Origin: Pseudobdellovibrionaceae bacterium
Lineage (GTDB): Bacteria; Bdellovibrionota; Bdellovibrionia; Bdellovibrionales; UBA1609
NCBI GenBank assembly: GCA_018663505.1
Contig: JABJQG010000006.1
Location: 1 to 46,933 of the forward strand
Length of the DNA: 46,933 bases
Direction: 5' to 3'
The position numbers and the translations under genes were made by a program. Shown one piece after another: positions 1 to 46,933 of this stretch; the first letter of the stretch is position 1, and every line of letters begins with the position of its first letter. The notes under the pieces are model-generated. The model was not told where the DNA came from. It saw only the letters and a program-made list of their open reading frames with translations, and did no database searches.

Positions 1-1
1 A

Positions 2-88
2 GGCATATGGAGTTTATATTTTAGGCAATACAAACTTGGAATATTAGATGAAAGAAAGCAACGATTTATAGGTAAAATGATGTTATAG
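2..88 (+). pseudogene. C-terminal end of an IS481-type transposase (partial, cut by window edge)
   Basis: The first 28 in-frame codons, ending in TAG, read GIWSLYFRQYKLGILDER and onward. This resembles the extreme C-terminus of IS481/IS3-type integrase-core transposases, where a pattern of the kind G-x-W-x-V-Y-F followed by a short turn and D-E-R is common. Two near-identical 22-bp repeats of the kind found at IS481 ends follow directly. The catalytic DDE part lies outside the window, so I cannot say whether the element is intact. The call rests on a short peptide plus the adjacent repeats; it is an inference. Confidence 0.5.
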
Positions 89-140
89 TGTAACCCATGT
101 TGTGACCAGAAAGTGTAACCTATGTCGTGACCAGTTACAC
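88..140. repeat. Tandem 22-bp repeats at a probable IS481-type terminus
   Basis: GTGTAACCCATGTTGTGACC (88-107) recurs at 113-132 as GTGTAACCTATGTCGTGACC. The full 22-bp units (88-109 and 113-134) differ at two positions and lie 25 bp apart. The block closes with GTTACAC (134-140), the reverse complement of the GTGTAAC that opens each unit. Internally repeated ends of this style are known from IS481-like elements, so this is probably the right end of the element whose transposase tail precedes it. Confidence 0.55.
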
Positions 141-144
141 CCTT

Positions 145-169
145 AGGCCCGATCTCCCATGGATGGAAA
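145..169 (+). repeat. 25-bp dispersed tag, copy 1
   Basis: Positions 145-169 match 20176-20200 with one mismatch (the shared part begins AGGCCCGATCTCCCA and ends GGATGGAAA). Here it starts five bases after the IS terminus. In the second copy it forms the 3' side of a GC-rich stem-loop cluster upstream of the sigma-factor gene. The partner strand of that stem is missing here, as if the insertion sequence had replaced the left part. Confidence 0.6.
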
Positions 170-195
170 CGCCCCATGTGGAGAACCAAAAATCA

Positions 196-735
196 CTACT
201 TCAAAACCATTTTCACTTTTAAAATAACAGTATCATCAATAGTTTTGTCACCTAGGTTTTTAAAGAAACTGCCTGATCCATATTTCATGTTATAAAGAGT
301 GCGATCAAAAGCCAATTCGCCTTCATATGTTTTGCCCTTTTTTGTATAGGCCATAGAAACAGGGTTAGACTTTCCCATGATGGTAAGGGTACCAAACATA
401 TAACCACGATTTAATTTAGTAACTTTAAGACTTGCTGTTGGATATTTTTTAAGATTCAAAAAGTCTGCACTCTTCATATGTGTGAGAAATTTAGTTTTCC
501 ATTTTCCTTTAAGGTCAGTATTGTCGAGGGTATTCATATCCACAACTACTTCTCCACTATTAATTTTTCCTAAAGTGGTGTCCACGTTAGCAGACTTAAT
601 CTTAAGTGTGCCTGAGTGAGTATCTCCTGTGATTTTTGAACCACTCCAGTGAATACTGCTTTTACTTAGATCTAAGGTAGATGCAAAAGCGCTACTTGTT
701 GCAACTAGGATTAATAAACTAATTACTGTTTTCAT
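196..735 (-). CDS. YceI-family periplasmic protein
   Basis: This 179-residue protein has a cleavable signal peptide (residues 1-18, ending SAFA before STLDL), so it is periplasmic or secreted. The mature part has the YceI pattern: an opening strand SSIHWSGSKITGDTHSG, a central KTKFLTHMKSADFLN segment, a KKYPTASLKVTKL strand and a closing DDTVILKVKM strand. YceI proteins form a lipocalin-like barrel that binds isoprenoid-type lipids; the ligand here is unknown. Length fits the family (170-190). An AGGAG ribosome-binding site lies six bases before the ATG. It is monocistronic, between the IS remnant and an outer-membrane candidate on the other strand. Confidence 0.9.
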   Translation of the reverse strand: MKTVISLLILVATSSAFASTLDLSKSSIHWSGSKITGDTHSGTLKIKSANVDTTLGKINSGEVVVDMNTLDNTDLKGKWKTKFLTHMKSADFLNLKKYPTASLKVTKLNRGYMFGTLTIMGKSNPVSMAYTKKGKTYEGELAFDRTLYNMKYGSGSFFKNLGDKTIDDTVILKVKMVLK

Positions 736-915
736 TGTTACTCCTTTTCAATGAGTGTGTGTACATACTTAGATAGAAATCTTAAGGTGTAGAGTGGTAA
801 ATAGAAAGTTAAATCATTGAAACATCACGTTAATTTTATTCTTTTTAAGATATATTATTGGTTTATTGGGGTAAAATTATCTAAAAGAAAATGAATTGAA
901 AGTGAGACTTAAAAT

Positions 916-1686
916 ATGTCAAAAATTATTCTACTATTAACGGCAATGTTAGTAATAATAAATAACCAAAATTTATATGCTCAAGAAGGTGTATATAAAG
1001 TTATTATTGAAAAAGAAAAGAGAAAAGAAGCTAAACGTTGGACTCTTGCAGACTGGTTATCAACTAAAGAACGTAATCGCCAAATGGATATGTGGCTAGC
1101 CCTTCATTCCTCCGATACTGATTATGAATTTTATTTCAATTTAGACTATGCTACTCAATCAACCACTGAATCTAATTCGGCTTTGGGGATTGTTGATCAG
1201 GCAGTACCTGTTTATCGTGCCGGTTTTGCAGCTTACGCAACTATAATTGGACTAGAGTATAAATTTAGCAAGATGGGTGACTACCGTGGTTCTAAATCCT
1301 ATATAAATTTACGTATTTTTGGAACCAGTAACCAAAATACAAACTTCACGTTGTTTTATGGCAATCGTAACTATACAGAAACTATTTTGTCCTCACTAGG
1401 GGACGAGCAGTTTAAAAATGATTTTCTAGGTTTTTCTTACACTCTATATCTTTTGAAGCATTTTGGTCTGCAGGTGAATGTGGAAAACTATTTAGCAAAA
1501 GGTTCTGATAAAAGCTTAAATTTTGACGGATCGCTCATAGAGACTACAATATTTGTGGGTTACGGGTTTATGAGAGTCTACGGAACTATGTCCAAAGAAC
1601 CCATTAAATATACTCAATTAAGTACCTCAACAACACTGGAGTGGGCACGAGATGGACTTTATGGTGGTGTGAAGCTTTTCTTTTAG
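916..1686 (+). CDS. Probable outer-membrane beta-barrel protein, unknown function
   Basis: I do not recognise this 256-residue protein. It has an N-terminal signal peptide (about residues 1-22, ending LYAQ). A polar, Lys/Arg-rich stretch follows, then alternating strands rich in Tyr, Phe and Gly (for example FAAYATIIGLEYKF, YINLRIFGTSNQNTNFTLFY, GYGFMRVYGTMS). It ends GGVKLFF: a C-terminal aromatic residue is the usual outer-membrane barrel assembly signal. The pattern fits an 8-12 strand barrel. No strong Shine-Dalgarno sequence precedes the ATG. It is transcribed alone, divergently from yceI. The barrel call is an inference from composition and terminus. Confidence 0.7.
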   Translation: MSKIILLLTAMLVIINNQNLYAQEGVYKVIIEKEKRKEAKRWTLADWLSTKERNRQMDMWLALHSSDTDYEFYFNLDYATQSTTESNSALGIVDQAVPVYRAGFAAYATIIGLEYKFSKMGDYRGSKSYINLRIFGTSNQNTNFTLFYGNRNYTETILSSLGDEQFKNDFLGFSYTLYLLKHFGLQVNVENYLAKGSDKSLNFDGSLIETTIFVGYGFMRVYGTMSKEPIKYTQLSTSTTLEWARDGLYGGVKLFF

Positions 1687-1790
1687 ATGAAGGTTTGAAC
1701 ATTGTTAGTCATATTTAAACTAAGTTATTTTTAATAAATCGGTATATTTTATGAATCAAGTTTGTTAGAGAAAAATATTAACGGTGAATT

Positions 1791-2225
1791 CTATTTTGAT
1801 TGGGGTTTATGAATAGGGTAATTACTGTAGCGATTAAGTTTAAAATTAGTGTCGTTAAATGATAAGCTGAAGTCAGGAGATATGGATGACAATAATTCTC
1901 TTACAACAATCGTGTTTCCAATTAAATATGCAGATTTTGCTCTAAAATTACGTATTGATTGGTTGCTGAGGGAAATCTTTTTTTTGTCAAAAACTTTTAG
2001 AGTTACATCATATAAGAATGTAGTATCTGGTGATAAATAACTCGATTGAGCATTGTTTGCTTGTACTAAGAAGCAATATTGATCATTGCATGTCTTAAGT
2101 TGGTAGAGTTTGTATGCTGTATTCTTTGCAGAGGTATTTATTGAAAAAACACATAATACAGATAGGTATGCTATCTGTATTATGTGTTTTTTGTAGAAAA
2201 AATCAATTATTCTAGAGTTAGTCAT
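1791..2225 (-). CDS. Small secreted protein, unknown function
   Basis: A 144-residue reading frame starts with MTNSRIIDFF. It has a basic, hydrophobic leader (KKHIIQIAYLSVLCVFSINTS) that looks like a signal peptide cleaved near SAKN. The mature part holds a Cys pair (TCNDQYC) and no recognisable domain. I chose the start that overlaps the preceding lipoprotein gene by 8 bp, which would couple their translation; the frame is open further upstream but runs inside that gene. The oddity is a perfect 22-bp inverted repeat (2144-2192) inside the leader-coding region, resembling a terminator. Expression may be low or conditional. Confidence 0.5.
   Translation of the reverse strand: MTNSRIIDFFYKKHIIQIAYLSVLCVFSINTSAKNTAYKLYQLKTCNDQYCFLVQANNAQSSYLSPDTTFLYDVTLKVFDKKKISLSNQSIRNFRAKSAYLIGNTIVVRELLSSISPDFSLSFNDTNFKLNRYSNYPIHKPQSK
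2144..2192. terminator. Bidirectional rho-independent terminator-like hairpin
   Basis: Two perfect 22-bp arms (2144-2165 and 2171-2192) surround a 5-base loop, GTATG. The left arm begins AAAAAAC and the right arm ends GTTTTTT, so either strand gives a stem followed by a U-tract. It lies 26 bases past the stop of the large lipoprotein gene (minus strand), where a terminator would be expected, yet inside the predicted leader of the next reading frame. Confidence 0.75.
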
Positions 2226-3552
2226 AGCAATTAACTTGGGGGTCCTTAAGCAATACTTTACTTGCATCACCATTAGGGAACATTCCACCAAATGTTTTAT
2301 CACTGAATGATGTCCCTTGCCCACATTTGTCAAATTTATCAGGTGCAAGTTTTAATAAATCATCCACAGGGTTTAGTAGTAAAGCAGCAGGTCTCATAAG
2401 TGTACTAACTGTCCTTCCTGTTTTTTCTACTTCTATATTCATAACGCCACCAGATAAATAGTTAGTCATTTTATCTAGAACATCATTTATATTTTGATTA
2501 TCATCGGTCAGTTTTGACAGGCAGACATCAGATTTAATAAAGTTTCTTTTTCTGTTTTTTCTGGTTTCTTTGCCAGAAGGGCAAAGAGTCTTTTGTTGTT
2601 TTAAAACCCATCTAGTAGCAGCAACAACGTCAGAACCCATGCCTATTATATCTTTTAACCCATTATTAGTTCGAAGTTTTCCAGCTTTAGCATTACTTTT
2701 AAAATAACCGACAATTTCTTTGTGTGTAGGGGTAAGCGGCACTTCATAAATATCAGTATTGTCATCATATTTAGAAATAAACTTACTAAATCCGTTTAAA
2801 TCATACGCTGTAACTAATGATGTGTACATTTGCATACCAGCTTGCATATGTTGAAGAGCTTCAATATCAGCCTTATCCAGTTTGATTGTTAGGGCGTTAA
2901 GTAGATCACACTTCTTGTCATATTCGATATAGTTTTCTGATGTTAACTGAACGGAACATTCCTCGGAAGCATTATCAACAGTTGCGCCAGCAAACAGTAC
3001 ATTTATGTGCAGAGTTAAGTTCATTTCCTTATTAGCTTTTAAGAATTTACGAAAATCATTTTGACCAGTTCTATATTCGTCTAAATAATCTTGAAACTCT
3101 GATTCATTTGAGATATCTGCTTTTCCTGAATTGTCTAATAAAAATGTTTTAAAACCACTTTTTGGAAATCGGGCAACAGTCTCTTTATACTCCTTGATGG
3201 CATCGGCATCGCCATGTTTTAAAACCGCTGGTTCTACCCTTTTATAAATCCCTCTTAACTTCATAAATGAAGCGACAAAACCTTTGTAGAATTGAGCTCT
3301 TTTGTTATTTGGGTCAATATTTAAAGCTCTGCTAAAGACAAGGTCGGCATACATAAATCGAATTGGATCCATAAGTTGTTCTCCAGCGAGAGCTAACTCT
3401 TCAGCAAGTTGGTTTGCTGGAATAGATTTGTCATAAGCATTTGGGTTAAGATTTATTTTTCCTTTATTATTATTCTTGTTGTTATTGGTGCAAGCCGTCA
3501 TAAGACTCATAAGGCAAGCCCCGAGGACAACTTTATTTACTATTTTTTTCAT
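2218..3552 (-). CDS. Large lipoprotein with TPR-like helical repeats, unknown function
   Basis: This is a 444-residue lipoprotein. The leader MKKIVNKVVLGACLMSLMTAC carries the lipobox LMTAC (Cys21), followed by an Asn/Lys-rich linker (NNNKNNNKGK). Residues of about 40-125 look like helical TPR-type repeats (DLVFSRALNIDPNNKRAQFYKGF). The rest is mostly helical with Cys pairs (near SEECS and KKCD) and a Cys-containing C-terminus (VNCYD). I know no family for it. AAGGAAA precedes the ATG. Its stop overlaps the start of the small secreted protein; a hairpin at 2144-2192 probably ends its transcript. A 40-codon frame lies just upstream. Confidence 0.75.
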   Translation of the reverse strand: MKKIVNKVVLGACLMSLMTACTNNNKNNNKGKINLNPNAYDKSIPANQLAEELALAGEQLMDPIRFMYADLVFSRALNIDPNNKRAQFYKGFVASFMKLRGIYKRVEPAVLKHGDADAIKEYKETVARFPKSGFKTFLLDNSGKADISNESEFQDYLDEYRTGQNDFRKFLKANKEMNLTLHINVLFAGATVDNASEECSVQLTSENYIEYDKKCDLLNALTIKLDKADIEALQHMQAGMQMYTSLVTAYDLNGFSKFISKYDDNTDIYEVPLTPTHKEIVGYFKSNAKAGKLRTNNGLKDIIGMGSDVVAATRWVLKQQKTLCPSGKETRKNRKRNFIKSDVCLSKLTDDNQNINDVLDKMTNYLSGGVMNIEVEKTGRTVSTLMRPAALLLNPVDDLLKLAPDKFDKCGQGTSFSDKTFGGMFPNGDASKVLLKDPQVNCYD

Positions 3553-3617
3553 TATAATTTCCTTTTTTTTGTTGGTCTCTTTAGCTTTATAACTTTCAAT
3601 TTACCTATTCATTATAA

Positions 3618-3740
3618 TTAAGCTGCTAAAAAAGTTTTAAAAAGAGAGTCAATTTCATTTGTATATTGTGCATATTCAAATAAGATGCCACCACCTAACC
3701 TGTCGAAATTATTAGATAAATATAATTGTATTAATTTCAT
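3618..3740 (-). CDS. Possible 40-residue small protein upstream of the lipoprotein
   Basis: An ATG frame on the minus strand encodes 40 residues, beginning MKLIQLYLSNNFDRLGGG and ending FKTFLAA. A GAAGGA motif lies about 10 bases before the ATG. The stop is 65 bases before the lipoprotein ATG on the same strand, so it could be the first cistron. Composition is protein-like (amphipathic, with a Gly-Gly-Gly turn). I recognise no family. It could also be chance in an AT-rich leader. Confidence 0.35.
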   Translation of the reverse strand: MKLIQLYLSNNFDRLGGGILFEYAQYTNEIDSLFKTFLAA

Positions 3741-4075
3741 GTGATTATTTTCCTTCAAATCAGATGAATTTGTTGTACAACTTATCAAGTTTTATAACAG
3801 TTTTGAGCTAATGGATTTTTTTCAGGCTAATAGAGATTAAATTACTACTGTGAAAATAAGGATTTAAGTGGGTAATTGAAATTATGTTAAAAACTTGTGA
3901 AATTATGTGATGTGAAAAAAATTTAAAATAATATTTTAATAGTTATCCCATTTAGCTCCTTAGAGGTTTGTAAGTTTGAGCTTAATAAAACTCATTTGTG
4001 AATTATAAACAGCATGTCTTGTTATTACTAGAGAATCAGGTAGTCTAGCTCCCGTAATTAACAAAGGGGTTAATC
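3741..4075. other. Intergenic region with no clear gene
   Basis: This 335-base AT-rich stretch separates the minus-strand small ORF/lipoprotein unit from the plus-strand VOC gene. I see no RNA gene, strong hairpin or repeat. It must carry divergent promoters, but I could not single out convincing -35/-10 pairs. Confidence 0.5.
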
Positions 4076-4615
4076 GTGAAAATTAAACAGATTCATCATG
4101 TGGCGTATAGATGTAAAGACGCTAAAGAAACAGTAGAGTTTTATAAAAAAGTTCTGAAGATGGATTTTTTAGTGGCCATTGCCGAAGATAAGGTACCATC
4201 AACAAAAGAACCGGATCCTTATATGCATGTTTTTATGGATGCTGGACAGGGAAATATTTTGGCTTTTTTCGAAATTCCTAATTCTCCAGAGATGGGTAAA
4301 GATCCAAATACTCCAGCTTGGGTTCAGCATATCGCTTTTGAATTAGAGACAATGGAAGAGTTAATGACGGCCAAAGAAGAGCTTGAGTCTCATGGACTTG
4401 ATGTTATTGGACCTACAAATCATGGAATAATTAAATCAATTTACTTTTTTGATCCAAATGGTCATCGTTTAGAGCTTACTGTTCGCACAGGTACTGCAGA
4501 TCAATTAAAGCAATTAAATGGTGTGGCTCAAGAAATGTTAGATGAGTGGGCAGTGACTAAGAAAGCTCCTAAACATGCAGCTTGGATGCACGAAGAAGAG
4601 TTTTCAAACTCATAG
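4076..4615 (+). CDS. VOC (glyoxalase/dioxygenase fold) protein
   Basis: This 179-residue protein has one vicinal-oxygen-chelate module pair: IKQIHHVAYRCKDAKETVEF opens the first, and AWVQHIAFELETMEEL with IYFFDPNGHRLELT forms the second. Candidate metal ligands in the usual places are His8, Glu66, His85 and Glu133. Residues beyond about 140 form a helical tail not needed for the fold. Family members include glyoxalase I, fosfomycin-resistance enzymes and extradiol dioxygenases; I cannot choose a substrate. The start is GTG with AAAGGGG eight bases upstream. Its 3' end overlaps the convergent sfsA by 6 bp. Confidence 0.88.
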   Translation: MKIKQIHHVAYRCKDAKETVEFYKKVLKMDFLVAIAEDKVPSTKEPDPYMHVFMDAGQGNILAFFEIPNSPEMGKDPNTPAWVQHIAFELETMEELMTAKEELESHGLDVIGPTNHGIIKSIYFFDPNGHRLELTVRTGTADQLKQLNGVAQEMLDEWAVTKKAPKHAAWMHEEEFSNS

Positions 4616-5368
4616 AATAATTTTAATATTTTCAGGGTTAATGGTGATGGCATTTCCCTGAAAGTTACAAGCGTAAGCAGTAACCTGAACACCAGCATCG
4701 TTAGCTGTTCTTAAGAGCTCGCCATATTTAGGGTCAATGTCATCGGCTGGTGTAAATCGGTTACAGTCTTCTCTTTGTATGAGAAAGAAGATTTCGGCAG
4801 TGTGTCCTTTTTCAACTAGGTGAACCAACTCTTCTAAATGTTTTTGCCCACGAGTGGTCACAGAATCTGGGAAGGTGGCCATTGATGGGTCAGTGTCCGA
4901 GGTTAAAGTAACATTTTTCACTTCTACAAAATGAAACTTATGGTCATTAAAGGTTTTCTCATCTAATTTTTTTATTTTTTCAAGCCCCTGTTCTTTGTCC
5001 CAAAGCACGAGGTCAATACGACTTTTATCACTAATTTTTACTTCACGCTGAGCATGGTTATATTTGTGCCAATGCTCTACAGCTTTAGTCTCCCAAGCCT
5101 CCCAAACAAGTTGATTAGTGAGGTGGGTATTGACGCCAATCCAAGAGGTGGGGGCTTTAATGGCTTGAAGGGTGTATTTTAATTTACGTTTTGGATCATC
5201 TACATAAGTATACTTACATGGGGCATCTTCAATAAGGCAGCCCTTCATGCTCCCAGTATTTGGGCAATGTGCCGTAAGCACTTCACCTTCTGGTGTGCGT
5301 ATATCAGTAAAAAAGCGTTTATAGCGCTTAACAAATTGTCCCTCAAAAATATTATCTTTAAAATCCAT
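4610..5368 (-). CDS. sfsA: SfsA family protein (sugar fermentation stimulation protein)
   Basis: The 252 residues match SfsA end to end: GQFVKRYKRFFTDI near the N-terminus, the HCPNTGSMKGCL signature, a SRIDLVLWD segment and FVEVKNVTL followed by FPDSVTTRGQKHLEEL. The later D, E-x-K-type residues resemble a restriction-endonuclease-like core, and SfsA proteins are thought to bind or cut nucleic acid, although the name comes from a maltose-metabolism phenotype in E. coli. Length is slightly above the usual 230-240. It is monocistronic and convergent with the VOC gene. No strong ribosome-binding site was seen. Confidence 0.93.
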   Translation of the reverse strand: MDFKDNIFEGQFVKRYKRFFTDIRTPEGEVLTAHCPNTGSMKGCLIEDAPCKYTYVDDPKRKLKYTLQAIKAPTSWIGVNTHLTNQLVWEAWETKAVEHWHKYNHAQREVKISDKSRIDLVLWDKEQGLEKIKKLDEKTFNDHKFHFVEVKNVTLTSDTDPSMATFPDSVTTRGQKHLEELVHLVEKGHTAEIFFLIQREDCNRFTPADDIDPKYGELLRTANDAGVQVTAYACNFQGNAITINPENIKIIL

Positions 5369-5781
5369 AACAAGGTTTTAAATGAGACCTTAGTTTTTTG
5401 CAACGTATGGCTCTAAACTAGCAAAACTGCTATATTTGATAGCCTTATACTTACCAGATCTTGACTAAAGCAACCCGTAGGTCAAAATGGTCATGACTAA
5501 AATGACTTTTGGGTCATAATGGTCGTTACGAAAAGGCTGTAGGAAAGTCATCACTTTAGAGAGAATTTAATCGTTTTAGGCTCAATTCCCTGCGACTTGC
5601 AGCGGGGAGTGGCTTCATTTAAGGCAAAATTAACATTATTTATCCTTTTGGTATTGCACTCAGTCGCAAAAAGTATCGGCGCACCTTTTTGCGACGGGGT
5701 GCGGTGTTGAGTGAGCGGGGGATAATTCTATGGTGTTCGTAAAAGTATGTCTTTTTTGGGGCAGTTTGTGTATAAGGTGTG
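5369..5781. promoter_or_regulatory. 413-base upstream region of the lipA operon
   Basis: This gap separates divergent sfsA and lipA. It contains an imperfect direct repeat with a 32-base period, GGTCAAAATGGTCATGAC (5480-5497) and GGTCATAATGGTCGTTAC (5512-5529), 14 of 18 identical, which could be paired operator half-sites. It also contains the hairpin element at 5662-5695. No RNA gene was recognised. Regulatory function is inferred from position only. Confidence 0.35.
5662..5695 (+). repeat. 34-bp dispersed hairpin element, copy A
   Basis: AGTCGCAAAAAG (5662-5673) and CTTTTTGCGAC (5685-5695) form an 11-bp stem with an intervening loop. CACTCA just outside on the left and TGAGTG further right may extend it. 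The 34 bases match the reverse complement of 26002-26036 with only two differences, both in the loop region. There is no T-tract, so it is not a simple terminator. Confidence 0.65.
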
Positions 5782-6750
5782 ATGGAAAATTCTTCAGATA
5801 AATTAAGTAGTAAGAAGGTGCATCGGCGAGAGCCTAAGCCTTCTTGGATTAAGGTTAAGCCGCCAGCTGGCGAAACTTATTTTGGTATTAAAAATATGTT
5901 GAAAGACCTACAAATTGCAACAGTCTGCCAAGAGGCGGGTTGTCCAAATATTGCTGAATGTTGGCAGGGAGGTACAGCCACGTTTATGATTATGGGTGAT
6001 ACCTGCACGCGCGGTTGTCGTTTTTGTTCTGTAAATACGGCAAAACTAGATGGAGTGCTCCCTGTAGATGAGCCTGAAAAAGTAAGTTATGCGCTTTCTA
6101 AAATGGATTTAAAATACGTTGTGATTACAAGTGTGGACCGTGATGATGTGCCCGATGGTGGGGCGGCACATTTTGCCAAAACCATAGATCTCATTCATCA
6201 GTCTTGCCCAGATTTATTAATTGAAGTTTTGACTCCTGATTTTTCTGGAGTGGAAGCGCATATAGATAAGATAATTTCAGCAAAACCAGATGTGTTTGCT
6301 CAAAATATTGAAACTGTAAAGCGGTTAACTAAAAGAGTAAGGGACCCAAGAGCTGGGTACGAGCAAACTTTACAGGTTTTGAAATACATCAAACAACAAG
6401 TTCCCCCAATGATTACTAAAACTTCTATTATGTTAGGTCTTGGAGAGACAGAGGATGAAGTCATGGAGACCCTTAAAGATCTAAGGTCAGTGGGTTGTGA
6501 CGTTGTCACCTTTGGTCAATATTTACAGCCAAGTAAAAAGCAACTCAAAGTAGAAAAGTTTTATACACCTGAAGAATTTGATTATTGGAAGATTGTGGCA
6601 GATAACTTAGGTTTCTTTTATGTGGCAAGTGGACCCTTGGTAAGAAGCTCCTATAAAGCCGGAGAATACTTTATGCAGGGTATGATTAAAAAAATGAAAA
6701 CTCAAGAGCAACAACTGGAAAAAGAAGGTGGTACAAATGTTGGTGGTTAA
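5782..6750 (+). CDS. lipA: Lipoyl synthase
   Basis: This is a radical-SAM enzyme that inserts two sulfur atoms into the octanoyl group on lipoyl domains. Both iron-sulfur clusters are visible, numbered from the ATG at 5782: the auxiliary cluster CQEAGCPNIAEC (Cys49, 54, 60) and the radical-SAM motif CTRGCRFC (Cys75, 79, 82). Later motifs include VDRDDVPDGGAAHFA, HNIET-like AQNIETV and MLGLGETEDEV, with the terminal RSSYKAGE. The ATG at 5782 is preceded by AAGG; a GTG one codon earlier is less well placed. It is first gene of an operon with E2 (14-bp overlap), E3 and lipB, so the lipoyl-attachment enzymes and their substrate protein are made together. Confidence 0.97.
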   Translation: MENSSDKLSSKKVHRREPKPSWIKVKPPAGETYFGIKNMLKDLQIATVCQEAGCPNIAECWQGGTATFMIMGDTCTRGCRFCSVNTAKLDGVLPVDEPEKVSYALSKMDLKYVVITSVDRDDVPDGGAAHFAKTIDLIHQSCPDLLIEVLTPDFSGVEAHIDKIISAKPDVFAQNIETVKRLTKRVRDPRAGYEQTLQVLKYIKQQVPPMITKTSIMLGLGETEDEVMETLKDLRSVGCDVVTFGQYLQPSKKQLKVEKFYTPEEFDYWKIVADNLGFFYVASGPLVRSSYKAGEYFMQGMIKKMKTQEQQLEKEGGTNVGG

Positions 6751-8035
6751 TTTACCAGATTTAGGTGAAGGTGTAACTGAAGGGGAAATGGTAAAGTGGT
6801 TAGTGAATATAGGGGATAATATTACTGCTGATCAGCCAGTGGCTGAAATTATGACTGACAAAGCTACTGTGGAAGTTCCTTCTCCATTCTCTGGAAAAGT
6901 TATAGAATTTAAAGCTCAAGAGGGTGATATTGTTCCCATCGAAACGGCTTTGTTAACTTTAGAAGGCGATGAGTCTCAAGCTCATGGAATTAAATCAAAT
7001 AATTGTGAGCCTGCTGGCAGTACTGTGGATTCTCAAGCTGTTAATGCTGAAGCCGCATCAACAAATAGTGTATCAAGATCAATTGGTAATAATGAAGCCG
7101 GGGCATTAATAACTCCGCCAGTTGCTGGTCAACGTGTACTTGCCTCGCCAAGCACAAGAAAATTAGCTAGAGAAAAAAATATAGATATTAACCAGCTCAA
7201 TGGGACAGGCCCTGTGGGCAGAGTCACTAGAGATGATGTTTTAGGGTCAGGAGTTCCAGGCGCCGGAGCAACAACATCAAACACTCCTGTTGCAAAGTTG
7301 GCAATTCCTGATTTTAAATCTCAAGGCGGAGCTCTTGAAGAGAGAGAGCCTATTCGTGGGATTCGTCGAAAAATTGTAGCGGCCATGCAGTTGTCGAAAC
7401 AAGTGATTCCTCATTTTACTTTAATGGATGAAGCTGTGGTGACTCAGTTGGTGGAAACAAGAATGCAAATGAAAGTTGCTGCCGAGGAGTATGGAGTGAA
7501 AGTGACATACTTACCGTTGGTTATGAAAGCTTTGATTGCCACCTGCAAAAAATATCCTATGTTGAATGCAAGCATTGATGATAATGCCAACGAGATTGTT
7601 TATAAAAAATATTTTAATTTAGGCTTTGCTGCTGATACTCCAAATGGGTTGGTTGTACCGGTCATTAAAAATGCCGATCAAAAAACTATCTTACAAATTA
7701 GTGCTGAAATTAACGAATTGGCTATTAAAGCTCGCGAAGGTAAATTAGCTCCTGCAGATTTAAAGGATGCTACTATTACTGTGACAAACATAGGGACTAT
7801 TGGAGGCACATATGCTACTCCAATTATTAATCATCCACAAGTTGCCATACTTGGAATGTACAAAATGGTGAATAAGCCAGTGTGGAAAGAGGATAAGTTT
7901 GTACCTGAAAAAGTCATGAATTTTACAATTACTGCTGATCACAGACTTATTGATGGCGCTGTTGCAGCAAGGTTTTTATCTGACTTTTTAGCTAAAATTG
8001 AGTCACCATCCAAAATGTTGTTAGAAATGGTATAA
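6737..8035 (+). CDS. 2-oxoacid dehydrogenase complex E2 (dihydrolipoyl acyltransferase)
   Basis: The 432-residue E2 has three parts: a single lipoyl domain (residues 1-77) with the lipoylated Lys42 in MTDKATVEVP; an Ala/Ser/Thr linker and a peripheral-subunit-binding domain near 140-175 (SPSTRKLAREKNIDINQL, TGPVGRVTRDDV); and a catalytic domain ending with His402 and Asp406 in DHRLIDGAVAARF. The acyl group could be acetyl (pyruvate) or branched-chain; the sequence as read here does not decide, and no E1 genes are in the window. I chose ATG 6737 (AAGG eight bases upstream) over a GTG three codons earlier. It overlaps lipA. Confidence 0.95.
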   Translation: MLVVNLPDLGEGVTEGEMVKWLVNIGDNITADQPVAEIMTDKATVEVPSPFSGKVIEFKAQEGDIVPIETALLTLEGDESQAHGIKSNNCEPAGSTVDSQAVNAEAASTNSVSRSIGNNEAGALITPPVAGQRVLASPSTRKLAREKNIDINQLNGTGPVGRVTRDDVLGSGVPGAGATTSNTPVAKLAIPDFKSQGGALEEREPIRGIRRKIVAAMQLSKQVIPHFTLMDEAVVTQLVETRMQMKVAAEEYGVKVTYLPLVMKALIATCKKYPMLNASIDDNANEIVYKKYFNLGFAADTPNGLVVPVIKNADQKTILQISAEINELAIKAREGKLAPADLKDATITVTNIGTIGGTYATPIINHPQVAILGMYKMVNKPVWKEDKFVPEKVMNFTITADHRLIDGAVAARFLSDFLAKIESPSKMLLEMV

Positions 8036-8113
8036 GAAGAAATTAAATTCTCAGTGCAACATTGTTGTTCAGTTTTTTTTATTTTAAAAATGAATTAAAG
8101 GAGTTTTGAGAAA

Positions 8114-9541
8114 ATGAGTCAGGCTAATAATTATGACGTATGCGTAGTAGGATCAGGGCCAGGAGGATATGTTTGTGCCATTAAGTGCGCACAACTTGGG
8201 CTTAAAACAGTCATTGTGGAAAAAGAAAAAATGGGGGGAGTCTGCCTCAATGTTGGATGCATTCCCTCAAAAGCTATGATCTCTGCAGCTCAATTTCTTC
8301 ATAGAGCTCAACACGATGCTTCTGATATGGGTATTGAGATTCAAGGTGATATTGTTGTTAACTTACCAAAATTAAAAAAATGGAAAGATTCTGTGTGTGA
8401 TAGAATGTCCATGGGAGTTAATCAACTTCTTAAGGGCAATAAAGTAGATATTATTATCGGTGAAGCTGATTTTTTCAGTGAACAAGAAGTGGAAGTGAAA
8501 AGCTCTAAGGGCAAAGAGAAAATAAAGGCTAAAAATATTGTCATAGCCACAGGGTCTCGCCCCATAGAAATTCCAGGTTTTAAAATTGACGAAAAGTCAG
8601 TATTATCCTCAACAGGAGCTCTAGATTTAGAGCAACTACCAAAAAAAATGATTACCATTGGTGGAGGCTATATTGGTTTGGAAATCAGTACTTACCTTTG
8701 TAAGCTAGGAGTTGAAGTTGAGGTCTTAGAGGCTGGCCCAGCTATGCTTTCAGGAGTTGTGGATAAGGATTGTGTTAAGGTTATTGAAAGAAAATTAAAA
8801 AAATTAGGTGTAAAAGTACATTTAAATGCCTTTGCAAAAAGTGTATCTAAAAAAGGGAAATCCACAGAGGTTGTGGCAGAGATTAAAGGTAAAAAAGAGA
8901 CTTTGATTGCAGATAAAGTTTTGCTTACAGTGGGGCGCAAGGCCAATTCTGATCAAATGAATTTCAAAAAAGCAAAAGTAAACATTGATAGCAATGGGTT
9001 TATTGCAATTGATAAACAATGTCGAACTTCAAATAATAAAATATTCGCTATTGGAGATATTGCGGGGCAACCCATGCTTGCACATAAGGCTTCTCATGAA
9101 GGAGTTCTGGTTGCCGAAGTCATTCATGGAGCAAATAGAGTCTATGATGTAAAAGGAGTACCAGCGGTGATCTTTACTGATCCAGAAATTGCATCTATGG
9201 GAATGACCGAGGAAGAGTGCAAACAGGCAGGGTATGAAAAGTTAAAAGTTGGGAAATTTCCTTTTGCTGCAAATGGTAAAGCTGTTTCTTTAATGGAAAC
9301 AGATGGATTTATTAAAATTATTGCTGATCATAAAACTAATGTTATTCTAGGAGTACACATCGTTGGACCAGAGGCCTCTAACTTAATTAGTGAAGCCGCT
9401 TTGGCTGTGGAAATGGGGGCAACTCTTGAGGACTTGGCATTAACTATTCATCCTCATCCAACCCTGGGTGAAGCCATGATGGAAGCAGCAGAAGCTACTT
9501 TAGGGCATGCCATCCATATGATTAATCGGCCCATAAGATAA
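8114..9541 (+). CDS. lpdA: Dihydrolipoyl dehydrogenase (E3)
   Basis: This 475-residue FAD enzyme re-oxidises dihydrolipoyl groups with NAD+. Visible are the FAD-binding GSGPGGY (residues 13-19), the redox disulfide GGVCLNVGCIPSKA (Cys44, Cys49), an NAD-binding TIGGGYIGLEI, the second FAD motif IFAIGDIAGQPMLAH and the C-terminal active-site HPHPTLGEA. AAAGGAG stands before the ATG. A 78-base gap separates it from E2; lipB begins one base after its stop. It serves the E2 upstream and probably other lipoyl complexes. Length is normal for the family. Confidence 0.97.
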   Translation: MSQANNYDVCVVGSGPGGYVCAIKCAQLGLKTVIVEKEKMGGVCLNVGCIPSKAMISAAQFLHRAQHDASDMGIEIQGDIVVNLPKLKKWKDSVCDRMSMGVNQLLKGNKVDIIIGEADFFSEQEVEVKSSKGKEKIKAKNIVIATGSRPIEIPGFKIDEKSVLSSTGALDLEQLPKKMITIGGGYIGLEISTYLCKLGVEVEVLEAGPAMLSGVVDKDCVKVIERKLKKLGVKVHLNAFAKSVSKKGKSTEVVAEIKGKKETLIADKVLLTVGRKANSDQMNFKKAKVNIDSNGFIAIDKQCRTSNNKIFAIGDIAGQPMLAHKASHEGVLVAEVIHGANRVYDVKGVPAVIFTDPEIASMGMTEEECKQAGYEKLKVGKFPFAANGKAVSLMETDGFIKIIADHKTNVILGVHIVGPEASNLISEAALAVEMGATLEDLALTIHPHPTLGEAMMEAAEATLGHAIHMINRPIR

Positions 9542-9542
9542 A

Positions 9543-10190
9543 ATGATTTTTGAAGACTGGGGCTTTATTAATTATCAAGAGGCTTTGACTCGACAACTTG
9601 CCCTTGTGGAAAAAGTAAATTCTGGTGAACAGTCAAATACGGTGGTTTTTTGTTCGCACCCACCCATTGTAACTCTGGGAAGAGGAGCCACGAAAAGTGA
9701 CTTGCAAGGTTGGCAAGGTGATATAGCTGAAGTTCAGCGTGGTGGCCGGGCCACATACCATGGACCAGGACAGCTGGTTATATATTTAATTTTGGATTTA
9801 AAAGTCGCTAAAGCTATTCCTTCGCAGGACATAGGTGCTTATTTGCGATTTTTGGAGGGTACAGTAATAAACGCCTTTTCGCACTTGGATATTGAAGCTT
9901 ATCAAAAAGATGAAGAAATTTTTGATGAAAGTGGGAAAAAGCTTTTAATGACAGGGGTTTGGGTAAATGGGTATAAGGTCGCATCAATGGGTATAGCCTT
10001 AAAAAACTGGGTATCTTACCATGGAATTGCTATAAATATTTACAAAGATGAGTTGGCCTTTAGTGGTATAAACCCATGTGGTTTTGCCATGTCACCAATG
10101 AGGAGTCTTGAAGATCTTTTTTCTACCCAGATCTCCAGAAATGATCTAATAAATGGAGTGAGGGATTCTTTGCTAGAAGTTGATTTTTAA
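9543..10190 (+). CDS. lipB: Octanoyl-[acyl-carrier-protein]:protein octanoyltransferase
   Basis: LipB moves octanoate from acyl-carrier protein to lipoyl domains, producing the substrate for LipA. The signature RGGRATYHGPGQLVIYLI is clear. The catalytic pair is present: Lys145 in NGYKVASMG and Cys179 in GINPCGF. At 215 residues the length is normal. The ATG begins one base after the E3 stop and has no ribosome-binding site of its own, so translation is probably coupled. With lipA, E2 and E3 it forms a lipoylation operon. The next gene, TonB-like, begins close behind. Confidence 0.95.
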   Translation: MIFEDWGFINYQEALTRQLALVEKVNSGEQSNTVVFCSHPPIVTLGRGATKSDLQGWQGDIAEVQRGGRATYHGPGQLVIYLILDLKVAKAIPSQDIGAYLRFLEGTVINAFSHLDIEAYQKDEEIFDESGKKLLMTGVWVNGYKVASMGIALKNWVSYHGIAINIYKDELAFSGINPCGFAMSPMRSLEDLFSTQISRNDLINGVRDSLLEVDF

Positions 10191-10215
10191 GGGGCTAGGC
10201 ATTAGAGTAAGGACT

Positions 10216-10830
10216 ATGTTTTTTTTAAATAGATTCAGCATAACCCAACTATCTGTAGTGGTGTCGACATCACTACATATAATGGTGCTATTGGGATTAC
10301 ATGTTTCATCATATATTGGTAAGCAAGTGGTCCCTATGGGGGTAAATATTGTCTACTCAGCGGCAGAAATTACTTACACGGAGCCTCCAGAAACTAAAAG
10401 TAATTCCTCCCATGTTATTGTGTCCTCTGTAAAAAAAATAAAACAGCAAAATAAAATTAATGAAACTAAAGAGAAATTGGGCACTGGCCACAGGATGGTT
10501 CAAAGTCAGAAATTTGGTTCAGCAGCAGGAGCTCGACTTAACTTAGAACAGCAGTACTTATTCAAATTGAGAGAACATATTGTAAAGCAAATTGATTACC
10601 CGAGAGCTTCTCGTAAGCTAAGGCAAACGGGTCAGGTGATCGTAAAACTAGATATTGATCGATCTGGAAGAATATTAGATGCAAGTATAGAAAAAAAATG
10701 TCCCTTTGTGAGGCTTAATCAAGCGGCCTTGACTCTTGTGAGAGGCATTGGGGAGTTTGCTCCATTTCCTAAAAGTATTCAGCTAGCAAGAATTTCAGTA
10801 CTTATTCCTGTGAGTTACAGCCTTAAGTAG
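10216..10830 (+). CDS. TonB-like protein (energy transducer C-terminal domain)
   Basis: The protein is 204 residues from ATG 10216 (AAGGA close upstream; an in-frame TTG at 10180 would overlap lipB). A hydrophobic anchor (VVVSTSLHIMVLLGLHVSSY) is followed by a polar linker and a TonB/TolA-type C-terminal fold: KQIDYPRASRKLRQTGQVIV, LDIDRSGRILDASIEK, and a final strand with IPVSY. TonB proteins couple the proton gradient to outer-membrane receptors. The linker lacks the usual Pro-Glu/Pro-Lys repeats. Why it follows lipB is unclear; cotranscription may be coincidental. A 64-bp-arm palindrome begins 25 bases after its stop. Confidence 0.8.
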   Translation: MFFLNRFSITQLSVVVSTSLHIMVLLGLHVSSYIGKQVVPMGVNIVYSAAEITYTEPPETKSNSSHVIVSSVKKIKQQNKINETKEKLGTGHRMVQSQKFGSAAGARLNLEQQYLFKLREHIVKQIDYPRASRKLRQTGQVIVKLDIDRSGRILDASIEKKCPFVRLNQAALTLVRGIGEFAPFPKSIQLARISVLIPVSYSLK

Positions 10831-10854
10831 ATTCGTCTGTCCAAGTAGTGTGTT

Positions 10855-11037
10855 GCCACTAAGCTCCTAAATTTAGAATAGAAATCTTACAATTTCACAA
10901 AGCCCCTTCTTATAGGGCACAGCTCCTGCTTTGCTGGCATCACCCTTCGGGTGAGCGCTTCCAGCTTGCCAGAGCCCTATAAGAAGGGGCTTTGTGAAAT
11001 TGTAAGATTTCTATTCTAAATTTAGGAGCTTAGTGGC
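10855..11037. repeat. Giant perfect palindrome with 64-bp arms (element 1)
   Basis: Arm 10855-10918 is the exact reverse complement of 10974-11037. The 55-base centre (10919-10973) contains CACCC-TTCG-GGTG and further partial pairings (GCTGG with CCAGC). As RNA this would fold into one very long stem with a TTCG-capped tip. It lies 25 bases after the stop of the TonB-like gene. Its overall design matches elements 2-4, but the core sequence differs. No U-tract follows, so it is not an ordinary terminator. Confidence 0.85.
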
Positions 11038-11158
11038 GGTATAATTGAGGATCATAGAGAAAGAATCTTACTTGTTTCTGAGGGAGGGTATTCAGGCCAG
11101 GTGTATTTACCTTAAGTTTCTATAGAATTTACAAAGCCCTTATGGCCAGCGAGGATTT

Positions 11159-12211
11159 GTGATACCCTTGGCCTCAGTTATGAAAGAAAAAATCGCATTT
11201 TACAGTTTAACATTATCTGACTTGGAGTCTGTCTTAGAAGGCTTGGGGCATAAAAAGTTTCGAGCAAGGCAGTTGTTTCAGTGGGTGTATTTACATAAAG
11301 AAACTAACCCTGAGAATATGTTAAATTTATCTAAATTATTTAGAGAAGAGATCCCTTCGCTTTTTCATTTTGAGCTTCCTGAGATTATACTTCATAAAAA
11401 GAGTAAGGACGGAACTCAAAAATTTCTATTTAGAGTGGGAGAGAAGCTCTCGGTAGAAACTGTGCTAATTCCATCAGGAGAGAGAAACACCCTCTGTGTA
11501 AGCTCAGAAGTAGGCTGTAATATGGCCTGTAATTTTTGTTACACTGGAACTCAAAAATTAAAGAGAAGACTTACTGCTGATGAAATAGTAGGGCAGTTCC
11601 TTAGAGTGTCTCACTTACTACCAGAGAACGTTAAGATATCGAATATTGTGTATATGGGAATGGGGGAGCCTCTTGATAATACGGATGCTGTTTTAAAGTC
11701 TATTGATATTTTGCATGCTCCTTTGGGAATAAATTTATCGCTTAAAAAAATCACAGTATCAACTTCTGGTATTGTTAGTAAAATTCCATTATTAACTCAA
11801 TCAGGGGTTCGTTTGGCTGTGAGCTTAAATGCTTCAGAAGATGAAACTCGAAATAAAATAATGCCCATCAATTTAAAATGGAACATTAAGACTTTGCTGG
11901 AGGCCTGTCGCCAGCATGCCATTGGTACAAAAGATAAGGTGACTCTGGAGTACGTTTTGCTTAAGGGCATTAACGACTCTTTAGAAGACGCACGGCGAGT
12001 GTATGAAATTACCAAAAATGTGCCTTCAAAAATTAATATAATTCCTTTTAATGAACACCCCGGGGCGCCCTATAAAAAGCCCTTGGAGAAGGTGGTTGAT
12101 GCTTTTCAGAATGAACTTATATATTTAGGGGCCCAGACTTTAAGACGAAGAACCATGGGTGACGATATTCTAGCAGCCTGTGGACAGCTGAATTCCGAGG
12201 CGACTCTCTAG
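11159..12211 (+). CDS. rlmN: Dual-specificity 23S rRNA/tRNA adenine-C2 methyltransferase RlmN
   Basis: This 350-residue radical-SAM enzyme methylates C2 of an adenosine in 23S rRNA and in some tRNAs. The cluster motif is CNMACNFC (Cys120, 124, 127). The two mechanistic cysteines are also present: Cys113 (seven before the cluster, as in E. coli) and Cys341 in ILAACGQL. Other RlmN landmarks are KKFRARQLFQWVY, YMGMGEPLDN, VSTSGIV and SLNASEDETRNKIMP. The start is GTG at 11159, with GAGGA just upstream; an in-frame ATG seven codons later has no such site. Element 2 begins 10 bases after the stop. Confidence 0.96.
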   Translation: MIPLASVMKEKIAFYSLTLSDLESVLEGLGHKKFRARQLFQWVYLHKETNPENMLNLSKLFREEIPSLFHFELPEIILHKKSKDGTQKFLFRVGEKLSVETVLIPSGERNTLCVSSEVGCNMACNFCYTGTQKLKRRLTADEIVGQFLRVSHLLPENVKISNIVYMGMGEPLDNTDAVLKSIDILHAPLGINLSLKKITVSTSGIVSKIPLLTQSGVRLAVSLNASEDETRNKIMPINLKWNIKTLLEACRQHAIGTKDKVTLEYVLLKGINDSLEDARRVYEITKNVPSKINIIPFNEHPGAPYKKPLEKVVDAFQNELIYLGAQTLRRRTMGDDILAACGQLNSEATL

Positions 12212-12220
12212 GCAGAGAAC

Positions 12221-12382
12221 ATAATGCCAATTCCATTAAAGGTCCCTCTTTTAAATTTGGATAATTTAACACCCAAAAGGCTCAAACATGCGGTTCTCGC
12301 CCTTCAGGCTGCGATCCGAACTCGCTTTTGGCGCAAAATTATCCAAATTTAAAAGAGGGACCTTTAATGGAATTGGTATTAT
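12221..12382 (+). repeat. Constant-core, unique-arm palindromic element (element 2)
   Basis: Arms 12221-12267 and 12336-12382 are 47 bp each with one mismatch (a G-T wobble in RNA). Between them lies a core that contains the shared block 12279-12327: GGCTCAAACATG, then CGGTTCTCGCCCTTC, then GCTGCGATCCGAACTCGCTT. The core can fold (GTTC with GAAC, GCC with GGC at the tip). It starts 10 bases after the rlmN stop, in rlmN orientation. The arms do not match those of elements 3 and 4. Confidence 0.88.
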
Positions 12383-12469
12383 TACCCTATATTCTGTTAA
12401 TGAATTGTTTTTTTATTCTAAGTAAGGTAGTTATATCGTTCTTGTTTAATTTTTTTTGGTAGGTGAACG

Positions 12470-12619
12470 GTGTTGTTTCTTCCTGTTTTTGAAGATCTAT
12501 ATGTGTCCAAAGAAGTAGCTAGTCGCAATAGTGCTAACTTGGAACACCCTGGGTTCACTTTTAAATTGGACAAGGTAAAAGAAGAAAAAAGTATAAGTAA
12601 ATTTATAAAAATTATGTAA
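12470..12619 (+). CDS. Possible 49-residue small protein upstream of the PfkB kinase
   Basis: A GTG-started frame, AGGTG four bases upstream, encodes 49 residues beginning with LFLPVFEDLYVSKEVASRN and ending KFIKIM. Its TAA lies 14 bases before the kinase ATG, as for a leading cistron. Residue choice looks coding (charged helix, no rare runs), but I recognise no family and there is no independent proof. Confidence 0.4.
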   Translation: MLFLPVFEDLYVSKEVASRNSANLEHPGFTFKLDKVKEEKSISKFIKIM

Positions 12620-12633
12620 AAAAAGAGGGTGTT

Positions 12634-13536
12634 ATGTCTGAAATTTTAGTTGTCGGTAGTGTTGGTTACGATAGTATTTCTACTCCAAGCGGCCACAAAG
12701 ATGGGATCATAGGTGGTTCAGCAAATTATTTTTCATTAGGAGCTTCTAAATATTCTAAAGTAAATGTTGTGGGTGTTGTGGGCGATGATTACAAAGATGC
12801 AGACAAAGAGCTTCTAACCTCAAGAGGTATTGATTTAAAGGGATTACAGCAGATGCCAGGTGAAACTTTTAAATGGTCTGGTAAATATGAAAATGACATG
12901 AATGAGGCTATTACTTTAGAAACTCACTTAAATGTTTTCGAAAAGTTCAACCCTATAATTCCCGAGAGCTATAGAGATTCTAAATATGTATTTTTAGCAA
13001 ACATAGATCCTGTTTTACAAAAAGAAGTGCTTACGCAAGTAAACAACCCAAAGCTTACGGGCCTTGATACTATGAACTTTTGGATACAATCTAAAAAAGA
13101 AGATTTGGTATCTATGATTAAGTCAGTAGATGTACTTTTGATAAATGAAGGCGAAGCAAGGGAACTTACTGGTAAGTATAATGGTATTGCTGCAATTAAA
13201 GATCTTTTGGCGCTTGGACCAAAGGCAGTTGTTATGAAACGTGGCGAGTACGGCTTTGTTTTATACTGTGAAAATAAATATTTTATCTTGCCAGCCTTTC
13301 CAATTGATAATGTTGTAGATCCCACTGGTGCCGGAGACACATTTGCGGGTGGATTTTTTGGTTACCTTTCTAAAATTGACGATGAGTTAGGATTTGAACA
13401 TTATAAACAAGCTTGTGTTCACGGATGTTTACTTGCCAGTTTCACTGTTCAAGACTTTGGGATTCAACCTTTGTTAGATTTAAGCTGGACTGACTTGGAG
13501 AAAAGACAGAGTGAGTATAGGTCTGTAATTCAATAA
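12634..13536 (+). CDS. PfkB-family carbohydrate/nucleoside kinase
   Basis: This 300-residue ribokinase-fold enzyme has both family signatures. The N-terminal sugar-binding region has VVGSVGYDSI and a GGSANYFSLGAS element, and the C-terminal motif DPTGAGDTFAGGFFG holds the catalytic base near Asp235. Family members phosphorylate ribose, fructose, adenosine and similar compounds; the substrate cannot be read from these motifs. The unusual feature for a classical ribokinase is the strand AITLETHLNVFEKF, a variant more like the nucleoside or sugar kinases annotated generically. AGAGGG precedes the ATG. A small ORF precedes it closely. Confidence 0.92.
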   Translation: MSEILVVGSVGYDSISTPSGHKDGIIGGSANYFSLGASKYSKVNVVGVVGDDYKDADKELLTSRGIDLKGLQQMPGETFKWSGKYENDMNEAITLETHLNVFEKFNPIIPESYRDSKYVFLANIDPVLQKEVLTQVNNPKLTGLDTMNFWIQSKKEDLVSMIKSVDVLLINEGEARELTGKYNGIAAIKDLLALGPKAVVMKRGEYGFVLYCENKYFILPAFPIDNVVDPTGAGDTFAGGFFGYLSKIDDELGFEHYKQACVHGCLLASFTVQDFGIQPLLDLSWTDLEKRQSEYRSVIQ

Positions 13537-13764
13537 AATTTATTTTTTTAGAATATCTGTTTAGGCAGAGAGCTTGTCTTAAATATAGCGAGCCCAGTAC
13601 TAGGTCGGGATTTAATACCTATAATGTAAGTCATTTTAAATGTGATTTTGGGCATTGGCCGTTTCGTTAACACCATAGTCCAGAGCCACTTTGAGAGACT
13701 CTATAATCGTCTAGTCTAATATTCAGTTTTTTTAATCAAAAAGATATTGTTTCCGATAACTTAC

Positions 13765-14643
13765 ATGATGAATAGAAAAAGAAAAAATATTCTTGCTGAT
13801 GAGATTGTAGATGATCTTCTAGAACTAGAAGATGCTAGTGAATCTATACAGATTTTAGAACAAGATAAAGAAATTCTATCTAAGGACCCAGGTATTAGGG
13901 AGTCCTTTAAAAAGATGATTCAGATGAAAAAGAAATCGTCTAGAACTTTAGCTAAATCTAGAGAAGAGGGCGCTGTAGAATCATTGGATGAAGTTGAAGT
14001 AGGTCTTGCCAAAGAAAATAAATCTCATGCTCAGAAAAATAAATCCTTAGAATCAGAACTAAGAGATTCAGATAATATGTCGGTGGCGCAAAAAAGGATA
14101 TTAGATCTTGAGAAGGACCTAGATGAGTTGAGAATTGAGAATGAAAAAACTCAAGTTGCTGCTGAAATTCTGTATAAAAAAAACCAGCAGTTAATATCCG
14201 AAAATGAAGCTGGTGTTTCAAAATATTCAAGACAGATAGATGGGATGAAAACAGAATCCCAACTGCTTAAAGAATCATTGGATCATAAAAATAGAGTCAT
14301 ACACGATTTAGAGTTAAAGAATGAGGAGTTCGATTCTCATTTCAACTCTAGAATACAAAAAATAAGAACACGGGAACGTGACTTAGAAAATAAAAATGAA
14401 ATTTTAAAAAAAGAAAGTGAAGTTTTGTTACGAAGTAAAAATGATAATATCTTAGCGTTAAATCGTCAGATAGATCAGTTAAAAGTTGAGTTAGAAAATT
14501 TTAGAAAAAAGGGAGCTAAACTTAATAAGCAAATTAGAGAGAAAGAAGAATCTATGAATAAAACAATCAAAGCTCTAAAAATGGCTCTGAATTTGCTAGA
14601 CTCAAGTCATGGCATAGATATTAAGCTTAGAAAGGTAGATTAA
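13765..14643 (+). CDS. Coiled-coil protein, unknown function
   Basis: The 292 residues starting MMNRKRKNILADEIVDDL are almost wholly charged alpha-helix: residues of about 70-280 are Glu/Lys/Leu-rich heptads with no Pro and few Gly, typical of a long coiled coil. There is no signal peptide or membrane segment, so it is probably cytoplasmic. I took the first ATG (13765); a TTG six codons earlier is possible. The next gene, a GGDEF protein, begins six bases after the stop and a metallophosphoesterase follows, so it is the first gene of a three-gene operon. It may be a scaffold for that diguanylate cyclase; this is an inference. Confidence 0.75.
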   Translation: MMNRKRKNILADEIVDDLLELEDASESIQILEQDKEILSKDPGIRESFKKMIQMKKKSSRTLAKSREEGAVESLDEVEVGLAKENKSHAQKNKSLESELRDSDNMSVAQKRILDLEKDLDELRIENEKTQVAAEILYKKNQQLISENEAGVSKYSRQIDGMKTESQLLKESLDHKNRVIHDLELKNEEFDSHFNSRIQKIRTRERDLENKNEILKKESEVLLRSKNDNILALNRQIDQLKVELENFRKKGAKLNKQIREKEESMNKTIKALKMALNLLDSSHGIDIKLRKVD

Positions 14644-14649
14644 GAAAAG

Positions 14650-15594
14650 ATGAGTTGTCCACGTTTTTTAAAAACTTTAGATTTGAATGATTTTTTAGAA
14701 AATCTATTTGATTTCTTTGCGTTTAAAGTTGATGTGGCTAATATAATTTGGTTGAGTTACGAATACTCTCAAAAAAATATAGAAAAAAACAATAATAGAA
14801 CTAGTGAGTTCTTTGCTTCGGTGACTTATGGATCAACGAAAGATTACAAATTTTCCGATAGGTCAATGGGACAAAGTTATCACTTTATTGCAGAAGACTT
14901 TACGTCAATTAAGAAGAATAATGATGGGACTTACGACATATTTTTTCTGGTAAAGTATAAAAATAAAAAATTAGGATATATCGTTTTTAAACATATATTT
15001 ATGGAAGAAACTTTTGTTTTTAGTGAGCAGGTGACGCAGTTACTATCCTCAGCTTCAGAGCAATTACACTATTGTTTAGAATTTGCAAAATTACAAGAGA
15101 AGGCTTTTCGAGATGATTTAACACATTTTTATAATCAGCGTTTTTTATCAAATAAATTAAATGAAATTATTAAGCAACACCATGTGAATAAAAAGGAGAT
15201 GAGTGTTCTATTTATAGATATGGATCATTTTAAGTTTATAAACGATAACTTTGGTCATATAGTGGGGTCAGAGCTTCTCAAACAAATTGCAAATTTATTT
15301 GAAAATCATTTAGGAATTAATGATTTAGGAATTAGATACGGTGGAGATGAATTTATTTTATTATTATTAGATAAAAGTGAACAAGAGTCTCTGGAGATTG
15401 CTGAGGCCATACGATCTTCATTAGAACAAACTACTTTTTTGATTGATTCACGAAAAATAAATATTACAGCAAGCATAGGGCTTGCATCTTACCCTAAACA
15501 TGCTAAGAACTCTCAACAGGTTTTAAAGATGGCTGATGAGGCAATGTATAATGCTAAAAGTAAAAGCAGAAACAGAGTCTACGTAGCTAGTTAA
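14650..15594 (+). CDS. GGDEF-domain diguanylate cyclase
   Basis: The protein has 314 residues. Residues of about 1-150 look like a GAF-type sensory module (FRVFDF-like FLENLFDFFAFKVDVANIIW, then YIVFKHIFMEETFVFSEQVTQLLSS). A C-terminal GGDEF domain has FRDDLTHFYNQRFL, VLFIDMDHFKFINDNFGH and an intact IRYGGDEF active site near residues 229-235. It therefore probably makes cyclic di-GMP from two GTP. The inhibitory RxxD site five residues before GGDEF is absent (GINDLGIRY), so product inhibition may be missing. It is cotranscribed with the coiled-coil gene and the following phosphoesterase. Confidence 0.93.
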   Translation: MSCPRFLKTLDLNDFLENLFDFFAFKVDVANIIWLSYEYSQKNIEKNNNRTSEFFASVTYGSTKDYKFSDRSMGQSYHFIAEDFTSIKKNNDGTYDIFFLVKYKNKKLGYIVFKHIFMEETFVFSEQVTQLLSSASEQLHYCLEFAKLQEKAFRDDLTHFYNQRFLSNKLNEIIKQHHVNKKEMSVLFIDMDHFKFINDNFGHIVGSELLKQIANLFENHLGINDLGIRYGGDEFILLLLDKSEQESLEIAEAIRSSLEQTTFLIDSRKINITASIGLASYPKHAKNSQQVLKMADEAMYNAKSKSRNRVYVAS

Positions 15595-15619
15595 TGAAAT
15601 TAAAAGAATGTAGATATGA

Positions 15620-16696
15620 ATGAAAAAAATTAAGCTCATCGTTAGTGATTTACATTTAGGAGTAGGCAGGACTCTAGAAGGAGGGATGATAAACCTTCTG
15701 GAGGAATTTCATTTTGATGAAAAATTTCTTGAATTTTTACATTTTTACTCCAATGGGAAATATGAAGAATCCGAAGTAGAGCTAGTATTAAATGGTGATA
15801 TCCTTAACTTTATGCAAGTGGATTATAAAGGTCATGATTTATCGGTTATTACAGAGCAAGTTTCTTTGGAAAAAACCAAAAGAATTGTAGATGGGCACAA
15901 ACGTTTTTTTGATGCCCTAAAAAGCTTTGTGGCACGACCAAATGGATCCATTACTTATGTTGTAGGCAACCATGATCAGGACGTCTTATGGCCAGCTGTA
16001 AGAGAATATTTGAACGATAGACTGGAAACCACAATTCGCTATAAAAATATTGTGTACTTTGTTGATGGCGTACATATTGAGCACGGGCATATGCATGAAG
16101 CAGCTAATCGATTAAATCCAAAAAAATTCTTTATAAAGAAGGATATTCCAGAACCAGTGCTTAATCTTCCGTTTGGTACTCATTTTTTTGTGGATTTAGT
16201 GTTGAAAATCAAACAGGACTACCCTCATGTGGATAAGATTCGTCCATTTGACCGAATGATTCGCTGGTCATTATTTAATGAAACCATACTCACTCTTAAA
16301 TGGATGTTTGGACTTTTTAAATATGTTGTGAAATCCATATTTGGTGAAAGCCGAAGAAAATCTTGGACACTGAAGGGGATTATCCAAATAGTTCTTGAAA
16401 GTGCAGTATTCCCAGATTTAAGTAATGCGGCAAAAAAAATACTTTTAAATGAGCGAATCCACACAGTGATTTTTGGCCATACTCATGTCTATGAGTATAG
16501 GCAATGGTCTGATGAGCAAGAGTATTTCAATACAGGTACGTGGACCGATCTAACTTCTTTAGATATAGCAAGCTTAGGAAAAATAACTAAGTTAACCTAT
16601 GTTTTGCTTGAATATCCAGATGAAAGTGAGCGTCCAGTTGGAAGGCTTAAAGAGTGGAGAGGCTACCACCGTATAGAAGAAGATGTGGCCATTTAA
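15620..16696 (+). CDS. Calcineurin-like metallophosphoesterase
   Basis: This 358-residue protein has the complete two-metal phosphoesterase set: VSDLHLGVGR (residues 8-17), LVLNGDILNF, VVGNHDQD, IEHGHMHE and the C-terminal VIFGHTHVYEY. It resembles UDP-2,3-diacylglucosamine hydrolase (LpxH)-type enzymes but is about 100 residues longer, with an extra helical block (about 185-260) that could contact membrane lipid. The true substrate is uncertain. It is third gene of the coiled-coil/GGDEF operon; element 3 starts 23 bases after its stop. Confidence 0.88.
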   Translation: MKKIKLIVSDLHLGVGRTLEGGMINLLEEFHFDEKFLEFLHFYSNGKYEESEVELVLNGDILNFMQVDYKGHDLSVITEQVSLEKTKRIVDGHKRFFDALKSFVARPNGSITYVVGNHDQDVLWPAVREYLNDRLETTIRYKNIVYFVDGVHIEHGHMHEAANRLNPKKFFIKKDIPEPVLNLPFGTHFFVDLVLKIKQDYPHVDKIRPFDRMIRWSLFNETILTLKWMFGLFKYVVKSIFGESRRKSWTLKGIIQIVLESAVFPDLSNAAKKILLNERIHTVIFGHTHVYEYRQWSDEQEYFNTGTWTDLTSLDIASLGKITKLTYVLLEYPDESERPVGRLKEWRGYHRIEEDVAI

Positions 16697-16718
16697 TAGC
16701 ACAAAATTTGGTTGTTAA

Positions 16719-16871
16719 TACTAATTTTAGTACACAACTCCCTTTTAAATTTTAAATATTTAGCACCAAATGGCTCAGACATGCGGTTCTCGCCCTTCGG
16801 GCTGCGATCCGAACTCGCTTGTGGCGCTAAATATTTAAAATTAAAAAGGGAGTTGTGTACTGAAATTAGTA
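16719..16871 (+). repeat. Constant-core, unique-arm palindromic element (element 3)
   Basis: Arms 16719-16764 and 16826-16871 are 46 bp with two mismatches. The core holds block 16772-16820, identical to element 2 except CTCAGACATG for CTCAAACATG and a TTCG instead of TTCA tip. It begins 23 bases after the metallophosphoesterase stop and has the same orientation as that gene. Arm sequences are unrelated to those of elements 2 and 4. Confidence 0.88.
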
Positions 16872-16958
16872 GAATATGCCAATCCTAGATGTACGTCTGA
16901 AATGGTTTTTTAAAATAGTCTTTTATAAATATGAAATTATAGGTAAAATAACTTAGTT

Positions 16959-17885
16959 ATGTCAGATGAATTTAATGATGATTTAGATAAAACCAGTATC
17001 CTTACCAGTGATACTTTTAAGATTCGCTTAGCTGAAGCAGGCGAAGCTCCGCCGTGCTTAGTTTTACTCGTGGGTCCAGTGAACTCAGTGGGTAGGCAAT
17101 GGCCTATTGAGTCTCCAGAAAAAGTGATCGGGAGATCTATTGATGTTCCAATTTCTGTAGAAGATCGTAGCGTTAGCAAGGCTCATGCAAAACTGTTACT
17201 GGCGGCTGGTGAAGTAGCCATTATGGATTTAGAGTCCACCAACAGAACCATGGTTAATGAACAACCCGTTGAGCCATTAAAGCCAGTAAAGTTAAAGAAT
17301 AATGATAAAATTCAAATGGGAAATATTATCTTTAAGTTTTTAGAGAAAGGGAATATTGAGACGGTTTCAGCGGCACAAACTTTTGACCGTGGATTAGTAG
17401 ATTCTTTAACTAAAATTAATAATAAAGGGGCCTTAATGGCTAAGGGCCCAGAGAATTTTAATAAGGCCAGTATGCTTGGACTTCCTTTTAGTTTAATGAC
17501 TTTTGATATTGATCATTTTAAGCATGTGAACGACACTTATGGACACGACGCTGGCGATTATATACTTATAGAAATGGTTAGAGTTATAAAAGATAGAATG
17601 ATTAGAGAAAATGACTTTTTTGCCAGATCAGGTGGGGAGGAGTTTTGTTTATTACTTTTGGGTAGTCATTTGCTACAATCCACAGAAATCGCAGAGCGCA
17701 TCCGTATTACAGTGGAAAATTTTAAATTTGAATTTAATGGGACACTTATTCCAATAACCATCTCTATAGGCGTATCATGCAAAACAGAGCATGATACAGG
17801 TTGGGAAGATATATTTAAACGTGCAGATGAAGCTTTGTATGACTCCAAAAATGGCGGCCGCAACATGGTGAGTGTTAAGAACTAG
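16959..17885 (+). CDS. dgcB: FHA-GGDEF diguanylate cyclase, DgcB-like
   Basis: This 308-residue protein has three parts. A short N-terminal tail is rich in Thr/Ser and Asp (LDKTSILTSDTF, Thr12, 16, 19). An FHA phosphothreonine-binding domain spans about residues 48-122 (IGRSID, SVSKAHAKLLL, DLESTNRTMVNEQPV). A GGDEF domain has an active GGEEF near 225-229 and an intact inhibitory RxxD in RENDFFARSGGEEF. This is the layout of DgcB of Bdellovibrio bacteriovorus, whose FHA domain is known to bind its own phosphorylated N-terminal tail and which is needed for prey invasion. The gene symbol is by analogy. It is monocistronic and convergent with hflC. Confidence 0.8.
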   Translation: MSDEFNDDLDKTSILTSDTFKIRLAEAGEAPPCLVLLVGPVNSVGRQWPIESPEKVIGRSIDVPISVEDRSVSKAHAKLLLAAGEVAIMDLESTNRTMVNEQPVEPLKPVKLKNNDKIQMGNIIFKFLEKGNIETVSAAQTFDRGLVDSLTKINNKGALMAKGPENFNKASMLGLPFSLMTFDIDHFKHVNDTYGHDAGDYILIEMVRVIKDRMIRENDFFARSGGEEFCLLLLGSHLLQSTEIAERIRITVENFKFEFNGTLIPITISIGVSCKTEHDTGWEDIFKRADEALYDSKNGGRNMVSVKN

Positions 17886-17915
17886 TCGCGGTACCCATAT
17901 ATATTTAGTGTAAAC

Positions 17916-18905
17916 CTACTTGCCAGATTTTAAAGTACTCCAGAAGTTAGCGTCAGTGGATAGAATGAATTTTACATTTTTATCCAGTACACTTTCGTAC
18001 ACATCTAACTTTTTTCTAAATTCATAAAAGCTTGGGCTTTGGTTATAGGCCTGTGCATAGGTTCTTGTGGAGATGGCATCGGCCTTCCCTTTTAAAAGTT
18101 GGACAGTTTTGTAAGCTTCGGACTCAATCTTTTTGAGGTCATAGGCTATTTTACCTTCTATTTTGGCTTTTTCACCGTTACCAATGGATCTAATTTTTTC
18201 TGCAATACGTTTTCGTTCAGAAATCATTCTTTCAAAAACTTTTCTTTGTACGGATGCTTCGTAGGTAATGCGCTTAATTTGAACATCAATAAGGTCAATG
18301 CCAAGTTCTTTTAATTCGCCTTTTCCTTTTTCAATGATCATTTGGGAAAGTTTTTCACGTCCAATAGTGATGGGCTCAACTTCTCCAGTAATTTTAGAGT
18401 CTAAGTCTAATATACGATTTGCATTTTTTTCTGCTTCAGATTTTTTATTTTCAATTTTCTTATCTTTATTAATTTGATCTAAAATTGAGTTACTATTTCT
18501 AACAGCTTCAACTAAATTGAAATTTGAAATCACATCACGAGTAATCCCATCAAGAATTCCATCTAATCTTTTTTTAGCAACATTTTCATTTTTAAGAGTT
18601 TGGATAAACAATAGAGGGTCGATAATCTGCCAGCGTGCAGTAGTATCAATCATAATATACTTTTTATCTTTAGTAGGGATCTGGTTAGGGTAGCCATCCC
18701 AATTTAAAATTCTTAAATCCAGCATGCGAATTTCTTGGATGAATGGAATTTTTACGTGCATGCCTGCGTCTTTTACTGTGCGAACGGGTTTACCAAACTC
18801 GGTGATGATCGCCTGGCGCCCTTCGTATATGCGAAACAATGATGCATTAGCTAAAATAAATAAAACTAAAAATGAAACTAAAACACTGAGAAGACGTTTA
18901 TTCAC
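17916..18905 (-). CDS. hflC: HflC, FtsH-modulating stomatin/prohibitin-family protein
   Basis: This 329-residue band-7 protein has one N-terminal membrane segment (VLVSFLVLFILANASLF), RIYEGRQAIITEFGKPVR and an SPFH core with IPFIQEIRMLD. It then has a long helical tail with ERMISERKRIAEKIRSIGNGE and AISTRTYAQAYNQSPSFYEF, the HflC hallmark. With HflK it forms a large periplasm-facing ring around the FtsH protease and modulates membrane-protein turnover. Compared with E. coli HflC, a Lys/Glu/Asp-rich stretch lies in the middle (KDKKIENKKSEAEKNAN). Its start overlaps the hflK stop by 8 bp. No ftsH gene is in the window. Confidence 0.95.
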   Translation of the reverse strand: MNKRLLSVLVSFLVLFILANASLFRIYEGRQAIITEFGKPVRTVKDAGMHVKIPFIQEIRMLDLRILNWDGYPNQIPTKDKKYIMIDTTARWQIIDPLLFIQTLKNENVAKKRLDGILDGITRDVISNFNLVEAVRNSNSILDQINKDKKIENKKSEAEKNANRILDLDSKITGEVEPITIGREKLSQMIIEKGKGELKELGIDLIDVQIKRITYEASVQRKVFERMISERKRIAEKIRSIGNGEKAKIEGKIAYDLKKIESEAYKTVQLLKGKADAISTRTYAQAYNQSPSFYEFRKKLDVYESVLDKNVKFILSTDANFWSTLKSGK

Positions 18906-19899
18906 TTTTTACTCCCTTTTTAAGCTCACCATAAATTGGCAGCAGACCTTTTAATTTATTATCCACAATAAGAGGGTTTTCCAATTTCTTAAGAACTATA
19001 TTCATAGTATCGAGATACATTCGTTTTCTGGTTACCAGTGGAGCTTTGTTGTATTCTTTCAGTACTAATTTAAAGCGGTCAGTGTCACCTTTTGCGCGGT
19101 TAACCACTTCTGTAGCGTAAGCTTTGGCTTTTGAGATTGCTTTGTCAGCTTTACCTCGAGCTTCAGGGATAATTTCGTTATACTTTCTTTCAGCATTGTT
19201 TATCACTTGCTCTTGCTCTTGTTTGGCAGCATTGACTTCGTTAAATGAAGGCTGCACAGGCTCAGGAGGGTTAACATCTTGTAGCTTTACTGTGACTACG
19301 TTGATGCCTAAATTGTATCGATCAAAAATTTCTTGCATTAATACTTTTACATTAAGGGCTAGCTCAACTCGACCAACGGTTAAAACATCGTTAACAAGCA
19401 TGTCACCGGCAACTCTTCTCATGATGGCTTCAGAAATATCCCGGATATTTTTTATTGGAGAGCGAGTTTGAAATAAGTATTTTTGGGGTTCAGATATTTG
19501 ATAGTGAACTGTCCACTCCACATCGGCCACATTAAGATCGCCTGTGAGCATTAAAGACTCAGCATCGAAGCTTTTTTTAGAATAGGTTGTTCGACGGCCT
19601 TCGGCACTTCGAGTACGGAAACCAAATTCTTCTACAAAAACACGTTTTGTTTTCACTTTAACGGCATCGTCAATACCAAAAGGGAGTTTGAAGTGTAAAC
19701 CCGGCTGTGTGGTATTTACATACCGACCAAAGCGTAGTACTACAGCCTCTTCATCGGGTTCTACAGTATAAAAAACACTACCTGTAATCCAAATACCAAT
19801 AAGTACTACAAAGACAATAAAGAGCTTACTTTTATTTTCTTTTATAAACCTCTCAATATCATCGCTATCATATTGCCTGTTTTCACGAACAACTTTCAT
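18898..19899 (-). CDS. hflK: HflK, FtsH-modulating stomatin/prohibitin-family protein
   Basis: The 333-residue protein has a single membrane span (residues of about 27-47, LFIVFVVLIGIWITGSVFYT), then YTVEPDEEAVVLRFGRYV, a standard HflK opening, LHFKLPFGIDDAVKV, and the band-7 core with EQEQVINNAERKYNEIIPEARG. It lacks the long Gly/Pro-rich N-terminal tail of E. coli HflK, starting instead MKVVRENRQYDSDD. GGAGG lies six bases before the ATG. It is first gene of the hflK-hflC operon. The 668-base region upstream holds a cluster of stem-loops. Confidence 0.95.
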   Translation of the reverse strand: MKVVRENRQYDSDDIERFIKENKSKLFIVFVVLIGIWITGSVFYTVEPDEEAVVLRFGRYVNTTQPGLHFKLPFGIDDAVKVKTKRVFVEEFGFRTRSAEGRRTTYSKKSFDAESLMLTGDLNVADVEWTVHYQISEPQKYLFQTRSPIKNIRDISEAIMRRVAGDMLVNDVLTVGRVELALNVKVLMQEIFDRYNLGINVVTVKLQDVNPPEPVQPSFNEVNAAKQEQEQVINNAERKYNEIIPEARGKADKAISKAKAYATEVVNRAKGDTDRFKLVLKEYNKAPLVTRKRMYLDTMNIVLKKLENPLIVDNKLKGLLPIYGELKKGVKSE

Positions 19900-20034
19900 T
19901 AAAACCTCCGAAATAATTTAGTTATATTTAGCCCATGGTGATTTTAAAGGGAAGCATAGTAAAAAGAAAAGCTTTGCGTTACTTTAGGTTTTTGGTTTTC
20001 CTTTGAAATTTGAAACCTTTCCATCCTGAGAAAT

Positions 20035-20183
20035 CGAGGCTTGCCGCCTCGAGCTCCGCAATCTAATGGCATCGTGCCATTAGATCTAAAAAAAATTAAC
20101 TCTGGGACGATCAGAATCTATTTTTCAGTAGATTCCCCCACACGACGTGGGGGAATTGGCAGGCTCGGGCCGCCCAGGCCCGA
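20035..20183. ncRNA. Cluster of GC-rich stem-loops (candidate structured RNA or composite repeat)
   Basis: At least five hairpins lie in tandem: CGAGGC/GCCTCG (20035-20051), an 11-bp perfect stem ATCTAATGGCA/TGCCATTAGAT (20061-20085, TCG loop), GAATCTA/TAGATTC (20114-20135), ATTCCCCCAC/GTGGGGGAAT (20132-20156) and TCGGGCC/GGCCCGA (20165-20183). The third and fourth share bases 20132-20135, so they compete. It stands out as GC-rich in AT-rich surroundings. It lies between divergent hflK and the sigma-factor gene; strand and function are unknown, and it matches no RNA family I recognise. Confidence 0.45.
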
Positions 20184-20200
20184 TCTCCCACGGATGGAAA
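20176..20200 (+). repeat. 25-bp dispersed tag, copy 2
   Basis: Same sequence as 145-169 apart from one base. It includes the 3' strand of the TCGGGCC/GGCCCGA stem and ends GGATGGAAA. Confidence 0.6.
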
Positions 20201-20567
20201 GGCACCAATGGAAAATCCACAGTTCAAAGCTGCGCAATCATAAACCAATAGCTTTCTATTTTCCACTTAATGCTAACTAACAATTCCCACCGAAACCTGC
20301 GATTACAAAAGACACAAGTACGAAAAAAATTTAATATGCAAATAAGAAATAATTACATTAAACACCTGAAACCCTATTCAGTTGGGCCTTACGCCTAAAG
20401 TGGGGTCATTATAACGGAACGGAAATTGCTTATTAAGTAATCAGTAGGTCGCTGGTGTCAATATCGCACCAAGCACAACAAGGAGAACGGTTTAGTAGTA
20501 CATCGTAGAACTAAAAGGAAAGAATCATCTGTGTGACCCTGTTAATTCCAATCAAAGGAGGGGGAAA
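20201..20567. promoter_or_regulatory. Leader region of the ECF sigma-factor gene
   Basis: There is no gene of substance in these 367 bases. A GGAAC at 20416-20420 resembles the -35 element of ECF-sigma promoters, which would suit autoregulation, but no convincing -10 is at the right distance. A very strong AAAGGAGGGGG ribosome-binding site closes the region. Confidence 0.3.
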
Positions 20568-21209
20568 ATGAAAGGACTTAATCTAAGTACGGGCGAAGCC
20601 CATTTTATAGTAAGCAACCAAGGCCAGGCATTTGTCTCGGATGGTTCACACCTAGAAATTGTGGACTTTAAGAGCAAAAAAGATACAGAGCTGGTGACGG
20701 ATGTGAAAGAGGGAGTGCCAGGAGCCTTCTCTGAGCTTGTTGAACGACATCGAAAATACATGATGGCTTTGGTTTTTAAAATGACTAGAGATGCAAGTAT
20801 AGCTGATGATGTGGTTCAAGAGGCTCTAATGAAAGCGTACACAAAGATTCATCTATTTCGTGGAACAGCTTCATTTAAAAGCTGGCTCTTTCGAATTACC
20901 GTGAATACTGCTAAAAATGTTTTAAGGTCAAAATCAAGATACATGACACCCATGGAAGAAAACACCGTAGCAGTGGAATCTAAGGGCGAAAACAAAGTTT
21001 ATAACTCTAATCTTAATGAAATCTTTGTAGTTGAGATTAATTTATTGCCAGATCGACAGAGAATGGCCCTTAAATTAAGGGTTTTTGATGACCTAAACTT
21101 TAAGGAAATAGCTGAAATTATGCAGTGTCCTTACGATACAGCAAAAGCCAATTACAGGCATGCTTTGTTGAAGCTAAAGAAGAAATTTAAAAATGTGGAT
21201 TTTATATAA
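20568..21209 (+). CDS. ECF-type RNA polymerase sigma factor (RpoE-like)
   Basis: The 213-residue protein has sigma region 2 at about 46-115 (FSELVERHRKYMMALVFKMT, DDVVQEALMKAYTKIHLF, SWLFRITVNTAKNVL) and region 4 at about 155-205 (INLLPDRQRMALKLRVFDDL, FKEIAEIMQCPYDTAKANYR). There is no region 1 or 3, as usual for group IV sigma factors. An extra N-terminal segment of about 45 residues precedes region 2, longer than usual. Strong AAAGGAGGGGG ribosome-binding site. A tiny gene, not a recognisable zinc anti-sigma factor, follows 19 bases after. In B. bacteriovorus I recall an RpoE-like sigma gene lying near dgcB, as here; this is unverified. Confidence 0.93.
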   Translation: MKGLNLSTGEAHFIVSNQGQAFVSDGSHLEIVDFKSKKDTELVTDVKEGVPGAFSELVERHRKYMMALVFKMTRDASIADDVVQEALMKAYTKIHLFRGTASFKSWLFRITVNTAKNVLRSKSRYMTPMEENTVAVESKGENKVYNSNLNEIFVVEINLLPDRQRMALKLRVFDDLNFKEIAEIMQCPYDTAKANYRHALLKLKKKFKNVDFI

Positions 21210-21228
21210 TGCAAACAGAGGGGGGAGC

Positions 21229-21381
21229 TTGAGTAAAAAAAATGTAATGAAGCAGTTCATGTATAAACAATTTAGCTTAGGAGTAGACTGGATGTATTGG
21301 ATGGTATTTAGCTTCTATTTTAAAAAACAAACTAAGGCGGTAAAGAGAGAGCCTACTCCAAAACTAAAGGAATTCGGTTAG
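21229..21381 (+). CDS. Tiny protein (50 residues) cotranscribed with the sigma factor
   Basis: I propose a TTG start at 21229 because AGAGGGGGGAGC ends immediately before it. A longer frame from 21193 would overlap the sigma gene and is less likely. The protein begins (M)SKKNVMKQFMYKQFS, has an aromatic, hydrophobic centre (VDWMYWMVFSFYF) and a basic tail (KKQTKAVKREPTPKLKEF). It may associate with the membrane or bind the sigma factor. It has no Cys/His, so it is not a zinc-binding anti-sigma. Function unknown. Confidence 0.5.
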   Translation: MSKKNVMKQFMYKQFSLGVDWMYWMVFSFYFKKQTKAVKREPTPKLKEFG

Positions 21382-21391
21382 CTATATGAAA

Positions 21392-22435
21392 TTAATTTAC
21401 AAGAACAAACTTTTTTAAATAAGCTTCAGGATCCTTTTGATCTTCAAGTTTTTTACAAAAGCTGATGAACTTTTCGAAATCACTATTAAACTTTTTAAAG
21501 GCTTTTTCAAAGTCTGAAAGGTCATAGAAATAAGTTTTAAGAGATAGTAGCTTTGCATTATTAAACTTGTTTTTATGGAAATGTCTATACTGCTTGGATT
21601 TCATTTTAGGAAGTATTTCACTTTTGAATTTCTTAAGTAAAGCTTGGAAGTAGGCATCTTTCTTTTGAAGATCATGATTTTCTTTATCGGTATACCAAAT
21701 GTTTAGCTGCTTAACGGTTGCGGAAACAAAATCTGAGAAAATTTTGTCGTCGTGATTTTCATTTTGAATTTGCAATAAAATATCTTTAGAATTTTTAAAA
21801 TGTTTTTTGTAAAAGAGTTCGGTACCTTTATTGCCAATGAAAGTAGCAAGTCTTTCGTTAAAATCCGCATGATCTTTAATATATATAGTGGCATGTACGG
21901 TTTCATGAATAATCACATTTACTAGGTTGTAGTCTTTGTACCTTAACATGCTGGAAAGAATCGGGTCGTCAAACCATCCCAAGGTGCTGTAAGCAGTGGC
22001 TCCACGAATATAAGTATCAAAGTCCGATTTTGGATACTTTAAGGCTTCCTCTTCCGCCTCTTTGTGCGTGTGAAAGCCTTTGTACGGAACACTTCCAATA
22101 AAAGGGAATTTCCATTTGTGGTGTTTTAATTCGTAAAGAGGTGCAACGCTTATGATATAGGACACGTACTTCTCATCAAGTTGTGCAAAAGAGGAATAGT
22201 TATTTGTTGAATCCAGTTTAAGTTCTTGTTCCGAAAATATTTTAGCCTTTTGAGCTAATTTGAGTTTGCCCTTAATTTTTTTAGGAATGGTTTTGTCTTT
22301 CAGTGATTTTTCTATGGGTACTCTTTTTTTCATAATCACCAAATGATGATAAGCGCTTTTAGCTAAATACGGAAGCTGACAACCAGAAATAAATATTAGA
22401 GTTAAAAGTAAGAGGCTAAGCCTTATAAATACCAC
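21392..22435 (-). CDS. Lipoprotein with HExxH motif, putative aminopeptidase
   Basis: This protein, about 347 residues, has a lipobox (LIFISGC) after a hydrophobic leader. It has a zinc-metallopeptidase motif HETVHATIY followed by FNERLATFIG, in which the Glu is the likely third ligand. The spacing and the preceding YIRGATAYSTLGWFDDP fit the DUF2265-type putative aminopeptidases found in proteobacteria. I placed the start at GTG 22435, leaving a 13-bp overlap with the barrel gene; a TTG at 22465 is possible. Neither has a good ribosome-binding site, so translational coupling is likely. It is third gene of a minus-strand operon. Confidence 0.82.
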   Translation of the reverse strand: MVFIRLSLLLLTLIFISGCQLPYLAKSAYHHLVIMKKRVPIEKSLKDKTIPKKIKGKLKLAQKAKIFSEQELKLDSTNNYSSFAQLDEKYVSYIISVAPLYELKHHKWKFPFIGSVPYKGFHTHKEAEEEALKYPKSDFDTYIRGATAYSTLGWFDDPILSSMLRYKDYNLVNVIIHETVHATIYIKDHADFNERLATFIGNKGTELFYKKHFKNSKDILLQIQNENHDDKIFSDFVSATVKQLNIWYTDKENHDLQKKDAYFQALLKKFKSEILPKMKSKQYRHFHKNKFNNAKLLSLKTYFYDLSDFEKAFKKFNSDFEKFISFCKKLEDQKDPEAYLKKFVLVN

Positions 22436-22989
22436 GATAGACCAATACGGGCAGCCAGATCCCAATCAGAAAATTTTTCATCAGGGTTAGACCCCCAGGC
22501 ATCAGCACTAACTTTTAGCGAAAAAGCTTGCGAAAGTTTTAGTCGAAACCCTAGCCCCATGCTTGGTACTTCTCCATTAGTTTTAGCATAGGATGTTTTG
22601 GGTAAACCAGAGGCGGGTTTGTAGAAGGTTTCTTTATATCTTTTCGCCATTCCCATTTTTACAAAAGGTTGAAGTTGAGATTCCCTAGTGGCGAAGCTGT
22701 ATACTAGGTCTAGGCCAAAAGATTGTGTTAAGAAGGTGTAAATTTCAGGGGCAGCGTTCACATCAGATCCAACAGCTTGGGTTTTTTTACCTTCAGTGTA
22801 ACTAAACTCAAGCGCTGACATGGCCATAAAATAATAAGAAAAAGAGGCGGTTGTGGAAAAGCCTTCAGTGTAATTTACGGCGTTGATTTTAGAATGTATA
22901 TAGCTGTTTCCTAAACTGAGTTCCACAATGCCAGCCAGTGAATATTGTGAAAATAGAAAAACAGATAATAGAACTAATATTTTTTTCAT
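22423..22989 (-). CDS. Outer-membrane beta-barrel protein
   Basis: The 188-residue protein has a signal peptide (MKKILVLLSVFLFSQYSLAG) and an eight-strand barrel pattern: GIVELSLGNSYIHS, FSTTASFSYYFMAMSALEFS, FGLDLVYSFATRESQLQPFV, MGLGFRLKLSQAFSLKVSAD and WDLAARIGLSWYL. It resembles OmpA/OmpW-size small barrels without a periplasmic domain. AGGAG lies before the ATG. Its end overlaps the HExxH lipoprotein gene, and the TonB-like gene is 17 bases upstream, so the three form an envelope operon. Confidence 0.8.
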   Translation of the reverse strand: MKKILVLLSVFLFSQYSLAGIVELSLGNSYIHSKINAVNYTEGFSTTASFSYYFMAMSALEFSYTEGKKTQAVGSDVNAAPEIYTFLTQSFGLDLVYSFATRESQLQPFVKMGMAKRYKETFYKPASGLPKTSYAKTNGEVPSMGLGFRLKLSQAFSLKVSADAWGSNPDEKFSDWDLAARIGLSWYL

Positions 22990-23006
22990 TTTTTTCTCCT
23001 AAGCCA

Positions 23007-23852
23007 TTACCTTAAAATAACTTTTTGAGGATTCCAACTTAAATAAAAACCAACTTTAAACCTCACTTGATCGTTTTCGTCCACCATGCCTTCAGGAGGG
23101 TTGAGTAATGGTGATGCTTCTTTAAAAGGCTCTATGGCTGCTTGATCTAAATAATCAAATTCTGAGGATTTTATAATATTAGCTTTCTGGAAATAGCCTT
23201 CCTTATCTAGCACAATTTCCACAATTGTAGTGCGAGGCTTTTGAGACAGTTTAACAAGAGACTTTCGTGAAAGTTGTCGTCTTATATTATGAAGCTTAGG
23301 GACCCAGCGGTTCACGACCTGTTGAGAAACTCGTGAATGAAACCCGTAATAAGCATATGGGTCACTATCCAATACTGTGAAGTGTCCCTCTTCCACGCCA
23401 GGGATATGTTCTGCTATTGTGGATAGCCCAAGACTTCTTTTTACTGAGGGGTTCTCTGTTTTTTTTAGAAGCACATTTTTTTGTTGAGAAGTAAGGGTGT
23501 TTTGGTTTTGTGATTTTTGTTGAGCTTTAGTTTTAGGTGAAAGTCCCTTGTTCTGAGTTTTCTCGGCAGTGTATGCTGCCTTCGTTTGTTTTTTTACACG
23601 TTGATATTTTTTGGAGAGAAGGTGTGTTTTCTTTTTTAGTTTTTCTATTTTATTTTGTAGCTCCCTTATTTCAGTTTGAGTAACAAATTGACCTTTATTT
23701 GCCTCAGGGTAGATCACTTCAATGGGGGTATTATTGCCAGTCTTAAGTTGTTGTTTTTCCGTAGGCAGAAAAAAAAAGAAAGCATGTAGTAACAAACTGA
23801 AACAGAGTGTAACCCATAGAAAATACTCAGAATTTTTAGTGGCTGCTTTCAT
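23007..23852 (-). CDS. TonB/TolA-like protein with coiled-coil linker
   Basis: The 281-residue protein has one N-terminal membrane segment (LWVTLCFSLLLHAFFFFLP). A Lys/Gln-rich helical linker follows (EIRELQNKIEKLKKKTHLLS and repeats of KTKAQQKSQNQ). The C-terminal domain of about 90 residues (SQQVVNRWVPKLHNI, TTIVEIVLDKEGYFQKANII, FDYLDQAAIEPFKEASPLLN) fits TonB or TolA. It probably spans the periplasm and drives an outer-membrane process. It is first gene of a three-gene operon with a barrel and a metallopeptidase lipoprotein. No exbB/exbD or tolQ/tolR is in the window. Confidence 0.8.
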   Translation of the reverse strand: MKAATKNSEYFLWVTLCFSLLLHAFFFFLPTEKQQLKTGNNTPIEVIYPEANKGQFVTQTEIRELQNKIEKLKKKTHLLSKKYQRVKKQTKAAYTAEKTQNKGLSPKTKAQQKSQNQNTLTSQQKNVLLKKTENPSVKRSLGLSTIAEHIPGVEEGHFTVLDSDPYAYYGFHSRVSQQVVNRWVPKLHNIRRQLSRKSLVKLSQKPRTTIVEIVLDKEGYFQKANIIKSSEFDYLDQAAIEPFKEASPLLNPPEGMVDENDQVRFKVGFYLSWNPQKVILR

Positions 23853-23930
23853 TTCTCAAGATTCTATCAGCGAAAACGCCTAAAGTTGAGACATATTCTG
23901 CCGATAAGTAAATTATCAGGGGGATTATAT

Positions 23931-24452
23931 ATGGCTCAAAAATCAAATGTTATTGATTTGACTCAAAGGTTACAGAAAAATAAGAAAAAAGTTAATAATA
24001 TCAAGGCTATGGAGAAATCTGAAGTTTTAGATATGACTCAGCGACGGAACGAGATTTTGGTTGAAGAGCGTCGTGAGGTTAAGAGAACCATTCTCACTGA
24101 GTTTGTAGGTGCTTTTGTTGTGGTTCCTCAGAAGGGACTTCTAAAAGTAGCTATATATGACATATCAGATAATGGGATTGCATTTGATATGGAGGAGTCA
24201 GAAGGGAAGTTTAATGCTGGCGATGAAGTGGCTATGCGCGTTTATTTAAATCAACACACTTATTTTCCTTTTACTGTACTTGTTCAAAATTCGCGTTGGA
24301 TTGATGATGAATCTGTGCAACGTCATGGAGCTAATTTTGATAAAGAAACTGTAAATCAGGAATCTTTATATCATTTTGTAAAATTTATAGAAACAGTGAG
24401 TGCCTCATTAGAAAGAGATGGTGGTGATGTGATGGTTTCGAATATAAAATAA
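23931..24452 (+). CDS. PilZ-domain cyclic-di-GMP-binding protein
   Basis: The 173-residue protein has the PilZ signature. The arginine box is RREVKR (R-x-x-x-R), followed by DISDNGIAF, a D/N-x-S-x-x-G variant, in the right order. A helical N-terminal extension of about 40 residues precedes the domain and contains a repeated DLTQR/DMTQR phrase. It likely senses the messenger made by GGDEF enzymes such as the two nearby. I chose ATG 23931, with GGGGAT seven bases upstream; a longer frame from 23886 lacks one. A strong terminator follows. Confidence 0.87.
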   Translation: MAQKSNVIDLTQRLQKNKKKVNNIKAMEKSEVLDMTQRRNEILVEERREVKRTILTEFVGAFVVVPQKGLLKVAIYDISDNGIAFDMEESEGKFNAGDEVAMRVYLNQHTYFPFTVLVQNSRWIDDESVQRHGANFDKETVNQESLYHFVKFIETVSASLERDGGDVMVSNIK

Positions 24453-24482
24453 TATCTAAATATTAAAAAACATTTTAAGATC

Positions 24483-24521
24483 AAAAAGGCTTCGACTAAA
24501 CTCATAAGAAGCCTTTTTTTT
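24483..24521 (+). terminator. Rho-independent terminator after the PilZ gene
   Basis: An 11-bp stem, AAAAAGGCTTC (24483-24493) with GAAGCCTTTTT (24508-24518), has a 14-base loop and a run of eight T. It lies 30 bases after the stop. Confidence 0.85.
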
Positions 24522-24658
24522 AATCACCTCCTTCCATTTCTCGATAAATAAAGTCTGTTTTTCAGCCTTAAGCCTTTACACTGTGCCTATAGTGGGTTGG
24601 AATATTATATAAGACTAAAGTCATGAAGACTTCTGTCTTGCTCATCGAGGAGGATCTA

Positions 24659-25981
24659 TTGCCAACACCGTCTAACTGTCCTAAAAAAATTGTTCTAGAT
24701 ACAAACGTATTATTATTTGATGCCATGGCTATGACTAAATTTGGTAAAGCAGATGTCCATATCCCATTTTCAGTAATTGAAGAAATTGATCGCTTTAAAA
24801 AAGATCAGGGAGAAAATGGAAGAAATGCTCGTCATTTTTCAAGATTTATTGACGTTCTGAGAGATAAAGGACCTTTAGCTGAAGGAATTAAGTTAGATAA
24901 TGAGGCCTATATTTATGTGAGTACAGATCACCTTCTTGGCACACTACCCAAAGAATTGGATGAAAACAAAGCTGATAATCGAATTCTAGGTAAAGCCATG
25001 GCTTTGGAAAAAGAATTTCCAGGCGATGATGTTCAGTTGGTTACAAAAGATATTAACTTAAGAATTAAAGCTGATGTCTTTGGAATCAAGGCTAAGGATT
25101 ATGAACCTGAAGGGGCTTTTGAATATGAGGAGTCTTATAAAGGGGTTAAAGAGGTTGAGGTAACTCACAGTCAAATCGATCAATTTTATAATGATAAGAA
25201 AGTCGAACTAGACTCTGTTTTTCATGCTAACCAATACGTAATTATGAAAGATATAAGTAACTCAAACCAGAGTGCTATTGGTAAGTACAGTGCTTCAGAA
25301 AAAGCTGTGATCCCTTTAATTACTGCACCAGACAGTGTTTGGGGAATTCACCCTAGAAATGTAGAGCAAAGTTTTGCATTTGATTGTTTGCTTAATGATG
25401 ACATAAAGTTTGTGTCTTTGGTGGGAAAAGCGGGTACCGGAAAAACATTATTAGCAATGGCTGCAGGTTTATCTAAAACCTTAGATGAAGGTAAGTTTCA
25501 AAAACTTTTAGTGAGTCGACCTATTTTTCCAATGGGCCGTGATATTGGTTTCCTTCCTGGTGACATTGAGCAAAAATTAAACCCATGGATGCAACCTATT
25601 TTTGATAATGTAGAGTTCCTAATGGGTTCAGATCAAAAAGCCCAAGGGCGTGCCCAAGAACTCATAAATCAAGGGATGTTAAATATTGAGCCGCTCACTT
25701 ATATCCGTGGTCGTTCTATTCCTAATCAATATTTGATTGTAGATGAAGCCCAAAACTTGTCACCTCATGAAATTAAAACTATTGTGACTCGTGCAGGAAG
25801 TGGAACAAAAATTGTTCTCACAGGTGATCCCTACCAAATTGATAACCCTTATGTAGATGCTGCAAACAGTGGTTTAATCTATTCTGTGGAGAGATTTAAA
25901 GGTCAAGAAATTGCTGCACACATCACCCTTATGAAAGGTGAACGTTCCGAATTAGCGGAACTGGCAGCAAACATTTTATAA
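24659..25981 (+). CDS. phoH: PhoH-family ATPase with N-terminal PIN domain (PhoH2 type)
   Basis: The N-terminal part is a PIN ribonuclease domain: KKIVLDTNVLLFDAMA, IPFSVIEEIDRFKKD, NGRNARHFSRF and LVTKDINLRIKA. The C-terminal PhoH ATPase has Walker A VGKAGTGKTLLAMAAG near 255-265, DIGFLPGDIEQKLNPW and Walker B LIVDEAQNLSPHE. Such proteins are thought to act as RNA helicase-nucleases. I placed the start at TTG 24659 because GAGGAGG lies six bases before it; an ATG at 24623 (12 codons earlier) lacks a ribosome-binding site. The protein is 440 residues with the later start, a normal length. Monocistronic. Confidence 0.93.
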   Translation: MPTPSNCPKKIVLDTNVLLFDAMAMTKFGKADVHIPFSVIEEIDRFKKDQGENGRNARHFSRFIDVLRDKGPLAEGIKLDNEAYIYVSTDHLLGTLPKELDENKADNRILGKAMALEKEFPGDDVQLVTKDINLRIKADVFGIKAKDYEPEGAFEYEESYKGVKEVEVTHSQIDQFYNDKKVELDSVFHANQYVIMKDISNSNQSAIGKYSASEKAVIPLITAPDSVWGIHPRNVEQSFAFDCLLNDDIKFVSLVGKAGTGKTLLAMAAGLSKTLDEGKFQKLLVSRPIFPMGRDIGFLPGDIEQKLNPWMQPIFDNVEFLMGSDQKAQGRAQELINQGMLNIEPLTYIRGRSIPNQYLIVDEAQNLSPHEIKTIVTRAGSGTKIVLTGDPYQIDNPYVDAANSGLIYSVERFKGQEIAAHITLMKGERSELAELAANIL

Positions 25982-26001
25982 ACTCAATCAATGAAGCGCC
26001 C

Positions 26002-26036
26002 AGTCGCAAAAAGGTACGTCGATACTTTTTGCGACT
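26002..26036 (-). repeat. 34-bp dispersed hairpin element, copy B
   Basis: AGTCGCAAAAAG (26002-26013) and CTTTTTGCGACT (26025-26036) form a 12-bp perfect stem. The reverse complement of this element matches 5662-5695 with two differences. It begins 21 bases after the phoH stop; no T-tract follows. Confidence 0.65.
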
Positions 26037-26260
26037 GACCACACAAAAATTCTATTTCTTACTTTAAAAAAATGCATACATATAATAGCAGAACGAATCT
26101 GCAGACTTTCTTTTACCTTTTTACTTTGTTGCCACAGAGTATATGGAACATCAAAAATTATTTGATTTGGTCTAAGTAACACTTCTTTGAAATTAGGTGT
26201 TATTTTATATTTGGCCGCCTGATTGCAATACCTACATAAGGCGATGCAACTGGGGTCAAC

Positions 26261-26416
26261 ATGATATCAAAAAGGTTTTATATTCAAATCCTTGCTGTAA
26301 CAGGTTTGTTAGTTTTGTTAATGTTTTATCAAAATTGTAACAAAACTGCTGGTGCCCAATTGAACCAGGGACAAAGGTACGGACACACTTCTGTGTCTAA
26401 GGCGCGTTACAAGTAA
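26261..26416 (+). CDS. Small lipoprotein-like ORF cut short by a hairpin
   Basis: A 51-codon frame starts MISKRFYIQILAVTGLLVLL and continues MFYQNC: a signal peptide with a YQNC lipobox (Cys26), of the style I associate with Bdellovibrionales lipoproteins. After NKTAGAQLNQ the frame runs into the hairpin at 26370-26453, which supplies its last 15 codons and its stop. It is either a tiny lipoprotein or the 5' end of a longer gene broken by the hairpin. Confidence 0.45.
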   Translation: MISKRFYIQILAVTGLLVLLMFYQNCNKTAGAQLNQGQRYGHTSVSKARYK

Positions 26417-26453
26417 CGCATCTTAGACACAGAAGTGTGTCCGTACCTTTGTC
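26370..26453. repeat. Hairpin with 32-bp perfect arms
   Basis: Arm 26370-26401 is the exact reverse complement of 26422-26453. The 20-base centre can also pair (GCGTTA with TAACGC, CAAG loop). No T-tract follows. The arm itself contains the near-palindrome GGACACACTTCTGTGTC. Confidence 0.85.
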
Positions 26454-26540
26454 TATATCCCCTCTCATAAGCACAGTTTTACCTTATAAACTCCGAAGAA
26501 ATTAGAGAGAGGAATCTCTAATTCAGCTTTCGGAGGCGAT

Positions 26541-26819
26541 ATGTATATTCAAGGTGACCTGCAACTAGTATTTGACGCTCTTTATAACCTTGGGGTGATT
26601 GATCCTGTTTTAGATATGGATTGGTCGGAAGCTATGAATGAGTTACCAGAGTACCATGATTCCTTACATCTAGCAGTGGAGACGGTGAATAAGTCAGGGC
26701 TAGATGTGAATACACTAACCAAGAGTTTGGGTCAATTTGATGATCAAACTTTAAGTTACTTAGCTATGGAGGTTGCACGTGAGTTTGCAGATTTTCATTC
26801 AAGACAAGAGGTTCATTAA
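26541..26819 (+). CDS. Small acidic protein, unknown function
   Basis: The 92-residue, acidic, mostly helical protein begins MYIQGDLQLVFDALYNLGV and ends FADFHSRQEVH. It has no signal peptide, Cys or membrane segment. A GGAGG ribosome-binding site lies before the ATG. The following cupredoxin gene begins one base after the stop, so translation is probably coupled, and the CpaF-like ATPase gene follows. I do not recognise a family. Its position suggests it serves the same process as the cupredoxin and the ATPase. Confidence 0.72.
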   Translation: MYIQGDLQLVFDALYNLGVIDPVLDMDWSEAMNELPEYHDSLHLAVETVNKSGLDVNTLTKSLGQFDDQTLSYLAMEVAREFADFHSRQEVH

Positions 26820-26820
26820 T

Positions 26821-27309
26821 TTGAAATATTTTAACATTGTATTTTTTATGACCTTAATTTTGTTGGCATCTAGTGCTCAGGCGGATTGGAATGTTGATTT
26901 CTCTCGTAGATCTAAAGAAATTAGAAAAACAGATTATGATCAACCAGAAAACATGAAGAAAGATAAATCTGTATTTGATACTATTTTCGAATCTACAGAG
27001 CCTATTCAGGAAATTGTTGTTTTGAATACGGAAAAAGGTTTTATTCCTAAAAATCTAAGAGTACGAACAGGGCGAAGGTACAGAGTTCATATAGTAAATA
27101 TAAATCCTAAAAATAAAAATGTGAGTTTTATTTTGGATTCATTTTCCGAACACCATGCTACTTACTTTGGTCAGCAACGAAGCTTTATAATACAACCAAA
27201 AACAACGGGTGTTTATACCTTTCAATGTCCTGAGACTTCAGCTCAGGGAAAATTAGTGGTTTACCCACAGGCAAGCACTCGTATGCGTTTGCCAGCTTCT
27301 GAACACTAA
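26821..27309 (+). CDS. Periplasmic cupredoxin-like protein
   Basis: From TTG 26821 the protein has 162 residues, with a signal peptide (FNIVFFMTLILLASSAQA, cleaved before DWNVD). The C-terminal half fits a cupredoxin: EKGFIPKNLRVRTGRRYRVH, a His-rich turn FSEHHATYFG and GVYTFQCPETSAQGKLVVYP. The Cys and one His of a copper site are visible, but the second His and the Met usually found after the Cys are replaced (CPETSAQG). Copper binding is therefore doubtful. AGAGG lies 10 bases upstream of the TTG; an in-frame ATG at 26848 would shorten the leader. Confidence 0.75.
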   Translation: MKYFNIVFFMTLILLASSAQADWNVDFSRRSKEIRKTDYDQPENMKKDKSVFDTIFESTEPIQEIVVLNTEKGFIPKNLRVRTGRRYRVHIVNINPKNKNVSFILDSFSEHHATYFGQQRSFIIQPKTTGVYTFQCPETSAQGKLVVYPQASTRMRLPASEH

Positions 27310-27320
27310 GGGAGAGCCAA

Positions 27321-28436
27321 TTGGATTTTGATAACGATGACAGCCAGGGCTCAATTTATGAAGAATCTATTCGAGGTTATCTAGCGCCCATTTGGTCTTT
27401 TTTACAAGACGAATCCGTGACTGAAGTTATGATCAATGGCTTTGACGAAATCTTTATAGAACAAGCTGGGAAGCTTTATAAAACAGATGCACAGTTTCCT
27501 GATGAGGATTCTTTAAGGGCTGCTGTTAATAATATTGCTCAATCAGTGCAGAGAAAAATTGATGATAAAGAACCAAGATTAGATGCACGACTCCCCAATG
27601 GTTATCGTATTCATGCTGTTTTACCACCTTGTGCGCGCAATGGAACAACGGTGGCAATTAGAAAATTTTCAACAAAAAAAATGACATTTAAAGACTTAAT
27701 TAACTTTGGTGCCATCACTGTAGATGCCGCACAATTTTTAATGCTTTCTATGAACTTAGGAAAAAATATTTTAGTGAGTGGTGGAACCGGTTCTGGTAAA
27801 ACGACTTTGCTTGGTGTGTTGTGTGATCATATTCCTCCAGGGCAAAGATTAATTGTCATTGAAGACTCTAGTGAACTACAAATTGATTATGAACATTGTG
27901 TTTTTTTTGAAACACGAATGGCTAACGATCAAGGGCAGGGTGAGGTAAGCATTCGTGACCTTCTAAAAAGTTCTTTGCGACTTAGGCCAGATCGAATTAT
28001 TGTTGGAGAGGTAAGAGGCTCGGAAGCTCTTGAACTTATTCAGGCCATGAACACTGGTCATAAAGGTTGTTTGGGCACAGTCCATGCTAATACAGCAAAT
28101 GATGCCATTGTTCGGTTAGAGGCCTTGGCTCAAGGGGCTGGTGGACAGCTCAGTGAAAAAGCTTTGCAATACCAAATTTGTGGAGCATTAGATTTAATTG
28201 TTCAAGCTTCACGATTAGCAGATGGATCTCGTAGAATTACAGAAGTCTCGGAAGTTCTTGGTCAGGACGATAAGGGTAACTATGTAATGAACTCAATATT
28301 TGAAATGGGGCGTTTAGTGAAAATGCCAGATGGTAAATTAAAGGGTAATATTCAACCCACTGGGAACCTTCCTAGCTTTATGGAAGAGATTGAAGATAAC
28401 AAGATTCCTTATTCTCGAAATAAATTCGCAGCTTAA
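27321..28436 (+). CDS. cpaF: CpaF/TadA-type secretion ATPase (type II/IV secretion family)
   Basis: The 371-residue ATPase starts at TTG 27321 with GGGAGAG upstream. Visible motifs are EVMINGFDEIFIEQAGKLYK, DARLPNGYRIHAVLPP, Walker A SGGTGSGKTTLLGVL (about 152-166), the Asp box VIEDSSELQI, Walker B LRPDRIIVGEVRGSEALEL and the His box HKGCLGTVHANTANDAI. CpaF/TadA hexamers power Flp-type pili or related secretion. None of the usual partners (inner-membrane TadB/TadC, secretin, pilin) are in the window, so it is an orphan or works with a locus elsewhere. It is coupled to the cupredoxin gene. Confidence 0.93.
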   Translation: MDFDNDDSQGSIYEESIRGYLAPIWSFLQDESVTEVMINGFDEIFIEQAGKLYKTDAQFPDEDSLRAAVNNIAQSVQRKIDDKEPRLDARLPNGYRIHAVLPPCARNGTTVAIRKFSTKKMTFKDLINFGAITVDAAQFLMLSMNLGKNILVSGGTGSGKTTLLGVLCDHIPPGQRLIVIEDSSELQIDYEHCVFFETRMANDQGQGEVSIRDLLKSSLRLRPDRIIVGEVRGSEALELIQAMNTGHKGCLGTVHANTANDAIVRLEALAQGAGGQLSEKALQYQICGALDLIVQASRLADGSRRITEVSEVLGQDDKGNYVMNSIFEMGRLVKMPDGKLKGNIQPTGNLPSFMEEIEDNKIPYSRNKFAA

Positions 28437-28487
28437 GCCCTAAAAAGCTCATGATGCACAGCGTTCATAGCGAAAAGCCTCGGCTTT

Positions 28488-29663
28488 GTGCTTCCTTTAT
28501 TGAGTTATGTCAGGGAACAAGATAGAACTCAAGACGTGTATTTTAGCGGAAAGATTAGTCATTCAGTATTGAAATTCTTGGAAAATCGAGGTTTGGACCT
28601 GGATGGGCTCTATGAGCTCACCAACCTGAATGTTGAGTTTTTAAATGACCCCACAAGCTGGCTTGATGCTCATCAAATGGAAGATTTTTTATTTCAGGTA
28701 AATAATAATTACTCTGAATTTAATAATGAGCTCATGTTGCAGGCTGGAGAGGGATGTCCTAATTTAAAATCATGGGGCGTTCTGGACAGTGTATTAAAGA
28801 TGATGGATGGTGCTGAAGCTTTATTTACTCAGCCCGATAGAATTATTTCTTACTTTATATCCCCGGCACCGCAGATTCAAAATTTAAGTCGCGCTCCAAG
28901 CTCCGTGTCTTTTGAAATTCCAATATCTTCGGATGAGTTTCCAACCACTGTGAATTTCTTGAAAGCGGCATTTGGCTCTATCCCTAAGTATATGGGGAAA
29001 TCTTTTGCTAAAGTTGATTGGGATGAAACTCATATTATTATTGAATACTCGGGAAAGCAAATTGAACAGCTGAAAACGGAAATGAGCCAGGAACAGTCTG
29101 ACCTATCTTCGGAGACTATGGATTCTATGTTTCAATCCTTAGAAGATAAGCAAATTGAAATTGAAAGAAAAAATAAAGCACTTTCTTTAAAAGATCAGGA
29201 GTTAGAAAGACTCAAGCAGGATCTTAAATTTTTGGTAAATAAAAAAGAGCAAGGCCAGGACAAATTAGGAGTAGCTACGTCATTTTCTGACGAGACTCTA
29301 AATGGACCAATGGAAGAGTTGTCTTTAAATATTCAAAAATTTAGTGATTATTTTCATAGATCCCAACAACTAATTACTCTACTTGTTGGAAGTAAAAGAT
29401 TGGACCCACAGGTAAAGGCCGCAATGAAAAGGGTAAAGTGGGATCAAGTAACAAAATTCAGTCCCTACTTGTTAAAACAAATATTTGATCAGGTGGAAGA
29501 AGTAGGAGAAGGTGTTCGCAACAATGGTTTATATGAAAAAAATCAGGGCAACATGGAGAGAGTTCTTGGTGTGGAAAAAGAGATTTTTAATCCAGCAATC
29601 ATGATGCAAGAACCAGAAGAGAGCGATAACGAAAGTTTTTTAATTAATAATAAGCATATATAA
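28488..29663 (+). CDS. Sensor-like cytoplasmic protein with coiled coil, unknown function
   Basis: The protein has 391 residues from GTG 28488; no clear ribosome-binding site was seen, but AAAGCC-TC-GGCTTT just upstream could form a hairpin. Residues of about 10-190 ([53 protein letters not shown]) resemble the ligand-binding half of some AraC-family regulators, but no HTH follows. A coiled coil comes next (about 195-260, [20 protein letters not shown]) and then a helical tail ending with an acidic patch. It could be a signalling adaptor. The resemblance is weak. The eno gene follows within 30 bases. Confidence 0.65.
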
Positions 29664-29689
29664 CTCTAAACCAGAGAACGGAGAAGACC

Positions 29690-30958
29690 ATGTCTTTTAT
29701 CGAACATATCCATAGTCGTGAAATTTTAGATTCCAGAGGTAACCCCACTGTTGAGGTTGAAGTTTATTTAGAAAGTGGAGTTATGGGAAGAGCAGCTGTG
29801 CCTTCAGGAGCTTCCACAGGCGCACATGAAGCTCATGAACTACGTGACGGTGATGAAGAACGTTACTTAGGCAAGGGTGTGGAAAATGCAGTTGAAGCGA
29901 TAAACGAGGAAATTTGTGCAGAGCTTGAAGGCATGGACGTTACATTGCAAAAAGAAATTGATGATTACCTTATTGAAATTGACGGCACTGAAAATAAATC
30001 GCGTCTTGGAGCCAATGCCATTCTAGGTGTATCCATGGCCTGTGCAAAGGCTGCATCAGAAGATGTAAACCTTCCTTTGTTTCAATATATTGGTGGGATT
30101 CAATCATACAAATTACCGGTTCCTTTGATGAATGTTTTAAATGGTGGAGCCCATGCGAATAATGGATTAGATGTTCAAGAGTTTATGATCGCTCCAGTAT
30201 GTGGTGGGTCATTTAAAGAAGCTCTAAGATGTGGAGCTGAAATTTTTCACAACTTAAAAAAAATATTGAATGATAAAAAATTATCCACAGCGGTGGGTGA
30301 TGAAGGTGGTTTTGCACCTAATTTAGGAAGCAACGAAGAAGCCTTGGGCCTATTGATGATGGCCATTGAAAAAGCAGGGTATAGACCTGGAGAAGATGTA
30401 AAGTTAGCGTTAGATGTAGCTGCCACAGAACTTTTTCAAGAGAATGCATATGCCTGGGAGGGTAAAAATATTTCTGGTGAGGAGCTTGGATCTATTTATG
30501 CTGAGTGGGCCAGTAAGTATCCTTTGATCAGTATTGAGGATGGTTTTTCTGAAGATCATTGGTCTGCCTGGAGTGATTTTAATAAAAGCAATGGTGAAAC
30601 CTTACAACTTGTAGGTGATGATTTGTTTGTAACCAATGTAAAAAGAATAGCCCAGGGTATTGAAAAAGAATCTGCCAATGCTTTACTAGTAAAAGTAAAC
30701 CAAATTGGAACTTTAAGTGAAACCTTTTCGGCAGTTAACCTGGCCCAGACTCATGGGTATAAGACAGTCATGTCCCACAGAAGTGGTGAAACCGAAGATG
30801 TGATTATTGCAGATCTTGCTGTAGGGATGAATTGCCACCAAATTAAAACGGGGAGTTTGTGTCGTTCCGAGCGCATTGCAAAATACAACCAACTGCTACG
30901 TATTGAAGAATATCTAGGTGAGAACGCACAGTTCTGGGGACCCCAAGCTTTTTTATAG
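29690..30958 (+). CDS. eno: Enolase (phosphopyruvate hydratase)
   Basis: This is the complete 422-residue glycolytic enzyme converting 2-phosphoglycerate to phosphoenolpyruvate. Signatures include [82 protein letters not shown] and [18 protein letters not shown]. Magnesium and catalytic residues sit in the usual motifs ([18 protein letters not shown]). GGAGAAG precedes the ATG. It lies directly after the sensor-like gene, perhaps in the same operon. It may also act in RNA turnover with degradosome-type complexes; no evidence for that here. Confidence 0.98.
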
Positions 30959-31216
30959 GTTTATTTTGGATATAAATGACTGAATGTAGCATAAGGCTTT
31001 TGTGAGTGTTGATCGCCTTCTTTTAATACTAAAAAAACGCTCTAATAAAAAAAATATTTGCTTATTATTTTCCTGAGAAAAAGTGGTTTCACATAACAAG
31101 ACATATGGCTATATTAACTCGTAATTTGTTTGAATTGAATTAAGCAAACTATAATTTTCAATAAGCTTGAGTTATAATTAAACTTTAAATTATATCAGAG
31201 GGTGTTTTAAATAAGG

Positions 31217-32095
31217 TTGATTAGACAGGTTCAAAAGGTTCTTGGGTTAACAATGGTCATTTTCACTTTTATCATTGTAGGATCTTTATATTTACAAAAT
31301 AAAGGCTACCTATCTTTTCATAAATTGTTACTTCTTAATTTTGGTGAAACTATATCCAGCGGAAACAATGTACTTTGTGCTGAAATCATCATGCAGCTAA
31401 AAGATTCTAATAAAGAAGAAAAAAACAAACATCTAGATTATTATATAAAAGTGTTAAAGGTTGGAGTTGGTCCATTTTTTCATAGTAAGAAGAAACATCC
31501 CATAAATGATTGGTTGATTATGTTAGTCAATTTATCACCAGAAAAAACAGATAAAAAAAAACAGAAAATAGACCCTGATAAATTAGTGAAATTGGATGCA
31601 GAAAGATGCTTTGTAACGACAATGAACTATATGGGGGATACATTATACCCACATATGCACTGGGTACTTCGTATTAGAAACCTTCCTCACTATAAATATA
31701 TGACAAAAGATTTTTTTATAGACTACTTTGAAAACCATAAAAATGGCGGTGCTTTATTTCGCCAATATATGGGACAAAGACAAGAGTATCCTGAATTTTT
31801 TAGTCGTATTTTCTATAAAAAAATAGGTCCTAAATCAGCAGAATTATTTTCAAACTACCTTAGCTCACAACTTCATTCAAAAAAGGATATTACTCAACTG
31901 ATTGAGTTTAATGTTCTATTTGATTATTATTTTAAATCTGAAGAAGAGCATTATTATCCGACAGAAATTGTAAATCTTTTTGAAAAAAGTAAAAATGATC
32001 TGTATTCGAACCTTCCATTGGCTATGCAACTTAAGCGTTTTAAAAAAGTAAATTTCCCCAAAAAATTAGGAAGATTTTTAAAGTTTACGAAATAG
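31217..32095 (+). CDS. Membrane-anchored protein, unknown function
   Basis: The 292-residue protein starts at a TTG (AAGG immediately upstream; ATG 31253 is the alternative). It has one N-terminal membrane segment (VLGLTMVIFTFIIVGSLYL) and then a basic, helical, soluble region facing the periplasm. There are Tyr/Phe/Lys/His-rich stretches (PHMHWVLRIRNLPHYKYM) and no domain I recognise. It is monocistronic, with an AT-rich 258-base upstream region, and ends at a strong double terminator shared with the convergent ATPase gene. Its codon usage and Lys-richness suggest an accessory gene. Confidence 0.65.
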   Translation: MIRQVQKVLGLTMVIFTFIIVGSLYLQNKGYLSFHKLLLLNFGETISSGNNVLCAEIIMQLKDSNKEEKNKHLDYYIKVLKVGVGPFFHSKKKHPINDWLIMLVNLSPEKTDKKKQKIDPDKLVKLDAERCFVTTMNYMGDTLYPHMHWVLRIRNLPHYKYMTKDFFIDYFENHKNGGALFRQYMGQRQEYPEFFSRIFYKKIGPKSAELFSNYLSSQLHSKKDITQLIEFNVLFDYYFKSEEEHYYPTEIVNLFEKSKNDLYSNLPLAMQLKRFKKVNFPKKLGRFLKFTK

Positions 32096-32109
32096 CCCAC
32101 AAAAAAAAG

Positions 32110-32197
32110 AAAAAAAGGTGCCAGCTCACTTATGGGACTCACTGCGTCCCATAAGTGAGCTGGCACCTTTTTTTTTAAGTGAGCTGGCACCTTTTTT
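32110..32197. terminator. Bidirectional terminator with duplicated right arm
   Basis: A 29-bp perfect stem (32110-32138 with 32146-32174) begins with a run of A and ends with a run of T, with loop TCACTGC, so it can terminate from both sides. A second copy of its right half, AAGTGAGCTGGCACCTTTTTT (21 bases), follows directly at 32177-32197. It separates convergent genes (stops at 32095 and 32250). Confidence 0.85.
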
Positions 32198-32249
32198 GTG
32201 ATGATGACCTTTTTATTTTGTTAAACCCAGAGAGATTTAAAACTCTCTT

Positions 32250-33491
32250 CTAGATCATTCCAACGGGCACCTGTATGATTTGTGGGGATATCTCCGCAAT
32301 TTCTGATGAGTTATTTATCACAATACCCAAGGGCAAATCATTGTCTTTTATAAATTTTTGTAAAGAAGTGAGGTCTTTTGAAGAAGTGTTTGAGCCAAAT
32401 TTTATTTCCACTGGCACTACTCCAAAGTTACCCTCTAATATTAAATCCACCTCGACTCCGTGCTTTGTTCTATAATAAAAATAATTCCAGTTTGTAGCTG
32501 TAGTACATTGAATGCCTTTTATGATTTCTTCAATCACAAAAGCCTCAAAGTTTTGCCCTACATGAGGAGAGCGTAGTAGCTTTTCACGGGAGTCGATATT
32601 TGATAAAAAATGGGTCAACCCAGAATCCCTTAATATCCCTTTCGGCATTTTAACGATAGATTTAGATGCCGTATTCTCATAAGAGGGAATCAGTCTCCAT
32701 ATAAAAGTTTTATGTGCAATCTCAAGGTAGTCTCTTGCCGTAACTTCACTCACATCCAAAGACCTACCCAGTTGTGCTTTGTTAATTATTGTTCCAGATA
32801 ACTCCGATAAGGTAGAAATAAACCTTCTAAACTTCACAGTATCAAGTTTTGGGTATAGTTTCTTTATATCTCTATTAATATAAAGTTGAAAATAATTCTC
32901 CATCCACTGACTATGGTAGGTTTCATTTTTTGCCATTACAGGTTCAGGATAGCCTCCATATAGAAAGCTATGAATGGGGTCTTTGCTCTGGTCTACAGAA
33001 GTCATATTTTTTAAAGAAGTTATTGTTTTATTAGTAACTTCAGAATTAAAAATTTCATAGAAACTTGAAAGTGGTACAGAGTTAACTTCATTCATTTTTA
33101 AAGTGCCTAACTCAATAATACCGATACGCCCAGCCAAAGAATCACTGGCATGTTGAATTAGCTCTGGCGAACTAGACCCAGTTAAAATAAAACGATTTTT
33201 ATGTTCTCGATCAGAATCAATCACGCCTCTGAGTTGCTTAAAAATTGCTGGATATTCCTGAGCTTCATCAATTATGATTTGTCCCGAGTATTCTTTAAAA
33301 AAAAAGTCCATATCCCTAGAAATAAAATCATGATCTTTTGTATTTTCAAGATCGAAATATTTCCACTTAGGCCTAGCTTGCTGAGATAAGGTTGTCTTGC
33401 CCGACTGCCTCACCCCCAGAATTAAGACTGCTGGAAATATATCCAGCAGAGCATCTAATTTTGTCTGTAAGTTTCTTTTCACATCGGACAT
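32250..33491 (-). CDS. AAA ATPase with C-terminal nuclease-like domain (DUF4143 type)
   Basis: The 413-residue protein has Walker A GVRQSGKTTLSQQ near residue 27, Walker B-like IIIDEAQEYPAIFKQLRGVI and sensor FILTGSSSPELIQ. A winged-helix middle follows (INKAQLGRSLDVSEVTARDY), then DUF4143 with GVEVDLILEGNFGVVPVEIK, which has the D-x-n-E-x-K look of a PD-(D/E)XK nuclease. These ATPases are common as solitary accessory genes in bacteria and archaea, with poorly known roles (a toxin or mobile-element link has been suggested). TAGGAT precedes the ATG. No partner gene is beside it. Confidence 0.9.
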   Translation of the reverse strand: MSDVKRNLQTKLDALLDIFPAVLILGVRQSGKTTLSQQARPKWKYFDLENTKDHDFISRDMDFFFKEYSGQIIIDEAQEYPAIFKQLRGVIDSDREHKNRFILTGSSSPELIQHASDSLAGRIGIIELGTLKMNEVNSVPLSSFYEIFNSEVTNKTITSLKNMTSVDQSKDPIHSFLYGGYPEPVMAKNETYHSQWMENYFQLYINRDIKKLYPKLDTVKFRRFISTLSELSGTIINKAQLGRSLDVSEVTARDYLEIAHKTFIWRLIPSYENTASKSIVKMPKGILRDSGLTHFLSNIDSREKLLRSPHVGQNFEAFVIEEIIKGIQCTTATNWNYFYYRTKHGVEVDLILEGNFGVVPVEIKFGSNTSSKDLTSLQKFIKDNDLPLGIVINNSSEIAEISPQIIQVPVGMI

Positions 33492-33685
33492 ATCCTAAGG
33501 ATACGCTTGGATTTTACCGATGTCAAAGTCTACAAACTGCTTATCAGCTCCAAGAGACCTGTGGTTATCATAAGAGTGGCAGTGGCCACACTTTCTACGC
33601 AAAATCTCTATGAAAACCAGCATAAGGTATTGAATACACGTAATGACAGCTTTAAAAATAAGCAAATGTGAATTACAATAAATGC

Positions 33686-33997
33686 ATGTTACAGCGTTTC
33701 TTTTATAGTATTTTTATGTTTTTAGGGCAGATATTGCAGAGGCCGAAATTTGTATTTGTGATTTGTTTCATAATGGTGTTTATGAGTCTGGTGGTTGATG
33801 GCAGTTTGTTCCAATTATGGCGACTGAATAAGGACCAACAGGTTTTAGAGCACAAAATTGAAAAAATGACTTTTAAAACAGCTGATGTGGAAAAAGAAAT
33901 TTTGAAAGCATCAGACCCTGAATACTTAGCTCGGCTGGCTGTTCAGAAATTTGATTTAGTTAAAAATGGAGACCTCATCTTTATTTTTGCTGAATAA
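33686..33997 (+). CDS. ftsB: FtsB/DivIC-like septum-formation protein
   Basis: From ATG 33686 the protein has 103 residues (a GTG six codons earlier is possible). A hydrophobic segment (FVFVICFIMVFMSLVVDGS) is followed by a leucine-type coiled coil (LNKDQQVLEHKIEKMTFKTADVE) and a short tail with DPEYLARLAVQKFDLVKNGD, which matches the region after the coiled coil in the septum-formation family. It spans the inner membrane once and probably forms part of the FtsQBL complex. It lies with a HTH gene and polA; the start codon is the weak point. Confidence 0.75.
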   Translation: MLQRFFYSIFMFLGQILQRPKFVFVICFIMVFMSLVVDGSLFQLWRLNKDQQVLEHKIEKMTFKTADVEKEILKASDPEYLARLAVQKFDLVKNGDLIFIFAE

Positions 33998-34013
33998 ATA
34001 AAAGGAGACTGTT

Positions 34014-34283
34014 ATGTGGACTGGATCTAAAATTAAAACACTTCGATTAAAGCTTGGTTGGAGTATAATGGATTTATCACGAAGGTTGTCCTGTAAAAAT
34101 GACCTTGTCTATGCTTGGGAGGCGGATGAATCTGCACCTGACATAGAGGTACAACATCAATTGAGCTATCTGGAATTACAGCTTCTTGATCAGAGCCAAA
34201 AAGTGGCAAAAGGTGTTGTTGCCGAAACATTAATTAAAGATCATGGGCTTGCTCAGGTAGATCTTGATGACTTAAAAGAATAG
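34014..34283 (+). CDS. Small helix-turn-helix (XRE-like) protein
   Basis: The 89-residue protein begins MWTGSKIKTLRLKLGWSIMD, followed by SRRLSCKNDLVYAWE, a plausible XRE-type helix-turn-helix at residues of about 8-60. A Gln/Leu-rich helix follows. AAAGGAG lies before the ATG. It sits between ftsB-like (17-base gap) and polA (37-base gap). XRE proteins bind operator DNA; this one has no obvious partner, and its place before polA suggests a regulator or a conserved structural role. Function unknown. Confidence 0.72.
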   Translation: MWTGSKIKTLRLKLGWSIMDLSRRLSCKNDLVYAWEADESAPDIEVQHQLSYLELQLLDQSQKVAKGVVAETLIKDHGLAQVDLDDLKE

Positions 34284-34319
34284 ATTGCCATTTTGTAAGT
34301 CTCCTGGCAATTTCTATGC

Positions 34320-36866
34320 ATGAAAACATTTTATCTTGTAGATGCCAGTTCTCTTTTTTTTAGAGCATATTATGCTATCCCGCCAATGAATAATGACGAA
34401 GGCTTACCCACAAATGCCTTGTATGGTTTTTTATCCATGATCATTAAAATTCTAAAGGAAAGTAAGCCGGACTATTTAGCTTTTTGTATGGACCGCAGGG
34501 AGCCATCTTTTAGAAAAGAAATATATCCAGAATACAAAGCGAATCGTTCTGAAATGCCAGAAGATTTAGCTTTGCAGATGCCGTATATCGATCAGTTAAT
34601 AGACTTAATGGGTATTCATAAAGTTAGTCGTGCAGGTTATGAAGCTGATGATATTATTGGAACGTTGAGCGCTCTGGGAACCAAAGAAAAATTAGAAACA
34701 ATTATTGTTAGTGGTGATAAAGATTTTGCACAATTGATTAATGAACATGTTGTTATGTATGATTCTATGAAAGACATTACTTATGATGTGCCAGGTGTAA
34801 AAGCAAAATGGGGAGTGGGCCCCGAACAATTTATAGATTACCTAGCCATAGTTGGAGACTCCAGTGATAACATTCCTGGAATAAAAGGTATTGGCCCGAA
34901 AGGGGCAATTAAGCTGCTTGATGAGTTTGGAGACTTAGAAAGTATTCTCGCTTCGGTGGATTTAGTAAAAGCACCAGCTCTGAAAAAGAAAATCTTAGAA
35001 AATGTGGAGATGGCAAAGTTATCAAAAACATTAGTGACTATTACAACTGACATAGATTTAACAAGTGAGATGAATAATTATATACCAGCAGTTATTGATA
35101 GAGAAAAATTAGTAGAATTACTAGAGACACTAAAATTTAAGAACTTTGAAAAGAAAATTTTTTCTGAGGCTCCCATATCCAAAGCTAAAGGTTCAAGTGA
35201 GAAATCTAAAAGCAAAACTGTGTCAAAAAAGAAAAGTGAAGTTAAAGACATAGTCGTTTGGAGTTTAGATGAGCTTGCAGAAAACATAGCTCCATATACA
35301 AAGTTATATAGTTTCGTAATGGGAGATGAAGTTATTTTCCAAAAAGAAAAAGCTTTGTTTAAAGTGAATGAAGAACTATCTAAAATTGGATCAACTTTAG
35401 ATAGTAAAAAAATTGTATGGTCAGGCTTTGGCGTGAAATCCATTTGGCGTAAATTAGGTTTAAAAAATGATCAGGATATCAACTGGGATTCTAAAGTGGC
35501 TGCTTATGTAGTGAACCCAACTAATATTAAAGACTTCGATTCATTATTTGAAAAAAAATATTCAGATACAATGGATAAAGAGGCTTCAGAACTAGATTAT
35601 TACAATGCTCATATGCAACTCAAAGAAGAACTCGAAACGGAGCTGAGTGAAATTGATGAAGCCAATGTTTACAAAGACATTGAGATTCCTTTAGTTAAAG
35701 CCTTATTTGAAATGGAGAAAAATGGAGTATCCATAAACTCCGAGATACTAAATACTGAGAGTGAAGCTTTAGAGAGAGATTTAAAAGAAATCGAAGTTCG
35801 TATTTATGAACATGCAGGTGAGGAATTTAATATTTTAAGCCCCAAACAGTTGGGTGAAATATTATTTACTAAATTAAATCTAACAGTTATTAAAAAAACA
35901 AAGACTGGGTTTTCTACAAATAGTGATGTGCTGGAAAAGCTAAAGTCAGAGCATGAAATCTGTGCAGAGGTTCTTTACTACAGAGAACTCTCTAAATTGA
36001 AGTTCACATATGTGGACTCTTTACCAAAACTAGTGAATACAGAAACGAATAAAATTCATTCAGAGTTTAAACAAACGGTGACAACAACAGGTCGTTTATC
36101 AAGTGTGAACCCAAACCTGCAAAACATCCCAATTAGAACTGCACGGGGACGGAAGGTGCGAGCTGCATTTGTAGCCTCAGAAGGTTGCCAGCTTTTATCC
36201 ATAGACTATAGTCAAATTGAGTTGAGAATATTAGCTCATGTATCAAATGACGAAAATATGATAACTGCATTTAGGAATAATTTTGATATTCATCAGTCCA
36301 CAGCCTCAGAGGTTTTTGGTGTGGAATTAGAGGAAGTGACCTCAGAACAGCGCAGGCAAGCAAAGGCTGTTAACTTCGGAATTGCCTATGGCCAGGGAAC
36401 TTATGGGCTTGCAGAAAGTTTAAATATTCCCAGAAAAGAGGCCAAAGAAATTATAGAAAGATACTTTGAGCAGTTTCCAGGAATTAAATCTTATATGGAT
36501 GAAGCTATTAAAACAGCATATGATCAAGGCTACGTGGAAACTCTATGGGGTAGAAAACGCTTTATCACCCAATTAAAATCCAGTAATAAGATGATTCAAA
36601 AATTTGGAGAACGAGCAGCAATTAATGCACCCATTCAGGGCTCGGCCAGTGATATTATTAAAAAAGCCATGAATGAGATTTATGATTCAGTGGATGCAAA
36701 AATGATCATACAGGTACACGATGAACTCCTTTTTGATATACCCAGAGAAGAAGTGAGCCAACTAGCCTTAGAGATAAAAGACATCATGGAAAATATAGTA
36801 GATCTAAAGGTACCCTTAGTGGTGAACATGGCCTGGGGAGATAACTGGGAAGATGCTCACGCTTAG
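34320..36866 (+). CDS. polA: DNA polymerase I
   Basis: This 848-residue repair/replication polymerase has three parts. The 5' nuclease comes first (YLVDASSLFFRAYYAIP, GYEADDIIGTL, VVSGDKDFAQLI-like IIVSGDKDFAQLI, GDSSDNIPGIKGIGPKGA). Residues of about 300-460 form the exonuclease-fold region, in which the usual DxE metal motif is not visible (LYSFVMGDEVIF stands in its place). The polymerase has motif A SIDYSQIELRILAH near 625, motif B RRQAKAVNFGIAYGQ near 680 and motif C IQVHDELLFD near 798. Proofreading is therefore probably absent, as in Taq polymerase. No strong ribosome-binding site was seen before the ATG. Confidence 0.97.
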   Translation: MKTFYLVDASSLFFRAYYAIPPMNNDEGLPTNALYGFLSMIIKILKESKPDYLAFCMDRREPSFRKEIYPEYKANRSEMPEDLALQMPYIDQLIDLMGIHKVSRAGYEADDIIGTLSALGTKEKLETIIVSGDKDFAQLINEHVVMYDSMKDITYDVPGVKAKWGVGPEQFIDYLAIVGDSSDNIPGIKGIGPKGAIKLLDEFGDLESILASVDLVKAPALKKKILENVEMAKLSKTLVTITTDIDLTSEMNNYIPAVIDREKLVELLETLKFKNFEKKIFSEAPISKAKGSSEKSKSKTVSKKKSEVKDIVVWSLDELAENIAPYTKLYSFVMGDEVIFQKEKALFKVNEELSKIGSTLDSKKIVWSGFGVKSIWRKLGLKNDQDINWDSKVAAYVVNPTNIKDFDSLFEKKYSDTMDKEASELDYYNAHMQLKEELETELSEIDEANVYKDIEIPLVKALFEMEKNGVSINSEILNTESEALERDLKEIEVRIYEHAGEEFNILSPKQLGEILFTKLNLTVIKKTKTGFSTNSDVLEKLKSEHEICAEVLYYRELSKLKFTYVDSLPKLVNTETNKIHSEFKQTVTTTGRLSSVNPNLQNIPIRTARGRKVRAAFVASEGCQLLSIDYSQIELRILAHVSNDENMITAFRNNFDIHQSTASEVFGVELEEVTSEQRRQAKAVNFGIAYGQGTYGLAESLNIPRKEAKEIIERYFEQFPGIKSYMDEAIKTAYDQGYVETLWGRKRFITQLKSSNKMIQKFGERAAINAPIQGSASDIIKKAMNEIYDSVDAKMIIQVHDELLFDIPREEVSQLALEIKDIMENIVDLKVPLVVNMAWGDNWEDAHA

Positions 36867-37209
36867 GTAAGTTTAGAGTCCAGGTGGTGTTTGTAGGTGA
36901 GTGCGCTTTGAGGATCAGAGTATACGAATGCGGCTGCTTTAGATTTCACTGTGTTCATAATTTTTTTCAGCCTTATTTTCTCTCCAAATGCTACGCATTT
37001 AGCCAAGATTAATAAAATATAACGCTTTAATTTTTTTAGGTTGTTTAAATCGCGAAGCGCTCTGAAAGAGCGAGGGCACGAGCCCTCGTTTTAAATGATT
37101 AGAGCCATGAAGGCTCACTGTTCGTTTGAAATGCATAACTTCAAACAATCTATTCTTCTCATAAATAAACTAAGAGTAGTGAAAAAATTGTGGTGAAGTA
37201 TTTTTAATA
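36867..37209. other. Intergenic region between convergent polA and SNF2 genes, with a hairpin cluster
   Basis: Four small stem-loops occur in the second half: CGCTCT/AGAGCG (37058-37072), CGAGGGC/GCCCTCG followed by TTTT (37071-37088), GAGCC/GGCTC (37102-37116) and GTTTGAA/TTCAAAC (37124-37147). The second can serve as a terminator for polA. The rest of the 343 bases shows no gene or repeat. Confidence 0.55.
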
Positions 37210-40200
37210 TTATGTCTCAATAAGAAAATCAAAATCTTCTTTGGTGAGTTGAGTAGAAAGATTTACATTAGCATTGCTCATGTCATCATCCTTACTAGAG
37301 CTACCCTCATTTGTGAGGAACAAAGAGTCGAATCTCTTCTTTTTTATTTGTTTTAGAGATTGAATTTTTTCTTCCACAGAGTCTGCCATAATATATCTAT
37401 ATACATTCACAGTTTTCTTTTGGCCAATACGGTGAGTTCGATCTGTGGCTTGATTTTCAATAGCAGGGTTCCACCATGGTTCTATATGGAAAACGTAATT
37501 GGCTTTTGTTAAGTTTAGACCAACACCACCAGTTTTAAGAGTCATTAGAAATACGGCGCCACCTTCTGCTTCGGTGAATCCACGTAATGCTTTTTCTCTT
37601 TGATTTTGGCTGAGCTGGCCCTTGAGAATAAATGTATTTATATTTTTTTTCTTTAATAGGTCTTCAATACGTCCAAGGGTGCCTAGAAATTGTGTGTATA
37701 TAAGTACACTCTCTCCGCTTTCCACAATGCCTTCAATGGAATCTATAAGAACATTAATTTTGGGTGGAATCTTTACGTAACTTACATCCGGGATACTATT
37801 TGGATCAGAACAAACCTGTCTTAACCTTAATAGGGCAGTAAGCATAAGCATCTGAGCTTGTTTTTTGTGTGTATCAGTCCACTGTTGATTTACTTCTTTG
37901 TTCCAAGATTGGGCGATTTCTTTATAGATTTCTCTTTGACCTTCTTCGAATGGGATCTTAACTTCAGATTCGATTTTATCTGGCAGCTCATCTAAAATTT
38001 CAGACTTTGTTCGTCGAAGAACAACGGGTTTAATCTTGCGTTTTAAGAAATCCATTTTTTCATCATCAACAACAGATTTGTTAACATAATCTTTTTTAAA
38101 TTCCTTGAGGCTTCCCAAGCTTCCTGGAAGGGCTAAATCTAAAACAGAGAATAATTCATGAAAATGGTTTTCAAAAGGTGTTCCAGTAAGGCAAAGTTTA
38201 AAGTTGGCATTTATTTTACGAGCAGAGAGTGTTCGTTTTGCCATAATATTCTTTAAATATTGAGCTTCATCAAAAAGCATTACATTCCATTTATTATGGT
38301 TAAAGAAATCAACTTGCTCGTGAAGTAGGCCGTAAGAGGTCACAATGATTCCATGTTTGTTGCTATCAAGAAACTCTTGTATTTCGCTTTTGCAAGATGA
38401 CTGGAATCTTTTCATGGTAATATGCGGGGTGAATTTTTCGCACTCACTCATCCAGTTAAATGTTAATGATGTGGGAACAACAATAAGACAATGCCCCATT
38501 TCATCCTTTTTAATTAATGAATCAAAAAATGCAAGAGCTTGTACCGTTTTCCCAAGCCCCATGTCATCGGCTAAAACACCACCAAGTTTAAGTTGGTATA
38601 AAAAATTAACCCAGTTTAGTCCTAATTGTTGATAGTGCTTAAGGTCTCCAGTGAATTTATCAGAAGGAGTGACGGAGATAATGCCCTTATCTAGGTCGTC
38701 ATATATTTTACACATATTGTTCCACTGAGGTCCGCCATCTACTTTAAAGCCAAGTTTACGCAAATAGAATAGTTCTAGGGTTTGGTTGCGTCCAACTTTA
38801 ATGGATGTTTTTTCATTTCCATCTTGGTTCACATCATTTTTGGCTTTATTCCAAAACCAATTGAGAGCCTGAAGCTCCTTAGTTTTAGTTTGTGAACGAA
38901 TGTAGTAAATACTACCATCCACTTCTACTAAGCCTGATTGGCTTAGTTTTTTTGTATCGCTAATTTCGACTTTTTTATCGTTTAAATAGAAACTAGGTTT
39001 TAATTCAAACCAATTTGTTGGCTCTGATTTTGACCCAACTGAAGAAACACTGGATTTGTTTTCTTCAAAATCAACAAAAAATTCTCCTTTTAGAGACAGC
39101 TCTTCAATATTTCTTAAGGGCATGCCATTGAGAAAATATTTAATCTTTTTAACAGGAGAGTCCATAAGCCATGGGGCCAGTTGTTTTCTCAAGGCCATGT
39201 TATTGTCGACGAAATTTAAATGCTCTTGCTCTTTATTGAAGCGTTCCTCATTGTCCATTCGTCTAATTTTAAAGTTTTCTTGAGAAGACAGGTTCTTATA
39301 TACAGTTTTACTTGGACGTACAAAACAGTCACCATCAGTGAGTTTAATGATAGCCTCGAGGTATATTAAAAGGCACGAGAATAAAATCTCTCCAGATTTT
39401 TCAAATTCAAAGATCTGGTCTTCATCAAAAATGATAACGTTATTAAAGAATGTGTCAGTAATGTGATCAAAGTAAGAATTTAATAATTGTGTTAAGTATT
39501 TTTCATAGCGTTGCTTTGCTTCACCTTCAACTGTGGCGGATTCTCGGGCTGATCGAGATATAATGTTAATCATTTGGTGACAAACTTTTCGTAGTAGTTG
39601 TGCTTTTTGCTCGCCAGTAAGAGGTGTATTTTTGTTTTGAAACAAAAACATAACAACTTCGTAATGAAAATATAAATTTAGACCTTTGTGGTTAAGCACT
39701 TTTTGAATAAACTTATCTTTGTACATTCGGGTTTTATGAAAAGAGGGTCTAACGTAATCTTTTAGTGATTCAGCAATAGTATCAAAAATTGTTTGAAAAG
39801 GGGTGGTGAAGCCGGAGAAACTAAATGTATCCTTATCCTTTATACCAGTGATATTTAAACGAAAGTCAGCATTGTCATTAAAGTGAATTTCCGCAAATGT
39901 ATGTTCAAAGTCAATATGATAGCGTGGCAGCTTTTGATGTAGTCTCTCAAAGGGCAAGTTTAGCTGTGGGAGCTCGTGGTAAACGCTTTCAATTTCTTCA
40001 GCAGATTTAAGGTAGATAATGTCCCATTTAGGATCTAAACTGGAATATTTAATCTTTTTTTGAAAGTTGTATTCGGGAACATCCGTTTGTTCTTGTTCAC
40101 TTTCTGTGGCGGGGTTGACTGTTGAGTAGCCTAGAAATTGGATGAGCTCAGGATAAAATTCATGAAAGCTGAGAACGCCTGTATTAAAATTAAATAAGAA

Positions 40201-40872
40201 GTTCTTTTGTATTAGGCACGGCTGTTCTGGCCATTGAAGCTGTACTTGAAAAACTTGTGAAACTTCATCTTTTTCAACGTTCAATGCAAATTTATTTTTA
40301 CCTTCTCTGCCACTATGTAAGAAATCTAGGTTACTTACCTGAAAGCTGTAGCGCTCCTCTTGGTTTGTGAGGCTTGTGCTAAAGTATGTAAAAATATCAT
40401 AGGGCTTATTTTCGCCACGCAAACGAATTATGAAAAAAGCCTTTTTAAGCACATTCATTACTGAGGCATAAAACTCCATGTAGCGCTCATCTCGACTTTT
40501 TTCAAAAGCATATTTTTTAAGATCAGTATAGGCAGTTTTGAGAGGGAGCAAATCCCGAGGAATGAACTGACCATAAGGGTGGAATAATATATTAAAAATA
40601 TCCACCTGTATGCCATCGTCAAATTCATAAATCAAATTGAGTGAGCTTTCTTGTTGGTACTGAGGGCCAACGCTGATAAGCCTAGGGATATTGCTTGAAA
40701 TCATCCCTGAGTGCACTAAGTGGTTGGTGGTTGAGCTCTCTAGGCGGTCAATTTTAAGGCCTACATTCTCGACGGAACTTGCAGCTGTTGAATTTTTAAT
40801 CCAAGTTAAGTCATCTTGACTTGTTTTTGGTATAAAAATTAGCTTCTTAAGTGACTTAAATTCTTGACTCAT
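37210..40872 (-). CDS. SNF2/RapA-family DNA translocase (helicase)
   Basis: The protein has 1220 residues. The C-terminal half is a SNF2 ATPase: GGVLADDMGLGKTVQALAFF (Walker A, about 760-780), LIVVPTSLTFNWMSE, LFDEAQYLKN near 867 (DEAQ box), CLTGTPFENHFHELFSVLDL, then helicase-C with MTLKTGGVGLNLTKANYVFH and HIEPWWNPAIENQATDRTHR (about 1120-1150). Such proteins move along DNA and remodel protein-DNA complexes. The N-terminal ~740 residues match no domain I recognise, apart from being rich in charged residues. It starts at ATG 40872 with weak upstream signals. A BamE-like lipoprotein gene lies upstream on the same strand. Confidence 0.93.
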   Translation of the reverse strand: MSQEFKSLKKLIFIPKTSQDDLTWIKNSTAASSVENVGLKIDRLESSTTNHLVHSGMISSNIPRLISVGPQYQQESSLNLIYEFDDGIQVDIFNILFHPYGQFIPRDLLPLKTAYTDLKKYAFEKSRDERYMEFYASVMNVLKKAFFIIRLRGENKPYDIFTYFSTSLTNQEERYSFQVSNLDFLHSGREGKNKFALNVEKDEVSQVFQVQLQWPEQPCLIQKNFLFNFNTGVLSFHEFYPELIQFLGYSTVNPATESEQEQTDVPEYNFQKKIKYSSLDPKWDIIYLKSAEEIESVYHELPQLNLPFERLHQKLPRYHIDFEHTFAEIHFNDNADFRLNITGIKDKDTFSFSGFTTPFQTIFDTIAESLKDYVRPSFHKTRMYKDKFIQKVLNHKGLNLYFHYEVVMFLFQNKNTPLTGEQKAQLLRKVCHQMINIISRSARESATVEGEAKQRYEKYLTQLLNSYFDHITDTFFNNVIIFDEDQIFEFEKSGEILFSCLLIYLEAIIKLTDGDCFVRPSKTVYKNLSSQENFKIRRMDNEERFNKEQEHLNFVDNNMALRKQLAPWLMDSPVKKIKYFLNGMPLRNIEELSLKGEFFVDFEENKSSVSSVGSKSEPTNWFELKPSFYLNDKKVEISDTKKLSQSGLVEVDGSIYYIRSQTKTKELQALNWFWNKAKNDVNQDGNEKTSIKVGRNQTLELFYLRKLGFKVDGGPQWNNMCKIYDDLDKGIISVTPSDKFTGDLKHYQQLGLNWVNFLYQLKLGGVLADDMGLGKTVQALAFFDSLIKKDEMGHCLIVVPTSLTFNWMSECEKFTPHITMKRFQSSCKSEIQEFLDSNKHGIIVTSYGLLHEQVDFFNHNKWNVMLFDEAQYLKNIMAKRTLSARKINANFKLCLTGTPFENHFHELFSVLDLALPGSLGSLKEFKKDYVNKSVVDDEKMDFLKRKIKPVVLRRTKSEILDELPDKIESEVKIPFEEGQREIYKEIAQSWNKEVNQQWTDTHKKQAQMLMLTALLRLRQVCSDPNSIPDVSYVKIPPKINVLIDSIEGIVESGESVLIYTQFLGTLGRIEDLLKKKNINTFILKGQLSQNQREKALRGFTEAEGGAVFLMTLKTGGVGLNLTKANYVFHIEPWWNPAIENQATDRTHRIGQKKTVNVYRYIMADSVEEKIQSLKQIKKKRFDSLFLTNEGSSSKDDDMSNANVNLSTQLTKEDFDFLIET

Positions 40873-41006
40873 ATACCCACGCGATAGCTTTTAGTGAATC
40901 TACCACTCTATCAGAAAAAAAGAATTGTTCAACGGGTAATTTTTACTTTTAAAGCTGAGAAGGTGCTAGCGAATTGTGGAAAAAAATGTTACGGGTTTTT
41001 TTATTT

Positions 41007-41161
41007 CATCAGATCTATTAAAAGATACCTTTTTGTGAGTTTGGATATTTAGCGCAAAAAGCGAGTTCGGATCGCAGCCCAAAGGGCGAGAACCGCATGT
41101 CTGAGCATTTTTGTGTTGAATATCCAAACTCACAAAAAGGTATCTTTTAATAGATCTGATG
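41007..41161 (-). repeat. Constant-core, unique-arm palindromic element (element 4)
   Basis: Arms 41007-41049 and 41119-41161 are 43 bp and perfectly complementary. On the minus strand the core contains the same block as elements 2 and 3 (41059-41107), with CTCAGACATG and a TTTG tip. It starts 10 bases after the stop of the lipoprotein gene at 41171, on the same (minus) strand. Hence all three cores point along the upstream gene. Confidence 0.88.
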
Positions 41162-41170
41162 GAATGAAAA

Positions 41171-41821
41171 CTACTGTGCTTTACTTTCCCAACCCGCAAC
41201 ACGACTGTACTCAAAATAAATAATTCTATTTTCTTTTTTATAGCCCTCAGGTGTGGAAGTGACTTTTAAATAATTCCAGCGTTCGTTGCCATAGATTTCG
41301 TTTCCAGCAACTTCAATATAGTCAGGTTCGCCCCAGCTTTCACGAACAGCTTTTTTATTCATACCAATTGAAATATCATTGGACTCAATAAGTCGACTGA
41401 CTTCATCACTAAACTTAGAGCTATTGGTTTTAATTCCTCGATTATTCACCCATCGCTTACGGGCAACAGTATTTGGCTGTTTTAAAAAACGAATGCGTTC
41501 TATATCATTTTTAAAATAGGGTTTTAATTGATAATACTGTTTTTTTTCTTCAGAAGTTGAAAGTGATTTCTCCAGTTTATTGAGCCTCAATTTATAACTT
41601 AACCTTAATTGCTCTGTCTCAGTAAGAGGTCTAGATAAGGGAATGGCGAGTTCTTGTTTAGCAAGGTTGACATCCTGGCTTCGTTTATTTGAGTAGTATT
41701 GAGTTGCAGAACTTGGCTGTGAGCTATATTCGTTAGAATAACCACTTTCATGACTTCTTTGCATAAGACTGCAGCCCATTAAAATATAAGTTGAGGCAGC
41801 AACAAAAATCCATTTTTGCAT
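41171..41821 (-). CDS. Lipoprotein with BamE/SmpA-like C-terminal region
   Basis: From ATG 41821 (AAGGAG seven bases upstream) the protein has 216 residues. The leader QKWIFVAASTYILMGC gives the lipobox LMGC. A Ser/Tyr/Gln-rich linker follows, then a helical region, then ISIGMNKKAVRESWGEPDYI with NEIYGNERWNYL, which resembles the BamE/SmpA fold (small outer-membrane assembly lipoproteins) in its GMNKxxVxxxWGxPD pattern. BamE role itself is not certain. A longer frame from 41863 has no ribosome-binding site. Element 4 follows immediately; the SNF2 gene is next on the strand. Confidence 0.8.
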   Translation of the reverse strand: MQKWIFVAASTYILMGCSLMQRSHESGYSNEYSSQPSSATQYYSNKRSQDVNLAKQELAIPLSRPLTETEQLRLSYKLRLNKLEKSLSTSEEKKQYYQLKPYFKNDIERIRFLKQPNTVARKRWVNNRGIKTNSSKFSDEVSRLIESNDISIGMNKKAVRESWGEPDYIEVAGNEIYGNERWNYLKVTSTPEGYKKENRIIYFEYSRVAGWESKAQ

Positions 41822-41950
41822 AGGTGTTCTCCTTAGTACCTTGTTATATGAATATATCGACAAAAAAGCCGAGATTCTAAATATATATGAGGTCTTGTAG
41901 GTGCAATTCTAGGCTTTTATCTATAGTCAAAAGTGCATGTGTAATTTAAA

Positions 41951-43126
41951 ATGAAAAGTATGTCAGAAGAGGGTAGTGATAATACAGATGTTGAGCCTGC
42001 AGACGGTGAAATATCTTTAGAAAACATAGATGAGCTGGTTGCTTCAGAGGAGGATCCTGGTGCGGCGGCTGAGATTACTCCCAAGAGTGTTGAAGCTTCA
42101 CCCCCCCCCGAAGAGAGTAAAGAAGAAGACCAATCTGGTGACATGGAGATTTCTCTAGAAAACATTGATGATATCATTGGTACCGAGGACCCTAAATTCT
42201 CAGAATCCATGAACGAGATGCAGTCCGAAGCAGAGGAAGTTAAGTCTGAATTGAGCGCTGAAGCAGATGAGCAGGACCTACAACCAGAATCTGTTGTGGA
42301 TGAAGAGCAAGAACAAGAAAAAGAAAAAGAAAAAGTAACTAAGCTTACAAAAATTAAATTAAAAGTGGCTCGGTTTCTTAAGCCATTTGCAATTATTATT
42401 TTGCCATTGAGGTTGATTGCTAAACCACTTCTATTGACTTGGTATTTGGGAAGATCAATATATGTAAGAATAAAAAATAAATTATATTTTTTATTCCGTG
42501 CAATTATACAATACTTTAAAAAGGATTTTGTCGGACAAGTAAAAAGCATTTTTATAAGTGTGAGTACCACTATTAAAAAAGTTTTAAGTTGGTTGATAAG
42601 TTTCAAATCATTGTCCTTAAAGAGAAAATCATTAGTTATCTTATTTATCGGTCTTGTTGGCTTTTTTAGTTATTTTGTAAAAGTTGTAGTTAAAAACCAA
42701 CAGTTCTTAAAATTTGAGAAAGAGTTACTTGTTGGCTTCCAGGAGGTAGCTACTAAGGTAACTCAATTTAATCCCGAAGAAGAACTGGTGCAGTTTTATC
42801 TCGCTTTTCCACAACCATCTCACAATTTTTTAATGGATAAAATTGTGGTTAATCTAACTAGAGAACCAGGGCATGCATCGCCCATGGGTGCTTTTGAGTT
42901 TTTTATCAATTTAGATTCTAAGGATACTGCAATTGAGCTTAAGGACCGTCAAAAAGAATTTATTGATTTACTTCAACGAACAGTAGAAGAGTTAAGGTAC
43001 AGAGAGCTGGAGACTACCCAGGGTAAAGTAAAGTTGAAAAACAATATTAAGCTGGCGTTTAATCGAGTGCTAAATCAAGGGCGAGTTAAGTCTATTGCTA
43101 TTAAAACTATTATATTGAAACCTTGA
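41951..43126 (+). CDS. FliL-like membrane protein with acidic N-terminal tail
   Basis: The protein has 391 residues. Residues 1-128 are acidic and disordered, containing two copies of EISLENIDEL/DI (20-30 and 66-76). A basic, hydrophobic region follows (about 140-225), then a membrane segment (228-247, LVILFIGLVGFFSYFVKVVV). The C-terminal ~100 residues (LMDKIVVNLTREPGHASPMG, ELKDRQKEFIDLLQRTVEEL, GKVKLKNNIKLAFNRVLNQG) match the FliL flagellar basal-body family, which stabilises the stators. A C9 run at 42101-42109 codes for Pro51-53. Position of the membrane segment late in the protein is unlike ordinary FliL. Convergent 17-bp overlap with the next gene. Confidence 0.72.
   Translation: MKSMSEEGSDNTDVEPADGEISLENIDELVASEEDPGAAAEITPKSVEASPPPEESKEEDQSGDMEISLENIDDIIGTEDPKFSESMNEMQSEAEEVKSELSAEADEQDLQPESVVDEEQEQEKEKEKVTKLTKIKLKVARFLKPFAIIILPLRLIAKPLLLTWYLGRSIYVRIKNKLYFLFRAIIQYFKKDFVGQVKSIFISVSTTIKKVLSWLISFKSLSLKRKSLVILFIGLVGFFSYFVKVVVKNQQFLKFEKELLVGFQEVATKVTQFNPEEELVQFYLAFPQPSHNFLMDKIVVNLTREPGHASPMGAFEFFINLDSKDTAIELKDRQKEFIDLLQRTVEELRYRELETTQGKVKLKNNIKLAFNRVLNQGRVKSIAIKTIILKP
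42101..42109 (+). repeat. C9 homopolymer in the FliL-like gene
   Basis: Nine consecutive C, in frame as three Pro codons (residues 51-53), in an otherwise AT-rich genome. Gain or loss of one base would frameshift the gene in its first third. Confidence 0.85.
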
Positions 43127-44075
43127 TAAGATCTGATGAGCTACGAGAAAATTGTTTTGCATTGATTTCATATTTTTTAATTTTATCGTGTAATGTGCTT
43201 TTTGGTACTCCAAGAGCTTTTGAAACAGCTCGTTGATTGCCATAAAAATCTCTTAATCCCTGAATAATTAGATCGCGTTCGATTTGTTTGATGGTACTTA
43301 AGTGCGAAAATTTAGACTTGATATTCTCTTCTTGTTTAAAGTTGAGAAGATCCGTAAGATGGTGCTTTGTAATGATTTTTTGACCATGAATAGCTTTTGC
43401 TCTAGAAATGAAGTTTTTTAACTCCCTGATATTGCCTGGCCATACATGGTTTCTGAGTTGTTCAAGAGCATCGTTACTTATGTTTAAGCGGTAGCCATTA
43501 GAAAGTTGACTTAGCAGTGGAATGAGGTCTTCGGGCCTTTGCCTTAGTGGTGGTATGTGGATATTGAGAACATTAATTCGAAAAAGTAGGTCTGACCTGA
43601 ATTCTTTTTTTGAAATTTTTTCAACTAAATCCACATTGGTAGCACAAATGATTCGACTCTCTGTCTTTATGGTTTGGTCCGTTCCAATGGGCCGAATCTC
43701 TTGATTTTCAATGGCTCTCAATAGTTTAGGCTGAAGACTTATGGGGAGATCGCCGATTTCATCCAAAAACAAAGTTCCTCCTCTGGATTCTTCAAATGCA
43801 CCTTTGCGATTATTGATGGCCCCAGTGAAAGCCCCTTTAATGTGACCAAAGAGCTCTGATTCAATGAGGCTTTCGTTGAGAGCACTGCAATTTACAGAAA
43901 CAAAGGGACCAGCTTTGTATAAGGAGTGTTGGTGAATATAGTTGGCCATAACATCCTTACCGCTACCAGATTCGCCCTGGAGCAATATGGGGTGAGAGCA
44001 TAGGGCCATTTTTTTTGTATTCTCTATTTGCTCATTCCAAATTCTATTTCTACTTTCTAAACGGATATGTATCAT
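43110..44075 (-). CDS. Sigma-54-dependent transcriptional activator without receiver domain
   Basis: From ATG 44075 (GGGAG six bases upstream) the protein has 321 residues. The AAA+ domain has Walker A LQGESGSGKDVMANYIHQ, the sigma-54-contacting GAFTGA in HIKGAFTGAINN, Walker B GGTLFLDEIGDLP and the arginine-finger region SDLLFRINVLNIHIPPLRQR. A C-terminal Fis-type helix-turn-helix follows (QRAVSKALGVPKSTLHDKIK). There is no N-terminal sensory domain: only a ~20-residue lead (MIHIRLESRNRIWNEQIE), so it may be constitutive or controlled by a partner, as PspF is. It is convergent with the FliL-like gene; flagellar genes often use sigma-54. Confidence 0.92.
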   Translation of the reverse strand: MIHIRLESRNRIWNEQIENTKKMALCSHPILLQGESGSGKDVMANYIHQHSLYKAGPFVSVNCSALNESLIESELFGHIKGAFTGAINNRKGAFEESRGGTLFLDEIGDLPISLQPKLLRAIENQEIRPIGTDQTIKTESRIICATNVDLVEKISKKEFRSDLLFRINVLNIHIPPLRQRPEDLIPLLSQLSNGYRLNISNDALEQLRNHVWPGNIRELKNFISRAKAIHGQKIITKHHLTDLLNFKQEENIKSKFSHLSTIKQIERDLIIQGLRDFYGNQRAVSKALGVPKSTLHDKIKKYEINAKQFSRSSSDLIKVSI

Positions 44076-44237
44076 GTGGACTCCCTTTTCCAAATGAGAG
44101 TTCAAAGTGTGTGCCAACAAAAAAGTGGTAATTTAGATTAATTTCCGGTGTGTAGCAGTATGTAGGTCTGAAATATTGGAATTTTTCTATATCTTAAGAA
44201 ATTAATGTACTCGGAGAGATCATTAATATAAAACAAA

Positions 44238-44815
44238 ATGATGCGTTTACATTTTGTCAAAAGTGCTCAATTCATCGAACAGTTTCCAATGGAAGATCGT
44301 CCAGAGATTGCCATAGTGGGACGATCTAACAGTGGAAAATCATCTTTTCTGAATGCACTGTCATCTCAAAAAATTGCGAAGGTGAGTTCTACTCCAGGAA
44401 AAACAAGATTGTTGAACTTCTTTGACGTGGGCGATAAATATCGAATTGTGGATATGCCTGGTTATGGTTTTGCAGCAGTGGATAACCGCGAAGCCGGTAA
44501 GTGGAAGTCTATGATTGAGACCTACCTTAATGAACGAGAAAGTCTTGTTGGTTTAATATTGATTATGGATGCTCGTCGTAATTGGCAGCAAGAAGAAGAG
44601 CAAATTATTCAATGGTCCGCAGAGAGCAATGTACCTGTTGTAGTGTGTCTAAATAAAGTAGACAGAATGAAAAAAAATGAAGCTCGGAGTAATTTACTAA
44701 AGTTTAAAAAGCAATTTCCAGATTTAAAGTTTTTTAACACCTCTGCTAAAACAGAGCCAGGGGTAACTATGGTAGAGGATTATGCATTTACTCAATGGGT
44801 GAGTGAGGTATTGAA

Positions 44816-44819
<4 letters not shown>
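44238..44819 (+). CDS. engB: Ribosome-biogenesis GTP-binding protein EngB/YsxC
   Basis: The 193-residue GTPase has every G motif: G1 VGRSNSGKSSFLNAL, G2 TPGKTRLLNFF, G3 DMPGYGFA, G4 NKVD and G5 NTSAK. EngB assists assembly of the large ribosomal subunit and is usually essential. Length is normal. Two consecutive ATG codons are candidate starts. Its last four bases (ATGA) overlap the start of kdsB, so the two are coupled; pyrG follows. It is first gene of this plus-strand operon. Confidence 0.96.

Positions 44820-46933
<2,114 letters not shown>

What the first reader, a model, noticed from the sequence alone, without database searches (positions are those of the whole stretch)
10855..11037. 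Palindrome with 64-bp perfect arms after the TonB-like gene
Two 64-bp arms with no mismatch is extraordinary, because such DNA is unstable in most bacteria. Perfect identity implies recent formation or active gene conversion. The 55-bp centre is unlike elements 2-4 but again ends in a TTCG-capped stem, and it again starts just after a stop codon (25 bases), suggesting a second core class of the same system.
Basis: seen in the sequence. Interest (0 to 1): 0.75.

Follow-up and report, generated by a model that had tools for sequence, protein, structure and literature searches.

The report
Mobile palindromes with ever-changing arms
The 64-bp perfect palindrome is one copy of a widespread, apparently undescribed family of small mobile DNA hairpins in Bdellovibrio-like bacteria, whose folded centre is conserved while its two arms differ at every site yet stay almost perfectly complementary to each other, which points to one arm being copied from the other.

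Summary
Observation confirmed: arms 10855-10918 and 10974-11037, 64 bp, no mismatch, 55-nt centre, starting 24 nt after the stop of a TonB_C gene. It is not unique and not an assembly fold-back. Its centre (class A) occurs in 7 elements of this genome, 9 or more in another genus, and, by covariance model, in 26 of 141 genomes of the order. The centre of window elements 2-4 (class B) occurs in 26 near-identical copies here; its signature CTCARACATGCG...CCGAACTCG is in 21 of 141 genomes. Both centres fold with compensatory changes. In this genome class B centres are 96% identical between copies, but arms are only 30-47% identical between copies while 97-99.6% complementary within a copy. Two empty sites (inside hypF; between two genes in a sister species) indicate that the whole palindrome, arms included, is inserted; arms are not copied from the target or from elsewhere in the genome. 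Arm mismatches show no G-U bias, favouring DNA arm-to-arm copying over RNA-structure selection. No TSD, no GTAG/CGTC tag, no co-occurrence with RAYT transposases. No SbcD passes the cut-off in 47 family genomes. A new, "inside-out" variant of prokaryotic palindromic mobile repeats; its mobiliser is unknown.

The parts
10855..10918 (+). left arm of the class A element, unique sequence, 64 bp
   Evidence: arms hit only themselves in the genome
10974..11037 (+). right arm, exact reverse complement of the left arm
10915..10977 (+). class A core GGGC...GCCC: branched hairpin with side hairpins AGC-TCCT-GCT and GC-TTCCA-GC and a hairpin tip TCACCC-TTC-GGGTGA
   Evidence: seven elements in this genome, 9 or more in G018
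10180..10830 (+). upstream TonB_C-domain gene, stop 24 nt before the element
11159..12211 (+). downstream gene, radical SAM with RlmN_N domain
12221..12382 (+). class B element (core copy at 12287-12324), 9 nt after the stop of the rlmN-like gene
16719..16871 (+). class B element, core 16780-16817
40998..41170 (-). class B element, core on the minus strand 41062-41099, directly after the stop of the gene 41171-41863 (-)

Best explanation
The feature is a non-autonomous mobile palindromic element of a family spread through the Bdellovibrionales. The conserved part is the folded centre: a structured core with conserved unpaired loops and covarying stems. The arms are part of the mobile unit but free to change. 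A whole hairpin (arm-core-arm, about 95-190 bp) is inserted without a detectable target duplication, mostly just behind stop codons and sometimes in frame inside genes (supported by two empty sites). Within each element one arm is kept as a copy of the other, most likely by intra-hairpin template switching during replication (quasipalindrome correction): a mutation in one arm is erased or written into the other, so arms drift apart between copies yet stay near-perfect within a copy (pattern shown; enzymology inferred). The core escapes this homogenisation because an unidentified mobility factor must recognise its asymmetric loops (inferred). The apparent lack of SbcCD makes such long hairpins tolerable (SbcD absence computed; causal role inferred).
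For: Copy number and spread. Same core, different arms: class A; class B: core identity 0.962; arms 10-50 nt from the core 0.30-0.47 between copies, 0.967-0.996 complementary within. Arms found nowhere else in the genome but weakly related to each other, so inherited with the element (23 of 276 pairs above the 99.9% null, reversed control 0). Whole-palindrome insertion: HypF has 61-67 residues where three solved HypFs have 3-7, the difference matching the 163-nt palindrome; G047 has 19+153 nt where its congener G048 has overlapping stop codons. Core covariation. No wobble bias in arm mismatches. No TSD. Co-oriented upstream gene 18 of 23. SbcD. Template switching as maker and keeper of perfect stems: PMC8794818.
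Against: No mobilising gene was found, and no insertion was caught between close strains. The G-U test rests on only 17 and 24 mismatches. The depth of arm divergence against 96% identical cores is not fully explained by drift: it needs either many rounds of transposition with selection only on the core, or an arm-specific mutagenic step. Arms are nearly as conserved as the core in G013 (0.74-0.78 near the core against 0.84), so hypervariable arms are not universal. HypF and G047/G048 are only two empty sites; the HypF comparison uses distant homologs (about 35% identity) and G048 could have lost a spacer.
Confidence: 0.6

Rival explanations
1. Only the core is mobile; on insertion it primes a snap-back copy of the flank, so each pair of arms is an inverted duplication of the target.
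For: Arms are unique to each site and near-perfect.
Against: In hypF the native gap of 3-9 residues cannot supply a 59-nt arm. At the G047/G048 site there is no intergenic DNA to copy. Arms are weakly homologous between copies and clearly so in G013. Arm ends stop at gene ends instead of running into them.
Confidence: 0.08
2. The elements are old functional RNA hairpins of 3' UTRs (processing, stability or termination) kept by selection for RNA pairing.
For: Location 0-55 nt behind stop codons on the sense strand for most class B copies; compensatory changes in the core.
Against: Arm mismatches show no G-U preference (3 G-T against 4 A-C of 17; 5 against 10 of 24). No T-run terminator at the window copy. 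In-frame copies inside hypF and a shikimate-kinase-like ORF. G046 and G019, same genus as G048, have none at the model threshold.
Confidence: 0.15
3. REP-like repeats mobilised by RAYT / Y1 (IS200/IS605-type) transposases.
For: Hairpins with imperfect stems are typical substrates; a C-rich tag at the 5' foot in genus g20 (14 of 18 C at -1); Y1 genes exist in the window's genome.
Against: G013, G054, G055, G001, G043 and G045 carry many elements and no Y1_Tnp match; G053 has 24 Y1 matches and no class B elements. No GTAG/CGTC tag (3 of 53).
Confidence: 0.06
4. Assembly fold-back artefact.
For: Contig ends fall in some of these elements.
Against: Copies with imperfect, different arms and the same core in many genera, class A model matches in one-contig genomes such as G065; an insert that keeps a reading frame open.
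Confidence: 0.01

Closest known systems
Rickettsia palindromic elements (RPE)
   Same: Palindromes of about 150 bp dispersed in a genome, inserted between genes and in frame inside genes (PMC10969869).
   Different: RPEs are described with a conserved peptide (PMC10969869) and as losing repeat identity with time (PMC6649704); here only the centre is conserved and arms stay near-perfect but differ from copy to copy. Another phylum.
REP / BIME (GTAG- and CGTC-tagged) repeats with RAYT transposases
   Same: Dispersed hairpins, often downstream of coding regions, possible ssDNA substrates (PMC3733652).
   Different: Here the elements are much longer, have no tag and no link with RAYT genes.
MITEs
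   Same: Small non-autonomous dispersed inverted repeats.
   Different: MITEs have conserved terminal inverted repeats and usually a target duplication; here termini vary, the centre is conserved, and no target duplication is seen.
Coding palindromes of nematomorph mitochondrial genes
   Same: Long perfect arms that seem actively kept identical; template switching proposed (PMC6649704).
   Different: There the arms encode conserved protein regions; this family has a conserved folded core and is dispersed mostly between genes.

Membership tests
REP/BIME (RAYT-mobilised) | GTAG or CGTC tag at one foot of the hairpin | tested here: not met
   3 of 53 elements have either tetranucleotide near an end
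REP/BIME (RAYT-mobilised) | Associated Y1/RAYT transposase in the genome | tested here: not met
   Six element-rich genomes have no PF01797 match; most are incomplete assemblies
REP/BIME (RAYT-mobilised) | 20-40 bp size | tested here: not met
   Elements of 95-187 bp
Rickettsia palindromic elements | In-frame insertion in protein genes | tested here: met
   hypF; shikimate-kinase-like ORF of G013; rare, most copies are intergenic
Rickettsia palindromic elements | Sequence conserved along the whole element, conserved encoded peptide | tested here: not met
   Arms 30-47% identical between copies in this genome; peptide conservation as such not tested
Rickettsia palindromic elements | Sequence homology to a known RPE family | not tested
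   No RPE sequences were compared
MITE | Conserved terminal inverted repeats | tested here: not met
   Between-copy identity falls to background outward; termini differ
MITE | Target site duplication | tested here: not met
   0-2 nt matches only
MITE | Derived from an autonomous transposon | not testable with these tools
   No partner gene identified
Known structured RNA (Rfam) | Covariance-model match above gathering score | tested here: not met
   Only sub-threshold microRNA-hairpin scores at the elements
Intrinsic terminator | GC stem followed by a T run | tested here: not met
   None found at 10700-11300; other copies not scanned

The most novel reading that the evidence does not exclude
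An inside-out transposable element: the recognised unit is the folded centre, and the arms are disposable, being re-made as copies of each other at or after each mobilisation, possibly by an error-prone hairpin-primed step, so that every new copy carries different perfect ends.
Probability: 0.3. Interest if true: 0.85.

Novelty: new variant of a known kind. Interest (0 to 1): 0.68.

Why it matters
Mobile elements are normally recognised by conserved ends; here the centre is conserved and the ends vary, so recognition and integration must work differently. The family also gives dozens of natural replicates per genome for measuring how perfect inverted repeats are kept perfect in bacteria, in a group that seems to lack the palindrome nuclease SbcCD. 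It supplies in-frame protein insertions and breaks assemblies, which matters for genome annotation of Bdellovibrio-like bacteria.

Tried and rejected
Rfam: no family. Snap-back duplication of the target: my first model, rejected by hypF and the G047/G048 empty site. Arms copied from another locus: rejected, all 31 arms hit only their own element at meaningful E-values. RAYT mobilisation: rejected. Plasmids (class A core): no match. Viral contigs: two pattern hits without arms, chance. Bradyrhizobium pattern hits: no arms, chance. Intergenic empty sites of G048 against G019 were too diverged for exact borders, though gene order is kept and the lengths fit a whole insertion at one of them (L137). 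Homology between class A and class B cores: only a loose GCTC..AAGCG likeness, left open. Orthologous elements within genera g14 and g20: no shared site seen among the fetched copies, so age by shared sites could not be set.

Full report
OBSERVATION. The palindrome is real and exact: arms 10855-10918 and 10974-11037, 64 nt, no mismatch, 55 nt between. Shuffled windows reach a score of 12 against 64; the strand folds at -86.9 kcal/mol, z -19.7. It starts 24 nt behind the stop of a TonB_C gene and lies upstream of an rlmN-like gene.

COPIES OF THE CENTRE. Searching the window's own genome (G000) with the element gives only the centre at other places: hits on C8, C29, C57, C23, C2, C49 and C72. 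The C8 and C57 hits are contig ends that carry matching arms and so look like the two halves of one element; the count is then seven elements. Each has its own arms of 53-69 bp. Nine copies lie in G018, another genus of the same family; its contigs equal in length those of the record titled Bdellovibrionales bacterium HKST-UBA12. A covariance model built from 12 of these matches 26 of 141 genomes of the order, 20 of 66 genera, including the one-contig genomes G065, G067 and G082, some with weak scores. Sample matches in other genera and families again carry unique arms of 25-45 bp around a core with a GCTCCTGC-like loop.

THE OTHER CORE. Elements 2-4 of the window share class B, found 26 times in G000 with at most two mismatches to the pattern. 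Its signature CTCARACAWRCG-N-CCGAACTCG is in 21 of 141 genomes (one hit among the backward-pattern controls) and the inner stem between the two halves differs from genus to genus. No Rfam family matches, and searches for the signature in the held papers found no description; absence from that library is weak evidence of novelty.

CORE STRUCTURE. Class B: outer arms, a conserved unpaired hinge (CTCARACAWG / AACTCG), then an imperfect inner stem with fixed mismatches. Class A: two side hairpins and a tip with a TNC loop. RNAalifold and pair counts show compensatory changes beyond both controls. These alignments include the innermost arm columns, which add to the covariation; within the cores proper, class A pairs 31/67, 33/65, 34/64, 37/49, 38/48 and 17/26, and class B pairs 31/54, 36/47 and 37/46 change on both sides. 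Wobble pairs are rare in these cores.

ARMS. In 24 class B copies of G000 the core is 96.2% identical between copies; arms 10-50 nt from the core are 30-47% identical between copies and 96.7-99.6% complementary within a copy. A residual relation between arms exists (23 of 276 pairs above the 99.9% null, reversed control none), so arms seem to descend from a common arm. None of 31 arms occurs elsewhere in the genome at a meaningful E-value. In G013, with short 27-nt arms, arms are nearly as conserved as the core, so strong arm divergence marks certain lineages (G000, G048/G047, class A). Mismatches inside arms show no wobble excess on the sense strand, unlike pairing kept by selection on RNA; arm-to-arm copying at the DNA level is the simpler reading. 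Template switching is a documented maker and keeper of perfect stems (PMC8794818), and a similar argument was made for nematomorph mitochondrial palindromes (PMC6649704).

INSERTION. L080 carries an element in frame inside hypF. Three solved HypFs have 3-7 residues where this protein has 61-67 between the aligned segments, and the G004 homolog also lacks the insert; the excess matches the whole 163-nt palindrome. 163 is not a multiple of three, so the exact insert must differ from the palindrome by a base or two. In G013 an element lies in frame in a shikimate-kinase-like ORF. In G047 an element of 153 nt plus 19 nt separates two convergent genes whose stop codons overlap in its congener G048. 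Both hypF and G047 indicate that arms arrive with the core. No target duplication is seen. Elements also nest, one within the core of another (L083, L084, L094; L171).

PLACE. In G000 the class B copy usually follows a co-oriented gene (18 of 23, p = 0.01), typically 0-55 nt behind its stop. This fits insertion tolerated at gene ends, or a sense-strand RNA effect. No terminator signature was found at the window copy.

MOBILISER AND TOLERANCE. Y1/RAYT genes do not track the elements (against 32). No SbcD passes the model cut-off in any of 47 family genomes, with 13 of 14 control genomes ringing and 8 over the cut-off; since element-free genomes lack it too, this is permissive at most.

VERDICT. 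A new variant of palindromic mobile repeats in which the centre is conserved and the ends vary. Shown: the family, its spread, core covariation, arm statistics, and whole-unit insertion at two sites. Inferred: template switching, an unidentified core-recognising factor, and the role of missing SbcCD. Not shown: movement in real time and the source of the rapid arm change.

Noticed in passing
window 26370-26453: Near-perfect palindrome with 41-nt arms and a 2-nt centre; not one of the two core classes.
   Followed up: no
window 32110-32174: Palindrome with 32-nt arms and almost no centre, behind an ORF ending at 32095.
   Followed up: no
L080 (G000:C20), 281-2830: hypF reading frame left open through an inserted palindromic element, giving a protein about 55 residues longer than homologs.
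   Followed up: yes
L136 and L142 (G048): Tandem arrays of class B left halves with a conserved linker (TGCTTGCAACAAAGCTACTGCCTGAGGAACCC) and different arm segments; only the last unit has a matching right arm.
   Followed up: partly
L083, L084, L094 (G000) and L171 (G124): Nested elements: one palindrome sits inside the core of another.
   Followed up: partly
L135 (G048), right flank as printed: A further palindrome with another centre (GCGCGCAGTTCTCGCCGTAGGCGATCTGTTTGAGC) and arms like the class B arm consensus (TTAAATAATTCTCTAAATG), suggesting more core classes.
   Followed up: no
L144, L145, L146 (G048): A 125-155 bp repeat of another kind shared by three loci (85-93% identical).
   Followed up: no
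G048 and G047 elements, base just 5' of the left arm: C at -1 in 14 of 18 elements and T at +1 in 11 of 18: a possible asymmetric end tag in this genus only.
   Followed up: partly
all 47 genomes of the family: No SbcD above the model cut-off in any genome of the family.
   Followed up: partly
L195 (G013:C11): Shikimate-kinase-like ORF with an in-frame palindromic element and, further on, tandem KGFCLANFPNVLNFHNQN repeats.
   Followed up: partly
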